Assembly: GCF_965363235.1 (NCBI RefSeq)
Contig: NC_134844.1
Coordinates: forward strand, 52,386,872 to 52,450,871
Reading direction: 5' to 3'
From: Mytilus galloprovincialis
Taxonomy: Eukaryota > Mollusca > Bivalvia > Mytilida > Mytilidae
DNA: 64,000 bases
The translations under genes and the position numbers were made by a program. Below, one piece after another: positions 1-64,000 of the stretch. The notes beneath the pieces were generated by a model that was not told the DNA's origin, did no database searches, and saw only the letters and a program-made list of their open reading frames with translations. The first letter of the stretch is position 1. Each line of letters opens with the position of its first letter.

Positions 1-217
1 CTCGCGTGCTCGTATAGATAATCTCATATGGGGATAACGAAATAAGAGAATTCCAATTTTCAACTTTTACGAAAATTATTTGGTTAAGAAACTATCTCTT
101 GGTTAGAAACCTTTTAATCAGTAGCATTCCTCTTTCACAAATGTGGTTTTGTACTGCTACTTGAATAAAATTTGGTTAAATGATCATATATTAAGGTCAT
201 GAACAATCTCATTAATG

Positions 218-847
218 CCGGCGTCACACATTCACATATAGACCGGCTTGTACCAAACATACAGAGAAAATTGACAAAGTCGGTATACGTTAGTTCCACG
301 CCAGAGGAACGCTAAGCAATCGTTAAACGCGCGTTGCATAAGTTTGAAGTACGTCGAAATACAAAGGTATACGCTTGGTAAACGTTACAACTCGAGTAAT
401 TTTTTTATGCAGCATAAAACATTTCATCCACCTCATGCGTGTGTCTAGCGAAAACCTGTTCGATATACGCACGTACTACATAGGCTACAAGCGCGTTGAA
501 ACAGATACGTTTGAGACACGTTTTAGGCACGTTGTATACTCTTTAAGATCATTCGACTTAAACTTAAACGTATGCGGATGTGTTTGTCACAGTCACCATA
601 TAATAGAACGTCCCAGATAATACCGTTCAAGAATTTTTTTCCTTCGTAGCGTACATTCCATCTATATTAGACAAACGCCTGGCATCGCCAACATACGTTT
701 CTTGAACGCCCGATAAACACTGAAAACTCTTTTGCATACGTTACAGATATGATTGACAGGTTGAATGCATCCAAAATTACTAGCTTATTGGCATGATTTT
801 AACACGCCCTGTGTACGTTGGAGCCATACGCTGATGTGTGACGCCGG
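218..847. mobile_element. Non-autonomous TIR element (MITE-like)
   Basis: The ends form a 14-bp terminal inverted repeat: CCGGCGTCACACAT at 218-231 and its complement at 834-847. The roughly 630-bp interior is rich in ACGTT and CGTTA words and has no convincing coding region; the 81-codon open frame at 375-620 lacks any recognisable motif. No clear target site duplication is visible, so the superfamily is unassigned. I infer a non-autonomous DNA transposon. Confidence 0.6.
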
Positions 848-1519
848 TAAAATAGGTATCTCTGGTGTTGTAATGCTCACATGAGTTTTAACAACCTGAA
901 GTACGATAGAACTGAATCAGATTATCATTGCGGACCAAACTGATCAAGGTTGACACTTACTTTTTTGTTTGTAGTTCGATTGCTATATACATTGTTACAT
1001 ATATACATATTAATCTTGTATTTCTTTGATGATTTTATAATATGAAATGTACGGTGCTTTCAGCAGATCATATGATGGCGTCTACAAACAGTACGACGGA
1101 ATGACTTCAAATTTTCCTCTATGAACACTTCATGCATCAATTTTAGTGTTGAAAGTGACCCTCTTCCAAGGAAGGGACGTTATATGTAGTTGCTGATTGA
1201 ATATTGGTACACATTAATGAAAATTAATTCCACAATTGGATAATTGAAAATATTTCTTTTTTGTAGTCAAGTTTATTGATCATCCAATTATCATCGTCAC
1301 TTTAAAGTTTATTGCTCATCCAATTATCATCGTCACTTTAAAGTTGTAAGTCAAGATATTAAATCACGAGCTTTTATCTCAGAGTGAGAACAAGAAAATA
1401 GGTGACTTCTATGCACAAATTTATTGATGGCTTTTATTTACTTAAATTATTTTAACTTGATGTTTTATTATTTTCATTAAATTTAAATTTATACTAAACA
1501 ATTGTATAACGTAAGATAT
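848..1519. other. Non-coding stretch with a 36-bp tandem duplication
   Basis: No gene is visible. At 1,271-1,342 a 36-bp unit containing CATCCAATTATCATCGTCAC occurs twice in tandem with one difference. It lies about 200 bp upstream of the putative first exon of TRIM-A, so a regulatory role is possible but unproven. Confidence 0.5.
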
Positions 1520-1665
1520 ATTTGAAATTTAGCGCCATTTTTCCAATATAAATATCCTATGTTTACATTTGCTGTTTATTGATTGGAAAATTATATATCA
1601 CGTGATCGCTTTATCTGAATACCTTCCTGGTTGTTGTGGAAATGTATTTAGTTCTGTAGCTACAG
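1520..1665 (+). promoter_or_regulatory. Putative promoter/5' non-coding exon of TRIM-A
   Basis: This block resembles blocks at 16,350-16,500, 17,930-18,086 and 32,645-32,762. Each has a (A)GCGCCATTWT box (here 1,531-1,541) 100-140 bp before a splice donor-like sequence, here ACAG|GTAAT with the intron starting at 1,666. Each complete case lies upstream of a TRIM ORF that carries an AG acceptor just before its ATG. I infer a non-coding first exon joined to 5,181. The box reads in reverse as a YY1-like AAAATGGCGC. The transcription start is not determined. Confidence 0.45.
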
Positions 1666-2349
1666 GTAATTACAACGCTTTCTCCTTTGTAGTTTAATTG
1701 TTATTTCAGAAAGTAGTTTTACGTTTAGGCAAAACGGTTTACCATCGTAGCACTATCATAGCATGCATATGTGTTGTTTTTATCACGCATTCGATTTGTA
1801 TACAATTCACTTAATTGTCTTTTAAGACATATTTCTGTTCAATTAAATCAGCGAAAGACAGTTGTATTATAGTATTTCATGTACTTGAGTTCACAAGATA
1901 ACTGAAGAGTGTTTGAACAAATTCCAATCTTCAAAATAATTTACGCAGACTATGTCTAACTTAACAATATGATTCTTATTTAGACTGTTAGAGTTATCGA
2001 ACTTTAATGGACAAAAAATCGGAAGTCTCATGTGTCTACTTTTAGCCATATAATTTGTTTTATAAATTCACGACTTGCAGAAGAATGAAATTCCTAAAAT
2101 TTTTGATGATTTGAATTTACAATAAACGCGTTTAATAGTATTTAATCTTAACATAAAGCCGATATTTTCGTTTGATTTTCAATTGGAAAACCTGAAGAAG
2201 GATTGTGAAAATTGATATCATGTACAACATGTACAAGTAAATATTGAAAATATTTAATCTTTTCTAATGAATAATTGTGTACTAAAGTAAAAATATACTA
2301 TGTGTCATGGCAACAGGTAAAAATGAATGGTCACCACTATTCAATGTTT

Positions 2350-2745
2350 TAATCATGATTCAGTTTATATTATAAGTATTATAAATAAATTTATTAATTA
2401 AGTATATGCTAGAGAATATGGTGGCCGATTAAGGCCATTTCGCGTTTTCGCGTTTCGCCTTTTATATTCTATAGGGCAAAAACGCGAAAACGCGAAATCG
2501 CGAAGTCGAAAACGCGAAAACGCAAAGTCGAAAACGCGATACAGATTTCGCGTTTTCGCGTTTTCACCCTATTGAATATGAAAGTCGAAACGCGAAAACG
2601 CAAAATGACCTTAATCGGCCACCATAAGATAATGATAATCTATTTCTTTTATGATTAAGGACGAGCGTGAGCGAGTACTAATGAAGTCAGGGATTATCAT
2701 TCTCTTGGATATACTTAATTAATCTATTTATTTGTAATACTTGTA
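2350..2745. mobile_element. Palindromic MITE with a second palindrome inserted in it
   Basis: The outer arms, about 2,370-2,415 and 2,700-2,745, are inverted copies around ACTTAATTAAT, with a GAGCGTGAGCGAG loop motif near 2,662. Inside lies a second palindrome, 2,417-2,626, with arms starting TATGGTGGCCGATTAAGG and ending in the complement; the interior is many CGCGAAAACGCG words. The inner element is bounded by TA on both sides, which fits a TA target duplication. Two foldback elements are therefore nested, with no coding capacity. Confidence 0.65.
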
Positions 2746-3868
2746 CAATAAGTAATATAAATAATATTATAGAAGCACTTTGTTTATATATGGAATATTG
2801 TAAAGTGCTCAATGCTCAAATGATATTTGTTTTTGGTTGACTTGTATTCAAAAACTAGGTTCATTGTCAGTGCAATGTTTATAATTTATGCATAACTTCC
2901 CATTTATGTATTAGTTACACTGATTTAAGAACTCTCTTATTATATGAAAATATCTTTTTTTGTAAATGCTAAAGATGATACATTACAAAACAATACAAAG
3001 AAAAGGTAGGAATTGTTTGTTTCCTGGTTGAGATTATTAATGTAAATCATGTCATATTTAGTGAGGAATTATCCTTTTTTTTTATTTACCGTTAAAAAAT
3101 ATTTAAATACATTTGAGTAACAAATACGTTTATTTCACATCCACTATTTTGTCCAGCTTTTAACATCAAATACTATTTCATTTTGGCATGGAAATGTTCA
3201 AATGCCTTGAAAAAAATAATTAATTTTTACAAAACTTAAAATTAAATATCTGGTTGTACAATTGGAAAGGATAATTTTGTATGATCAAACGAAGATGAGA
3301 ATATGTACTAAATTAATTAGACAATACTTGGCCATGTTTAATGAGTATTTGGCTTTAAATCTCTATAAAACATGACCAAGTTTTGTCTTATCTATATGTA
3401 AATCATGCTCGTAGTAAGGGGGTGTTCTATTATTTGAGTCTATTTACAGTTCAAAAGAACGTGCTTTTATAAATGACTTACTACCGAGGTTACAGCTGCC
3501 CTCAAGAATTGTATTAGATTGATCGGATTTATCACACAGTGATTGACTATGACTAAAAATCAAATTGTGAAACAAACAAAAACTTTAAATAAATTGAAAT
3601 CCCTGGTTCAGTAAAATTAGTACTCTGAATGATATTATGAATATATTGATAAATTTAAATTACTAAAAAAAACTATGATTTAAGCAATGCAAAAAAGGAA
3701 ATAAAAAGCCTAAAGATATAAAAATAAATATTCTACAATGTACATCTACACCTTTTAATCTGGATAGAGTACACACAATTCCTGTAAATAAGATACAACC
3801 TTAATGAGATTACAACTTAACCAAAAAACATATCAACACAAATAAATGATCAACAGTATGTATTGTAT

Positions 3869-5030
3869 GGTTTATTCCCGATTGTCCCACTTTTTAAAAT
3901 TTTGGAGTTCTGATTGTCCCACTTGAAAAGTTCTGATTGTCCCACATTATTTTATTACGTAAAATGTTCTTAGATAAACAAGGTAACTGTTGTTTAATTT
4001 CCTAAATAAACTAGAATTAATTATTGCACATTAAATGTGAATTTCATATCTTATAAAATATTCTTTTTATAAATCTATAAAATTTAATTTTATAAAAGAA
4101 TGTAAAAAAATGCTTTTTTCAAATCATTATATTAGATTGTTTTACCAATATTCATATTGTCTTTGCCATAAAGTGCAATCAACAACATACCACCAACTAT
4201 ATAAAGAAGAACCAGACTACAATCAAAAATAAGAAGGTGTGGTATGATTTCGAATGAGACAACATTCCATCAGAGACCAAATGATACAGAAATTAACGAT
4301 CATAGGTCACCATACGGCCGTCAATAATGAGCAGAGCCCATACCGCATTGTAAGATTTAAAAGGCACTGATATGAAAAATGTAAAACTATTCAAACGAGA
4401 AAAACTAGCGACCCAAATTATGTACTAAATAATGAACGAAAAAAAAATATGTTACACAGCAACAAACTACAACTACTAAATTACAGGCACCTGACTTAGG
4501 ACAATCAAATACAGATTGTAGCGGAGTTAAACTTATTTGAAGGCCCCTCCCCTCCCAATAAACCGCAACAGTGTTTAAACAGTACAGCATAAGAATTAAC
4601 TTTAAAACTCAGTTGAATAGGGCATATCTTTTCAGATGGGTACACACAGTAATGCATGTAACCAAAATACAGAGTGGACGTGGACGGCTACTAATACAAC
4701 AAAGACACTAAGTGCAGATCTGAGAATACTCGCATTTCCCGACTGCTAGCTAGTTCAACGCAAATAATAAATATTGTTTAATTTATACATCTAAGACTAA
4801 AATATGTTAATATTATTATTTTTTTTCTTTCAATATTTTATAAGTTATGAATTATTAACCTGCAATTAACTGCTATACACTATAAAACAAAATGATCACT
4901 ATCAAACATTTCCCAATTGTCCCACATTTAAACTTCCCTATTGTCCCACAAACATATTCCCGATTGTCCCAAAAAATTTCATTACTTTTTTACCTGTAAT
5001 TTCAAAAAGTGGGACAATTGGAGAGACACC
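3869..5030. mobile_element. Non-autonomous DNA transposon with ATTGTCCCAC subterminal repeats
   Basis: Both ends carry the decamer ATTGTCCCAC in opposite orientation (left from 3,880, right around 5,009-5,019), inside an imperfect inverted repeat of about 30 bp that starts GGT. Further copies occur near 3,905, 3,933, 4,913, 4,936 and 4,963 (one base short). The paralogous intron of TRIM-B lacks it and reads straight through at about 21,350-21,365, so block B marks the empty site. The target is a GTAT-rich stretch, so the duplication length is ambiguous. No transposase is present. Confidence 0.6.
4200..4620. repeat. Dispersed mussel-type repeat inside the ATTGTCCCAC element
   Basis: The segment containing GAATGAGACAAC, CATACGGCCGTC and AGTGCAGATC-like words resembles segments at 30,190-30,420 and 59,060-59,480 (shared order: ATGAGACAAC, a CGGCC or CCGTC word, TGTAAAAC, AAACGAGAAA). 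I recognise this as an abundant mussel repeat but cannot assign a class. The open frame at 4,405-4,590 on the minus strand is not considered a gene. Confidence 0.45.
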
Positions 5031-5186
5031 GTATGTATATGCTTTCGTTGGTTAATTTCACATTATTTTATCGAGCAAATAAGCAGTTTATAGCTAAATG
5101 GATATCTAAAACTGTATTGCCAATTAGGTAAAAAAAAATTACAAGAATATCTTACATATCTATAAATGTATTTTTTTTAGTAGATA

Positions 5187-6884
5187 ATGGCAAGCTCTGT
5201 ACAGCCGTGCAGTGTATGTGAATATCAACATGTCTTTACAACTGCCTCCATATGGTGTTCGGATTGTGATGAGGGACTCTGTATAGACTGCAGTAAGCAT
5301 CATGGAATTTCAAAAGCAACAAGAAAACATGTAACTATACCAATATCAGAATATCGAAAACTGCCGTCTTACATCACAAATATTAAGCAAACATGTAGTA
5401 CACATGATGCCAATTATCTGATTTACTGTCATGAACATGAATGTGCGTGTTGTAGTAAATGCATCGTTGAAAAGCACACACAATGTCAAAATATTTCCAA
5501 TCTTGATGATGTTGTCAAAAACACAAAAGCTTCAAACGCTTTTTTAGAAATTTGTGAAACATTAAATGAAGTTGCTGAAAACATCAAAAGGATCCGTCAA
5601 GATAAAAATGGTAATCTGAAAACATTTTCCGAAAAAAGAAAACAGATCGAATGTGAAATTGAACAGGTTCGGTTAAATATCAACCAACATCTCGATAAAC
5701 TACAAGAGGACTTCATATCGGAATTGCATGTGACAGAAAGAAGAGAAAAAACAAAAATCCATCAGTTAATGAAGGCTTTAGATGAGCATGAAAGTAAAGT
5801 TGAAGAGCACCAAAATAACGTAGCAAACATAAAAGAGTACGCATCTGATCTACAGACCTTTCTAGCACTTAAACAACTTGAATCCGATGTTGGTAAAAAC
5901 TGTCAGTTCATTGATTCACTTACTGAAAGTGATGTACTCAATCGTGTGGAAATCAAGTTTAACATTAATACTTCACTAACAGACATTACACATAGTGTTG
6001 ATGGGTTTGGAAACGTATATATTGACAACTCCAGTACCGTAGTGAACATTGCGAAGAAAAAGCAACAACAAGCTCAGTGGATACGACCTAAAATATCACC
6101 CATCATTCCCATTGAGAATATACAAGTCCAGTTGAAACAAAGCATAAAAACAGAATCGGACGTCAGAGGGTGCTGCATATTACCTGATGGTAGATTGGTG
6201 TTCACTTATCCTAAATTAAACAAAGTTACTGTAGTTAAACAAGACGGGATGGTGGACTTTGTTTTGAATGTAACAGCAGCATATGGTATAGCGTACAACG
6301 ATAAAGATAACACTATAGCGATAACATCCTGTTGGGGTAGGCAAGGCAAACAAATAACAATAACTGATTTAAAGGGACGAAGAGTAAAGAAAACCTTTTC
6401 ACCCGGACGACAAACCACTGGTATAGCGGTGACAAATAACACACTGCTGTATCACATTGAAAATAAAGCAATTCGAGCCATGGATCTTGCTGACGAATCA
6501 ACACGTGATATAACTACTGAGAACATGGACACAGTAATCAACATAACTATATCTGGACACAAACTTTATTATTCCAGTAATAAGTATCATACAGTAGTAT
6601 GCTGCGATATGCAAGGAGCGAAACAATGGACATTCAAAAATGAAAACATTTTAAAGAATCCATTAGGAATATCAGCTGACAATGCTGGTAACGTGTATGT
6701 TGGAGGATGTGGATCAAATAATGTCGTGGTTATCTCCCCTGATGGACAAACACATAGAGAACTCTTAACTAAAAGAGATGGTTTAGATTCCCCATGTTCA
6801 ATTAACTTTGGAAAGGAAACTAATCAGTTATTGGTTGCAAATGGTTGTCAGAAAGCGTATTTGTATAACGTATCTTGTTATTAA
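5187..6884 (+). CDS. TRIM-like protein A: two B-boxes, coiled coil, NHL-like propeller
   Basis: A complete 565-residue ORF in one exon. Residues 8-48 form a B-box 1-like zinc site (C8, C11, C24, C27, C32, C35, H38/H39, H48). Residues 70-100 form B-box 2 (C70, H73, C81, H84, C89, C92, H97, C100). A charged helical region, about 105-250, is the likely coiled coil. From about 325 to the end, repeated short motifs (RGCCILPDG, YGIAYND, TTGIAVTNN, LGISADNAGNVYV) indicate an NHL/SMP-30-like beta-propeller. There is no RING, so direct E3 activity is not supported. Such proteins are cytosolic TRIM relatives, expanded in bivalves and suspected in innate immunity or RNA and protein binding. The start is supported by conservation with copies B-D and by the AG acceptor directly upstream. 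The closest copy is TRIM-B. Confidence 0.9.
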   Translation: MASSVQPCSVCEYQHVFTTASIWCSDCDEGLCIDCSKHHGISKATRKHVTIPISEYRKLPSYITNIKQTCSTHDANYLIYCHEHECACCSKCIVEKHTQCQNISNLDDVVKNTKASNAFLEICETLNEVAENIKRIRQDKNGNLKTFSEKRKQIECEIEQVRLNINQHLDKLQEDFISELHVTERREKTKIHQLMKALDEHESKVEEHQNNVANIKEYASDLQTFLALKQLESDVGKNCQFIDSLTESDVLNRVEIKFNINTSLTDITHSVDGFGNVYIDNSSTVVNIAKKKQQQAQWIRPKISPIIPIENIQVQLKQSIKTESDVRGCCILPDGRLVFTYPKLNKVTVVKQDGMVDFVLNVTAAYGIAYNDKDNTIAITSCWGRQGKQITITDLKGRRVKKTFSPGRQTTGIAVTNNTLLYHIENKAIRAMDLADESTRDITTENMDTVINITISGHKLYYSSNKYHTVVCCDMQGAKQWTFKNENILKNPLGISADNAGNVYVGGCGSNNVVVISPDGQTHRELLTKRDGLDSPCSINFGKETNQLLVANGCQKAYLYNVSCY

Positions 6885-7195
6885 AACACTTAAATATTAG
6901 ATTTTAATGTAGTATTGAATGAAATGTAAATAGGGAATTTATAGAAAAAACACATGCATACATGGACTAAAGTTGTTTACACTTTTTCTTACAGCGAAAT
7001 GTATGTTATTGTTTCTGGTGTTTTTTTTTTTTGTATTAAAAGTAATATGTTTAGTTAGTATTGTGGCGGATTCAGCATGTTCAGTTTAGGTTAAGTCACT
7101 GTTTATGGGATTTACAAATATGCATCGTACTTTGAATCAAAATGGATCATATATTTTTTAAGGAATTTAACAATTGAAGAAGTTACAAAAACATT
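6885..7195 (+). other. 3' flank of TRIM-A
   Basis: The sequence is nearly collinear with the 3' flank of TRIM-B. At 6,917-6,931 it reads GAATGAAATGTAAATAG where pseudogenes C and D keep GAATGAAATAAAA, so the proximal AATAAA is altered. An ATTAAA is at 7,035-7,040. A poly(T) tract spans about 7,020-7,032. Confidence 0.5.
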
Positions 7196-7628
7196 TAAAA
7201 AAGACGAACGATACCAGAGGGGCATTCAAACTCATAGATCGAAAACTGACAACAAGATAGCTAAAAAAAACCAACAGAATTGTTTTGTACATGAGACAAA
7301 ACATAGAAAACGCACAACTTAGCAACACGATTCCCGCCATATATAATGAGAGTGATCTCAGGTGCTCCATAAGGGTAAGCAGAAACCTTTTTCCAAATAT
7401 GGCAACTGTCGTGTAGCTCATTTTATTACAAAACTGGTAGATAGTCTTATTCGGTGGGTCAAATTATTGGAAAGGGAACGGGGTTGTAGACATAAGCAAC
7501 ATAGCTGATATCATCTGTGAAACGGTTATTTCATAATGGTCAACCAACTCGTGATGGCGTCCTTAATTTAAGGGAAGATTTAAATTTCACTCCTTTGAAC
7601 TCTTGGTTAATAGCTTCCTTGTGACTTG
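7196..7628 (-). mobile_element. 3' fragment of a Penelope-like (RT) retroelement
   Basis: This is a reverse-oriented copy of the tail that follows the reverse transcriptase ORFs at 38.2 and 29.6 kb. It contains the complement of the 3' terminus (GACGAACGATACC), the AGGTGCTCC/AGGGTAAGCAG block and the end of the RT reading frame (complement of GACGCCATCACGAG). An equivalent copy sits at the same place in block B (23,537-23,949), so the insertion predates the A/B duplication. It is a 5'-truncated, non-coding fossil. Confidence 0.65.
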
Positions 7629-8039
7629 AGTGTCAGCTGACAAGCAAGGGATTTTTATATATAAGTAACAGTCATGGTACATAATTAGAACAATATCACT
7701 GAGCAATTGGTTGACTTACTTTCTGAATGATACATACAAAAGCCAAGACATGCATTGAACACACAACTGCTAGCTTTTCTCATACATTTATCTTTTTATC
7801 TAAGGAATGAGTGAAATTTGTATGTAACATCTATATAGGTAACTGATTACCTGTACTGTGAAGATATAATGAGAGTGCTTCAAAACGGATAACCAAAACT
7901 ACTCAATGTTACATTGGAGACTATAGTATGATTGACTGCACATCATTGACCTTAGAAAGTAAATTTGCACATAGACCCAACTGTATTCTACCGTGTAATA
8001 AATAGTATCCGAAAACATCGATAGTGTTGCCTGCTTAAA

Positions 8040-9150
8040 AAAGATTTACAGTCACAAATTTAAAAAGTTAAAGGAAATAGCCGAAAACATCGAAAACAGC
8101 TGTTAAAAGTAGCAATTTGAAAGCATTGTCCGAAAAAAAACCTATATTTCTATCAGAGAATCAAAATCTACCCGATTACATTACAAATATTAAGCAGACA
8201 TGTAGTTGTAGTATACATGATGAAAATTATCAGATTTACTGCAATGAACATGAATGCCCGTGTTGTAGTGAGTGCATCGTTAAAAACACAAAAAATGTCA
8301 AAATATTTACAATCTCTTGATAATGGAAACTAATGAAACATTTAATGAAGTTGCTGAAAACATCAAACGGATTCGTCAACATAAAAATGGCAACCTGAAA
8401 ACATTGTCCGAAAAAATAAAATACAGATTGAATGTGAAACTGAACAGTTTCGGTTGAATATCAATCATCAGCCTTATAAATTGTAAGAATCAGAAAAAAG
8501 GAGAAAACAAAAATCCATCAGTTAATGAAAGATTTAGATGAGCTTGGAAGTAAAGTTGTAAAGCACCGAAAAGAACATTGCAAACACACAACAACGCCCA
8601 TTAGATCTACGGACATTTCTAGCTCTGAAACAACTTGAAGGTGATGTTCATGAAAAATATCAGTCCGTTGATTTAATAACGAAAAGCGGTGTAACAAACA
8701 ACCGTGATGATAACACTGTAGTGATAACATCATGTTGGAACTTCATTGTCAATTAAACTAAAATATATATTCAACGAAACGAAATGTGAAGAAAACCTAT
8801 CCTTTTGGATAACAATTGGCATAGCAGCAACAAATAAAACAATGATGTACCATTAAAACAAAAGCAATTCAAGCCATGGGTAGTACTGACCCAATCATTA
8901 CCGTGAACACAGAAATCAGCATAACTATATCTGGACACAAACTTTATTTTAGTTATCATTATCATACAGTAGTATCTGACAAATTACAAGGAACAAAAAC
9001 AAATAACATTCAAACATAAATAACCTTTAGCTATATCAGAGGGTTTTAAATCGCCATGCTCAATTAACTTAGGAAGATTAGCCAGTCAATTGTTAGTTAC
9101 AGATTTAAGAATTACACTGATTTCTACAACCTATCCAGAATTTAAACCAC
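8040..9150 (+). pseudogene. TRIM-like pseudogene A'
   Basis: Decayed TRIM sequence in out-of-order pieces: a short coiled-coil fragment (about 8,065-8,145), then B-box 2 (8,150-8,320, with CSIHDENYQIYC), then coiled coil again (8,325-8,580), then scattered propeller pieces to about 9,110. B-box 1 and a usable start are missing. The longest open piece is 67 codons, and frames are broken repeatedly. It matches B' (24,375-25,640) closely but lacks about 30 bp near 8,484 and over 100 bp near 9,010 that B' retains. The pseudogene therefore formed before the block duplicated. Confidence 0.8.
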
Positions 9151-9987
9151 TGCAAAGGTATCAATATACACTATTAAAGATTAAAATAAAAACATATAAC
9201 TATGAAGAAAGACATTTTTTAGCATTTCTTTAAGTGTAAATAATTTTTAACTTTATTTTTTAATTGAAATAGTATGATTGTACGTTTTGTTTGTCTATTT
9301 TCGTATACAATTTTCAACCGATAGATTATTCTGTATCCGTGCGATACATTTGGTTTTTGGTCAAAATAGGTCTTGTGTTTTACCTAGGACATGGATATAT
9401 AGGTAAATATAATAAAAAAAAAATATGTGATGGCGTAAGTTTATAGATCCGAGTTTCAATTCAAAGAACTAACTTGGTACATTATTGAATCAAGCCAATT
9501 GCGAAATTGATCGATTTCAAATAATTGATTGGTATTTAACACTACTTCTAACTTGTTTCTACTTTATCTGACGATTAGATTTTATGGGTGGAGGACATCT
9601 AAGTGCCAGGAAAGAACTATCAATATTCGGTAGACAAACTTGCAATTCTTGTCAAAAATAAGATCAGAGTTAAACTTGATGACAGGCTTGTGCTACAGTA
9701 AAACAGTATTTTGACTACTACGTCCACATGGCTATTAAGACCAAAAGAAATTGATTGATTCATCTAATGTATGAGTACTGTTTGTATGACTAGTATAATA
9801 TTTTCAAGTAAATTAAATGATTGATTGATTGTTGGTTGCTTAACGTCCAGTCGCAAATATTTTGAATTAAATGAAAAACTATGTCTGGATCATATATGTT
9901 ACATAAAGGGTAAACTTAAGAAATAATTCTTTCATGCCATGCTCTATATTCATTTTAACATGGGTAGGCATTATATATGTTAATATC
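9151..9987. other. Intergenic DNA shared with block B
   Basis: Collinear with about 25,690-26,432; no gene seen. At 9,818-9,860 a GATTGATTGTTGGTTGC motif followed by TTAACGTCC matches 26,265-26,300 and, in reverse, 38,010-38,040 and 59,700-59,745. It is a dispersed molluscan repeat. Block A has an extra piece near 9,575-9,640 absent from block B. Confidence 0.5.
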
Positions 9988-10532
9988 TTAAACCAGCAAC
10001 CTGAGTATAAAAGGGTTGCATCCCTTGAATTCTTAAAATCTGTAAATAATTGACAGGGTTCAAATCAGAGACAATGTTTTATGAATAACTTTTATTATCA
10101 CTTGTAATTTATTATGATTTTTGTTACATGTGTTCTTTCAAGAATTTTCAACGTATTATGTGAAAAAAAAAATTAAATATCTTTCTATCTTTTAAATATT
10201 ACATGTGTAAAAATCTGAAGTGAACAGATTTTTAGTTCAAATTTGAATTTTGAAGGCGGAGCCTGACAACAGCTGATTCTGTTTGTAAACAAATGCACAT
10301 GGTAAATAATGTTCATGCATAATAAAGACAGCCCCTACCTAATTTGCAGAAATATCCAATGTTTAAATCCATTTGAAACATTGCACAAACTTTCCTTCCA
10401 GAAAACTCATTTTGTTAATTAATCCAATAAGTTAAATTGTATATAAACATTGAGTGCAAAGCAATAAAACAAGGTCAAAAAGGTTTAATAATTTTAGTCA
10501 CTACGGTTGAAATAAAAAAAGTATATAACGAA

Positions 10533-11099
10533 TTAGTACCATCTATGTCCCATGTAGGGTTTAGATTTAGGGTTTGGGTACAATTCCCTCACCAGATTTA
10601 ACACACAATCAGGAATAACCTCTCTCCTGACGATAACGACAGTTTCATCAACCCTATCCCTATTTAAAAGTCTACATTTCTTCGCGAGATATTGAGGACT
10701 GCTCCATGCTCCTCTATCCTGCATCATTCTCCAGAATAATTTATATTTTAGTTTTCTTATTCCACTATTTCTGGCATGTGCTCTCTGCCCTACACCTAAC
10801 AAACTTTGTCTAGTTTGTGTTACACAAGGACTACAAAAACAATCCTGACACATATCTTCATCATTAGTATCATTTCTAGCACTTTGTTGATCTGACCCAC
10901 TTTGACGAGGGTGCTCAATTTCATCAGTTGCAATGATATTGTTTTCTACATTATCTTCTAAATGAAGATTAGATGTACTTGATGATGATGCTGCCTCATT
11001 AAAATCCCAATCATTGTGGCTAAAAAATGTCTGAATTGCAAGTTTTTGTTCCTCAGTTACAGTCAAAGAAAGAACATTTTGATCATTTTGGTTTTCCAT
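10533..11099 (-). CDS. Transposon accessory protein with a P2X7 ballast-like domain
   Basis: Complete 188-residue ORF inside the Kolobok element. Residues 1-80 are acidic and low-complexity. A cysteine cluster CQDCFCSPC lies at about residues 83-92. It is followed by AHARNSGIRKLKYKLFWRMM, GAWSSPQYLAKKC, and a C-terminal block REVIPDCVLNLVRELYPNP ending YMGHRWY. The order 'cysteines, IPxCVxxxVRxxYPxP, G-aromatic end' resembles the intracellular zinc-binding 'ballast' domain of P2X7 receptors and P2X7-like proteins of invertebrates. No membrane segment is present, so it is not a channel. It is divergently transcribed from the transposase. I infer a DNA- or zinc-binding partner of the transposase. 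Homology is from memory, not from a search. Confidence 0.65.
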   Translation of the reverse strand: MENQNDQNVLSLTVTEEQKLAIQTFFSHNDWDFNEAASSSSTSNLHLEDNVENNIIATDEIEHPRQSGSDQQSARNDTNDEDMCQDCFCSPCVTQTRQSLLGVGQRAHARNSGIRKLKYKLFWRMMQDRGAWSSPQYLAKKCRLLNRDRVDETVVIVRREVIPDCVLNLVRELYPNPKSKPYMGHRWY

Positions 11100-11557
11100 T
11101 TTACTGCAGATTTCAAAAATGTCATGTGTAACAGTTTAGGTGTGCCAGTATCACTTTGCACACTTTTGATGGGGGTTTGGGGATTGTTAAATTTTTTAAT
11201 ATCCAATTAAGTGCTTTTTTATCTTTACACGAAACACATTAGTGTTATGTACTGTGATTTATATACCTAAGATAAATGTAAAAGCTGCTGAATTGACACA
11301 ATATTTTATCAAATTTCTTTATTCTGATCTTATTTCCCAAGTTCACCCCAGATAAATAGTGAAGTCTAGCATTTTGACAGTGGGGGGAAACCCACATATA
11401 ATTTATTTTTGAGGGAAAGTTTTCAATAATTGCATTACAAATACAAGTTAAATCTCAAAAATATTGAATTATATCTTCCAAAAACCCTTGCGAAAAAGTA
11501 TAGAAACATATATCTGTTTTTAGAATAAAACTTAATTTTCATTCACCCCTGCTTTGA
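11100..11557. promoter_or_regulatory. Shared upstream region of the two Kolobok genes
   Basis: This 458-bp AT-rich gap separates two divergent start codons (complement of 11,099 and 11,558), so it should hold a bidirectional promoter. A TATA-like ATATAATTTATTTTTG lies at 11,396-11,411. Nothing else is identified. Confidence 0.4.
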
Positions 11558-13210
11558 GTGAAAATTGGAATGTCCAACCTCAGTAGCTGTCAAATTTTGG
11601 AGGGAAATTTAGAAATAGAATTTTTCATAATCATGGAAGTACTTGCCGTAAATATGAATGAGAATATTCAACCTGCAGAAAAAAGAAAATATTTAAAAGA
11701 TAAAGTTGAGAGTGTTAAAAGAAGGAATGACATGAGGAAAGAAAAACCAAAACCTATTGAAGGAAAAATAAATTTTTCTTCTGGATCTATTGATGAGAAA
11801 AACTTGATATATGGAATGACCAATGACATTAAAAAGGCAATGGGTGGTGGGAACCCAAACAGGACTACAAATAAAGACATGTTATTTGAAGTAATGACAT
11901 TCTACATTAAAAACAATATAACACAACTGGATGAAGATCAACATATGGCTGAGGAAAGCAATATACCATTTTTGGACTGTTCTTTTACATCATGTAATGA
12001 GGAAACATCAACTCAGAAACTTTTTGTCACTGCCGAAACATCAATCGAGAACCTTATCAAAAGAGTGATAAACCATGGAAAAATTTGTAAAAGTCAGTTG
12101 CATCTTTACTCAACTGATATTAAGGGTCATGTTGGAGTATGCAAACTTAAATGTGAGGAAAAACATGAACTTCTCTGGTCAAGCTCACCGTATATGGGAG
12201 ACAAATATCTGTGTAATTTAAGAATGTCTCATGGATTTTATGTGTCAGGAATCCTACCAAACCAATATTCAAGATTTTGTCAGGCATCTAACATTGGTAC
12301 TATTGGGGAGACTACGCTGAATAGTATTTTCCAGAAATATGCCCCTGTATTGTCACAGCTGGTGAAAGAGTCATATGAAACTGCTCTTTTGGAGGAAATC
12401 GCGTCCTATGAAGAACTTCAAGAAGGTATCGATATTGTAACTGATGCAAGACATGGTACCAGAAAAGACTCTATGTACACAGACGTCGTTTGCCTTGGTG
12501 CCAGAACACACAAAGTTTTGCGTGTTGAAACAATTTCAAAAGTGGATTGTACAAGTGCACAAAAACATGTACTTATAGGAACAGAGAGGATTTACGAATA
12601 TTTTAAAAATCTCAGAGATGAGTACGAGGTGAAAATTCGTGTTCACTGTCATGACAGAAATACCAGTGTTAACAAATTTATCCATATTAATGGAATTGAC
12701 ACAGAATCAACAAATGATACCTGGCATGCCACCAAAAACATAGCCAAAGAAATCAAGACCATTTGTTCTGGACCAAGATACAAGGAAGGACAAACGTGGC
12801 ACCCTGAGTTATCGGACAAAGCAGCAAGTATAAAAACTCATCTGTATTGGGCAATGAAAAATTGTAATAAGGATCCAGTGAAACTTAAACTAAGTCTATT
12901 GAATATAGTTGAACATTATAAGAACAATCACGAACACTGTAGTGAATTATCAAGGTGTAAAACTGATTCAAATTATGAACCAACTAAATATTTAATCAAG
13001 AATCCCAAAGCAGAGATGTTATTAGGTCGGGCTCTAATGAACACCCAGGTATATAAATCGCCAACTGATTATGTTCATTGTATGGACAGTTATTATGTGG
13101 AAAGTTTCAATAATGCCATTCTTCAATATCACGACAAGAGAATTAACTTCTCCAAACAAGTTTATATTCTTCGGACAAATCTAGCTGTATTGGATTGGAT
13201 GAACATGTAA
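11558..13210 (+). CDS. Kolobok-like DDE transposase, C-terminally frameshifted
   Basis: A 550-residue open frame; alternative starts are M26 (11,633) and M34 (11,657). The N-terminus (1-110) is lysine-rich. At about 175-235 is a small Cys/His-containing region (GKICKSQLHLYS, CKLKCEEKH). The RNase H-like core carries DIVTDARHGTRKDSMYTDVV (first acidic residue in TDARH), then RVHCHDRNTSVNKF (second), and YYVESFNNAILQYHDKR near the end (candidate third). DTWHATKN and LNIVEHYKNNHEHC also match my memory of molluscan Kolobok-like proteins. The frame ends abruptly with WMNM at 13,198-13,210. One base earlier in register the reading continues for about 50 residues (HVNRQTTSLK to SEIWDQLVQIYLDL) to a stop at 13,351-13,353, so a single-base loss near 13,195 probably truncated it. 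Confidence 0.75.
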   Translation: MKIGMSNLSSCQILEGNLEIEFFIIMEVLAVNMNENIQPAEKRKYLKDKVESVKRRNDMRKEKPKPIEGKINFSSGSIDEKNLIYGMTNDIKKAMGGGNPNRTTNKDMLFEVMTFYIKNNITQLDEDQHMAEESNIPFLDCSFTSCNEETSTQKLFVTAETSIENLIKRVINHGKICKSQLHLYSTDIKGHVGVCKLKCEEKHELLWSSSPYMGDKYLCNLRMSHGFYVSGILPNQYSRFCQASNIGTIGETTLNSIFQKYAPVLSQLVKESYETALLEEIASYEELQEGIDIVTDARHGTRKDSMYTDVVCLGARTHKVLRVETISKVDCTSAQKHVLIGTERIYEYFKNLRDEYEVKIRVHCHDRNTSVNKFIHINGIDTESTNDTWHATKNIAKEIKTICSGPRYKEGQTWHPELSDKAASIKTHLYWAMKNCNKDPVKLKLSLLNIVEHYKNNHEHCSELSRCKTDSNYEPTKYLIKNPKAEMLLGRALMNTQVYKSPTDYVHCMDSYYVESFNNAILQYHDKRINFSKQVYILRTNLAVLDWMNM

Positions 13211-13640
13211 ATAGGCAAACCACATCATTAAAAACTGTGCAAGATGCAAAAAAACCACGAAGACAAGTAAAAGTAAAAGTTTTGAAAAGGAAATCTTATA
13301 ACATGTGGTCTGAAATCTGGGATCAGTTAGTTCAAATTTACTTAGATTTATGATATTTGATCTCATATTTTTTAAGTCAAATCATTAAAACATAATTGTA
13401 AGTAAATATTTGTTTTCTTTTATTTTTGTAATAATATCTACTACAAACCATAACTATTTTGACCACAGTGGATAAGATAATTAAATCGTCTGCTACAAAT
13501 TCCCCAAGCATGTGCATTTGTTTTGTTTACATTTATCAGCTGCTGTTTATATACATCTTGTACCTCCTACATCACCTTATCAGTCAAATCTTAATTGCGC
13601 ATGTCTTACCGATCAGGCTGATCGGATGTTGCTGGTTTAA

Positions 13641-16349
13641 TACCGAGCGTTAGCAGTCCACAGGAATAAATTTTATCATATCCTGCCACTATTGTCTTGT
13701 CCAGAGAAAACTATTCTTACTCATAAATGTCGCGTGTTTAGCATGAAACAGCAAATGACAAGTTTACACCTGCTTAAATTTCATACAAATCTTTGACTTC
13801 CAGCAATCGAATGGAACTCGCTACTACGAGACCACTAAGACGATTTATGCGTTTTGTTACGGGTTATGTTCTTGTGATACATATAATGATGATATGCTTC
13901 TAAACTCCTAACAGTAGTGATTGCACTTGATTTTCATATGATGAAGACATAATCTTTCAATCAGTTAATGTCAGTAACTGCTTGTAGTCATTTGGTAATT
14001 TATTTATCATTGTAAATTGACTTAGTTTCTTTTGTTACCTATTCTGATATCGGACTCGGACTTGTTTTAAACTAAGTTTTACTGTGCGTTTTGCTATGTG
14101 TTTCTTTTTTATTCTACATTGGCAAGATACATAGAAGGAGGATTGAGATCTCACAAAACAGAACCCCGCCACATGTTGTCTGTATGTGCGTATGCCAAGT
14201 CAAAAATCTGCAATTCAGTGGTTGTCGTTTGTTGATGTTACATATTTGTGTTTGTTCAATTTTTGTACATAACTTAGGCCGTTAGTTTTCTCGATTAAAA
14301 TTGTTTTTCATGTATCATTTCGTGGCCTTTAATAGCTGACCATGCGGTTATGGAACTGCTCACTGTTGAAGAATGTAACCGTGTACGGTGATGTATATTT
14401 GTTTATTTCTGTGTCTCTTGTGGAGATTTGTTTCATAGGCAATTATATCAAATCGTTATGTCTTGTGTGTTTGCGGGTAGTATAAATTCTAATAATATTG
14501 TCCGAGTGCAGCTATTATTTATTTAATTAATGTATATACACAGTTTTCTAAAAAAAAAACAAGTAAAAGGTTGACAAAACTATGACTATGTCTCTACTAA
14601 GGTAATTTTGTTGCCATCGAACAAACGATGAAATAAATGCATGAAGTATAAAGATAATTTATAATGGTTTTAAGTATCCACCCCACCTCCCTAAACAATG
14701 GGCCACTTCAACGTAATAACGAATGCCCATGTCCTACTTTATATGGCACACCGCTATTGTAAGATAATTTTCCGAAATTGTCAAGTGCTCCCCGCCATAC
14801 AATACTATATGTACATTAGGATTATAAAATCTTATGATTATTGCAATGTAAACACTAGATGTGTTTACATTTTGCTGTCAGTATAGGGGACAGTGAAATA
14901 TCTCGTGATGGTTTATCTAGTCAACTTCATACAGTTGATAAATATCTTAACAGATTTGAAAAATATATCCTCTAAGTGCAGACTATTGAGTTATAAATCT
15001 TGTTGATATTTGAAATGTTTATTGGAATTGTCTTTTTCATAATTCTCTCTTTAAATCAGTACTTTTAATATTATAGGGCGGTTGACGACTGTCGCAATGT
15101 AGTTTCTGTATCGGTAGTTAATCTCTTTAGAGAATGGGAAACGCAATTATTGAAATGTCGAATACACTTGGAAATAAACTCATCATAGATACCAGGATTG
15201 AAATTTTACATTTACGCCAGACAGAAGATGTATAGTCCATGTTATGCAGATGCTGGTTGAATGTTGGTTTTCCGTACGAAGAAATGAAAACTAAGTTCAC
15301 ATTGGGTTAACTGAAATCGTCACTATATTTGTTGTAAATTTTAGTTCCTATCTGACGTCCATTGTAACTTTCTTATATGTAGTCAAGATATTGATTTAGA
15401 AAATATTATCTGAGAGTAAGCGAAAGCTACTGTAAACCAACAAATGTTCAGGAGCGAACTATAAAGGTCACTGTCGCGAGTATGAAAATAACGCTAATTT
15501 GCATCTTCCAAATATAGGCAACCTAAATTTTTCTATATATTGGTGTTTGCTCTTTGGTCGGGTTGTTGTCCTTTCAACATATTCATTATTTCCATTCTCT
15601 TTTTTACAAAAAGTAAAATCACAAAAATACTGAACTCAAAATTCAAAAAGGAATGTCCCCAATCAAATGGCAAAATCAAAAGTTCAAACACATCAAACGA
15701 ATGGATAACAACTGTCATATTCCTGACTTTGTACAGGCATTTTCTAATGAAAAAAATGGTGGATTGAACCTGGTTTTATAACTAGCTAAACCTCTCACTT
15801 GTATGACAGTCATATCAAATTATGTGAATATATCAGGGAAATTAGCTATATATATAGATTAAGTCAAAGTTAACAAGAAAATAACTTAACTCGAAATATG
15901 TTGTATAAGAGTAATATGTAACGTGTATGACCAATTGTAAGATGATGGTTTTAGTTTAATCAACTTTTTTCAGTTTTATTTTTCTTCATTATATAACTAC
16001 ATACGTATCTGTAAACTAAATACATTTGAAATTTAACGGCATTTAAACATCATTGTTTGTCATTTTACATATTAGCAAAAATCCGATATGTTTTCCATAC
16101 TTTGATTCTGTATACAATTTTCTAGAATGTCTCTTTCAACGTATGTTTGTCCATATGCAGTTGTCAATGACGGTCATGTTGGCTTATATCGTGTCACATA
16201 ATTGTTTTAACGGATCAAAAAGCAAAGCAATGTGAGGTAAATTGTTAGATGATGTTATTGATTTTTTTTTTTTTACTTTTAAAGTTTTATTCATTTTCAT
16301 AACTATGGGAAATCAAAAAATAGATTGTAAAAACTATACACTAATTTAT
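13641..16349. other. Non-coding part of block A, paralogous to block B
   Basis: Resumes the block A/B paralogy: 13,654-13,990 matches 28,065-28,440, 14,025-14,460 matches 29,095-29,515, and 14,465-16,349 matches 30,745-32,645. A dispersed mussel repeat (GAATGTCCCCAATCAAATGG, then AAACGAATGGATAACAACTG) occupies about 15,640-15,830. No convincing gene; open frames of about 60 codons here have no motifs and are not conserved between the copies. Confidence 0.6.
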
Positions 16350-16500
16350 AACATTTGAACTTTAGCGCCATTTTAAAATCATTGATAACCTATATTTTCA
16401 TTTGCTGTCGATACATTGGACTTTCAAATATATAGTAACTTTATCAGAACGCCTTCGTTCTTGGGTCACGTCGTCTAATTGTGAAACTTTCAAGGCATAG
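16350..16500 (+). promoter_or_regulatory. Orphan TRIM-type first exon
   Basis: Carries the AGCGCCATTTT box (16,364-16,374) and an AG|GTAATTAC donor (intron from 16,501). It is nearly identical to the TRIM-C first exon at 32,645-32,762. No TRIM ORF follows here. Paralogy with block B breaks near 16,830 and resumes at the equivalent of 36,480, exactly skipping the interval that holds TRIM-C in block B. Confidence 0.45.
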
Positions 16501-17929
16501 GTAATTACATAGTTTCTTCATATGTTTGTAATTATATTTGAATATTAGGAATAACATAAACCGCTAACCTCCAGTGTAAAATATTGACAAATATAATACT
16601 TATCCATGTTAAAATGAGTATGCATAAGGACATGAATTAGTTATTTCTTTTTATTATAATTGGCATTTCATGTGTTTACTATGGTTTCTGTTTATATTGT
16701 ATACAAGTACATACATTGCGGTGAAAAAAGTTGAGAAAGTGGAAGACTTCGAATACTTTGAGACACCAGGGGAAAGTTGAACGCGGGAGCCATTATGTAG
16801 GATAATGTTATGTATGTGTATATGATATATAGCGACTAAAGCGTTAGAAATCTAAATTTCGACGGGTTTCGTGTTGCTCGTTTTTTGTTCTTTCTATTAT
16901 ACGCTGGTATTCTGTTGTTTTCTTTTTTTTTTTGTCGTTTTTCCCTTGTCATTGTCCTTCGACGTCGACTTATAAATTTTAAATGTCCGTTTGATATCTT
17001 TTGCCTTCCTTTGACGCCAGTCGATTTAGCTTATTTCACGATGATTTCCTGAGCATGGAACTTTATAATTGGTTCCTGTTGAGTTAAACTCGTTATGATC
17101 ATTAGGGCATTTTGTTTTTACGTTACCAGCGATATAATGAAGCCTGCGTGAGGCTTGCACATGCACCTTTTTTTGACACGTTTGTTTAGTTATGACAATA
17201 TCAATAAATGTTTAGGGTAATACGGTTTATATTAAAATCGACCCAACCTCATACGAAACATTGTTAGGTTACTAAAATCGCGATAAGCAAACAAGAAATC
17301 CAGAATGCAAGCAGTTAGTGATGGAGTCAATATAATTTTCTGCGGAATGTTTTCAAACTTACCTCTCAAATGAAAAGTATATATGTTACAATGTAAAATT
17401 TATAAATGCTATACCCTTATTGCAATAAATATTGTTGTTGCATTATCGTTATATGGACGTCTTCAATATTATCGAAAAGCAACTTTCTTTAAAGCAGTTT
17501 TTATACAGTTTTTGACCATATTATGAATTGTTATAATATCCATTGCCACCAAGGTTAAAAACAAAAATTGTTTGATAAAGATATTCAAAGTCCCAACATA
17601 TACATATACCAAAACAACACTAACAAAAGAAGAAGTCTAGACAAGCATATATCTGTTTCATGATCACTTCTAATCCTACACAATAAATTAAAACGTTTTC
17701 TTTTATTTACTCTATTCTTCTTAATTATTGGGCTTTGTAATTCAGTTGGCGATTCTCAAAATGATTCAAAAATTGTTCGTATTTACTGGAGACGCGAATT
17801 CCTAAACACCTTGTCCATGTTGACACCTCTTTCCGAATTCCTAACATATTTTCTATCTGCTATCAATCGGTCGTCGATTTCATACTTACAAGGAATCAAG
17901 AAGCTGTTTATATAAACATATAATAGTGA
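16501..17929. other. Non-coding block between orphan exon and TRIM-B upstream region
   Basis: 16,501-16,825 matches 32,763-33,090. From about 16,832 onward the sequence resembles 36,480-36,960 at lower identity (shared words: AAAGCGTTA, TTTCGTGTTGCTCG, AAATGTCCGTTT, GACACGTTTGTTTAGTTATG-like). A T-run lies at about 16,921-16,933. No gene seen. Confidence 0.5.
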
Positions 17930-18086
17930 TACATTTAAAGTTACGCGCCATTATAACATTCGTAACGTGATTTACAGATGTCAATAGATTCGACGATAAA
18001 TATCTTGTGACTGTTTCGTTTGTTTACCTTCCTGGTTGAAATATTTTATCAAGTTAAAGACATTTGTGAAACTCCTTCAAATTCAG
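17930..18086 (+). promoter_or_regulatory. Putative promoter/5' non-coding exon of TRIM-B
   Basis: Has the variant box GCGCCATTAT at 17,945-17,954 and CCTTCCTGG as in the TRIM-A exon. It ends ATTCAG|GTAAAA (intron from 18,087). The predicted intron runs to an acceptor at 21,524-21,525, seven bases before the TRIM-B ATG, matching the TRIM-A arrangement. Confidence 0.45.
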
Positions 18087-18599
18087 GTAAAATTATTGCT
18101 GTTTTATTTCATTTCAATGACATATAAAGAAAGGAATAGTGTTAAATACCATCTGAACTCCAGTACGTATAGAACATGTTTTGAAAAGTAATTTTGTGAC
18201 ACAGAATGCAATTGATGGTCTCTAAAACACATTTGTATCCGTGTACACTATCAAAAAAAGGTTTTGTCCTGTATACAATGTTTCCCCATCACTTTTAATG
18301 ATACGTCAAGTACGCTTTAATAAATTCTTATAAATTGCGTCAATTGGCCATAGCTACAAGATGAATAGTAATATTCATTTTGATAATCTTCATACTAGTC
18401 GTTCAAGGGTTATCGAACTTTAACCGTCAAAACCTAGGAATTGTTGATACGTTTTATCTATAAATATAATTTCAGCAATTTCCTATTTTTTTCTAAAAAT
18501 TCACTGCTGATTATCAAAGTATGCCCTAATTTCCGTAAAGACGATTTTCGTATTGCATGTACACGCAGGTAGGTTAATGCTGTTCGAGAGTAAATCGGC

Positions 18600-18963
18600 T
18601 ATTTATTCATATAAAAATCAATGAAATTTGAAATTATTTAGAATTTTTGTCTAGAAACTTTCATACCCAGAACTTATTTTTATCATCCCTAATATTATCC
18701 AAAGTTTTAATTTCTGGTGTCTCAGAACCCTCCATCTGGTTGCCATGGTAACGGGCAGCATTCAAAGATGGCGTGTGAACGTCCAACTTCAAGAGCCTGG
18801 CACACCCCATAGAACTAGGCAAATGAATAAAAATAAAGTTGTATTTGGTTGAAAAATATGTTATCTTTCCCGTAACAGCTGTTTCATTCTTTAAATGTGC
18901 CCTTTTATAATAAACAATAACAGAAATGACATACAATCCAACCGTGGCCCCACCAAAAGTCAA
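18600..18963 (-). pseudogene. Candidate 3' exon or retrocopy of an unrecognised membrane protein
   Basis: On the minus strand an open frame of about 100 codons ends at 18,661. Its upstream limit is a TTG just after an AG (complement of 18,964-18,965), so there is no ATG at its start and it looks like an exon entered from an acceptor. It begins TFGGATVGLYVISVIVYYKR, a single likely membrane helix followed by basic residues, and ends LDNIRDDKNKFWV. An AATAAA (complement of 18,602-18,607) lies about 55 bases past the stop. The segment is less AT-rich than its surroundings, has no counterpart in the TRIM-A intron, and lies antisense in the predicted TRIM-B intron. I do not recognise the protein. 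It could be a processed copy, a gene fragment, or chance. Confidence 0.3.
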
Positions 18964-19179
18964 CTATTTTGCCAATTTTAGATATGTTATATTCATTTTA
19001 AAAACAAGAAACAGCAATCTTCGTATTCATGAGCTTTTCAAGATTAAATATGCCAAGTTTTAAAGAGAGCTAGAGTTATCGAACTTTAACCGACAAAAAA
19101 ATCGAAAGTCTCATGTGTTTGCTTTTAGCCATTTAATTTGTTTTATAAATGCACAACTTGCAGAAAAATACACTTCCTC

Positions 19180-21250
19180 TAATTATACGACCGCAAAAAT
19201 TGAAAATGTTTGGTCGTATATTAGTATCACGTTGACGTCGTCGTCGTCGTCGTCCGAATACTTCTAGTTTTCGAACCTAACTTTAGTAAAAGTGAATAGA
19301 AATCTATGAAATTTTACACAAGGTTTATGACCACAAAAGGAAGGTTGGGATTGAATTGGGGAGTTTTGGTCCCAATATTTTAGGAATTAGGGGCCAAAAA
19401 GGGCCCAAATAAGCATTTTTTTGGTTTTCGCACTATAACTTTAGTTTAAGTTAATAGAAATCTATGGACTTTGACACAAGGTTTATGACCACAAAAGGAA
19501 GGTTGGGATTGATTTTGGGAGTTTTGGTTCCAACAGTTTAGGAATTAAGGGCCACAAAAGGGCCCAAATAAGCATTAATCTTGGTTTTCGCACAATAACT
19601 TTAGTATAAGTAAATAGAAATCAATGAAATTTGAACACAAGATTTATGATCACAAAAGGAAGGTTGGGATTGATTTTGGGAGTTGATGTCCAAACAGTTA
19701 GGAATGAGGGGCCAGAAAGGGGCCCAAATAAGCATTAATCTTGGTTTTCACACCATAACTTTAGTATAAGTAAATAGAAATCTATGAAATTTAAACACAA
19801 GGTTTATGACCATAAAAGAAAGGTTGGGTTTGATTTTGGGAGTTTTGGTCCCAACAGTTTAGGAATAAGGGGCCCAAAGGGTCCAAAATTGAACTTTGTT
19901 TGATTTCATAAAAAAATGAATAATTGGGGTTCTTTGATATGTCGAATCTAACTGTGTATGTAGATTCTTAAATTTTGGTCCCGTTTTCAGATTGGTCTAC
20001 ATTAAGGTCCAAAGGGTCCAAAATTAAACTTAGTTTGATTTTAATAAAAATTGAATCCTTGGGGTTCTTTGTTATGCTGAATCTAAAAATGTACTTAGAT
20101 TTTTGATTATTGGCCCAGTTTTCAAGTTGGTTTAAATCAGGGTCCAAAATTAAACTTTGTTTGATTTCATCAAAAATTGAATAATTGGGGTTCTTTGATA
20201 TGCCAAATCTAACTGTGTATGTTGATTCTTAATTTTTGGTCCCGTTTTCAAATTGATCTACATTTAAGTCCAAAGGGTCCAAAATTAAACTAAGTTTGAT
20301 TTTAACAAAAGTTGAATTCTTGGGCTTTTTTGATATGCTGAATCTAAACATGTACTTAGATTTTTGATTATGGGCCCAGTTTTCAAGTTGGTTCAAATCA
20401 GGATCCAAAATTATTATATTATGTATTGCGCAATAGCAAGCAATTTTCAATTGGACAGTATTCAGCAATAGCAAGAAATCTTCAATTGCACAGTATTGTG
20501 CAATAGCAAGAAAATTTCAATTGCACAGTATTGCACAATAGCAAGAAATCTTCAATTGCACAGTATTGTGCAATAGCAAATATTTTCAATTGCACAGTAT
20601 TGCACAATAGCAAGAAATATCTAATTGCACAATATTGTGCAATAGCAAGAAGTTTTCAATTGGAGTTATCTTTCTTAGTCCAGAATAGTAGTTGAATCAA
20701 CTTAAATCATTGTTTTATATAATATACAATGTATATTCACTTTTACTAATAACTGATAAATTAAAACAATCTTTACCATTCAGTGATAACAAGCACTTTA
20801 TTTTACATTTTAATATTTTATGGTGTATTTAAATGAGTAGTTATTTTTGCAAACTCCATTAGAAATTTGAATTGAGATCAGTTTTGGAAAAAGGGAAAGG
20901 GGAATGTGAAAAAAAAATAGGGGGAGATTTAATTTTTCTCATTTCAGATTTCATAAATAAAAAGAAAATTTCTTCAAACATTTTTTTGAGAGGATTAATG
21001 TATAAAATTATAATCCTGGTACTTTTGATATTACTATTCAACAGCATAGTGAAATGCTCAAAGGCAAAACAATATTTTAAGTTCATTAGACCACATTCAT
21101 ATTGTGTCAGAAACCTATGCTGTGTCAACTATTTAATCACAATCCAAATTTAGAGCTGAATCCAGCTTGAATGTTGTGTCCATACTTGCCCCAACCGTTC
21201 AGGGTTCAACCTCTGCGGTCGTATAAAGCTGCGCCCTGCGGAGCATCTGG
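19180..21250. mobile_element. 2-kb dispersed repeat element with internal tandem arrays
   Basis: Bounded by TTATACGACCGCA at the left (19,182-19,194) and the inverted TGCGGTCGTATAA at the right (21,214-21,226), followed by GCGCCCTGCGGAGC. Inside, a (GTC)n run at 19,233-19,253 is followed by four units of about 150 bp (GGTTTATGACC...AAGGTTGGGATTGATTTTGG), 19,270-19,900. Next come four units containing GGGGTTCTTTGATATG and AGGGTCCAAA (19,870-20,420) and about seven short units around CAATAGCAAGAAATCTTC (20,420-20,660). The TRIM-A intron lacks it (empty at about 2,100). Overlapping open frames at 20,859-21,153 on both strands are not considered genes. Confidence 0.65.
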
Positions 21251-21531
21251 TTTTTATTTGAATTTACAATAAACGCGTAATGGGATTTAATCTAAAAATA
21301 AAGCTGATACTTTTTCTTTAATGAGGATCTTCATTTGATGTTCAATGGGGAAACAGTATTGTATGTATATGCTTTCGGTGGTTGATTTCTCATTATTGTA
21401 TCGTGCAAATAAGCAGTAAATAGTTAAATAGATATCTAAAACTTTATTGCCAATTCAATAAAAAAAATTACAAGAAAATTTTACGTGAACATTTTACATA
21501 TCTATAAAAGTAAAGATTTTTTTAGTAGATA

Positions 21532-23232
21532 ATGGCAAGCTCTGTACAGCCGTGTGGTGCATGTGAATATCAACATGTCTTCAAACCTGCGTATATATGG
21601 TGTTCAGATTGTGATGAGGGGCTCTGTATAGACTGTAGTAAGCATCATGGAATTTCCAAGTCAACACGAAAACATGTCACTGTACCGATATCAGAATATC
21701 GACAGCTGCCGTCTTACATCACAAATATTAAGCAAACATGTAGTGCACATGAAGAAAAATATCAAATCTACTGCAAAGACCATGAAGAAGTATGTTGCAG
21801 TAAATGCATCGTTGAAAAACACGCGAAATGTCCAAATATTTCCAATATTGATGATATTGTTAAAAACATTAAGACCTCAAATGGTTTTCTAGAAATTCAG
21901 GAAACATTGAATGAAGTTGCTGAAAACATCAAACGGATCCGTCACGATAAAAATGACAATCTAAAATCTTTGTCCGAGAAAAGAAACCAGATCGAATGTG
22001 AAATTCAACGTGTTCGATTAAATATTAATGAACATCTCGATAAAGTACAAAAGAAATTCATATTAGAATTGCACGCGACAGAAAAAAGAGAGGAAACAAA
22101 AATCCTTCAGTTGATGAAAGCTTTAGATGAGCATGAACGTAAAGTTGTCAAGCACCAAGAGAATATAGCAAACATAAAACAACACGCATCAGATCTACAG
22201 ACCTTCCTATCTCTGAAGCAGCTTGAAGGTAATGTTGATGAAAACTGTCAGTTTATTGATTCACTTTCTGAAAGTAATGTTCTTAATCGTGTGGAGATCA
22301 AGTTTAACATTAACACATCATTTACTGACATGGCAAATAGTGTTCTTGAGGTTGGAAATGTATTTATTGACATCTCTAATAGCTCAGTGAACATTGTGAA
22401 GAAAAAACAACAACAAGCTCAGTTGATAGTACCTAAAGTATCCTCAATTGTGCCCATTGAGAATATACAAGTCAAGTTAGAACAGACTATAAACACCGAA
22501 TCATCTTATGTTAGAGGATGTTGCATATTGCCTGATAGTAGATTTGTATTCGCCTATCCTGGTTTAGACAAAGTTACTGTAGTTAAACAAGACGGGACGG
22601 TTGACTTTGTTTTGAATGTAACAGCAGCATGTGGTATAGCGTACAACAATGAGGATACCACTATAGCAATATCATCCCGTTGGAATACCCAAGGCAAACA
22701 AATAACACTAATTGATTTAAAGGGACGAAGAGTAAAGAAAACTTTTTCACCTGGTGGACAAACCGATGGCATAGCAGTGACAAATAATACACTGTTGTAT
22801 CACATTGAAAATAAAGGAATTCGGGCCTTGGATCTGACTGACGAATCAACACGTGATATAACAACGGAGAACATGGACACATTAATCAACATAACTATAT
22901 CTGGAAACAAACTTTATTATTCCAGTTATAAGTATCATACAGTAGTATGCTGCGATCTGCAAGGAACAAAACAATGGACATTCAAAAATGAAAACGTTTT
23001 AAAGAATACATTTGGAATATCAGCTGACAATGCTGGTAATGTGTATGTTGTAGGACGTGGATCAAATAATGTCGTGGTTATCTCCCCTGATGGACAAAAA
23101 CATAGAGAACTATTAACTAAAAGAGATGGTTTAGAATACCCATATTCAATTAACTTTAGAAAGGAAACTAATCAGTTATTGGTTGCAAATGATTGTCAGA
23201 AAGCGTATTTGTATAACGTATCTTGTTATTAA
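21532..23232 (+). CDS. TRIM-like protein B: two B-boxes, coiled coil, NHL-like propeller
   Basis: A complete 566-residue single-exon ORF, collinear with TRIM-A. Zinc ligands are kept: C8, C11, C24, C27, C32, C35, H38/H39 and H48 in B-box 1; C70, H73, C81, H84, C89, C92, H97 and C100 in B-box 2. The coiled coil is at about 105-250 and the propeller from about 325. Differences from A cluster in surface positions (GACEYQHVFKPAY against SVCEYQHVFTTAS at the N-terminus; CKDHEEVCCSKC in B-box 2), so both copies look maintained as coding sequence. There is no RING. The start is fixed by the shared N-terminus and the acceptor at 21,524-21,525. The likely role is as for TRIM-A. Confidence 0.9.
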   Translation: MASSVQPCGACEYQHVFKPAYIWCSDCDEGLCIDCSKHHGISKSTRKHVTVPISEYRQLPSYITNIKQTCSAHEEKYQIYCKDHEEVCCSKCIVEKHAKCPNISNIDDIVKNIKTSNGFLEIQETLNEVAENIKRIRHDKNDNLKSLSEKRNQIECEIQRVRLNINEHLDKVQKKFILELHATEKREETKILQLMKALDEHERKVVKHQENIANIKQHASDLQTFLSLKQLEGNVDENCQFIDSLSESNVLNRVEIKFNINTSFTDMANSVLEVGNVFIDISNSSVNIVKKKQQQAQLIVPKVSSIVPIENIQVKLEQTINTESSYVRGCCILPDSRFVFAYPGLDKVTVVKQDGTVDFVLNVTAACGIAYNNEDTTIAISSRWNTQGKQITLIDLKGRRVKKTFSPGGQTDGIAVTNNTLLYHIENKGIRALDLTDESTRDITTENMDTLINITISGNKLYYSSYKYHTVVCCDLQGTKQWTFKNENVLKNTFGISADNAGNVYVVGRGSNNVVVISPDGQKHRELLTKRDGLEYPYSINFRKETNQLLVANDCQKAYLYNVSCY

Positions 23233-23536
23233 AACACTTAAATATTAGATTTTAATGTAGTATTGAATGAAATGTAAATAGGGAATTTATACAAAAACAC
23301 ATCATTCATGGACTAAAATTGTTTACACTTCTTCTTACAGCGAAATGTTTATTATGTTATTGTTTCTTTTTTTTTTTTTTTTGTAGTAAAAGTAATATGT
23401 TTAGTTAGTATCATTTCGTATTCAGTTTAGGTTAAGTCACTGTTTATGGGATTTATAAATATGCATCGTATTTTAAATCAAAATGGGTCATATATTTTTT
23501 AATGAATTAAACAATTCAAGAAGTTAAAAAAACACT
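23233..23536 (+). other. 3' flank of TRIM-B
   Basis: Matches the TRIM-A 3' flank. It has the same altered proximal signal (GAATGAAATGTAAATAG at 23,265-23,281). The distal ATTAAA of A is AGTAAA here (about 23,385). A long T-run lies at about 23,368-23,382. Confidence 0.45.
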
Positions 23537-23949
23537 TAAAAGAGACGAACGATACCAGAGGGGCATTCAAACTCATAGATCGAAAACTGACAACAAAATA
23601 GCTAAAAAAAAAAAACAGAATAGTTATAGTGCATAAGATAAAATATAGGAAACTCAAAACTTAGCAACACGAACCCCGCCATATATAATGGGAATGATCT
23701 CAGGTGCTCCGTAAGGGTGAGCAGACACCTTTTTTCAAATATAGCAACTGTCGTGTAGCTCATTTTATTACAAAACTGGTAGATATTCTTATTCGGTGGG
23801 TCAAATTATTGAAAAGGGAATTGGATTGTAGTTACGACATAAGCAACATATCTGATATCATCTGTGAAACGGTTATTCCATAATGGTCAACCAATTCGTG
23901 ATGGCGTCCTTAAAATTCAAGGGAAGATTTAAACTTCACTCCTTTGAAC
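23537..23949 (-). mobile_element. 3' fragment of a Penelope-like retroelement, block B copy
   Basis: Same fragment and same position relative to TRIM as 7,196-7,628 in block A, so the two are one insertion inherited by duplication. The complement contains the 3' terminal sequence, the GGTGCTCCG block and the last part of the RT frame. Non-coding fossil. Confidence 0.65.
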
Positions 23950-24369
23950 TCTTGGTTAATAGCTTCCTTGGGACTTGAGTGTCAGCTGACAAGCAAGGGA
24001 TTTTTATATATAAGTAACAGTCATGGTACATAATTAGAACAATACCACTGAGAAATTGATTGACTTACTTTCTGAATAATACATACAAAAGCAAAGACAT
24101 GCATGGAACACACAACTGCTAGCTTTTCTCATACATTTATCTTTTTATCTAAGGAATGAGTGAAATTTGTATGTATCATCTATATAGGTAACTGATTACC
24201 TGTACTGTGAAGATATAATGAGAGTGCTTCAAAACGGATAACCAAAACTACTCAATGTTACATTGGAGACTATAGTATGATTGACTGCACATCATTGACC
24301 TTAGAAAGTAAATTTGCACATAGACCCAACTGTATTCTACCGTGTAATAAATAGTATCCGTAAACATCG

Positions 24370-25690
24370 ATAGTGTTGCCTGCTTAAAAAAGATTTACAG
24401 TCACAAATTTAAAAAGTTAAAGGAAGTAGCCGAAAACATCGAAAACAGCTGTTAAAAGTAGCAATTTGAAAGCATTGTCCGAAAAAAACCTATATTTCTA
24501 TCAGAGAATCAAAATCTACCCGATTACATTACAAATATTAAGCAGACATGTAGTTGTAGTATACATGATGAAAATTATCAGATTTACTGCAATGAACATA
24601 CATGCCCGTGTTGTAGTGAGTGCATCGTTGAAAACACAAAAAATGTCAAAATATTTACAATCTCTTGATAATGGAAACTAATGAAACATTTAATGAAGTT
24701 GCTGAAAACATCAAACGGATTCGTCAACATAAAAATGGCAACCTGAAAACATTGTCCGAAAAAATAAAATACAGATTGAATGTGAAACTGAACAGTTTCG
24801 GTTCAATATCAATCATCAGCTTTATAAATTGTAAGAAAACTTCACATCAGAATTGTATGAGACAGAAAAAAGGAGAAAAACAAAAATCCATCAGTTAATG
24901 AAAGATTTAGATGAGCTTGGAAGTAAAGTTGTAAAGCACCAAAAAGAACATTGCAAACACACAACAACGCCCATTAGATCTACGGACATTTCTAGCTCTG
25001 AAACAACTTGAAGGTGATGTTCATGAAAAATATCAGTCCGTTGATTTAATAACGAAAAGCGGTGTAACAAACAACCGTGATGATAACACTGTAGTGATAA
25101 CATCCTGTTGGAACTTCATTGTCAATTAAACTAAAAATATATTCAACGAAACGAAATGTGAAGAAAACCTATCCTTTTGGATAACAATTGGCATAGCGGC
25201 AACAAATAAAACAATGCTGTACCATTAAAACAAAACAAAAGCAATTCAAGCCATGGGTAGTACTGACCCAATCAACACCGTGAACACAGAAATCAGCATA
25301 ACTATATCTGGACACACTTTATTTTAGTAATCATTATCATACAGTAGTATCTGACAAATTACAAGGAATAAAAACAATGACATTCGAACATAACAATGTT
25401 TTGAGGTTTTCTGCTGGATTATCTGCTGACAAAGATGGTAATGTGTATGTTAAAGGGAATTAAACGGAGATTGTTGTACTGATCTCACCTGATAGAGACA
25501 AATATAAAAAAAAAACCTTTAGCTATATCAGAGGGTTTTAAATCGCCATGCTCAATTAACTTAATAAGATTAGCCAGTCAATTGGTGGTTACAGATTCAA
25601 AAATTACACTGATCCCTACAACCTATCCAGAATTTTAAACCACTGCAAATGTATCAAAATACACTATTAAAGATTGAAATAAAAACATAT
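24370..25690 (+). pseudogene. TRIM-like pseudogene B'
   Basis: Near-identical partner of A'. It shows the same disordered arrangement (short coiled-coil piece, then B-box 2 at about 24,505-24,660, then coiled coil again, then propeller fragments). It retains about 110 bp at 25,390-25,505 that A' has lost, with readable remnants such as GLSADKDGNVYV. No intact frame exceeds about 80 codons. Confidence 0.8.
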
Positions 25691-26364
25691 AACTATGAAG
25701 AAAGACATTTTTTAGCATTTCTTTAAGTGTAAACTATTTTTTAACTTTATTTTTTAATTGAAATAGTATGTACGTTTTGTTTGTCTATTTTCGTGTACAA
25801 TTTTCAACCGATAGATTATTCTGTATCCGTGGGATACATTTGGTTTTTGGTCAAAATAGGGCTTGTGATTTTCCTAGGACAGGATAGGTAAATATAATAA
25901 AAAGAAAATATGTGATAGCGTATGTTTATAGATCCGAGTTTAAATTCATAGAACTAACTTGATACATTATTGAATTAAGCCAATTGAGAAATTGATCGAA
26001 TTCCAATAATTGGTATTTAACGCTACTTCTAATTTGTTTCTGCTTTAGACAAACTTGCAATTCTTGTCGAAAATAAGGTCAGAGTTAAACTTGATGGATT
26101 CCAACTAACAACCTAGGTAGTGACAGGCTTGTGCTACAGTAAAATAATATTTTGACTACTACGTCCACGTGGCTATTAAGACCAAAAGAAGTTGATTGAT
26201 TCATCTAATGTATGAGTAAAGTTTGTATGACAAGTATAATATTTTCAAGTAAATTAAATGAATGATTGATTGTTGGTTGCTTAACGTCTATTGGCAAATA
26301 TTTTAAATTAAATGACAAACTATGTCTGCATCATATAGGAATGTTACATAAAGGGTAAACTTAA
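25691..26364. other. Intergenic DNA shared with block A
   Basis: Collinear with 9,180-9,930, with small insertions and deletions. The GATTGATTGTTGGTTGC dispersed repeat is at 26,265-26,300. No gene seen. Confidence 0.5.
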
Positions 26365-26525
26365 GAAATAATTATTTCATGCCATGCTCTATATTCATTT
26401 TAACATGGGTAGACATTATATATGTTAATATCTTATTACCGAGCGTTAGCGAGGTATCAAATGTTTACAAATATAATGCCTACCCATGTTAAAATGAGCT
26501 TCGAGCATGGCATGATATAATTATT
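26365..26525. repeat. Inverted repeat around ACCGAGCGTTAGCGAGGT
   Basis: The arm at 26,367-26,432 (AATTATTTCATGCCATGC...CATGGGTAGACATTATAT) is repeated in reverse complement at 26,458-26,525, with a near-palindromic centre TACCGAGCGTTAGCGAGGTA at 26,437-26,456. Related half-arms occur at 16,600-16,650 and 32,860-32,910. It looks like a foldback repeat. Its centre is the empty site of the Kolobok insertion in block A. Confidence 0.65.
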
Positions 26526-28064
26526 TCGATTCTAATAGGAATATTTTGAACTTTTCTACTTCGAAGCGGACCTATAGTAGACGCTTGAAATGTCGCCATT
26601 TTGATGTGATGAACAAAAACGTTATAGAAAAATCAACAGTTTGTTAATAAAAAAAAGAACAGAAACATTTAAACTTACTTTTGGAATGTTTTATTTAATT
26701 TTCTAGCGAACAACAGCAACAAAAATGTCCATTTTGATCTCTGGCGTTGTTCAAAATTCATCTGACGTTGCAGTTTCAATTGTGACGTCAATCACGTGCA
26801 GCCCATTTTCTATTCGAATTAGAAAATGGCTTTGTACCCAAAGCTAAAGAAGAACGTCATATTAGAAAGATTAATTAATGTTAGACATTAAAATATTGTT
26901 TGATTTCAGTTTTTGTCGGGAACTGATAAAATATACCTTATCAAATTCATAATAATTTCCAAAATCTTGCATTATCAGACATAAGTATTTTCTCATTTTC
27001 CAAAAACTAAAGAAGCGAAAGATACCAAATGTTCATTCAAATTCATACATCGAAAATAAACCGACAGCACCAAAGCAAAGAATGACAAAAAGGTGAACAA
27101 CAGTATACGAGCACAAAAAGCTAACACCAAACAAAGATTTGTTTCTATTTTCAATTCAAATATGTAAACAGTATTTACGTCGATACGTATCTATTACTGA
27201 TTAGAAATTCAAATGTTCTTTGTCTATCTTTGTTAATCTTTATTTCATAACATACTTATGAATCAAATATTTATCTTGTCAAAGCTTTTTGAAAAATGAA
27301 CCTGTAACAAAATACCTAATAGAATCAATCCGATAATTTTTTTTTTATGATATAATTATCAAGCATTGCAAAAGTAACCTAAAACAAATTGTATTGAATA
27401 CTTCACAGATTGAATAGTACAGCTCATGTAAATGTCTTACATTGTTCATATAGGGTAACCTACCTAAATTTGAGTTGACAAGTTTGATTTAGTTTGAGTA
27501 TTTCTAGATTATGAAAGTCTTCGAATTTAACCTTTTACTCAGTTCTAGTAGATAATCTCGACATAACTAACTAGCCATCATTCCTTTCACATGTTTCAAA
27601 AGATAACGAATAGTACTTTACCACTAACAAACTGTTCGCTATTATAACATGTGAATATATGAGTGAACAATCTTTTTTCAAAAGTTAAATATTGCATAAG
27701 AATATATCTAACTAAGCCAAGGTAATATGTCTTAAAAAAGAATTTTCAAATGACAATTGATGAAAGAGGGACGAAAGATACCAGAGGGAGAGTCAAACTT
27801 ATAGACAAAAAATAAACTGACAACGCCATGGCTAAAAATAAAAAGACAAAAAGACAAAATAATAGTACACAACATAGAAAAACTAAAGACTAAGCAAAAA
27901 ATAATTTGGCATTTTATTATGATAAAGATAGATAGATGTTTTAAATACCGGCAACCTTAATGAATATTTAGAATGAAAACATGTTAATGTAATTTGAAAG
28001 ATAAAACTGCTTTGTACTACATGTATATCTGCTTAGATGAGTTTTTAACGTGTTCATTGGTTCA
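26526..28064. other. Block-B-specific non-coding stretch with retroelement tails
   Basis: Absent from block A, where GCGTTAGC is joined directly to AGTCCACAGG at 13,654. It contains two reverse-oriented remnants of the RT-element 3' tail, about 27,010-27,140 and 27,765-27,895 (GGGACGAAAGATACCAGAGG at the second). No gene seen. Confidence 0.5.
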
Positions 28065-28450
28065 CAGTCCACAGGAATAAATTTCATCATATCCTGCCAC
28101 TATTGTCTTGTCCAGAGACTCATACATGTCATAAGTGTCGCGTGTTTAGCATGAAACAGCAAATAGCAAGTTTAAAACCTTTTGTTTCACCCGCTTTAAT
28201 TTCATACAAATTTTTGATTTCCAGCAACCGAAGGAACTCGCTACCACGAGACCACGTAGACGATTTATGCGTTTTGATACGGGTTATGTTCTTGTGATAC
28301 ATTTTATGATGGTATGCTTCTAAACCCCTAACGGTAGTGATTGTACTTGATTTTCATATGATGAAGACATAATCTTTCAATCAGTAAATGTCAGTAACTG
28401 TAACTGCTTGTAGTCATTTGGTAATTTATTTATCATTGTCAATTAATTTA

Positions 28451-29087
28451 GGTAGCAATACACAGTTAGAACTTTAGTTTCGCATTATGGCCCCTGTGAA
28501 TTTTTTAAATATGAAAGTTTTTGCACAATAAAATTGATTTTTAGATAATTGAAGAATTAATAGCCTTCTAAGTGGGTTTATATGAACATTTAGATTGTTT
28601 TTCACATGTTTTATAGGCCACTTATATGATCGACAGTCCGTATTTTCCTATCCGTACCGTCCATAGGTCCATACATTATTGTAGTGTTTATCAACAAAGA
28701 TTTTGCGCTCGATCTTTTCAATTCAATTTTATGGAAAAACGAGCAGAAATGCATATGATTTTTTTTTTTTACCACTTGATAGATATAACCCCTGGATTCA
28801 GAAAAGGTATCACTGTAATTTAGACCAAATTTGGAAACTTTTGTGACATGTTCACCTCCCTTTTTTCTATATTTTGTATCTGATGAAGAAATGAAGATTG
28901 GTGCCATAGTTACACCCAAAAAGGGATTATATTTCACCCTTATGACCATTAGAAATCAAATCTATGGAAGATTCTCTTTCTATAAGTATATACATGAATA
29001 ACACACATATAAAGCCGTCTTTGTTAGACAGGAGTAGAAAGAGGGTGTTTAAAAATTATGAGTGTCAATTTACTGTGTATTGCTACC
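28451..29087. mobile_element. TTA-flanked MITE with GGTAGCAATACACAGT ends
   Basis: Perfect 16-bp terminal inverted repeats (28,451-28,466 and 29,072-29,087) flanked by TTA at 28,448-28,450 and 29,088-29,090. Block A has the uninterrupted site near 14,020-14,035. A 3-bp TTA duplication fits the PIF/Harbinger superfamily. The 112-codon open frame on the minus strand inside (28,611-28,949) has no transposase motif, so I treat the element as non-autonomous. Confidence 0.75.
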
Positions 29088-29516
29088 TTATTGTCTGTTG
29101 TTACCTATTCTGATATCGGACTCGGACTTGTTTTAAACTAAGTTTTACTGTGCGTTTTGCTATGTGTTTCTTTTTTATTCTACATTGGCAAGATATATAG
29201 AAGGAGGATTGAGATCTCACAAAACATAACCCCGCCACATGTTGTCTGTATGTGCGTATGCCAAGTCAAAAATTTGCAAATTTAGTGGTTGTCGTTTGTT
29301 GATGTTACATATTTGTTTTTGTTCAATTTTTGTACATAACTTAGGCCGTTAGTTTTCTCGATTAAAATTGTTGTTCATGTATCATTTCGTGGCCTTTTAT
29401 AGCTGACCATGCGGTTATGGATTTGCTCATTGTTGAAGACCGTATGGTGACGTATATTTGTTTATTTCTGTGTCTCTTATGGGGATTTGTTTCATAGGCA
29501 ATTATATCAAATCGTT

Positions 29517-30744
29517 TTTATGTTTTACCCCACCGCATTTTTAATTTTAGTTCATTATGAGATGATTTCAGCTTTCCAATTGTGAACTTTCCATTTCTAA
29601 GTAGCAACATTCCAGCAGCACCTGCATACGGGGTATATATCTCCCAATTGATACGATATTCCCGTGCTTGCGTTTCCTATCATGATTTTCTTGATAGAGG
29701 GTTACTGCTCACAAGGAAGCTATTAAACCAAGAGTTCCAAATGGTGAAGTTGAAATCATCCCTTCGTAAATTTTACGGACGCCATCACGAGTTGGTTGAT
29801 CGTTATGGAATAACCGTTTCACAAATGATATCGGATATGTTCCTTACGTCGTAACTACAATCCCCTTCCCTTTCATGAATGTGACCACCGAATTAGACTA
29901 TTTACCGGATTTGTAATTACATAAGCAACACGACGGGTGCCACATGTGGAGCAGGATCTGCTTACCCTTCCGGAGCACCTGAGATCACCCCTAGTTTTTG
30001 GTGGGGTTCGTGTTGTTTATTCTTTAGTTTTCTATGTTGTGTCATGTGTGCTATTGTTTTCTGTTTGTCTTTTTCATTTTTGGCCATGGCGTTGTCAGTT
30101 TATATTAGATTTGTGAGTTTGACTGTCCCTTTGGTATCTTTCGTCCCTCTTTTGTTGGAGTTTAGTGTGACGTTAATTTTCACTGAACCAGTATACAATT
30201 ATATTTAGGGGCCAGCTGATGAGTTCTAATGAGACAACTATCTATCTTAGTCACAATGTCTGAAAGGTTACAATTATATGTCAAAGTACGGCCTTCAACA
30301 CAAAGCATTGGTTCACACTGAAATACAAGTTAACATTAAAGGGCCCCATAATGACTAGTGTAAAACATTTCAAACATGCAGGAAAACCTATATAACAATT
30401 GAGAAATGAGAAACACTTATAATCATCGCAAAGTACTCGATGATGTCATCAAATTATTGTTGTAATTGATCTAATTGTAATTGCTTTTAATCGAAAACTT
30501 TGACAACTACATCGAATAATGTTATCAGTTACAATCAAATAGGGTTACAGATTATGATTACCTCGTCCCTAATAAGCATATATAATAAATAGCAACACGA
30601 AAGACAATAGACATTCATATAAATATGTAGAGGGGTAGTGTATAATTTCCTGAAATAAAAACATAAGTTTAAGAAAGAAGCTCCTTCTTTTCTATATTTT
30701 ACTTGTTTTAATGACGAAGTCAAATAAGAACATTATATATCCGA
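29517..30744 (+). mobile_element. Penelope-like RT fragment plus tail and a second repeat
   Basis: Inserted in block B relative to block A (empty at about 14,457-14,462; CGTT appears on both sides). From about 29,555 it carries the C-terminal part of a reverse transcriptase frame (readable 29,582-29,854, including YGVYISQLIRYSRAC and FYGRHHELVDRYG), then the non-coding tail to about 30,158 ending ATCTTTCGTCCCTCTTTT. 30,159-30,420 is a different dispersed repeat related to 4,200-4,620 and 59,060-59,480. The RT core is missing, so this is a 5'-truncated fossil. Confidence 0.65.
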
Positions 30745-32644
30745 AACGTTATGTCTTGTGTGTTTGAGGGTAGTATAAATTCTAATAATATTGTCTGAGT
30801 GCATCTATTATTTATTTAATTAATGTATATACACAGTTTTCTAAAAAAAAAAACAACAAGTAAAGGTTGACAAAACCATGACTATGTCTCTTCTATGGTA
30901 ATTTTGGTGCCATCGAACAAACGATGAAATAAATGCATGAAGTATAAAGATAATTTATAATGGTTTTAAGTATCCACCCCACGTCCCTAAACAATGGACC
31001 ATTTCAACGTAATAACGAATGCCCATGTCCTACTTTATATGGCACACCGCCATTGTAAGATTATTTTCCGAAATTGTCAAGTGCTCCCCGCCATACAGTA
31101 CTTATGTACATTAGGATTATAAAATCTTATGATTATTGCAATGTAAACAATAGATGTATTTACATTTTGCTGTCAGTATAGGGGACAGTTAAATATCTCG
31201 TGATGGTTTATCTAGTCAACTTCATACAGTTGATAAACATCTTAACAGATTTGAAAAATATATCCTCGAAGTGCAGACTATTGAGTTGTAAATCTTGTTG
31301 ATATATGAAATGTGTATTGGAAATGTCTTTTTCATAATTTTCTCTTTAAATCAGTACTTTTAATATTATAGAGCGGTTGACGACTGTCGCAATGTAGTTT
31401 CTGTATCGGTAATTAATCTCTTTAGAGAATGGGAAACGCAATTATTAAAATGTCGAATACACTTGGAAATAAACTCATCATAGATACCAGGATTGAAATT
31501 TTACATTTACGCCAGACAGAAGATGTATAGTCCATGTTATGCAGATGCTGGTTGAATGTTGGTTGTCCGCAAGAAGAAATGAAAACTAAGTTCACATTGG
31601 GTTAACTGAAATCGTCACTATATTTGTTGTAAATTTTAGTTCTTATCTGACTTCAATTGTAACTTTCTTATATGTAGTCAAGATATTGATTTAGAAAATA
31701 TTATCTGAGAGTAAGCGAAAGCTACTGTAAACCAACAAATGTTCACGAGCGAATTATAAAGGTCACTGTCGCGAGTATGAAAATAACGCTAATTTGCATC
31801 TTCCAAATATAGGAAACCTAAATTTTTCTATATATTTGTGTTTGCTCTTTGGTCGGGTTGTTGTCCTTTCAACATATTCATCATTTCCATTCTCTTTTTT
31901 ATAAAAAGTAAAATCACAAAAATACGGAACTCCAAGGAAAATTCAAAAAGGAATGTCCCCAATCAAATGGCAAAATCAAAAGTTCAAACAAAACAAACGA
32001 ATGGATAACAACTGTCATATTCCTGACTTGGTAAAGGCATTTTCTAATGAAGAAAATGGTGGATTGAACCTGGTTTTATAGCTAGCTAAACCTCTCACTT
32101 GTATGACAGTCATATCAAATTATGTGAATATATCAGGGAAATATATATAGATTAAGTCAAAATTAACAAGAAATAACTTAACTCGAAATATGTTGTATAA
32201 GAGTAATATGTAACGGGAATGACCAATTGTAAGATGATGATTTTAGTTTAATCAACTTTTTTCAGTTTGATTTTTTTTTCATTTAATAACTACATACGCA
32301 TGTGTAAACTAAATACATTTGAAATTAAACGGCATTTAAACATCATTGTTTATCATTTTACATATTAGCAAAAATCCGATATGTTTTCCATAATTTGATT
32401 CTGTATACAATTTTCTAGAATGTCTCTTTCAACATATGTTTGTCCATATGCAGTCGTCAATGACGGTCGTGTTGGCTTATATCGTGTCACATAATTGTTT
32501 TAACGGATCAAAAAGCAAAGCAATGTGAGGTAAATTGTTAGATGATGATTTTGATTTTTGATTTTTGATTTTTAAAGTTTTATTCATTTTCATAACTATG
32601 GGAAATCAAAAAATAGATTGTAAAAACTATACACTAATTTTATA
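30745..32644. other. Non-coding part of block B, paralogous to 14,465-16,349
   Basis: High similarity to block A throughout. The AATCAAATGG/GAATGGATAACAACTG dispersed repeat is at about 31,940-32,130. No gene seen. Confidence 0.55.
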
Positions 32645-32762
32645 AAATTTCAAGTTAAGCGCCATTTTAACATCATTGATAACAGACATTTGTATTTGCT
32701 GTCGATACATTGGACTTTCAAATATATAGTGATAACTTTATCAGAACGCCATCAAGGCATAG
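32645..32762 (+). promoter_or_regulatory. Putative promoter/5' non-coding exon of TRIM-C
   Basis: The AGCGCCATTTT box is at 32,658-32,668 and an AG|GTAATTAC donor at 32,761-32,763. The predicted intron reaches the acceptor at 33,568-33,569, three bases before the TRIM-C ATG. It is near-identical to the orphan exon at 16,350-16,500 but lacks about 30 bp just before the donor. Confidence 0.4.
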
Positions 32763-33334
32763 GTAATTACATAGTTTCTTCATATGTTTGTAATAATATT
32801 TGAATATTAGGAATAACATAAACCGCTAACCCTCAGTGTAAAATATTGACAAATATAATACTTATCCATGTTAAAATGAGCATGCATAAGGACATGAAGG
32901 AGTTATTTTTTTTTATTATAATTGGCATTTCATGTGTTTACTATGGTTTCTGTTTATATTGTATTACATACATTGCGGTGAAAAAAGTTGAGAAAGTGAG
33001 ACAGATTACGAATACTTTGAGACCCCAGGGGAAAGTTGAAAGCGGGCGCCATTATATAGCAGAATGTTAGGAATGTGTATATGATAGAATCCTATTCTTT
33101 GAATGGGAATATAATGTAAGCTGGTGCGATTTTAGAGGGGAAATATATACGTTTGCATACAAGTTAGTCATATGTTGTACCTAAGATTACAAAGTATACA
33201 ACTCAACACATACGATTATGAACAACACTAAATAGGCAACAATTAGTGTATGCTTTTAAACTTTTAGGAATTTTGGTCCTTAATACTCTTCAACTTCGTA
33301 CTTTTTTTGGCCTTTTAAACTTTTTTGGATTAGA

Positions 33335-33378
33335 GCGTCACTGATGAGTCTTTTGTAGACGAAACGCGCGTCTGGAGT
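33335..33378 (+). ncRNA. Predicted hammerhead ribozyme (type I, short stem III)
   Basis: All core elements are in order: stem I strand GCGTCA (33,335-33,340), CTGATGA (33,341-33,347), stem II GTCT/AGAC with loop TTTGT, GAAA (33,361-33,364), a very short CGCGC stem III, and cleavage triplet GTC (33,370-33,372) followed by TGGAGT, which re-pairs with GCGTCA (one mismatch). Hammerheads with this short stem III are known from Penelope-like elements and metazoan retrozymes. It lies within the predicted 5' intron of TRIM-C, same strand, in a dispersed repeat of about 33,240-33,415. Activity is untested. Confidence 0.7.
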
Positions 33379-33572
33379 ATATTATACAAAATTTAGTCCT
33401 GGGTATCTATGATGAGTTTTTTTTCAATGGTTAATTTCGTATTGTTCTGTATTGAAAATAGTGGTTAAATATACTGGACAGCTGCATTTTTTGTCCAATT
33501 TAGTCCAGAAATCACAACAATAACATTTTACACACCTTTAAATGTAAATAAGTTATTATTCTTTTTTAGAAT

Positions 33573-35271
33573 ATGGCAAGGCTCTGTACCTTCTTGCAGT
33601 GTATGTGAATATCAACATGTATTCAAAACTGCATCCATATGGTGTTCAGATTATGATGAGGGTCTTTGTATAGACTACAGTAAGCATCACGGAATTTCCA
33701 AGTCAACACCAAAACATGTCACTGTACCGATTTCAGAATATCGAAACCTGCCATCTTACATCACAAATATTAAGCAATCATGTAGTACACATGATGCCAA
33801 TTATCTGATTTACTGCCATGAACATGAATGTGCGTGTTGTAGTAAATGCATTGTTTAAAAAACATACAAAATGTCAAAATATCTCCAATCTTGATGATGT
33901 TGTCAAATACACAAAGACTTCAAACGCTTTTTGAGAAATTGATGAAACATTGAATGAAGTTGCTGAAAACATCAAACGGATCCGTAAAGATAAAACTGGT
34001 AATCCGAAAACATTGTTCGAGAAAAGAAAAAATATCGAATGTGAAATTCAACAGGTTCGGTTAAATATCAATCAACATCTGGATAAACTGCAAGAAGACT
34101 TCTTATCAGAATTAAATGAGACAGAAAGGAGAGCAAAAACATCCATCAGTTAATGAAAGCTTTAGATGAGCATTGAAGTAACGTTGCAGAGCAACAAAAG
34201 AACGTAGCACACATAAAAGAATACGCATCCGATCTACAGACCTTTCTAGCACTAACACAACTTGAAATTGGTGTAACTGAAAACGGTGAGTTCATTCATT
34301 CACTTACTGAAAATGATGTTCTCAATCGTGGTGAGATCAGGTTTAACATTAATACATTACTGGCAGACATTGCAAATAGTATTTATGAGTTTGGAAAAGT
34401 ATATATTGACAACTCCAGTAACGTTGTAAACATTGCGAAGAGAAAACGTCATCAAGCTCAGTTGGTATTACCTAAATCATCGCCCATCGTGCTCATTGAG
34501 AATATACAAGTCCAGTTGCAACAAACTATAAATACCAAAGTTTCGTATGCCACATGATGTTGCCTATTGCCTGATGGTAGATTATGTTTCATCTATCCTT
34601 CATTCAAAAAAGTAATTGTAGTTATACAAGACGGGTCGGTTGATTTTTCATTAAACGTACAAGCAGCATATGGTGTAGCATACAACAATGAGGATAACAC
34701 TATAGCCGTATCATCCTGTTGGGGTGATCAAGGGAAACAAATAACAATAATTGATTTGACGGAACGAAAAGTTCTGAAAACTATTCTTCCTGGTGGACAA
34801 ACCACTGGTATAGCGGTGACAAATAACACACTGCTGTATCACGTAAAAAACAAAGCCATTCGGGCCATGAATCTAACTGACAAAACAACACGTGATATAA
34901 TTACTGAGAACCTCGACTCAGAAGTCAACATAACAATATTTGGACACAAACTTTATTATTCCAGTTATAAGTATCATACAGTAGTAAGCTGCGATCTACA
35001 AGGAACAAAACACTGGACATTCAAAAATGAAAATGTTTTGAGTCATCCATGTGGAATATCAGCTGACAATGATGGTAACGTGTATGTTGTAGGATGTAGA
35101 TCAGAGAATGTCGTGGTTATCTCCCCTGATGGACAAAAACAAAGAGAACTCTTGAGAAGAAGAGATGGCTTAGCTTCCCCATTGTCAATTAACTTTCGAA
35201 AGGAAACTAAACAGTTGTTAGTTGCAACTATAATAAATAAAACATATCTGCATAACGTATCTAGAAATTAA
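33573..35271 (+). pseudogene. TRIM-like pseudogene C
   Basis: Full-length TRIM relic. An extra G after ATGGCAAG shifts the frame at the start. Two B-box 1 cysteines have become tyrosine (SDYDEG and CIDYSK). A stop and shift occur after B-box 2 (about 33,853), and more occur in the coiled coil and at 34,555. The last 234 codons (34,567-35,271) are an open, well-preserved propeller (YGVAYNNEDNTIAVSSCWGD, CGISADNDGNVYVVG). A canonical AATAAA is at 35,309-35,314. It is equally related to A, B and D. Unlike A and B it has no retroelement fragment in its 3' flank. Confidence 0.85.
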
Positions 35272-38118
35272 ACTACTGCAATTTTATCTATAATGCATTT
35301 TTGAATGAAATAAAAATGGTGAAGACACAGACACACAATTGTTAGCACTTGCTCTTATAGAAATGTATATTATGTTGTCATTTCTATTTTGTATTAAAAG
35401 TAATACGTTTGACTCGTACAGTTTGAAAACATAAGATATACTAACTCATGTTTATGTGAGTTATAAATATGCATCTAAATATACATCCTCTTTTTGGGGT
35501 CCAGATGGGTCTAATATTTTTGGTCATGAATAGATAAATAGATTTAAAAGACAAAACTTGAGTGTCTGCTGACAAATAGGGATTTATATATATATGGAAC
35601 TGACATGGTCTTTGTAACAATACCACTGAGAAGTTGGTTGATTTATTCAATGAATGAGACACAAAACTACATACATACATGGAAACACAATTGTTAGATT
35701 CTCTTGTAATTGTTTGATTTATTTTTTTATCTGAGAAATAAAAGAAGTTTGTAAGTATAGCATATACCGGTGATTGATTACGAGTAATATGTAGATAAAA
35801 TGAAAAGGTATCATAAAATGATACTTAAAAGTACGTAAAGGCAAAGGAGAATATAGTAGTATGATTGTTTGCTGAGAAAAGTAGTTTCACAAGAACCAAA
35901 CTGTGGCCTACAAATCTGGAAAAAAAAACTTAAGAAGAACAAATCTGACATGAGTAAAATTATCTGGTGGGTCAAGGTAACACTCCTTCGAATTTTTCGG
36001 AAAATCGGACTACCCATTTTGTAATTAATGCCTTTCAAATGTCTATTGTTTTGCAGTTTAATTTTACAGATTTAAGTTATAATCTTAATTAGGATGAGGA
36101 AACTATATATTGAGTTGACAAAGCAAATCTTTCCAAAGTAAAAATTTGAATAAAATGTGATTTAGGAGAAAGTCAACATGGACGAATAGTCAATTGATTT
36201 CTTACAGGAGTTATTGCCCTTGAAAAGCATATTTTACTTTTTATTTGCAAAAACTATAATAGATAAAGGAAAATTTAGAAACAAACGTGTTCAGCTAAAA
36301 TAAGACCTACAAATACGTCAACTTGTCAATAATTGTCAAATGACCCCTCATTAGAATTGTTGCCCTTTAAAGTTTGTTTGACGAATTACAATACAACTAA
36401 TTGCAATGAAGGGAAAACAATTGCATATATTTAACAGGTGAGCGGTTTTGTGCACTATTTGCTTCTTATTTGTCTGAAATTTAACGACGAAAGCGTTAAA
36501 AATCTCTATTTTTTATAGGTTTCGTGTTGCTCGTTGCTTATTTTTCAACGCTGCGTTGGAAACTGTTGTTTTCTTAACATTTTTTGTCTTTATTTTGGTA
36601 TTGTCCTCATATTTGAAGTTATAAGTTTAAATGTCCGTTTCATATCTTTCATCTGTATTTTACGCCAGTCAATTTAAAATAAAGCGCGAATTTCTTAGCA
36701 TGAAAATTGTATATTGGTTTGTCACGTTAAGATCGATAGGTTTATGTGGGATTCTTTTTAAGTAACTGAAAAGGTCGTATAACCTGCGTGGAGCTTGCAC
36801 ATTCAGCTTCTGTGACACGTTTGTTTGTTCAGTTATGTAATTATCAAAATATTAGCAATTAATATTGAAGGTAATACGGTTCAGAAAAAGGCGACTCAAG
36901 TTCATACGAACTTATTCTTGATTTACTAGAATCGCAAGAATAAAACAAGGGGTCGAAATTTCAAGCAGTTTACGTGCCACTTTAATGCTGTAGGAAGGAG
37001 TTCTTAGGATGATTAACAGTAAAATAACAAAAGAAAATACTCCACAGATAATTCAAAGATTATTTTGGGTTTTCTTTAAATGCAGCAAATAAATCTGAAG
37101 TTCATGTGTTCTGTTTGCATTTCTAAAAGCTGCACGTGTAGATACAAGGGATCATGGGAGAAAAAAGGCCAAGCATGCATCAAGAGTGAAACACAGGATT
37201 GGCAAGCATAGTGGTTAGGTGGAGTGTATACGTACGTTCATATTTCTCGCCTTATTTATCAAATAGTCATACTGTGGCCATATGATTTCATACTATTTGT
37301 TTGTCTTTATCCTTGACCAAACATTAAAGATTAAAGTCTTTATTGTACACTAATTAAACATGGGTCATCATTAGAAAGCATGTAAAATAAAGTCATCAGT
37401 GTAAGTGTAAAGGTTATGGCACTGATTTGATAATCCGTATACATTGCATTGCAAAGTTTTGTCTCTAATGCCACCATCAGTATACATGGAGTGCAAAGAG
37501 ATGTCTCTAATTTTTAGTTCTATGTTGATATTTCGCAGTTCCAACTTAATATTTTGAAGTTCTAAGTTTATATCTCTCAGTTTAGGTTTGGAAAACCATA
37601 GCAGCATTTCTTTTCAGGTCTGTCTGTGGCCTATTCCATGGAAACATTTCTTCTATCGACAATATTATTTTTTACAGTTGACATTCAATCAATTATCTGT
37701 GTTAAAATGACACTTACTTGGCCTTCAAACTTATGAATAACCAGAAAAATCTATTTTGCAGTTTTTGTTTTTCTGAGACACTTCAAACTTCATAAAATAC
37801 CAGAAACATATAAAAAAAACTACTTAATGTAGCAAGATGTTTAAAAGATAGGTCAAAATTTCTATCCCTATCCAATATACCCTCATTTACCAATGGCAGT
37901 CCAATTTTCCCTAACCATTATCCCAGATGACCTCTATTACTAGATCTACCTACTAGTATTTTGTTTATTGTTAACTTTTTTTCATCCTGAACATGCATGA
38001 AATATTTGCCATTGACGTTAAGCAACCAACAATCAATCAATCAAATTAAAAGATAGGCGAATGATATTAAAGGTTTGTTCAACCCCATCATTCGAAAATA
38101 AACTGACAGCAACATGGC
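35272..38118. other. Non-coding stretch downstream of TRIM-C
   Basis: 35,272-35,800 resembles the TRIM-A/B 3' flanks without the retroelement. 36,480-36,960 resembles 16,832-17,290. At 37,500-37,585 a short run of related units of about 21 bp (AGTTCTATGTTGATAT, AGTTCCAACTTAATAT, AGTTCTAAGTTTATAT) gives a minus-strand reading of repeated R-x-I-x-L-E-L, probably a simple repeat rather than a protein. 37,985-38,045 carries the CAACCAACAATCAATC dispersed repeat. No gene supported. Confidence 0.5.
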
Positions 38119-40289
38119 TAAACCAGAGGCTCTAAAGAGCCTGTGTCGCTCACCTTGGTCTATGTGAATATTAAATGGGAACAGATTGTGCCCCTCTGCT
38201 TGTCGACTTGTTTCTTTGTTATTATGAGGCTGACTTCATCCAGGAACTTCTTAGGAAGAAAGATAAGAGGTTAGCAATATCCTTTAACTCTACTTTTCGC
38301 TATATAGATGATGTTCTTTCACTTAATAATTCAAAATTTGGTGACTATGTGGAACGCATCTATCCAATCGAGCTAGAGATAGGGGATACTACAGATACAG
38401 TTACGTCGCTCTCATATCTTGACTTACATCTTGAGATTGACAGTGAGGGTCGGTTGAAAACAGAACTTTACGACAAAAGGGATGGTTTCGGCTTTCCGAT
38501 TGTGGGCTTTCCGTTTCTGGGTGGCGGCATTCCGGCAGCGCCTGCATACGGGGTATATATCTCCCAGTTGATACGATATTCCCGTGCTTGCATTTCCTAT
38601 CATGATTTTCTTGATAGATGTTTGCTGCTCGCAAGGAATCTATTAAACCAAGAGTTCCAAATTGTGAAGTTGAAATCATCCCTTAGTAAATTTTACGGAC
38701 GCCATCACGAGTTGGTTGACCGTTATGGAATAACCGTTTCACAAATGATATCGGATATGTGCCTTACATCGTAACTACAATCCCCTTCCCTTTCATGAAT
38801 GTGACCTACCGAATTAGACCATTTTCAGGATTTGTTATCACATAAGCAACACGACGGGTGTCGCATGTGGAGAAGGATCTGCTTACCCTTCCGGAGCACC
38901 TGAGATCACCCCTAGTTTTTTGGTGGGGTTCGTGTTGTTTATTCTTTAGTTTTCTATGTTGTGTCGTGTGTGCTGTTGTTTGTTTGTCTTTTTTCATTTT
39001 TAGCCATGGCGTTGTCAGTTTGTTTTAGATTTATGAGTTTGACTCCCTTTGGTATCTTTCGTCCCTGTTTTAAACAAAGGACGCAGATGGATTCATGACA
39101 AAATTGTGTTTTGGTAATGGTGATGTGTTTGTACATCTTTCTTTACTGAACATTCTTGCTGCTTACAATTATCTGTATCTATAATGAACTTGGCCCAGTT
39201 AAGTTTCAGTTGAAAATGTTAGTAAAAATTTACAAATTATGAAAATTGTTAAAAAATGACTATAAAGGGCAATAACCATTTCAGTCATGTTGACTTATTT
39301 GTAAATCTTACTTTGCTGAACATTATTGCTGTTTACAGTTCATCTCTATCTATAATAATATTCAAGATAATAACCAAAAACAGCAAAATTTCCTTAAAAT
39401 TACAAATTCAGGGGCAGTAACCCAACAATGGGTTGTCCCATTCATCTGAAAATTTCAGGGCAGATAGATTTTGACCTGATAAACAATTTCATTCATGTCG
39501 GATTTGCTCTAAATGCTTTGGTTTTGGAGTTATAAGCCAAAAACTGCATTTGACCCCTATGTTCTATTTTTAGCCATGGCGGCCATCTTGGTTGGTAAGG
39601 GTGGTCACCAGACACATTTTTTAAACTAGATACCCCAATGATGATTGTGGCCAAGTTTGGTTTAATTTGGCCCAGTAGTTTTAGAGGAGAAGATTTTGTA
39701 AAAGATAATTAAGATTTACGAAAAATGATTAAAATTGACTATAAAGGGCAATAACTCCTAAAGGGGTCAACTGACCATTTCAGTCATGTTAACTTATTTG
39801 TAGATTTTACTTTGCTGAACATTATTGCTGTTTACAGTTTATCTATAATAATATTCAAGATAATAACCATATAACGGCAGAATTTCCTTAAAAATGCCAA
39901 TTCAGGGGCAGCAACCCAACAACCGGCTGTCCGATTCGTCTGAAAATTTCAGGGCAGATAGATCTTGACTTAATAAACAATTTAATCTCTGTCAGATTTG
40001 CTCTAAATGCTTCGGTTTCAGAGTTATAAGCCAAAAACTGCATTTGATCCCTATGTTCTATTTTTAGCCATGGCCACCATCTTGGTTGGTTGGCGGGGTC
40101 ACCGAACACATTTTTTAAACTAGATAACCCAATGATGACTGTGGCCATGTTTGGTTAAATTTGACCCACTAGTTTCAGAGGAGAAGATTTTTGTAAAAGT
40201 TAACGACGACGGACGACGGACGACGACGGACGCCGGACGCCAAGTCATGAGAAAAGCTCACTTGGCCCTGAGGGCCAGGTGAGCTAAAA
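38119..40289. repeat. AGCTCACTTGGCC-type dispersed repeat, split by a retroelement
   Basis: Starts with AGAGGCTCTAAAGAGCC and CGCTCACCTTGG (38,120-38,158), resumes at about 39,073, and runs to the terminal hairpin GCTCACTTGGCC/GGGCCAGGTGAGC at 40,257-40,286. The interior has two imperfect copies of a unit of about 560 bp (TTTACTTTGCTGAACATT, ATTCAAGATAATAACCA, TTAGCCATGGC) at 39,230-39,715 and 39,720-40,200, then a CGACGGACGACGGACG run. The same family is in the opposite orientation at 62,862-64,000. Open frames such as 39,888-40,148 belong to the repeat. Confidence 0.7.
38173..39072 (+). mobile_element. 5'-truncated Penelope-like retroelement with RT C-terminal half
   Basis: A 199-codon frame (38,175-38,774) reads as the C-terminal half of a reverse transcriptase: MGTDCAPLLVDLFL (motif B region), FRYIDDVLSL (catalytic motif C, YIDD), then YLDLHLEI, YGVYISQLIRYSRAC and FYGRHHELVDRYG. 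A conserved tail follows and ends TTTCGTCCCTGTTTT. TTAAA flanks both sides (about 38,168 and 39,069), and the flanks belong to one dispersed repeat, so this is a nested insertion. The G-x-MGT-x-CAP and RYIDD pattern suggests a Penelope-like element. The clade is inferred. The 5' part and any endonuclease are absent. Confidence 0.7.
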
Positions 40290-41080
40290 AGAAGGAAAAA
40301 AGACGAACAACCGTACACTTAACACAACATTAAAAAATCTAAAGACTTTGCCATACAACCTCCTCCGAAAACTTGTTGATCGCAAGTGCTCCCAAAGGGT
40401 AATCAGATCCTACTGCAAATGTGGCACTCTTTGTGTTTGTCATGTGAGTACCAACCCTATGTGAGGTCGTATTCGGTAGGTCACATTCGGGGAAAGGGCA
40501 CGGAATGTGAAGTAACAACAATTATGGTGCCAGTTGAATTAAAGAAGTCATGATTTCAATTTGATCACTTGGTGTATTAGCTTCATTGTGCAACCATTTA
40601 TTTAGGAAATTATGATAGGAAATAGGAGATATACAGGTGCCGCTGGATTGTTGCTCCATAAAAATAGAAAATTCACAATTGAAAAGCTGAAATCATATTT
40701 TTTGTTGTAACGTTTAGTCCAAAATGTCGTCTTCATAAAAAGTATTTAAAAAAAAGTAAAGAGAAATATCAAAAAGGGACAATTCAAACACTTAATCAAA
40801 AATTGACTTGCAACGCTTTGATGAACAAAAACTAACAAAATCAAAAAGACAAACAACGATACACAAAACAAAACATAGAAACATAGAACTGAGAAAAAAG
40901 AAACCCAATTAAAATCCAGGGAAGATCTCCGAAGCTCCGGAATAGAATCCGATCCTTCTCAATATGTAGCCCCCATCGTGTTGTTCATATATGTTCGAAC
41001 CCAGTAATAAGCCTAGTTAGATTGGTCAAATAGGGGAAACGAGGACAAGATAGTAATTGTGACATTAGGAACATAACCGT
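40290..41080 (-). mobile_element. Two degraded retroelement tails, reverse orientation
   Basis: About 40,290-40,720 and 40,760-41,060 carry, in reverse complement, worn copies of the RT-element tail (GACGAACAACCG, AGTGCTCCCAAAGGG, TGTGGCACTC in the first; TGAACAAAAACTAACAAAATC in the second). They are older than the other copies. No coding frame. Confidence 0.45.
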
Positions 41081-41585
41081 CCTTTATTTATTTACACAAG
41101 TTTGTACAAAAACAATTTTGTATGCGACAACAAACTACAACTACTGAATTAGAGGCACAAGACTTTTGACAGGTACAAACAAAACTTTTGGCGCTAACCC
41201 TCCCTCTCACCATGGATAGGGGGCGGGGGGGGGGGGGTAAATTGCTCAACACAAGATAAACTATGCACAAACATAAACAAAAACAAAATAATAAAAGAAA
41301 CAGCACAAAAAACACAAACACTGGATTACCGGCTATTGACTTGAGACAGGTACATAAAGAATGGGAAAGGGTTAAACTCATTAAACTCGTTAAACTCGGT
41401 ATAGCAGTACAACATTAGAAAACAAAACTTAAAAAATCAGTTGAAAAGGGATAACCTCATCAGATATATAAAGTAGAACTACATCTAACATCTTCTGTTA
41501 AAAGGTTTGTCAATGTTGAACAAATGTAAAATGATTAATATTTTACCAATCTTTAACAGTCGATATGTTATTGTTGTTGTAGATT
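41081..41585. other. Stretch upstream of TRIM-D
   Basis: Contains a G-run at 41,220-41,237 and segments resembling 4,400-4,620 (CAACAAACTACAACTACT; ATTAAACTCGTTAAACTCG). No TRIM-type first exon with the GCGCCATTTT box was found, but an AG acceptor (41,581-41,582) precedes the D start codon. Confidence 0.4.
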
Positions 41586-44206
41586 ATGGCAAGCTTTGTA
41601 CCTTCGTGTTGTGTATGTGAATATCAACATGTCTTTGAAACTGCATCCATATGGTGTTTAGATTGTGATAAGGGCCTCTGTATAAACTGTATTAAGCATC
41701 ATGGAATTTTAATAGGGACAAGCACACATGTAAAAGAGGGACGAAAGATACCAAAGGGACAGTCAAACTCATAAATCTAAAACAAACTGACAACGCCATG
41801 GCTAAAAATGAAAAAGACAAACAGAAAAACAATAGTACACAAGACACAACATAGAAAACTAAAGAATAAACAACACGAACCCCACCAAAAACTAGGGATG
41901 ATCTCAGGTGCTCGGAAGGGTAAGCAGATCCTGCTCCACATGTGGCACCCGTCGTGTTGCTTATGTGATTACAAATCCGGTAAATAATCTAATTCGGTAG
42001 GTCATATTCATGTAAGGGAAGGGGATTGTAGTTACGACGTAAGAAACATATCCGATATCATTTGTGAAACGGTTATTCCGTAACGGTCAACCAACTCGTG
42101 ATGGCGTCCGTAAAATTTACGAAGGGATGATTTCAACTTCAACATTTGGAACTCTTGGTTTAATAGCTTCCTTGTGAGCAGTAACCCTCTATCAAGAAAA
42201 TCATGATAGGAAATGCAAGCACGGGAATATCGTATCAATTGGGAGATATATACTCCTTATGCAGGGGCTGCTGGAATGTTGCTACTTAGAAATGGAAAGT
42301 TCACAATGGGAAGCTGAAATCATCTCTTTTGTCGTAAAGTTTTGTTTTCAACCGACCCTCATTGTCAATTTCTAGATGTAAGTCAAGATATGAAGCCGAC
42401 TTAACTGTATCTGTAGTATCCTTTATCTCAAATTCGATGGAATAGATGCGTTCTACATAGTCACCAAATTTTGAATTGTTTAGTGAAAGAACGTCATCTA
42501 TATAGCGGAAAGTAGAGTTAAAGGATATTGCTAACTTCTTATCTTTCTTCCTAAGAAGTTCCTGCATGAAGTCAGCCTCATAATAATAAAGAAACAAGTC
42601 GGCAAGTAGAGGGGCACAGTTTGTTCCCATTGGAATGCCGACAGTCTGTTAAAAAACACGTCCTCCGAACGTTACAAATATGTTGTCAATCAAGAAATCA
42701 AGCATCTTGATAATATCGGTTTCAGAGAATTTTTTGTTTGAATCAGAGTGATTCTTTACGAAGTATGATTTGTCCCTCCCTAAGACAAGATACTTGTATC
42801 TACGTTGGACATTCTTTTTTATGAAGCAAAGTAATACCAACTCTTTCAATTTGTCTTTTAGTTTGGAATGTGAATACTTGTGTACTATACCGATATCAGA
42901 GTATACAAACCTACCTGATTACATTACAAATATCAAGCAGACATGTAATACACATGATGAAAATCATCAGATTTACTGCAATGAGCATGAATGCCCTTGT
43001 TGTAGTAAGTGCATCGTTCAAAATCACACAAAATGTAAAAATATTTCCAATCTTGATGAAGTTGTCAAAAACTCAAAGACCTCAAACACTTTTTTTTTGG
43101 AAATTCAGGAAACATTAAATGAAGTAGCCGAAAACATCAAGCGCATTCGTCAAGATAAACATAGCAATTTGATAACTTTGTCTGAAAAAATAAAACAGAT
43201 CGAATGGGAAATTCAACAGGTTCGGTCTAATATCAATGAATATCTAGACAAACTGCAATAGGACTTCATATCAGAATTAAACGAAACAGGGAGAAGAGAA
43301 AAAAACAAAAATCCATCAGTTAATGAAAGCTTTAGATGAGCATGGAAGTAAAGTTGTAGAGCACTAAAAGAACGTAGCACACATAAAAGAATACGCATCC
43401 GATCTACAGACTTTTCTAGCACTAACACAACTTGAAATTGGTGTAACTGAAAACGGTGAGTTCATTCATTCACTTACTGACAATGATGTTCTCAATCGTG
43501 TGAAGATCAAGTTCAACTTTAATACATCACTGAAAGACATGGCAAATCATGTTGCTGTGTTTGGCAAAGTATATATTGACAACTCAAGTACCTCACTGAA
43601 CATTGTAAGAACAAAACAACAACAAACTCAGTTGATATTACCTAAAGTATCCCCCATTGCGGCCATTGAGAATATACAAGTCCAGTTACAACAAACTATA
43701 ATACTCGAATCATCTTTCGTCCGAGGATGTTGCATATTGTCTGATGATAGAATTGTGGTTACGTATCCTTCATCAAACAAATTATCTGTAGTAAAACAAG
43801 ACGGAACTGTTGACTTTTCTTTGAGTGTACGTGAAGCACATGGTGTAGCATACAACAATGAAAATAACACTATAGCGATATCATCTTGTTATGGTAATCA
43901 AAATAGGTATCATACAGTAGTATGATGTGATCTACAAAGAACAAAACAATGGACATTCAAAAATGAAAATGTTTTAAAGTACCCATATGGAATATCTGTT
44001 GACAATTATGGTAATGTATATGTTGTAGGGAGTGGGTTGAAAAATGTCGTTGTTATCTCACCAGATGGACAAAACTATAGGGAACTATTAACTATGAGGG
44101 AGCCTAGTGATTGCCCACGGTTAATTAACTTTGAAAAAGAAACTAATCAGTTATTAATTGAAAACAATGGAAAAGCTTATCTGTATAATGTGGTTAGTAA
44201 TTATTA
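41586..44206 (+). pseudogene. TRIM-like pseudogene D, split by a retroelement
   Basis: B-box 1 reads well from ATG at 41,586 (MASFVPSCCVCEYQHVFETA...CLDCDKGLCINC) up to THV at about 41,732, where a reverse-oriented RT element begins. TRIM sequence resumes at about 42,881 (TIPISEYTNLPDYITN) through B-box 2 and coiled coil to an in-frame stop at 43,259. Further breaks follow. The propeller is missing about 240 bp at about 43,905 (GNQN joined to RYHTVV) and then has a stop. The copy ends LYNVVSNY at about 44,206. AATAAA lies at 44,245-44,250. It is a dead host gene. Confidence 0.85.
41733..42880 (-). mobile_element. Penelope-like retroelement inserted in TRIM-D
   Basis: On the minus strand it reads from a truncated 5' side (LKELVLLCFIKKN, YKYLVLGRDKSYF, IDNIFVTFGGRVF) through MGTNCAPLLADLFL and FRYIDDVLSL to FYGRHHELVDRYG and the tail, ending at the left border with GAGGGACGAAAGATACC. 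TGTA occurs at both borders (about 41,729-41,732 and 42,877-42,880), a plausible short target duplication. It is the longest RT copy in the window. It is 5'-truncated and has a small number of breaks. Confidence 0.7.
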
Positions 44207-44360
44207 AACCACTGCAATTATATCTATATTGCATTGTTGAATGAAATAAAACATTAATGACATTAAAAAATTACATACATATGTATACATGGAAACACAA
44301 TTACTAGCTTTATCTCTCATCAAAAGTATTGTCTAAATATAGATTCATACACTGCAACAA
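44207..44360. other. 3' flank of TRIM-D
   Basis: Resembles the 3' flanks of TRIM-C and A. The matching continuation appears at about 45,955-46,030, so 44,340-45,950 is inserted DNA. Confidence 0.4.
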
Positions 44361-44482
44361 GTGTTTTACGATATTTCTCCACTCGAGACAATTAAATTTT
44401 ATTATTTAAAGCGCGAGGCTTGCCGAGCTTTTTAAATAATTAAAATTTAACTGTCGAGAGTGGAGAAATATCGTAATACACG
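44361..44482. repeat. Hairpin-forming inverted repeat I
   Basis: Arms of about 50 bp: 44,361-44,410 (with ACGATATTTCTCCACTCGAG) and 44,431-44,482 (reverse complement with few differences), around a GCGCGAGGCTTGCCGAGC centre. Non-coding foldback DNA. Confidence 0.75.
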
Positions 44483-44702
44483 AGTTATAGTGTCGGAATC
44501 TGTTTCTCTGATGACTTTTATCATTCTTTTTCAAAGATTTTTAGAAACTTGTGTTTTTTATATGCGACGTCACCAGGCAAGGTCGCCTTTTTTCATGACG
44601 TCACAATAGGAAAATTCAGAAGAAAGCAAAACATTTTGACGTCATAATCAAATTTCGACTAATCATTTGCCGAGAACAGATTTTTCACTAGTGAGGAGAA
44701 TT

Positions 44703-44850
44703 AACTAATCGCCGTATTTGAATATCAAAAATAAGACAACGCGTGACCGAACGACGCATGGATTAAACGAGTGCGCAGCACGAGTTTAATCCATAGCGGC
44801 GTTCGGTCACAAGTTGTCTTATTTTTGATATTCAAATACGGCGATTAGTT
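44703..44850. repeat. Hairpin-forming inverted repeat II
   Basis: Arms of about 71 bp (44,703-44,773 and 44,779-44,850) are nearly perfect reverse complements, from AACTAATCGCCGTATTTG to the loop around GTGCGCAGCAC. It is the strongest hairpin in the window. It may be a unit with repeat I (both use an ACGAGT/CGAG-type centre), a MITE cluster of about 0.5 kb. Confidence 0.8.
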
Positions 44851-45197
44851 ATCCTTTTTATTACATTGGCAAATGGCTTTCTTTTTTTTATGAAATTAAT
44901 GTGGAATATGTAAGGAACTATATCTTTTTCCTACGCATTGACAATTTGTTTTGATCCGACGTTATCGACGTCTTGACAACGCCTATTGTTGTATGACGTC
45001 AGAGAGTGAAATAACCCCGTTTATTTCACATGTGAAATTATCGGTTTTTATCTAACTGGGAAATCAATGTAATTCATTGCAACCAATATAATAAATATTT
45101 TTCTCACACCGGACAGGAAATGTGAAAATAGCACAAAAATTAGAGAATATAATTTCCAAACCCTAGATTGGTTCACTCAGTGTTTATGAGATATATT
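44851..45197. other. Non-coding stretch
   Basis: AT-rich, no gene seen. A small palindrome TTTCACATGTGAAA lies at about 45,025-45,038. Confidence 0.4.
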
Positions 45198-45224
45198 AAT
45201 AAAATTAACGGTACCAATTTTCTT

Positions 45225-45270
45225 GCACCAGATGCGCATTTCGACAATACATGTCTCTTCAGTGATGCTC
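45225..45270 (-). ncRNA. Predicted hammerhead ribozyme, retrozyme copy 1
   Basis: On the minus strand: stem I GCATCA, core CTGAAGA (the CTGANGA consensus tolerates the A), stem II GACA/TGTC with loop TGTAT, GAAA, a minimal TGCGCA stem III, cleavage after ATC (between 45,231 and 45,230), then TGGTGC, which pairs fully with GCATCA (one G-U). All conserved core positions are present. Confidence 0.7.
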
Positions 45271-45574
45271 GTTGCCAAAATATTTGAAATCCAAAGCTTA
45301 TATAAAAGATGAAGAGCTATAATCCAAAAGGTCCAAAAAGTATAGCCAAATCAGTGAAAGGAATCAGAGCTTTGCATGAGGGAGATACATTCCTTAATTT
45401 AAAATAATTTCTAATATTTTGTAACAGCAAATTTTAATAACACAAACAATCCGTATTTTCATGCCAGTACCGAAGTACTGGTTACTGGGCTGGTGATACC
45501 CTCGGGGACTAATAGTCCACCAGCAGAGGCATCGACCCAGTGGTAGTAATAAAATTAACGGTACCAATTTTCTT

Positions 45575-45620
45575 GCACCAGATGCGCATTTCGACAATAC
45601 ATGTCTCTTCAGTGATGCTC
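45575..45620 (-). ncRNA. Predicted hammerhead ribozyme, retrozyme copy 2
   Basis: Identical in sequence to copy 1 and shifted by 350 bp; predicted cleavage between 45,581 and 45,580. Together the two would release a 350-nt RNA from a minus-strand transcript. Confidence 0.7.
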
Positions 45621-45827
45621 GTTGCCAAAATATTTGAAATCCAAAGCTTATATAAAAGATGAAGAGCTATAATCCAAAAGGTCCAAAAAGTATAGCCAAA
45701 TCAGTGAAAGGAATCAGAACTTTGCATGAGGGAGATACATTCCTTAATTTAAAATAATTTCTAATATTTTGTAACAGCAAATTTTAATAACACAAACAAT
45801 CCGTATTTTCATGCCAGTACCGAAGTA

Positions 45828-46240
45828 ATATACAGTCATAGGACAAAAGTGAGTTCCCACTCAAAAAATGCCTATCATTTCAGCAAAAATCGTTATTTTT
45901 CAACACATTATTACCAAGTAAATATATGAGCAATTTAAAAAAAATCTTATTTTAAGTCAAAATGGGTCATATATCATATGTTTGCTTATGAATAAATAAA
46001 TACTATTAGATTACAACAACAAAAAACAACACTTAAAAGAAGGGGAAAAGATACTAAAGAAACATACAACTTCATAAATCGAAAATAAACTGACAACACC
46101 ATGATTACAAAAGAAACAGACAAGTATTCACAAGATACAACATAGAAAACAAACGACTAAGCAACACAAACCCTACCCAAAACTGGAGGTGATCTCAGGT
46201 ACTCCGGAAGGGTAAGCAGATCCTGCTCCACATATGGTAT
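45828..46240 (-). mobile_element. Flank of TRIM-D with a reverse-oriented retroelement tail
   Basis: 45,950-46,030 continues the TRIM-type 3' flank (AAATGGGTCATATAT as in A and B). From about 46,034 it carries the complement of the RT-element tail (AAGATACTAAAGAAAC, TGATCTCAGGTACTCCGGAA), ending at about 46,240. The position relative to TRIM is like that in A and B, which suggests the same ancestral insertion. Confidence 0.5.
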
Positions 46241-46620
46241 TATATAACACTGAGGGGGGGGGGGGAGTTGGACCATGCCAATTTTTTCCGGGGGGGAATA
46301 ATTGGATCGACCCAGTCTTTCTTTTATTTATTGAATTTGGAGGTTAAAGAGCAACATTGAAAAATTTGAGAACCGTTTTCAAAATTTACAAATTCAGCTG
46401 GCACTGTCAAGCATTACTTGCAAACCGATATCGTCAGCTCTGCTGCTTTTGTTAAATTGCCAATTAATTATGGCATCCTTAAATCCTTTGTACAAATAAA
46501 CATGTATGTATACGCGTCACGGATTGTATTGTTCAAAGTCAAGGACGTATATTATTGTTAGTTAAATCCGTGTCCAATAGTCCATCTGCTAGTTTTCAAA
46601 AGCGCTATAGTTAAGGAGTT
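46241..46620. other. Non-coding stretch with a G-run
   Basis: G-run at 46,252-46,265. No gene seen. Confidence 0.4.
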
Positions 46621-46956
46621 TGTGTTACACCCCAGGGTACCGCGATTTTTTTATTTTTTTTGATTTTTTTTGGGGTAGAATTCAACTTCATTATCTTATT
46701 GATAAAATACAAGGTGTTAGACTAAAAAAAGTGTCCAAAAGAGGTTTAAAAACGTCCCTTTCCATGGTCCCCTCATTTAGCTATCACGACTAAGTAATTT
46801 TTAATTAAAAATTTTAATATAAAGCGATTTAAAAAAATTAAAGTATAGGTTTAAACAACTAAAACAGATATTAAACTATCATATTTAATGTAACACTGAA
46901 GATTTTTTGTTTTAAAAACTTATTTACATTACAAACAATCCGATTTTTTGGGTTAA

Positions 46957-47693
46957 GGTTTATGTACCCTTCTGTAGCCATTTTTGTACGAATTTTTCAA
47001 ACCTCAATTGTATCAAAACTAAAGATATAATAAATAATAGAGATAGACCATTTAGTACATGTTCCAAGGGGAAACTTGATGCAAAGCATTATTTTTTACT
47101 GTTTCATTGAATTTGATAGAAAAAAGGACTTTGTGGCAAATAAGTCAAGACTTTATAGAAAATCAACAGCCTTTAATACAGAGATTTTTGTTATAAAATT
47201 TGAAACATAAATTACTCACTTGATCTTCTATGATGTGCTAGTATTTATTTTTTACAAAAAGTTCTAAGTAACCCGTAAATTCCAAAACACGTCGTGCTGA
47301 GTCACTAAAGTCGAGCGTACCCTAAAAGGTGTACTTGATTTTGGCCATATTTATACTTGTCTTAACCAATAACTACATATATAAACTTGTTTTAAGGAAA
47401 TCAATGCTAGCACTGCATGCAATAATCCTATATCTATCAGTCATCAAATTGCCAAATATGAGAGTACAAGGATAAAGGCTGTGGATTTTCTATAAAAATC
47501 TTGATTTATTTGCCACAAAGTCCTCTTTTTCTATTAAATGCAATGGAACAGTAAAAAATAATGCTTTGCATCAAGTTTCCCCTTTGAATATGTACAAAAT
47601 GGCCTATCTCTATTATTCATTATATCTGTAGTTTTGATACAATTGAAGTTTGAAAAGTTCGTACAAAAATGGCTACAGAAGGGTACATAAACC
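46957..47693. mobile_element. TTAA-flanked foldback element
   Basis: Arms of about 225 bp, 46,957-47,180 and 47,470-47,693, are inverted copies beginning GGTTTATGTACCCTTCTG. TTAA flanks both ends (46,953-46,956, 47,694-47,697). No coding region. The TTAA duplication fits piggyBac- or Kolobok-type mobilisation. Confidence 0.7.
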
Positions 47694-47697
47694 TTAA

Positions 47698-48610
47698 AAT
47701 TAAGGCATATTTTCTCATTTCATAAAGAAATTCGTAATACAATTATCCGTTTTTGTGAATTAAACTTTAAAATTAACAATTATACAATGTTTAAACTATT
47801 TGCAGTATTTGTATATCGTCTAAAATATAAATTATTCAATAAATACTGCAAATCATCACATTACCGTCTTCGATTCAGTCGACAATATATTCATACCTGA
47901 GTGCACACATAACAACTTTAAGCTGGTCAATTTGCAACTGAAAACAAACATAGAATTGTCGATTATGTTGTTTTTGGGAGACAAATTATTTTATAGAGTA
48001 AATGTGTAACAAAATATTTATGAAAATAAATGACAAATTAAAGTTAATTTTTTGTGTTCTGAAAGGGTGCACTCTATCGAACTCAATAAAGGTGTGCTTA
48101 TTTACATTTTGTCTTTTAGCTATGTGATTATTGAGTTAAGATTGTTAAGTCATTCAATCGACAAATATTGCTTTGAACGAAGGTCAAATAGTTAGTTGGG
48201 GAATTTGTTCAGACTTTTTACTTTCTTTGGCACAACATTATGTCGATTTGACATCCCATCTGGTTGCTATTTATTTGCTTTTCGTAATGTGTACATTGTT
48301 CCTCGTTTGATAGTGTTTTTTATCATTTTTCTTTCCTTCTTATTTGGATATATTGCTTCACTATTGTTTTATAAATTTTTGTACATATTGTCAAATGATT
48401 TTTTTACTTTGTTTGCATTCAGTTTTTTGCATATGACCGTCAAAACTATTCCCGATACATGTCAGTCTATTTGCGTCATATGCAAAATATGCCAAATATC
48501 CATCCTGATGCGCATGAATATCTTTCATCTGGTTGTTTTTGTACTCAGAGAACCTCTCGTGGATTTTCTAGATCTTAAGTTGACCAATCAATCGAGCAAA
48601 CATTGAACAG
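47698..48610. other. Interior of the large element without a supported gene
   Basis: AT-rich. The 136-codon frame at 48,196-48,606 is phenylalanine- and leucine-rich, as expected from T-rich DNA, and has no motif; I do not call it. Confidence 0.45.
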
Positions 48611-48639
48611 AGATACAAAAACAAGAGGTTGCATTGTTG

Positions 48640-50580
48640 GTTTCAGTTTAAATAAAAGTTTTTTTAAATGTTGGTTGTTAAATGCACATGAATGAGCTTC
48701 AATGTGTCGAGATTTGGCAGGAATTGTTAACCCTGAAACATCCGCACAAAAAGAACTTGGAAAATTCAAACGAAGCTAGAAGAAACTGACTTTTAAAATT
48801 GGTTCAGACACTGTAAAGGGGGACAAATCCATTTGAAACATCTGAGCAGTTATCTGGCTTGTCCTCGGGTACTGTTGCCTCTTCAGGATTAAGGTACGAC
48901 CTTCTAAACTCGTATGAAAAGGAAAAGTCGGCATCATAAAATGTCATTACTGAACGGCTTATTCAAAAGTCAACCAATATTGTCAAAGCAATCAAATTTA
49001 CAGACAATCTTTGCTTACATTTTCAAGTTTGAAAGTATATAAAAATCTTTTTGGTAGCCTGCTTGTCATAGCCCAGACAAGACAGTTGGATATGCGAGAG
49101 GTACTCCGGTTTGATTAAGGTCCGCATCCGTAGTCTCTTGCAAACGTTGATGATACACCTGTAAAGACAAATTAATCTCCAAGGTGGTCTTTAAGAAAAG
49201 GACGTTGAACAAATGCAAGCCATTCCTGAGGAAAGCATGTGGATATTTGATGGAACGGCAGTTATTCAATCCTTTACTAGGATACCAAGTACTTTTTCTG
49301 ATTTGGCAATAGTTGTTTAAGAAAACATCCTTTTAGTTTCAGAAAGAGCTCCCCGCGTGGATTTTGTCACTGATTAGTTTCCCACAATATCCATACAAAA
49401 TTTAGGTCGGGATCACAGGTCCTTGGGAGGGCAGATCATTACGACAATTTCTAGATCAACACAATCTTGTCCTCGGCAACTGAAGACATTTTTGTCAGTT
49501 GGAAGAAACAAATTCGCTCTTGTTGAATTCTTTGAGTCGGAATGGAGTAAACAATCATATAAATTTACACTTGAAGGTATTGATTTACTTGTATCATATG
49601 GAAGTATGTGCCACAAAATATATGTTGAAAATGAAATAGTAAAAGTGTAGAATGCATTGAGATTCTTATCATACAGGAAGAAGCCGACACAAAGATGTTT
49701 CTTCATGCAAAACACGTAGCTTACAAAGATAACGATTCCATTGGTATAAAATCTTTTGACACTGATGTGGAAGTATAATTGGCCTGCTATTTTCAGAATT
49801 ATATCAGTTCTAATATTATTATTCCAAATGCAGATTAATAAATGTGCAATTAATGTGTGCAAAATTGGGGGAGAATGTTTGTAGAGCACTGCCAGGATTT
49901 CACGCCTTTACTGGTTGTGATTAAGTAAGTGTTTTGTCTGATAAAGGAAAAAGCAAAGCATTCGGCGTTTTGACACGTCCTGTGGAGTTTTCAGAAAGTC
50001 TATCCCGTCTTAGTGAAACCTGTGAAGAAGTAGACAAATAGTTGCCAAATACGTAAGAGGTTTTTGTGTGTTATATATGGCTACGAAATTAATAACATCG
50101 ATGAATTAAGATTCAGAATTTTTTGTAATGCAAAAAACATTCATTGTCATCTACTGCCCCCAACAAAAGATGCAATGTCCAAGCACATGCATCCAGACAA
50201 CTTTCAGGCAAAAATTTTGAAATCTGCTCTTGAGCACAGAAGTGTTCCGTCGCCAAACAACCATAGTTGGGTTGTTTAGAACGATTTGATCAGTATCAAT
50301 CGGTTGAACCAACCGCCAGCGTTAGATACTTTATTAATTTTGATAAGCTGTTCATGTAAGCTGGTTGTGCCAATAAAAGATGTTCATGTGTTCGGCTAGG
50401 TTTATCCTGCACAGATGGCTGTAAATGTTCTAATGCTTGTAGCAATAAGGATTATCAAATCGTTGATATTGCATGCTAACGATGACAACGAAGATGATGG
50501 AGATGATGATGATGATAATTCGGTATAATGCAGGTGACGAAAATGATGATGATTCTGTGAATTGACCTTCTTCGTGACCT
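48640..50580 (+). pseudogene. Decayed gene of the 'EEADTxMxLHA / LPGFHAFTGCD' orphan family
   Basis: Across several interrupted frames, recognisable pieces appear in family order. They are a fragment with SSGTVASSGLRYDLLNSYEK (about 48,860), EESMWIFDGTAVIQSFT (about 49,230), PRQLKTFLSVGRNKFALVEF and FESEWSKQSYKF (49,480-49,570), EEADTKMFLHAKH (about 49,680), CRALPGFHAFTGCD (about 49,890), a cysteine-rich GLSCTDGCKCSNACSNK (about 50,400), and an acidic tail. I know this family as long uncharacterised proteins repeated in molluscan and cnidarian genomes, probably transposon-borne with a PIN/nuclease-like start. It is broken in many places. Confidence 0.55.
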
Positions 50581-50829
50581 TATGTGGTGATTCTGTTGTT
50601 AAGAAAACTTTAATATAGATCTAGTAACCCTGACAGGTCTTTTTTTTTTTAGTAATATATGAGTTATTTCATGAATGTGATGTGATGTATAAATACGTGA
50701 CAGAATCGTGCATATCTGGTTGCTTAGGTTTGTGTTTGTCGTTGATTCTATTATTTTTTTTCTTTCTTACCTTTGAATGTTTTTCAACAGCCTTTAGTTA
50801 CTTGATGCTCTATTTTTCAATGTAAACAA

Positions 50830-51130
50830 TAATGTGTCCCTAGAACACGGATGCCCCATCCGCACTATCATTTTCTAAGTTTGAATGGTGTGGTCCATGA
50901 AAATGGGGAAAATCTCTAATTTGGCATTAAAATTAGACAGATCATATCATAGGGATTATGTGTACTAAGTTTCAAGTTGATTGGACCAACTTCATCAAAA
51001 ACTACCTAGACCAAAACTTTAACTTGGACTAAAAACGAACGAACGAACGAACGAACGAACGAACGAACGAACGAACGAACGAACGAACGGACGCACAGAC
51101 CGGCAAACATAATGACCATAAATGGGGCAT
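50830..51130. repeat. Dispersed repeat with (GAAC)n microsatellite
   Basis: Contains TAAGTTTCAAGTTGATTGGAC, ACTACCTAGACC, a GAAC tetranucleotide run at about 51,036-51,088, then GGACGCACAGACCGG and ATAAATGGGGCATAC. I recognise this as an abundant bivalve repeat whose ACGAACG run varies in length. Confidence 0.55.
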
Positions 51131-51338
51131 ACAAATATACCTTTTTATCAACAACACTAGTACGAATGCTTTTTTTCATTCAAAATCATGAAATTATGGA
51201 AATTACCCCCCCCCTTTTTTTCTTGGTCCTCTACGATTAAATAAAATCAACCTCCGTTTTAATAAGATATGATTTGTTCAATTTAAAAAAAAAGGTACCG
51301 AATACTTGGTTATTTTTTCATATTTCTGTATATATGTG

Positions 51339-53406
51339 TAACACTCCCAAACGTGTCCTTCCCCCCAAACGTGTCCGATTCTCCCAAACGTGTCTTTTCT
51401 CCCTAAACGTGTCCGAAATGTACAATATTTCCCAAACGTGTCCGATTTCATAACCCCCAAACGTGTCCGATAATTGTTATTCGCCAAATCGTGTCCAATA
51501 TTTAACGCCAAAACGTTACACGTCTTTTAGCGCTTTTACACGTATCTCTTAAATAAAATCGCTGATAACGTTTACGGCAATTCTATGATGGGAGACACAC
51601 GTGATGAAGATGTCATTTATCAGATTAAGTTAGTTCGATGTAGGTTTTTAATGATTATAATAATTGCAAAATTAATCTGTTATTATTAAGTAACTTTGAC
51701 TGCAGTTGTTTATTGTCCAGTTGAAAGTATTTCATATTCGTTTAGAGCGAACATACACATAGTTCTGGAGTTATTAATCGTTAACTTTGATAATTATTTT
51801 GTACTTATAAACTCCGATGATGCCTTTTAAATTTATCCGAATATTGCATGGCGGGGTTTTAACAGTATTTTTTTTACTTTTGTCAACAGTTTGTGTGTAT
51901 TTCAAAAGCCCATCAAATTATAAACTTGTTATCCTGGTTTTTAGGTTTCCACCATCACTAAAGACAAACGATAAGAAACATAACGTCCAGTGCCAAATAT
52001 TTCATGCATAAGTTTTATAGATTCTTTTTTTATGAATATTACTGTTATGTGATCAACGCCGGTTTTAAATGCAAATTTATTTTGTAGTGTATAAATAAAC
52101 TTTAGAATGTTGATTACGTATTGTCCAGTTGCAAGTACTTTATCCATATTTAGAGCGCACAATAGTTTTGCAAGTTTTAATGTTTTTACAGTTGTACTGT
52201 ACACATTAACTTTAAACTAAACTTTAAACTGATGATCGCGTATTGTCCAGTTTCAAGTATGTCATGCATATTTAGAGAGAACATACAAGTTTTATTGTTT
52301 TTGCAGTTCTATAGTATATTTAGAGAGAACAAAGGCTACCTGTTTTTTTTTTTTTTTTTTTTTTTTATATTTTAACATACATGTTTTAATGTTTTTACTG
52401 TTCATTTGTTAAGATAAACTCTAGACTGCTGGTTGCATATTGTCCAGTTGCAAGTATTTCATGCACATTAGAGAAAACATACAAGTTTTAATGGTTTTTT
52501 TCAGTTCTACTGAATAAATTAACTTTAGACTGTTGATTGCAAATTGTCCAGTTGTCAGTATTTCATGCATAATTAGAGAGAACATTAAAGTTTTAACGCG
52601 CAGAGAAAGGGACCCTTTGACCCGTTAACTGTACTGTTTAACTCAACATGTTTGCTTACAATTTACAAACGAAATAGCCGAAATGACGCCCCCACTTTAA
52701 GCCAGTTTAATTCTTCCGTTTTGAAAAAGTACTAACGTGCTTATGTATATTTTTAATGAAATGGTAAAATAAGTACACGTTAATGAAATAGCAATAACCA
52801 AATAACGCTTGATATGGACACGTTTTTGGGGATTAGACACGTTTGGGGGTTAGTTGAGAAATGGACACGTTTGGGCGTTTATACAAATGACACGCTTTGG
52901 CGCAGTTTTCAACTAGACATGTTTGGGGGAATCGGACACGTTTGGGGGGAAGGACACGTTTCTGAGTGTTGATTGCGAATTGTCCAGTTGTCAGTATTTC
53001 ATGCATAATTAGAGAGAACATTAAAGTTTTAACGCGCAGAGAAAGGGACCCTTTGACACGTTAACTGTACTGTTTAACTCAACATGTTTGCTTACAATTT
53101 ACAAACGAAATAGCCGAAATGACGCCCCCACTTTAAGCCAGTTTAATTCTTCCGTTTTGAAAAAGTACTAACGTGCTTATGTATATTTTTAATGAAATGG
53201 TAAAATAAGTATACGTTAATGAAATAGCAATAACCAAATAACGCTTGATATGGACACGTTTTGGGGATTAGACACGTTTGGGGGTTAGTTGAGAAATGGA
53301 CACGTTTGGGCGTTTATACAAATGACACGCTTTGGCGCAGTTTTCAACTAGACATGTTTGGGGGAATCGGACACGTTTGGGGGGAAGGACACGTTTCTGA
53401 GTGTTA
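51339..53406. mobile_element. hAT-like non-autonomous element with ACGTGTCC arrays
   Basis: Inverted ends begin TAACACTC and share AAACGTGTCCTTCCCCCC. The flanks TATATGTG (51,331-51,338) and CATATGTG (53,407-53,414) match at 7 of 8, suggesting an 8-bp duplication. Seven copies of CCCAAACGTGTCC-type motifs lie within 51,343-51,505, and seven inverted ones at the right end. The right-hand 436 bp are tandemly duplicated (52,533-52,968 and 52,969-53,405), so the right array occurs twice. The centre has about six units of 110-130 bp around TATTGTCCAGTTGCAAGTA. A T-run is at about 52,339-52,366. No ORF. Confidence 0.65.
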
Positions 53407-53565
53407 CATATGTGTAAAACTAAATTTTTGATATGCTCTTAAATATGTCCCCTTTTAACCCCTTTTGGACACTTTTTCAAAACTATTACACCTCTTAAAA
53501 TATTCTTCAGACATTACTCTTTAGAATTATTCCAAAAAATTGTGGTACCCTGGGGTGTAACACAG

Positions 53566-54010
53566 AACTGAAATTTTATCGTACCAGCTGATGGACTACA
53601 AAGAGCAAATTAATACATGTATGTTTCAATATAGAGGAAGTAAATCAATATAAATCACAAAGATCATACAAAATCAACACAAACAACAAATTCAGTCTAA
53701 CATACATACATACTGATTGTTAATAATTAAAAATGATTAAGAACAAATATGGAAATATATAAACTTTAAAGTCAGTACAAAGAGGGATAACTCTATTTGT
53801 TTCTCAGTTTTCCTGTCTGATCTATAAAAATTTATTTAGAAGGTACTGTCTAAAAGCTGTATTCAAATCTAAATTTCTCATGATCCGGATGTATATATTT
53901 TCAAAAGTTATGTTTCTCAAGTTTGTAAAGTTTTGAAATAAATTGTGTACGAATTTAAATCTTGTTGAGCTCATATATAGGGGGCACTCTAAAATAAAGT
54001 GCAATTGATA
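53566..54010 (-). mobile_element. LINE 3' end
   Basis: On the minus strand, 53,822-54,004 reads MHFILECPLYMSSTRFKF..., the HFxLECPxY signature that closes the ORF2 of several LINE clades, then a stop and an AT-rich 3' UTR of about 250 bp to about 53,566. It is 5'-truncated and directly abuts the terminal repeat of the 6.9-kb element. Clade not assigned. Confidence 0.55.
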
Positions 54011-54252
54011 GAAATAAAAGTGAACGGTGTTGAAAGGGCCTTTATACGTACTTATAAATATAATTTTTTTCTGTGACTGTATATTACATTAATTTGTAGG
54101 ATCCTTTACTATAGATAATTTAGCTGATCTGTAACAATAACATCTTCATGCCTTATATATCATATACTGTAGTACGCCGCTAGATTAAAACTGACGAGGA
54201 AAGGTAACACACGGCCAGCGAAAGCTCTTTTTTGAGAGCCCAGGTGGTCTTG

Positions 54253-54322
54253 TGGTCTAGCGGGACGGCTGCAGTGCAGGCGATTTGGTGTCACGATATC
54301 ACAGTAGCATAGGTTCGAATCC
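54253..54322 (+). promoter_or_regulatory. tRNA-like Pol III A/B boxes, unit 1
   Basis: A-box TGGTCTAGCGG (54,253-54,263) and B-box GGTTCGAATCC (54,312-54,322), 59 bp apart start to start. The B-box is canonical. No full cloverleaf with a matched acceptor stem could be drawn, so this is tRNA-derived, not a tRNA gene. Confidence 0.6.
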
Positions 54323-54692
54323 CGGCGAGGGAAGAACCAAAAATTTGCGAAAGCAAATTTACAGATCTAACATTGTTGGGGTGATGTTTAGACGAGTTGT
54401 ATATACATTATGTACACAGCCATGTATCACCATCATTGATGGCGATCCGATGGATACATCTGTTGTAGAGTTGTCACTGACTCAGACGTACTTATAAATA
54501 TAATTATTTTCTGTGACTGTATATTACATTAATTTGTAGGATCCTTTACTATACATAATTTAGCTAATCTGTAACAATAACATCTTCATGCCTTATATAT
54601 CATGTACTGTAGTACGCCGCTAGATTAAAACTGACGAGGAAAGGTAACACACGGCCATCGAAAGCTCTTTTTTGAGAGCCCAGGTGGTCGTG

Positions 54693-54762
54693 TGGTCTAG
54701 CGGGACGGCTGCAGCGCAGGCGATTTGGTGTCACGATATCACAGTAGCATAGGTTCGAATCC
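54693..54762 (+). promoter_or_regulatory. tRNA-like Pol III A/B boxes, unit 2
   Basis: A-box 54,693-54,703 and B-box 54,752-54,762, both identical to unit 1. Confidence 0.6.
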
Positions 54763-55131
54763 CGGTGAGAGAAGAACCAAAAATTTGCGAAACAAATTTA
54801 CAGATCTAACATTGTTGGGTTGATGTTTAGACGAGTTGTATATACATTATGTACACAGCCATGTATCACCATCATTGATGGCGATCCGATGGATACATCT
54901 GTTGTAGAGTTGTCACTGACTCAGACGTACTTATAAATATAATTATTTTCTGTGACTGTATATTACATTAATTTGTAGGATCCTTTACTATACATAATTT
55001 AGCTGATCTGTAACAATAACATCTTCATGCCTTATATATCATGTACTGTAGTACGCCGCTAGATTAAAACTGACGAGGAAAGGTAACACACGGCCAGCGA
55101 AAGCTCTTTTTTGAGAGCCCAGGTGGTCATG

Positions 55132-55201
55132 TGGTCTAGCGGGACGGCTGCAGTGTAGGCGATTTGGTGTCACGATATCACAGTAGCATATGTTCGAATC
55201 C
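55132..55201 (+). promoter_or_regulatory. tRNA-like Pol III A/B boxes, unit 3 (altered B-box)
   Basis: A-box unchanged (55,132-55,142). The B-box reads TGTTCGAATCC (55,191-55,201), losing the first G, so this copy may be a weaker promoter. Confidence 0.5.
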
Positions 55202-55460
55202 CGGCGAGGGAAGAACCAAAAATTTGCAAATTTACAGATCTAACATTGTTGGGTTGATGTTTAGACGAGTTATATATATATATAACTCGTCTAAACATCA
55301 ACATTTTTACTGTTTGGTAATAAATTAATATTAAGATCCATTTGGTACATCGTGTGGTCAATTTATTTGGCAACCGTTCATTCTATTTTGTCTCTTTTAA
55401 ATTATAGAGTCCCTAAATTGAGGTGAATTATATGGCCTTCCAAATACCGTTTCGATCCCT

Positions 55461-55506
55461 AACATCACTGATGAGACATTAATTGTCGAAATCCGGATCT
55501 GGTTTA
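55461..55506 (+). ncRNA. Hammerhead-like motif, copy 1
   Basis: CTGATGA (55,468-55,474), stem II GACA/TGTC with loop TTAAT, GAAA (55,488-55,491), TCCGGA stem III, ATC cleavage triplet, then TGGTTTA, which pairs only partly with the upstream AACATCA (one mismatch in six). Core complete, stem I weak. Confidence 0.55.
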
Positions 55507-55604
55507 TTTAGAAACCGTTCATCCTATTTTGACTCTTTAAAATTATATAGTCTATCCTAAATTGAAGTAAATTATGTGGTCTTCCAAATACCGTTTCCAT
55601 CCCT

Positions 55605-55650
55605 AACATCACTGATGAGGCATTAATTGTCGAAATCCGGATCTGGTTTA
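55605..55650 (+). ncRNA. Hammerhead-like motif, copy 2
   Basis: CTGATGA at 55,612-55,618, then GGCA/TGTC as stem II (one G-U), GAAA, TCCGGA, ATC, TGGTTTA. Same layout as copy 1, 144 bp downstream. Confidence 0.5.
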
Positions 55651-55779
55651 TTTGGCAACCGTTCATCCTATCCGGATCTGGTTTATTTGGCAACCGTTCA
55701 TCCTATCCGGATCTGGTTTATTTGGCAACCGTTCATCCTATTTTGACTCTATAAAATTTTATAGTCCTCTTTATGATAC

Positions 55780-56345
55780 AGAACAGAACAGAACAGAACA
55801 TATTTTATTTCCAATTAAGGGCCCACAAGGGGCATACAGAGCATACATGAATAAGGCAAAAGAATATTGATTTGCATAGATACATAGATACAAACAATTT
55901 TTTACATACAGTTACAATACAATTACTAACTCATATTCACTTTTATGTTCAAATGGACGATTTTTTTCAAGACATTTCAAACAATTGTTATAATTATATA
56001 AATTTAAATGAATCTTCTTAATTTGTATGGCTCCATGTTAACCCAAGAAAATGTTACTCTTATGGAAAAACTAGGCTGTTATATTTGTGACTGTTTTGAA
56101 TTAAAGAGATCAGGTATGAACACTGACACTAAGTCAAGTAAATAATTTGAGAATAAATACATATATAATGTAATTTTATTATTCTTTTATTCACAATATA
56201 TATGTGGTTTTTAGCTTGATTCTGACCAATGCTTATATTCCAAATATATATGTATATGCCTCAATTATTGTTGTTGTTACCAATTATGTAAATCAATTGT
56301 ATCTGATTTTATGCCCTTTATAGGGCCTGTAATTTTGGGAAATAA
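55780..56345 (+). mobile_element. Inserted retroelement 3' segment
   Basis: Begins with an AGAAC run (55,781-55,799) and TATTTTATTTCCAATTAAGG, and ends with TAGGGCCTGTAATTTTGGG, AATAAAAATAAA and a TA run. It separates two parts of the hammerhead-bearing repeat (55,770 and 56,365 continue each other at TATAGTC). The A-rich 3' end suggests LINE-type insertion. No ORF. Confidence 0.45.
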
Positions 56346-56420
56346 AAATAAAATATATATATATAGTCTATCCTAAATTGAGGTAAATTATGTGGTCTTC
56401 CAAATACCGTTTCCATCCCT

Positions 56421-56467
56421 AACATCACTGATGAAACATTAATTGTCGAAATCCGGATCTGGTGTAC
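56421..56467 (+). ncRNA. Hammerhead-like motif, copy 3
   Basis: CTGATGA at 56,428-56,434, stem II AACA/TGTC (one mismatch), GAAA, TCCGGA, ATC, then TGGTGT, which pairs with ACATCA over six bases (one G-U). Better stem I than copies 1 and 2, weaker stem II. Confidence 0.5.
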
Positions 56468-56469
56468 AA

Positions 56470-58040
56470 ATGTTTGCATCTCATGTTTGTGGTATGCCAT
56501 CTTCACCGCAAGTTTATTGTTTTCTGTTAGGTAATAAATTAATATAAAGATGTTACATCTTGTGATCAATTTATTTGGCAATCGTCAATGGCAGTCAGCA
56601 GGGTTTATGAACATCAGTTGTTCGACCTGTTAGTCAAATGCGTTTTGTTAAAATATACTCTTTTCACTTTTTTGGGGTCTTTCGGAAAATGTTGTTTGTT
56701 CTGTTAGACCCCTCTACCACGAAATTTGTTTTACATGCACACGCATAAAATTGCGGTTTTTATCCAACGCAATCATAGGTTTGAACTTTTTTTCTATTTA
56801 GACATATTTACATCTGGACAGAAGTTCAAGTTTCCTGGCTGTTTAGTTTTCGTTCATGTCTCTCAGTTTCTATCTCAAACTGTTGTTACTCAGTCTACTT
56901 TTTTCAAGTTCATCATGAACTAACGGGTAACTTTCTTAATTTTCTGAAATTTGAATTTGAAATACTGGCTGAGTTTTTGAGTACCGTTTGAGTAATTATT
57001 TCTTTTGTCTAGCAGTGCATTAAGAAACCTCTTTCGCTCCAGACATTCATGACATCAAATAGAATTTGATTAAATTTATTTTACAAAAATTTTCAGATAG
57101 ATTTGTTAATGATCCACTTTTTAACTGTAATCGAACAGTATATTCTATACCATGAGTTATTTGACTGGTTTCTGTTTGATTTATACGCACTATATGCTCT
57201 ACTCAAAAGATCAGATGGGGATTGCCCATGTCTAGTATACCAGTACATAAATATTTGCAGTGTAAACAAGTCAAGTGTCATCCTTTGCTTGTAAAGCACA
57301 GACTTTTTTTTAGAAACACCAAGAATGTGTTTAGAGAATTTTAAGTTAAACTTTTCCATTTCCTAGTCTTTTAAAATATCTAATAGAGAATTTTTTTTTT
57401 TTTGGAACACATATATGCGTTAAATGCATTCAAAGGAAGATAACTCTCATCTGGAAAAGTAAAAAAAAAACCACGTGCAGTTCAGTCCCTTTATGCATCC
57501 ACAATATATACCTTGCATTACGGTGTAGCATTGCATCTGGTTATATAAACGATAATTTTATGCATTTTGCATTGTACAATAAAAACACAAGCAATCGTTT
57601 ATTATATCCCGAACAATGTGAAGCCTACTTTCGGGAAGACAGATGATGAATATTAATGAGACAGTCCCGCCACCTGGTGTCTATATGAAGTGTATTGTTG
57701 AAAAACACAGCTGCCGACAATGAAAGAAGAATATATTTTCTGCGATAATGGTTTTATATACCTGGGTTGTAATATATGACGATCATACATATACATAGTA
57801 TGTACTTTTACTTGTTTTCGTTTAACGTAGTGGCTTGTTTACGAGATTTTCCGCATTTATGGAAATTTTCTAAGGGGAGGTCACTCTAATTTACTTTTGT
57901 GACAATTTTTTTCTACTTCATTTCCTCAATATATTCGTCATTTAGTTGACAATTCCAGTAATCCTTTGTCATACTAAGATCACATTTCACTATACTGAAG
58001 TAATGTGTTAAGCAAAGTTTCTCATTTGTTTACGTTTCAG
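56470..58040. other. Non-coding stretch
   Basis: AT-rich, with open frames below 90 codons and no motifs on either strand (for example 57,093-57,359 minus). No gene or repeat family recognised. Confidence 0.45.
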
Positions 58041-58152
58041 ACATTTCATGGCAACCTACACAGGTAGACTGGCCACCAACGTGCACCAAGAAAGTTGTGA
58101 TGGCTGCCAACTTGAGCTCTATATTGATTCTATTCTCTGCTAAAGTTAAAAG
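58041..58152 (+). CDS. Candidate 5' coding exon of an unrecognised gene
   Basis: A 112-bp segment, GC-richer than its surroundings, preceded by TTTACGTTTCAG (acceptor-like) and followed by AAAAG|GTAATAAT (donor-like). One frame is open throughout and contains an ATG in good context (GTTGTGATGGCTGCC, ATG at 58,099), giving MAANLSSILILFSAKVKR up to the donor. The other ATG (58,049) meets a stop before the donor. No following exon was found to the window end, so the gene would continue beyond it. Product unknown; chance is possible. Confidence 0.35.
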
Positions 58153-58662
58153 GTAATAATCTAGACAATTTGTTCCTATCAATTTTTGACCAAAATTACG
58201 AAACCATGTCTAAGGCTTTGCCATTCAGAGTAGTAAACAAAATAATCCTGGGACTGGGAGTGTTCATTGAAATGAAAGTGACCATTTTTAAAATTGCCAC
58301 ACCAGTCCCAATATATGAGTTTGTGGTCTAGTGGTTAAGACTGATCGCTACAGTCCCTGACTTGGATGGGTCACCAAAAATATAATTACATCAGAAGGGT
58401 TATTTTCACTCTCTCCCACACATCTCTGATACCAAGACTGTAGCTTAAACTAGAATGTGTACTTTGGGGAGATCTGTTGTTCAAAGTTGCTGCTGACTTT
58501 TACCTAGAGATCAATCTGCTGATATCTATCTGGTTTGTCTGTTCATGCCGGGCAACCTGTTGAGTGTACTTTGACTTCCTCCATCATAATAAAAGACTCT
58601 GTCAAGTGTCCCTTAAGTTATTGAGGTGGTGATTGTCCTTATTAATATTATTGTATAAGTTA
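58153..58662. other. Non-coding stretch, possible intron
   Basis: No gene or recognised repeat. Confidence 0.35.
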
Positions 58663-59023
58663 TTCTAATATGACGACCTATTATCGTCAACCAGTATAAT
58701 CACAGTATAACAACTTTTAGCGCATACGCATACTTACACAAAACCAGCTGTTCTGTGTTACGACCAACTTATTTATACTACCAGATAATCTCAATTTTTA
58801 ACATCAAAACCCCAGTTTTACGAAGGCCAAGGTTCATATACAAATAGTTATCTCTATTCTATAGCAAAATAAACAAATCAGTCTATTTCAGTTTATTTCT
58901 GAATGGTCAAATTTCATAAAACAAAAATTCCGCGAACAGCCGTTTTGTGTATTACTGTGTTTGCGCTAAAGGAAGATATATTGTGATTATACTGGTTGAC
59001 GATAATAGGTCGTCATATTAGAA
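58663..59023. mobile_element. 361-bp foldback MITE with TTA duplication
   Basis: Arms of about 95 bp beginning TTCTAATATGACGACCTATT and ending in the complement. TTA lies at 58,660-58,662 and 59,024-59,026. The arms also share CGTCAACCAGTATAATCACA. A 3-bp TTA duplication fits PIF/Harbinger. Non-coding. Confidence 0.75.
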
Positions 59024-59059
59024 TTAGTTTAATTTGAAATAATAACTACAATTAGATAT

Positions 59060-59480
59060 ATATAAGAAGATGTGGTATGAGTGCCAATGAGACAACTCTC
59101 CATCCAAGTCTCAATTTGCTAATGTAAACCATTAGTCTTCAACTCGGAGCCCTAGCTCTAACCAAACAGCCGTAAAAATGACTAGTGTAAAACCATTCAA
59201 AGGAGAAAAACCAACAGTCTAATCTAAAAACAAATTGAGATACGAGAAACACTTATGAACCACATCAACAAAAGACAACTGCAGTGAACTACTAAACATC
59301 AGATTCCTGACTTCGAACATGTGCAAGCAAATGCAGCGGGTTTAAACGTTTAATAGGTACCAACCTTCAACCTTATCTGAAACAATAGTGTAACATCACA
59401 ACATAGAAAGACACACTATAAAATATCAATTGAAATTAATGGCTTTAAACTCAATCAAAAGACAATTGTTATTTGGATGG
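59060..59480. repeat. Dispersed mussel-type repeat
   Basis: GTGGTATGAGTGCCAATGAG, ACAACTCTCCATCC, TAAAAATGACTAGTGTAAAA and GAGAAACACTTATGAACCAC match the family at 4,200-4,620 and 30,190-30,420. A reversed partial end (ATGGAGAGTTGTCTCAT) sits at 59,476-59,492, so the element is bounded by a short inverted repeat. Confidence 0.5.
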
Positions 59481-62400
59481 AGAGTTGTCTCATCTCACAC
59501 CACATCTTCCTATATCTATACATGTATACATGTATGAACACAAGTGAACATACACGATTAGATAAATTTGATTATGATGCAATGTAAATACATGATAAAG
59601 CTATTTTCATTTCTGCATTGGCTTTCACTTCTTGTTTTCCTTAACATTAAATTTTATTATATCCTCTAAATGTTGATGAGTCTGAACATGTATGAAATAT
59701 TTGCCACTGGACATTAAGCAACCAACAATCAATCAATCTAAACATTGAAGTTTTTTTATATGTTAACTATGAAGTGGCAGGGGGGGATCCAGCCATTTTT
59801 AAAAGGGGGGTTAATCCCCCCTCTGGATCTGCCACTGTGAAGTTTTTTGGTAAGAAGCACCCTGAAAACAAAACAAAAAAATAATCTTTAAGTAGGAACC
59901 AAGATAGAAGTTTGCCTCCTATTGTTGAACACCTTGGCCCACAATAGCCCCTTCAGAGGTTTTCTGGCTACAGGCCTGAGAATAAACAATATATTCAAAT
60001 GGGTGGTATTTATATACATGTATTCCCTGATGAAAGTCTTCAGGGGACCAAAATCTAAGCAATCTGACCATTTTTGTTCTTAGATTATCCTGTAACAAAA
60101 CTGGCTGCTAGTTAAGCAATCAGTTTAAACTCCAGGAGTCTTTTACACAAAAAAAACTTTAGACTAAGGTTGATTGGAAGTTTACTGCATTGTTCAAAAC
60201 TTATGATCAATCTTAGTCGTACGTTGTAAGTTTTTTTTTGTGAAACCAACTCCAGATCCTTACAACTAGGTATAGTCCACACATAACTTTAGAATATGAA
60301 TTACTCTCCCTGTTGTGTAGAACTTTGTTGGATGTTCTAGGTTTGCCTTGATATTAATGATACATACATGTATCTTGAAAATTTATGGAGTACGAAATTT
60401 CATTGTTTGATGTAATAAGGATCAAGACAGAAACTAGAATGGAACTTTGTCAGACTATTTTAAACAAAGTTTGCACAGAGAATAATCTGTATATCAATCA
60501 AATCACTACCCTAGTTAAAATTTAATGCTATATTTAAGATGACTACATTGACTTTCAAATCTGGTATTATAAAAACATCAATAATTGTCTCACTCTCTAG
60601 CTTGAATACCAAATGAAGTTTAAGGATGTTTGCTCGTCATGTTTTTGATTTTTTTGTCAGATTTTCAGAATCTTTTGTTTTTATCCATTTGAATGTCTTA
60701 ACATATTGACCCCAATTTTTTCTTTTTATAAATTTTTTGCTTGTATAATTATAAGCCATCTGTAAAAGTCTGATAAAATGTTTGTTATTTTTTGATAGTT
60801 TTTCAGAACTTAAAACTTGTCAATGATCATTTGATGATAAAGCTATGAAAAATCAAGAGAGGCCATTCCCCCCCCCCCCCTAAAAAAAAATAATTTCAAC
60901 AGCTAACATCCCAAAACCAAGCACATTGACCTATATTTTATTTTTGCCCTTTTGGTTCCCTTAATAATCCCCTATCATAATTATATAGTAGTGTTATGAA
61001 ATGCTTGTTATTTTGAAACTGAGTAGTGAACTTCCTTAAGTTTTCAAGAGAAGTTTTGATATTTTTGAAGATTGTAACGCAGCATTATTGAAATATATTC
61101 ATAGTTCAATTATTGAAAATATATATATTCCTATATATAGTATTTATAAGGAAAATTCAAATAAATATAATTTAAATAAGCAATGAATTAGCATGTTCAC
61201 CTATTCTTATGTGGAGGGATGAAATACATTCGATCATGCTACACTGTACGGCGTAGATATGGTTTATGATGGTGACAGTTCCTCCATCGTTCAATTTTCA
61301 TCCATGGAGATCCCTGGATCTTTCATAATGTTACATTGAAAGTGCTGTAAGAATAATTATTTTGCTAAAATAGCTCTTACCCAAGTGAGAGATTTTTGAA
61401 AACCTTAGCTGACATGCAGAATTTTCTTTTTTTTTATTTGTATTTTACTTATTTCAAAACCAAATGAATATATCTTATAATAAAAATTGCAAGTTTTCAA
61501 CAATACAGTGCCATGTGGATTTGTTGGTTTCTTGTATCAAATGACAATACAACATATGTTAAATTTTGTAATTACTATCTTTTAATTTAACCCATGTGCT
61601 AAATATTAAAAGACATTTTAGATACATTTTCAATAGTAAAATTTAATATTAATTTTACTCAATTGATTGAAGTTTTACACATGATAGTAATCTCTGAAAA
61701 AAACATGAATTTTAGAGGTTTTTAAACCAATTCTCACAACTAGACTTCTAATTTTGAAATTTTTGCACAATGCAGTTTACACCATTTTATTTTAAAATCA
61801 ATTGAATTCTATTGTTTCCTTATATAACAATAATAATTGCTTCTATTCTCAAATTTTGCTGAATACATGATTTTTTCGAAAAAATGATGAAACCTATGAT
61901 TATCATAGGAAAGTTTGTAAAATTTAAACATATATTGAAGGTCTTGAAGAGTCGAAATAAAAGATCATTGATTTTTTAATTATTTGAAAAGTGCATGTCT
62001 TGTAATAGGGGAGGGAAACCTAATTATAGTGTTTCTTGTTAAAGTATAATTATTATTGATTATTCAATGATAAACATTTGACAGGTGATCTTTTCTCAGC
62101 AGGTCTGATATTAAATATATCAGTTTCTATATGTATCAGAAATTCATAATCATTTCATGATATTTTGTCAAATTGATTTCCTATAAACTTAAAATCTTCT
62201 TTTAACATGTGTAATGGAAGTAAACCCAAAAAAAATACCAATAAAACATTTTGCTTAAATTAATAAAAAATATTTTCAATTATATTTTATATAAATTTCT
62301 GAGAAAAAAACATCAGGTTTGAAACATTTCTGAGGTGGGGGGGGGGATGGGTCGAGTATTAACCATGTGTTAACAGCAAACCTACATGCATTATAGATTA

Positions 62401-62539
62401 AGTGTTTATAAAACTTTTTAACATTACATATCTATTCTCCCATGTACATAAACATGATAAAGCCTTTATCTTAATTGTATTTTTTGAACAAACAAGGCAA
62501 TATTATGATTTTGGTAGTTTTGACATTGGCACTGGCTAC
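59481..62539. other. AT-rich non-coding DNA
   Basis: 59,700-59,745 holds the CAACCAACAATCAATC repeat. An inverted repeat at 59,773-59,836 (AGTGGCAG...GGATCCAG and CTGGATCTGCCACT) surrounds runs of G and C. Homopolymer runs: C at about 60,868-60,880 and G at about 62,335-62,346. No gene seen. Confidence 0.45.
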
Positions 62540-62690
62540 GGTTACATGGAAATGTAACAATAATAAAAATATTATTGTTACATTGGAGACTAAATGCCAG
62601 AATGCATGGTTGGGTAAGGACCTGATTAATTATGAATGTAACAATAACTATTCAGGCTACGGTTACATAGCGTTATAGTTACATGAAAAA
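62540..62690. repeat. Short repeat with a TGTAACAATAATA hairpin
   Basis: TGTAACAATAATA and its complement flank AAAA at 62,555-62,584. GGCTACGGTTACAT occurs at 62,534-62,547 and 62,656-62,669. Likely a small repeat unit rather than the coding frame it overlaps. Confidence 0.4.
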
Positions 62691-62861
62691 CAGCGATGGG
62701 GACTTGTAATATGTACTAAATAATAAAAGTTGAAGACATTTATTTTATATTTACATTACATACAATTACTACATACAATTTCTTTAAATTTTTTATTTAC
62801 ACTGACAGTTTCTACATATCCATTAAGTGGTTTTGGAGCAAGTTTAAGTCCGACAGATTTT

Positions 62862-64000
62862 TAGCTCACCTGGCCCGAAGGGCCAAGTGAGCTTTTCCCA
62901 TCACTTTGCGTCCGTCGTCGTTAACTTTTACAAAAATCTTCTCCTCTGAAACTACTGGGCCAAATTAAACCAAACTTGGCCACAATCATCATTGGGGTAT
63001 CTAGTTTAAAAAATGTGTGGCGTGACCCGGCCAACCAACCAAGATGGCTGCCATGGCTAAAAATAGAACATAGGGGTAAAATGCAGTTTTTGGCTTGTAA
63101 CTCAAAAACCAAAGCATTTAGAGCAAATCTGACATGGGGGTAAAATTGTTTATCAGGTCAAGATCTATCTGCCCTGAAATTTTTAGATGAATCGGACAAC
63201 CCGTTGTTGGGTTGCTGCCCCTGAATTGATAATTTTAAGGAAATTTTGCTGTTTTTGGTTATTATCTTGAATATTATTATAGATAGAGATAAACTGTAAA
63301 CAGCAATAATGTTCAGCAAAGTAAGATTTACAAATAAGTCAACGTGACCGAAATGGTCAGTTGACCCCTTTAGGAGTTATTGCCCTTTTTAGTCCATTTT
63401 TAACCATTTTTCGTAAATCTTAGTTATCTTTTACAAAAATCTTCTCCTCTGAAACTACTGGGACAAATTAATCCAAACTTGGCCACAATCATCATTGGGG
63501 TATTTAGTTTAAAAAATGTGTGGCGTGACCCGGCCAACCAACCAAGATGGCCGCCATGGCTAAAAATAGAACATAGGGGTAAAATGCAGTTTTTGGCTTA
63601 TAACTCAAAAACCAAAGCATTTAGAGCAAATCTGACATGGGGTAAAATTGTTTATCAGGTCAAGATCTATCTGCCCTGAAATTTTCAGATGAATCGGACA
63701 TTCCGTTGTTGGGTTACTGCCCCTGAAATGGTAATTTTAAGGAAATTTTGCTGTTTTTGGTTATTATCTTGAATATTATTATAGATAGAGATAAACTGTA
63801 AACAGCAATAATGTTCAGCAAAGTAAGATCTACAAAAAGGTCAAACATGACCAAAATGGTCAGTTGACCACTTTAGGAGTTATTGCCCTTTATAGTCAAT
63901 TTTTAACCATTTTTCGTAAATCTTAGTAATCTTTTAGAAAAATCTTCTCCTCTGAAACTACTGTGCCAAATTTAACCAAACTTAGCCATAATTGGGGTAT
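62862..64000. repeat. AGCTCACCTGGCC-type repeat, runs off the window
   Basis: Starts with the hairpin AGCTCACCTGGCC/GGGCCAAGTGAGCT (62,862-62,893), then two imperfect tandem units of about 510-540 bp (62,920-63,430 and 63,430-64,000), inverted relative to 39,076-40,289. Units share AAGATGGCNGCCATGGCTAA and ATAATGTTCAGCAAAGTAAG. Open frames here belong to the repeat. Confidence 0.7.

Follow-up and report, generated by a model that had tools for sequence, protein, structure and literature searches.

The window analysed here, a stretch of 64,000 nucleotides from the Mytilus galloprovincialis genome (RefSeq assembly GCF_965363235.1, contig NC_134844.1, positions 52,386,872–52,450,871), carries a tandemly repeated element on its minus strand at positions 45197–45827. 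The period of the repeat unit is exactly 350 and the unit is repeated 1.8 times. When the bases of the two 350-bp copies are paired, 279/280 are identical, and the sole difference is a G at position 45369 and an A at position 45719. A repeat search gives the same picture, with 284-nt copies that start at positions 45194 and 45544 and are 99% identical. In the ribozyme sense the insertion runs from 45827 to approximately 45197. Its 3′ end can be placed no finer than 45194–45197 because flank bases match by chance; position 45197 was adopted from the pattern seen in the family. The features of the locus are:

45197..45827, minus strand: retrozyme insertion, which in the ribozyme sense consists of unit positions 104–350, then 1–350, then 1–34 (1.8 units)
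45225..45268, minus strand: type I hammerhead of the left copy, predicted cleavage between 45231 and 45230
45575..45618, minus strand: type I hammerhead of the right copy, predicted cleavage between 45581 and 45580
45231..45580, minus strand: 350-nt monomer between the cleavage sites, a predicted circular RNA (circularity by analogy with the available text of PMC7229834)
45197..45230, minus strand: tail of approximately 34 nt, which begins at the cleavage site and stops at the fixed 3′ end, the putative start of reverse transcription
45515..45542, minus strand: 28-nt box, CACTGGGTCGATGCCTCTGCTGGTGGAC, just downstream of the putative start, in the full unit; common to a Penelope-like element (PLE)
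45460..45543, minus strand: folded RNA element that begins with the box (z = −4.16), candidate reverse transcriptase (RT)-binding element

Each copy shows, on the minus strand, the sequence CUGAAGA, a 4-bp stem II, GAAA, a 2-bp stem III with a GCGC loop, UC, and a 6-bp stem I, with hammerhead position C3 at 45262 and 45612. The earlier note on this DNA had described two near-identical tandem units 350 bp apart, each with a hammerhead, and this is borne out by the match at 279/280 bases and by the complete core and stems. Its reading of the unit count stands in part. The 350-nt monomer of positions 45580–45231 does lie between the cleavage sites, but just one unit is full, the rest being a 5′-truncated unit (positions 104–350) and the tail of approximately 34 nt. 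A young insertion, which the note had also suggested, is plausible, provided that a single RNA was the template of both units, since the 280 paired bases differ at just one.

Other elements are found in the same window. A 56-nt inverted repeat with 95% complementarity and 38 nt between its arms is situated at positions 44702–44851, approximately 350 bp from the retrozyme. A Mutator-like transposase open reading frame at positions 11558–13210 (plus strand) matches Pfam PF20700 with an E-value = 4.7e-12. Frames that appear related by eye are found at 5184–6884, 21529–23232, 34558–35271, and 42752–43925; the frame at 5184–6884 has sub-threshold matches to B-box and beta-propeller-like Pfam models.

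Genome copies and the hammerhead motif

The genome searched consists of 1.385 Gb in 331 contigs. A 770-aa open reading frame, with 22 matches to the decapeptide array of mussel adhesive proteins, marks it as that of a Mytilus-type mussel. With two mismatches or fewer, the family A ribozyme, which is that of the locus, has 6,174 copies and the family B ribozyme 31,180 copies, and the reversed-pattern control gives 0 for both. The 350 bp unit, with a G+C content of 0.37, falls within the tandem units of approximately 170–400 bp and low G+C that are characteristic of metazoan non-LTR retrozymes, and the 6,174 copies represent the dispersed, multi-copy distribution of such elements. According to the available text of Cervera and de la Pena (2020, PMC7229834), M. 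galloprovincialis retrozymes are approximately 350–390 bp in length, their cleavage and RNA circles have been demonstrated, and circles are the main retrozyme RNA form in tissue. The same source gives approximately 5,000 retrozyme copies and two ribozyme families for an earlier assembly of this species. Families A and B are likely these two families. Thus the earlier note was right to see a retrozyme here, given the 6,174 copies, the conserved ribozyme, and an architecture like that of the published Mytilus retrozymes (PMC7229834, available text). The locus belongs to an established type of element, the non-LTR metazoan retrozyme of Mytilus.

The hammerhead core alone is weak evidence because the bare pattern CUGANGA...GAAA has 17 occurrences on the two strands of the window. 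A strict descriptor, which consists of the core, a stem II of at least 3 bp, a stem III, and a stem I of at least 5 bp, is found exactly twice in the window, both times at the locus, and 0 times in 150 first-order Markov windows. The earlier note had named the covariance model of the type I hammerhead as a check, with rejection by the model to count against the motif, and formally this is the outcome. Rfam shows no hammerhead over the window at the gathering score, nor at an E-value of 10 or less on 851 bases. The mismatch is not counted as refuting the motif because the model is a poor detector here: over the whole genome, Rfam Hammerhead_1 places 29 above the cut-off among 74 scored of 224,653 first-look candidates, compared with the 6,174 and 31,180 motif copies.

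Folding of the 93-nt ribozyme region does not give the hammerhead as the structure of lowest energy (z = −0.37), and in the 44-mer the hammerhead fold has −3.7 kcal/mol versus −7.8 kcal/mol for the best fold. The circular fold of the 350-nt unit has −80.2 kcal/mol, and an excess of self-pairing in the circle is not claimed because 10/60 controls are at least as low. Mussel hammerheads are reported to be without most conserved nucleotides of the usual tertiary contacts and to be slower than the hammerhead of coral, with a kobs of about 0.1 per minute (PMC7229834, available text).

Sequence variation was compared by region over 37 independent insertions, the choice of which is given in the following section. 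Variable cells number 8/2,557 in the ribozyme, 12/1,663 in the box, 40/3,035 in the tail, and 305/17,618 in the remainder of the unit; separately, the core has 4/943, stem I 4/974, and stem II 0/640. The core and stems I and II thus vary in 0.0–0.4% of cells versus 1.7% in the remainder, and a Fisher test against the remainder gives p = 3e-10 for the ribozyme and p = 0.001 for the box, where the cells are non-independent, as copies share ancestry and the loci chosen are those most like the window. All of the 12 core letters tested are kept in 69/72 units that have a complete core. This conservation among copies is stronger evidence for a ribozyme than Rfam or folding.

Other hammerhead-like motifs are present in the window. 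A 439-bp repeat with CTGACGA...GAAA at positions 54191, 54631, and 55070 was rejected as a hammerhead, since by eye there is no U16.1 after stem III. This 439-bp unit is present in 2.8 copies at 54046–55278 and by eye displays tRNA-like promoter boxes; ARAGORN calls no tRNA. A 144-bp tandem repeat at 55362–55741 and 56361–56470 (plus strand) has hammerhead-like motifs at 55468, 55612, and 56428. It is interrupted by approximately 600 bp flanked by TATAGTC, as seen by eye, and overlaps a 35-bp unit of 3.1 copies. A 5′-truncated retrozyme at 33259–33417 (plus strand) belongs to another family; its hammerhead-like motif has C3 at 33341, and it ends in a tail that by eye is like that of a variant at locus L019.

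Ends and target sites of the insertions

The DNA search scored 40 of 884 candidates, and the 40 loci consist of 39 genomic loci and the window. Three (L010, L020, and L027) have flanks that duplicate others and were left out, which gives the 37 independent insertions. Some pieces of exactly 50 bases from this search are apparent search-window edges and were not taken as ends. The insertions are 0.97–4.8 units long, and 25/37 contain two or more exact hammerhead cores. In the ribozyme sense, 36 of the 37 have their 3′ end at unit positions 31–39: 18 at position 34, five at 33, five at 35, four at 37, and one each at 31, 36, 38, and 39. The exception is L037, whose 3′ end is at position 74. The 5′ ends are spread from position 1 to 326; by eye, several of those given as 1 are really a few bases earlier, pieces shorter than 25 nt having been filtered.

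Because the query had been cut to stop at the 3′ end found in the window, the search might have been biased towards loci that end there, and two controls were needed. Insertions of at least 1.5 units are a subset not favoured by the cut, and 20/21 of these end at positions 31–39. Ten loci from a box search were taken in chromosome order, with places that have several close boxes skipped; seven end at positions 32–38, L077 runs off its piece, L076 is of family B, and L083 is ambiguous. Genome-wide word counts point the same way. There are 4,785 family A words that end at position 33 versus 2,374 that end ten bases on, and family B words go from 25,122 to 8,402 over 10 nt (controls 0 for both families), a drop that is inflated to an uncertain degree by sequence variation in the second word.

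Target-site duplications, for which more than 4 bp is the criterion when present, show no excess over shuffled flank pairs at the 40 loci. Four empty sites are readable: 6 bp are lost at L030, approximately 3 bp are duplicated at L033, and about none at L026 and L041. L030 lies inside a PLE open reading frame and L033 in a PLE 3′ UTR, and L026 has extra bases at the 5′ junction. A preference for A+T-rich targets is not seen, the flanks being no richer in A+T than background. LINE-type poly(A) tails are not in evidence either, as 0/37 of the 3′ flanks begin with six or more A.

Two other arrangements of retrozyme sequence are found on contig C1. At G000:C1:433590-448317, 43 retrozyme boxes are exactly 350 bp apart, apparently a retrozyme turned satellite array. 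At L053 (C1:8651700-8656300), a 312-aa open reading frame that by eye is like a CDC25 phosphatase lies between retrozyme pieces 3526 bp apart, and 815 bp around the retrozyme pieces are repeated at 97.7%.

The Penelope-like element and the box

A first look at the genome for PLE RT sequences gives 53,025 candidates, 150 of which were scored. The tandem PLE array L052 has a period of 3345 bp and carries an open reading frame of 1024 aa from stop to stop. The predicted protein, 995 aa from the first Met, resembles RVT_1 at amino acid positions 640–849 (E-value = 1e-4) and GIY-YIG at positions 130–167 (E-value = 0.034), both below the Pfam cut-off. The sole match in NCBIfam is a group II intron RT model, far under the cut-off, and comparison with PDB gives nothing meaningful. 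Many PLEs carry a hammerhead; in this tandem unit none is found by the regex used, which minimal variants could escape. Permuted PLEs, the Naiad elements said to have been described by Craig et al. in 2021, reportedly carry an endonuclease-like domain before the RT and are abundant in invertebrates. We take the domain order and the tandem habit of the mussel PLE to fit a permuted PLE of the Naiad kind.

The window has several fragments of this PLE. Three end at the fixed PLE 3′ end:

38174..39072, plus strand: 5′-truncated PLE copy with an RT fragment (open reading frame 38175–38771) and 3′ UTR
41731..42885, minus strand: 5′-truncated PLE copy
29559..30153, plus strand: 5′-truncated PLE copy

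A Pfam search with the RT fragment in the window gives no match. The PLE fragments in the window have variable 5′ ends. Seven of them extend to the end of the 3′ UTR, of which, numbered on L052, six stop at 2105–2107 and one at 2097; a further two, which are degraded, stop short of this. Elsewhere in the genome, 20/20 sampled PLE copies leave the tandem reference at L052 2103–2108 (median 2105.5), before the box, and the tandem junction has 159 occurrences with two mismatches or fewer. The element thus displays the tandem or partial tandem copies, the 5′ truncation, and the fixed 3′ end by which PLEs are recognised. At G000:C5:43628110-43628838 the junction of PLE tail and box is present five times, 174 bp apart, possibly a second non-autonomous PLE derivative.

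The retrozyme and the PLE have a sequence in common just past their respective 3′ ends. The retrozyme continues after position 34 with CTAC-CACTGGGTCGATGCCTCTGCTGGTGGAC, and in the PLE array the 3′ end is followed in the next unit by TTAC-CACTGGGTCGATGTCTCTGCTGGTGGAC. The box was compared between the retrozymes and one PLE family of this genome, and in a two-sequence BLAST comparison of retrozyme and PLE 33/35 nt are identical with an E-value = 3e-11. The gap from the 3′ end to CACTGGG has a median of 4 in the retrozymes (mode 4, 18/37) and a median of 4.5 in the PLEs (range 2–7, n = 20). The match in spacing is close but not exact because the PLE ends spread over 6 nt. The exact 28-mer box, with one two-way letter, has 2,174 occurrences in the genome (control 0). 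Family B, the second retrozyme family, also carries the box, and by eye its copy L076 ends at CTATT, 4–5 nt before the box position of its own unit.

The RNA from the box on was folded and compared with shuffled sequences. The retrozyme gives z = −4.16 (0/200 shuffles), the PLE z = −3.80 (0/200), and the third variant, L019, z = −2.21 (5/200). The retrozyme fold pairs ACUGGG with CCCAGU and GAUGCC with GGUAUC; the PLE fold pairs ACUGGG with CCCAGU and CGAUGUC with GACGUCG, approximately 60 nt further on and inside the open reading frame. The 3′ strand of the PLE consists of other letters than that of the retrozyme, with the pairing to the box kept. Such a match is found in 0/20,000 approximate dinucleotide shuffles of the downstream sequence, in a test framed after the fold had been seen, and the energy of the whole fold is reached by downstream shuffles in 6/1,000. 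The folded element opened by the box is thus a candidate RT-binding element. New here are the fixed 3′ end of the retrozyme copies and the box common to the PLE at a matching spacing. Neither was found in the PMC literature searched, outside of which most subscription papers lie, so that this is no proof of priority.

Mobilisation of the retrozyme

On the evidence of the sequences it is quite probable that a PLE of the same genome mobilises the retrozyme. In the proposed cycle, minus-strand transcripts of tandem units would self-cleave at the hammerheads to give 350-nt monomers, and a host ligase would close the monomers into circles, as published for Mytilus galloprovincialis retrozymes and presumed here. 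The PLE protein, with its N-terminal GIY-YIG-like domain and RT, would recognise the folded element opened by the 28-nt box (CACTGGGTCGATG...); this is proposed because the box is also present in the PLE RNA, at an almost equal distance from the start site of the PLE. At a nick in the target DNA, the PLE RT would start the cDNA internally, approximately 4 nt upstream of the box at unit position 34, and would run round the circle one to several times until falling off. Rounds on a circle from an internal start would produce a fixed 3′ end, variable 5′ ends, and lengths of approximately 1–4.8 units. An RT that needs no 3′ end could use a closed circle as template, which would explain insertions of more than one unit. 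Binding, priming, and the role of circles as templates are steps that we infer from these patterns. The Anolis PLE offers a precedent for such a start: reverse transcription begins inside the RNA, the start sites match the PLE tail, and the required RNA is 3′ of the start, in the first 172 nt of the open reading frame (Frangieh et al., 2024, PMC11167929, available text).

Within insertions, 57 variant columns are common to all units, 116 are confined to a single unit, and 9 are mixed, eight of these in L039. The pattern would suit repeated copying of one template, with mutations acquired afterwards, and is not specific to a circle. A variant compatible with mobilisation by the PLE is that the PLE copies the uncleaved tandem transcript instead of a circle and that cleavage is a side reaction. 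Multi-unit source loci do exist, at least two exact cores being present in 25/37 insertions, and hammerhead mutants left PLE insertion in vitro unchanged in the available text of Frangieh et al. (PMC11167929), a reason for caution about circles. However, the prevalence of circles among retrozyme RNAs in M. galloprovincialis tissue (PMC7229834, available text) and the scarcity of mixed variants, 9 columns against 57 common and 116 single, both speak against the uncleaved transcript, the copying of which is less likely than not.

The evidence of the ends bears on two further explanations, in which the PLE has no part. One is that of an ordinary, known mussel retrozyme moved by another non-LTR element (LINE), the box then being an ancient remnant or the product of chance exchange with the PLE. 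Mytilus retrozymes of such a size are published, and LINEs as well as PLEs are among the possible mobilisers named (PMC7229834, available text); moreover, the regex used finds no hammerhead in the PLE. This explanation is nevertheless unlikely in view of the box, whose median distance from the fixed 3′ end is 4 nt for the retrozyme and 4.5 nt for the PLE, with both RNAs folding there, and of the 3′ flanks, 0/37 of which begin with at least six A. The other is that of a tandem satellite DNA in which the hammerheads are passengers and which spread through unequal exchange or through rolling DNA copies. Long arrays do occur, e.g. the 43 boxes 350 bp apart at C1:433590-448317, and array length alone may still owe to exchange. 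But the dispersed insertions have a common 3′ end (36/37) and differing 5′ ends, four empty sites are readable, and the ribozyme is more conserved than the rest of the unit, so that a satellite origin is disfavoured and appears highly improbable.

The mobiliser of animal retrozymes is left open in the available text of PMC7229834 and PMC11722881, where PLEs are a strong candidate on circumstantial grounds. The shared box at a matching distance from a fixed cDNA start turns this guess into a specific, testable pair that consists of one protein, two RNAs, and a predicted start site. It is moderately likely that the mussel retrozymes are circle-borne parasites of one PLE family, which carry its RT-recognition element next to a hammerhead, with the circle copied round and round by an RT that starts internally and has no need of a 3′ end. 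If true, the mobiliser of a metazoan retrozyme would be identified and the formation of circles would have a function. The shared box at this distance also suggests a reason why a circular RNA is able to act as template in retrotransposition.

LINE/SINE pairs share 3′ ends, and the non-autonomous element borrows the RT-recognition sequence of the autonomous element. The retrozyme and the PLE differ from such pairs in that their common sequence sits downstream of the start and in that the template is probably a circle. The permuted PLEs of the Naiad type are said to have an endonuclease-like domain before the RT, as in the mussel PLE, a likeness by domain order only.

Among known systems, the Mytilus retrozymes of PMC7229834 share with the locus the type I hammerhead, the unit of approximately 350–390 bp, the two ribozyme families, the low G+C, and the lack of an LTR. 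A fixed 3′ end, a common box, and an identified partner are not described in the available text of that paper, which has PLEs as a strong candidate. The Anolis PLE (PMC11167929, available text) is alike in its tandem copies, its internal cDNA start, its tail signature of 30–40 bp, and its needed RNA just 3′ of the start. It has a C-terminal endonuclease and a hammerhead; in the mussel PLE the GIY-YIG-like domain is N-terminal, and no hammerhead is found by the regex used. The retrozyme, with its order of tail, start, box, and fold, displays the layout of the Anolis PLE in miniature (PMC11167929, available text).
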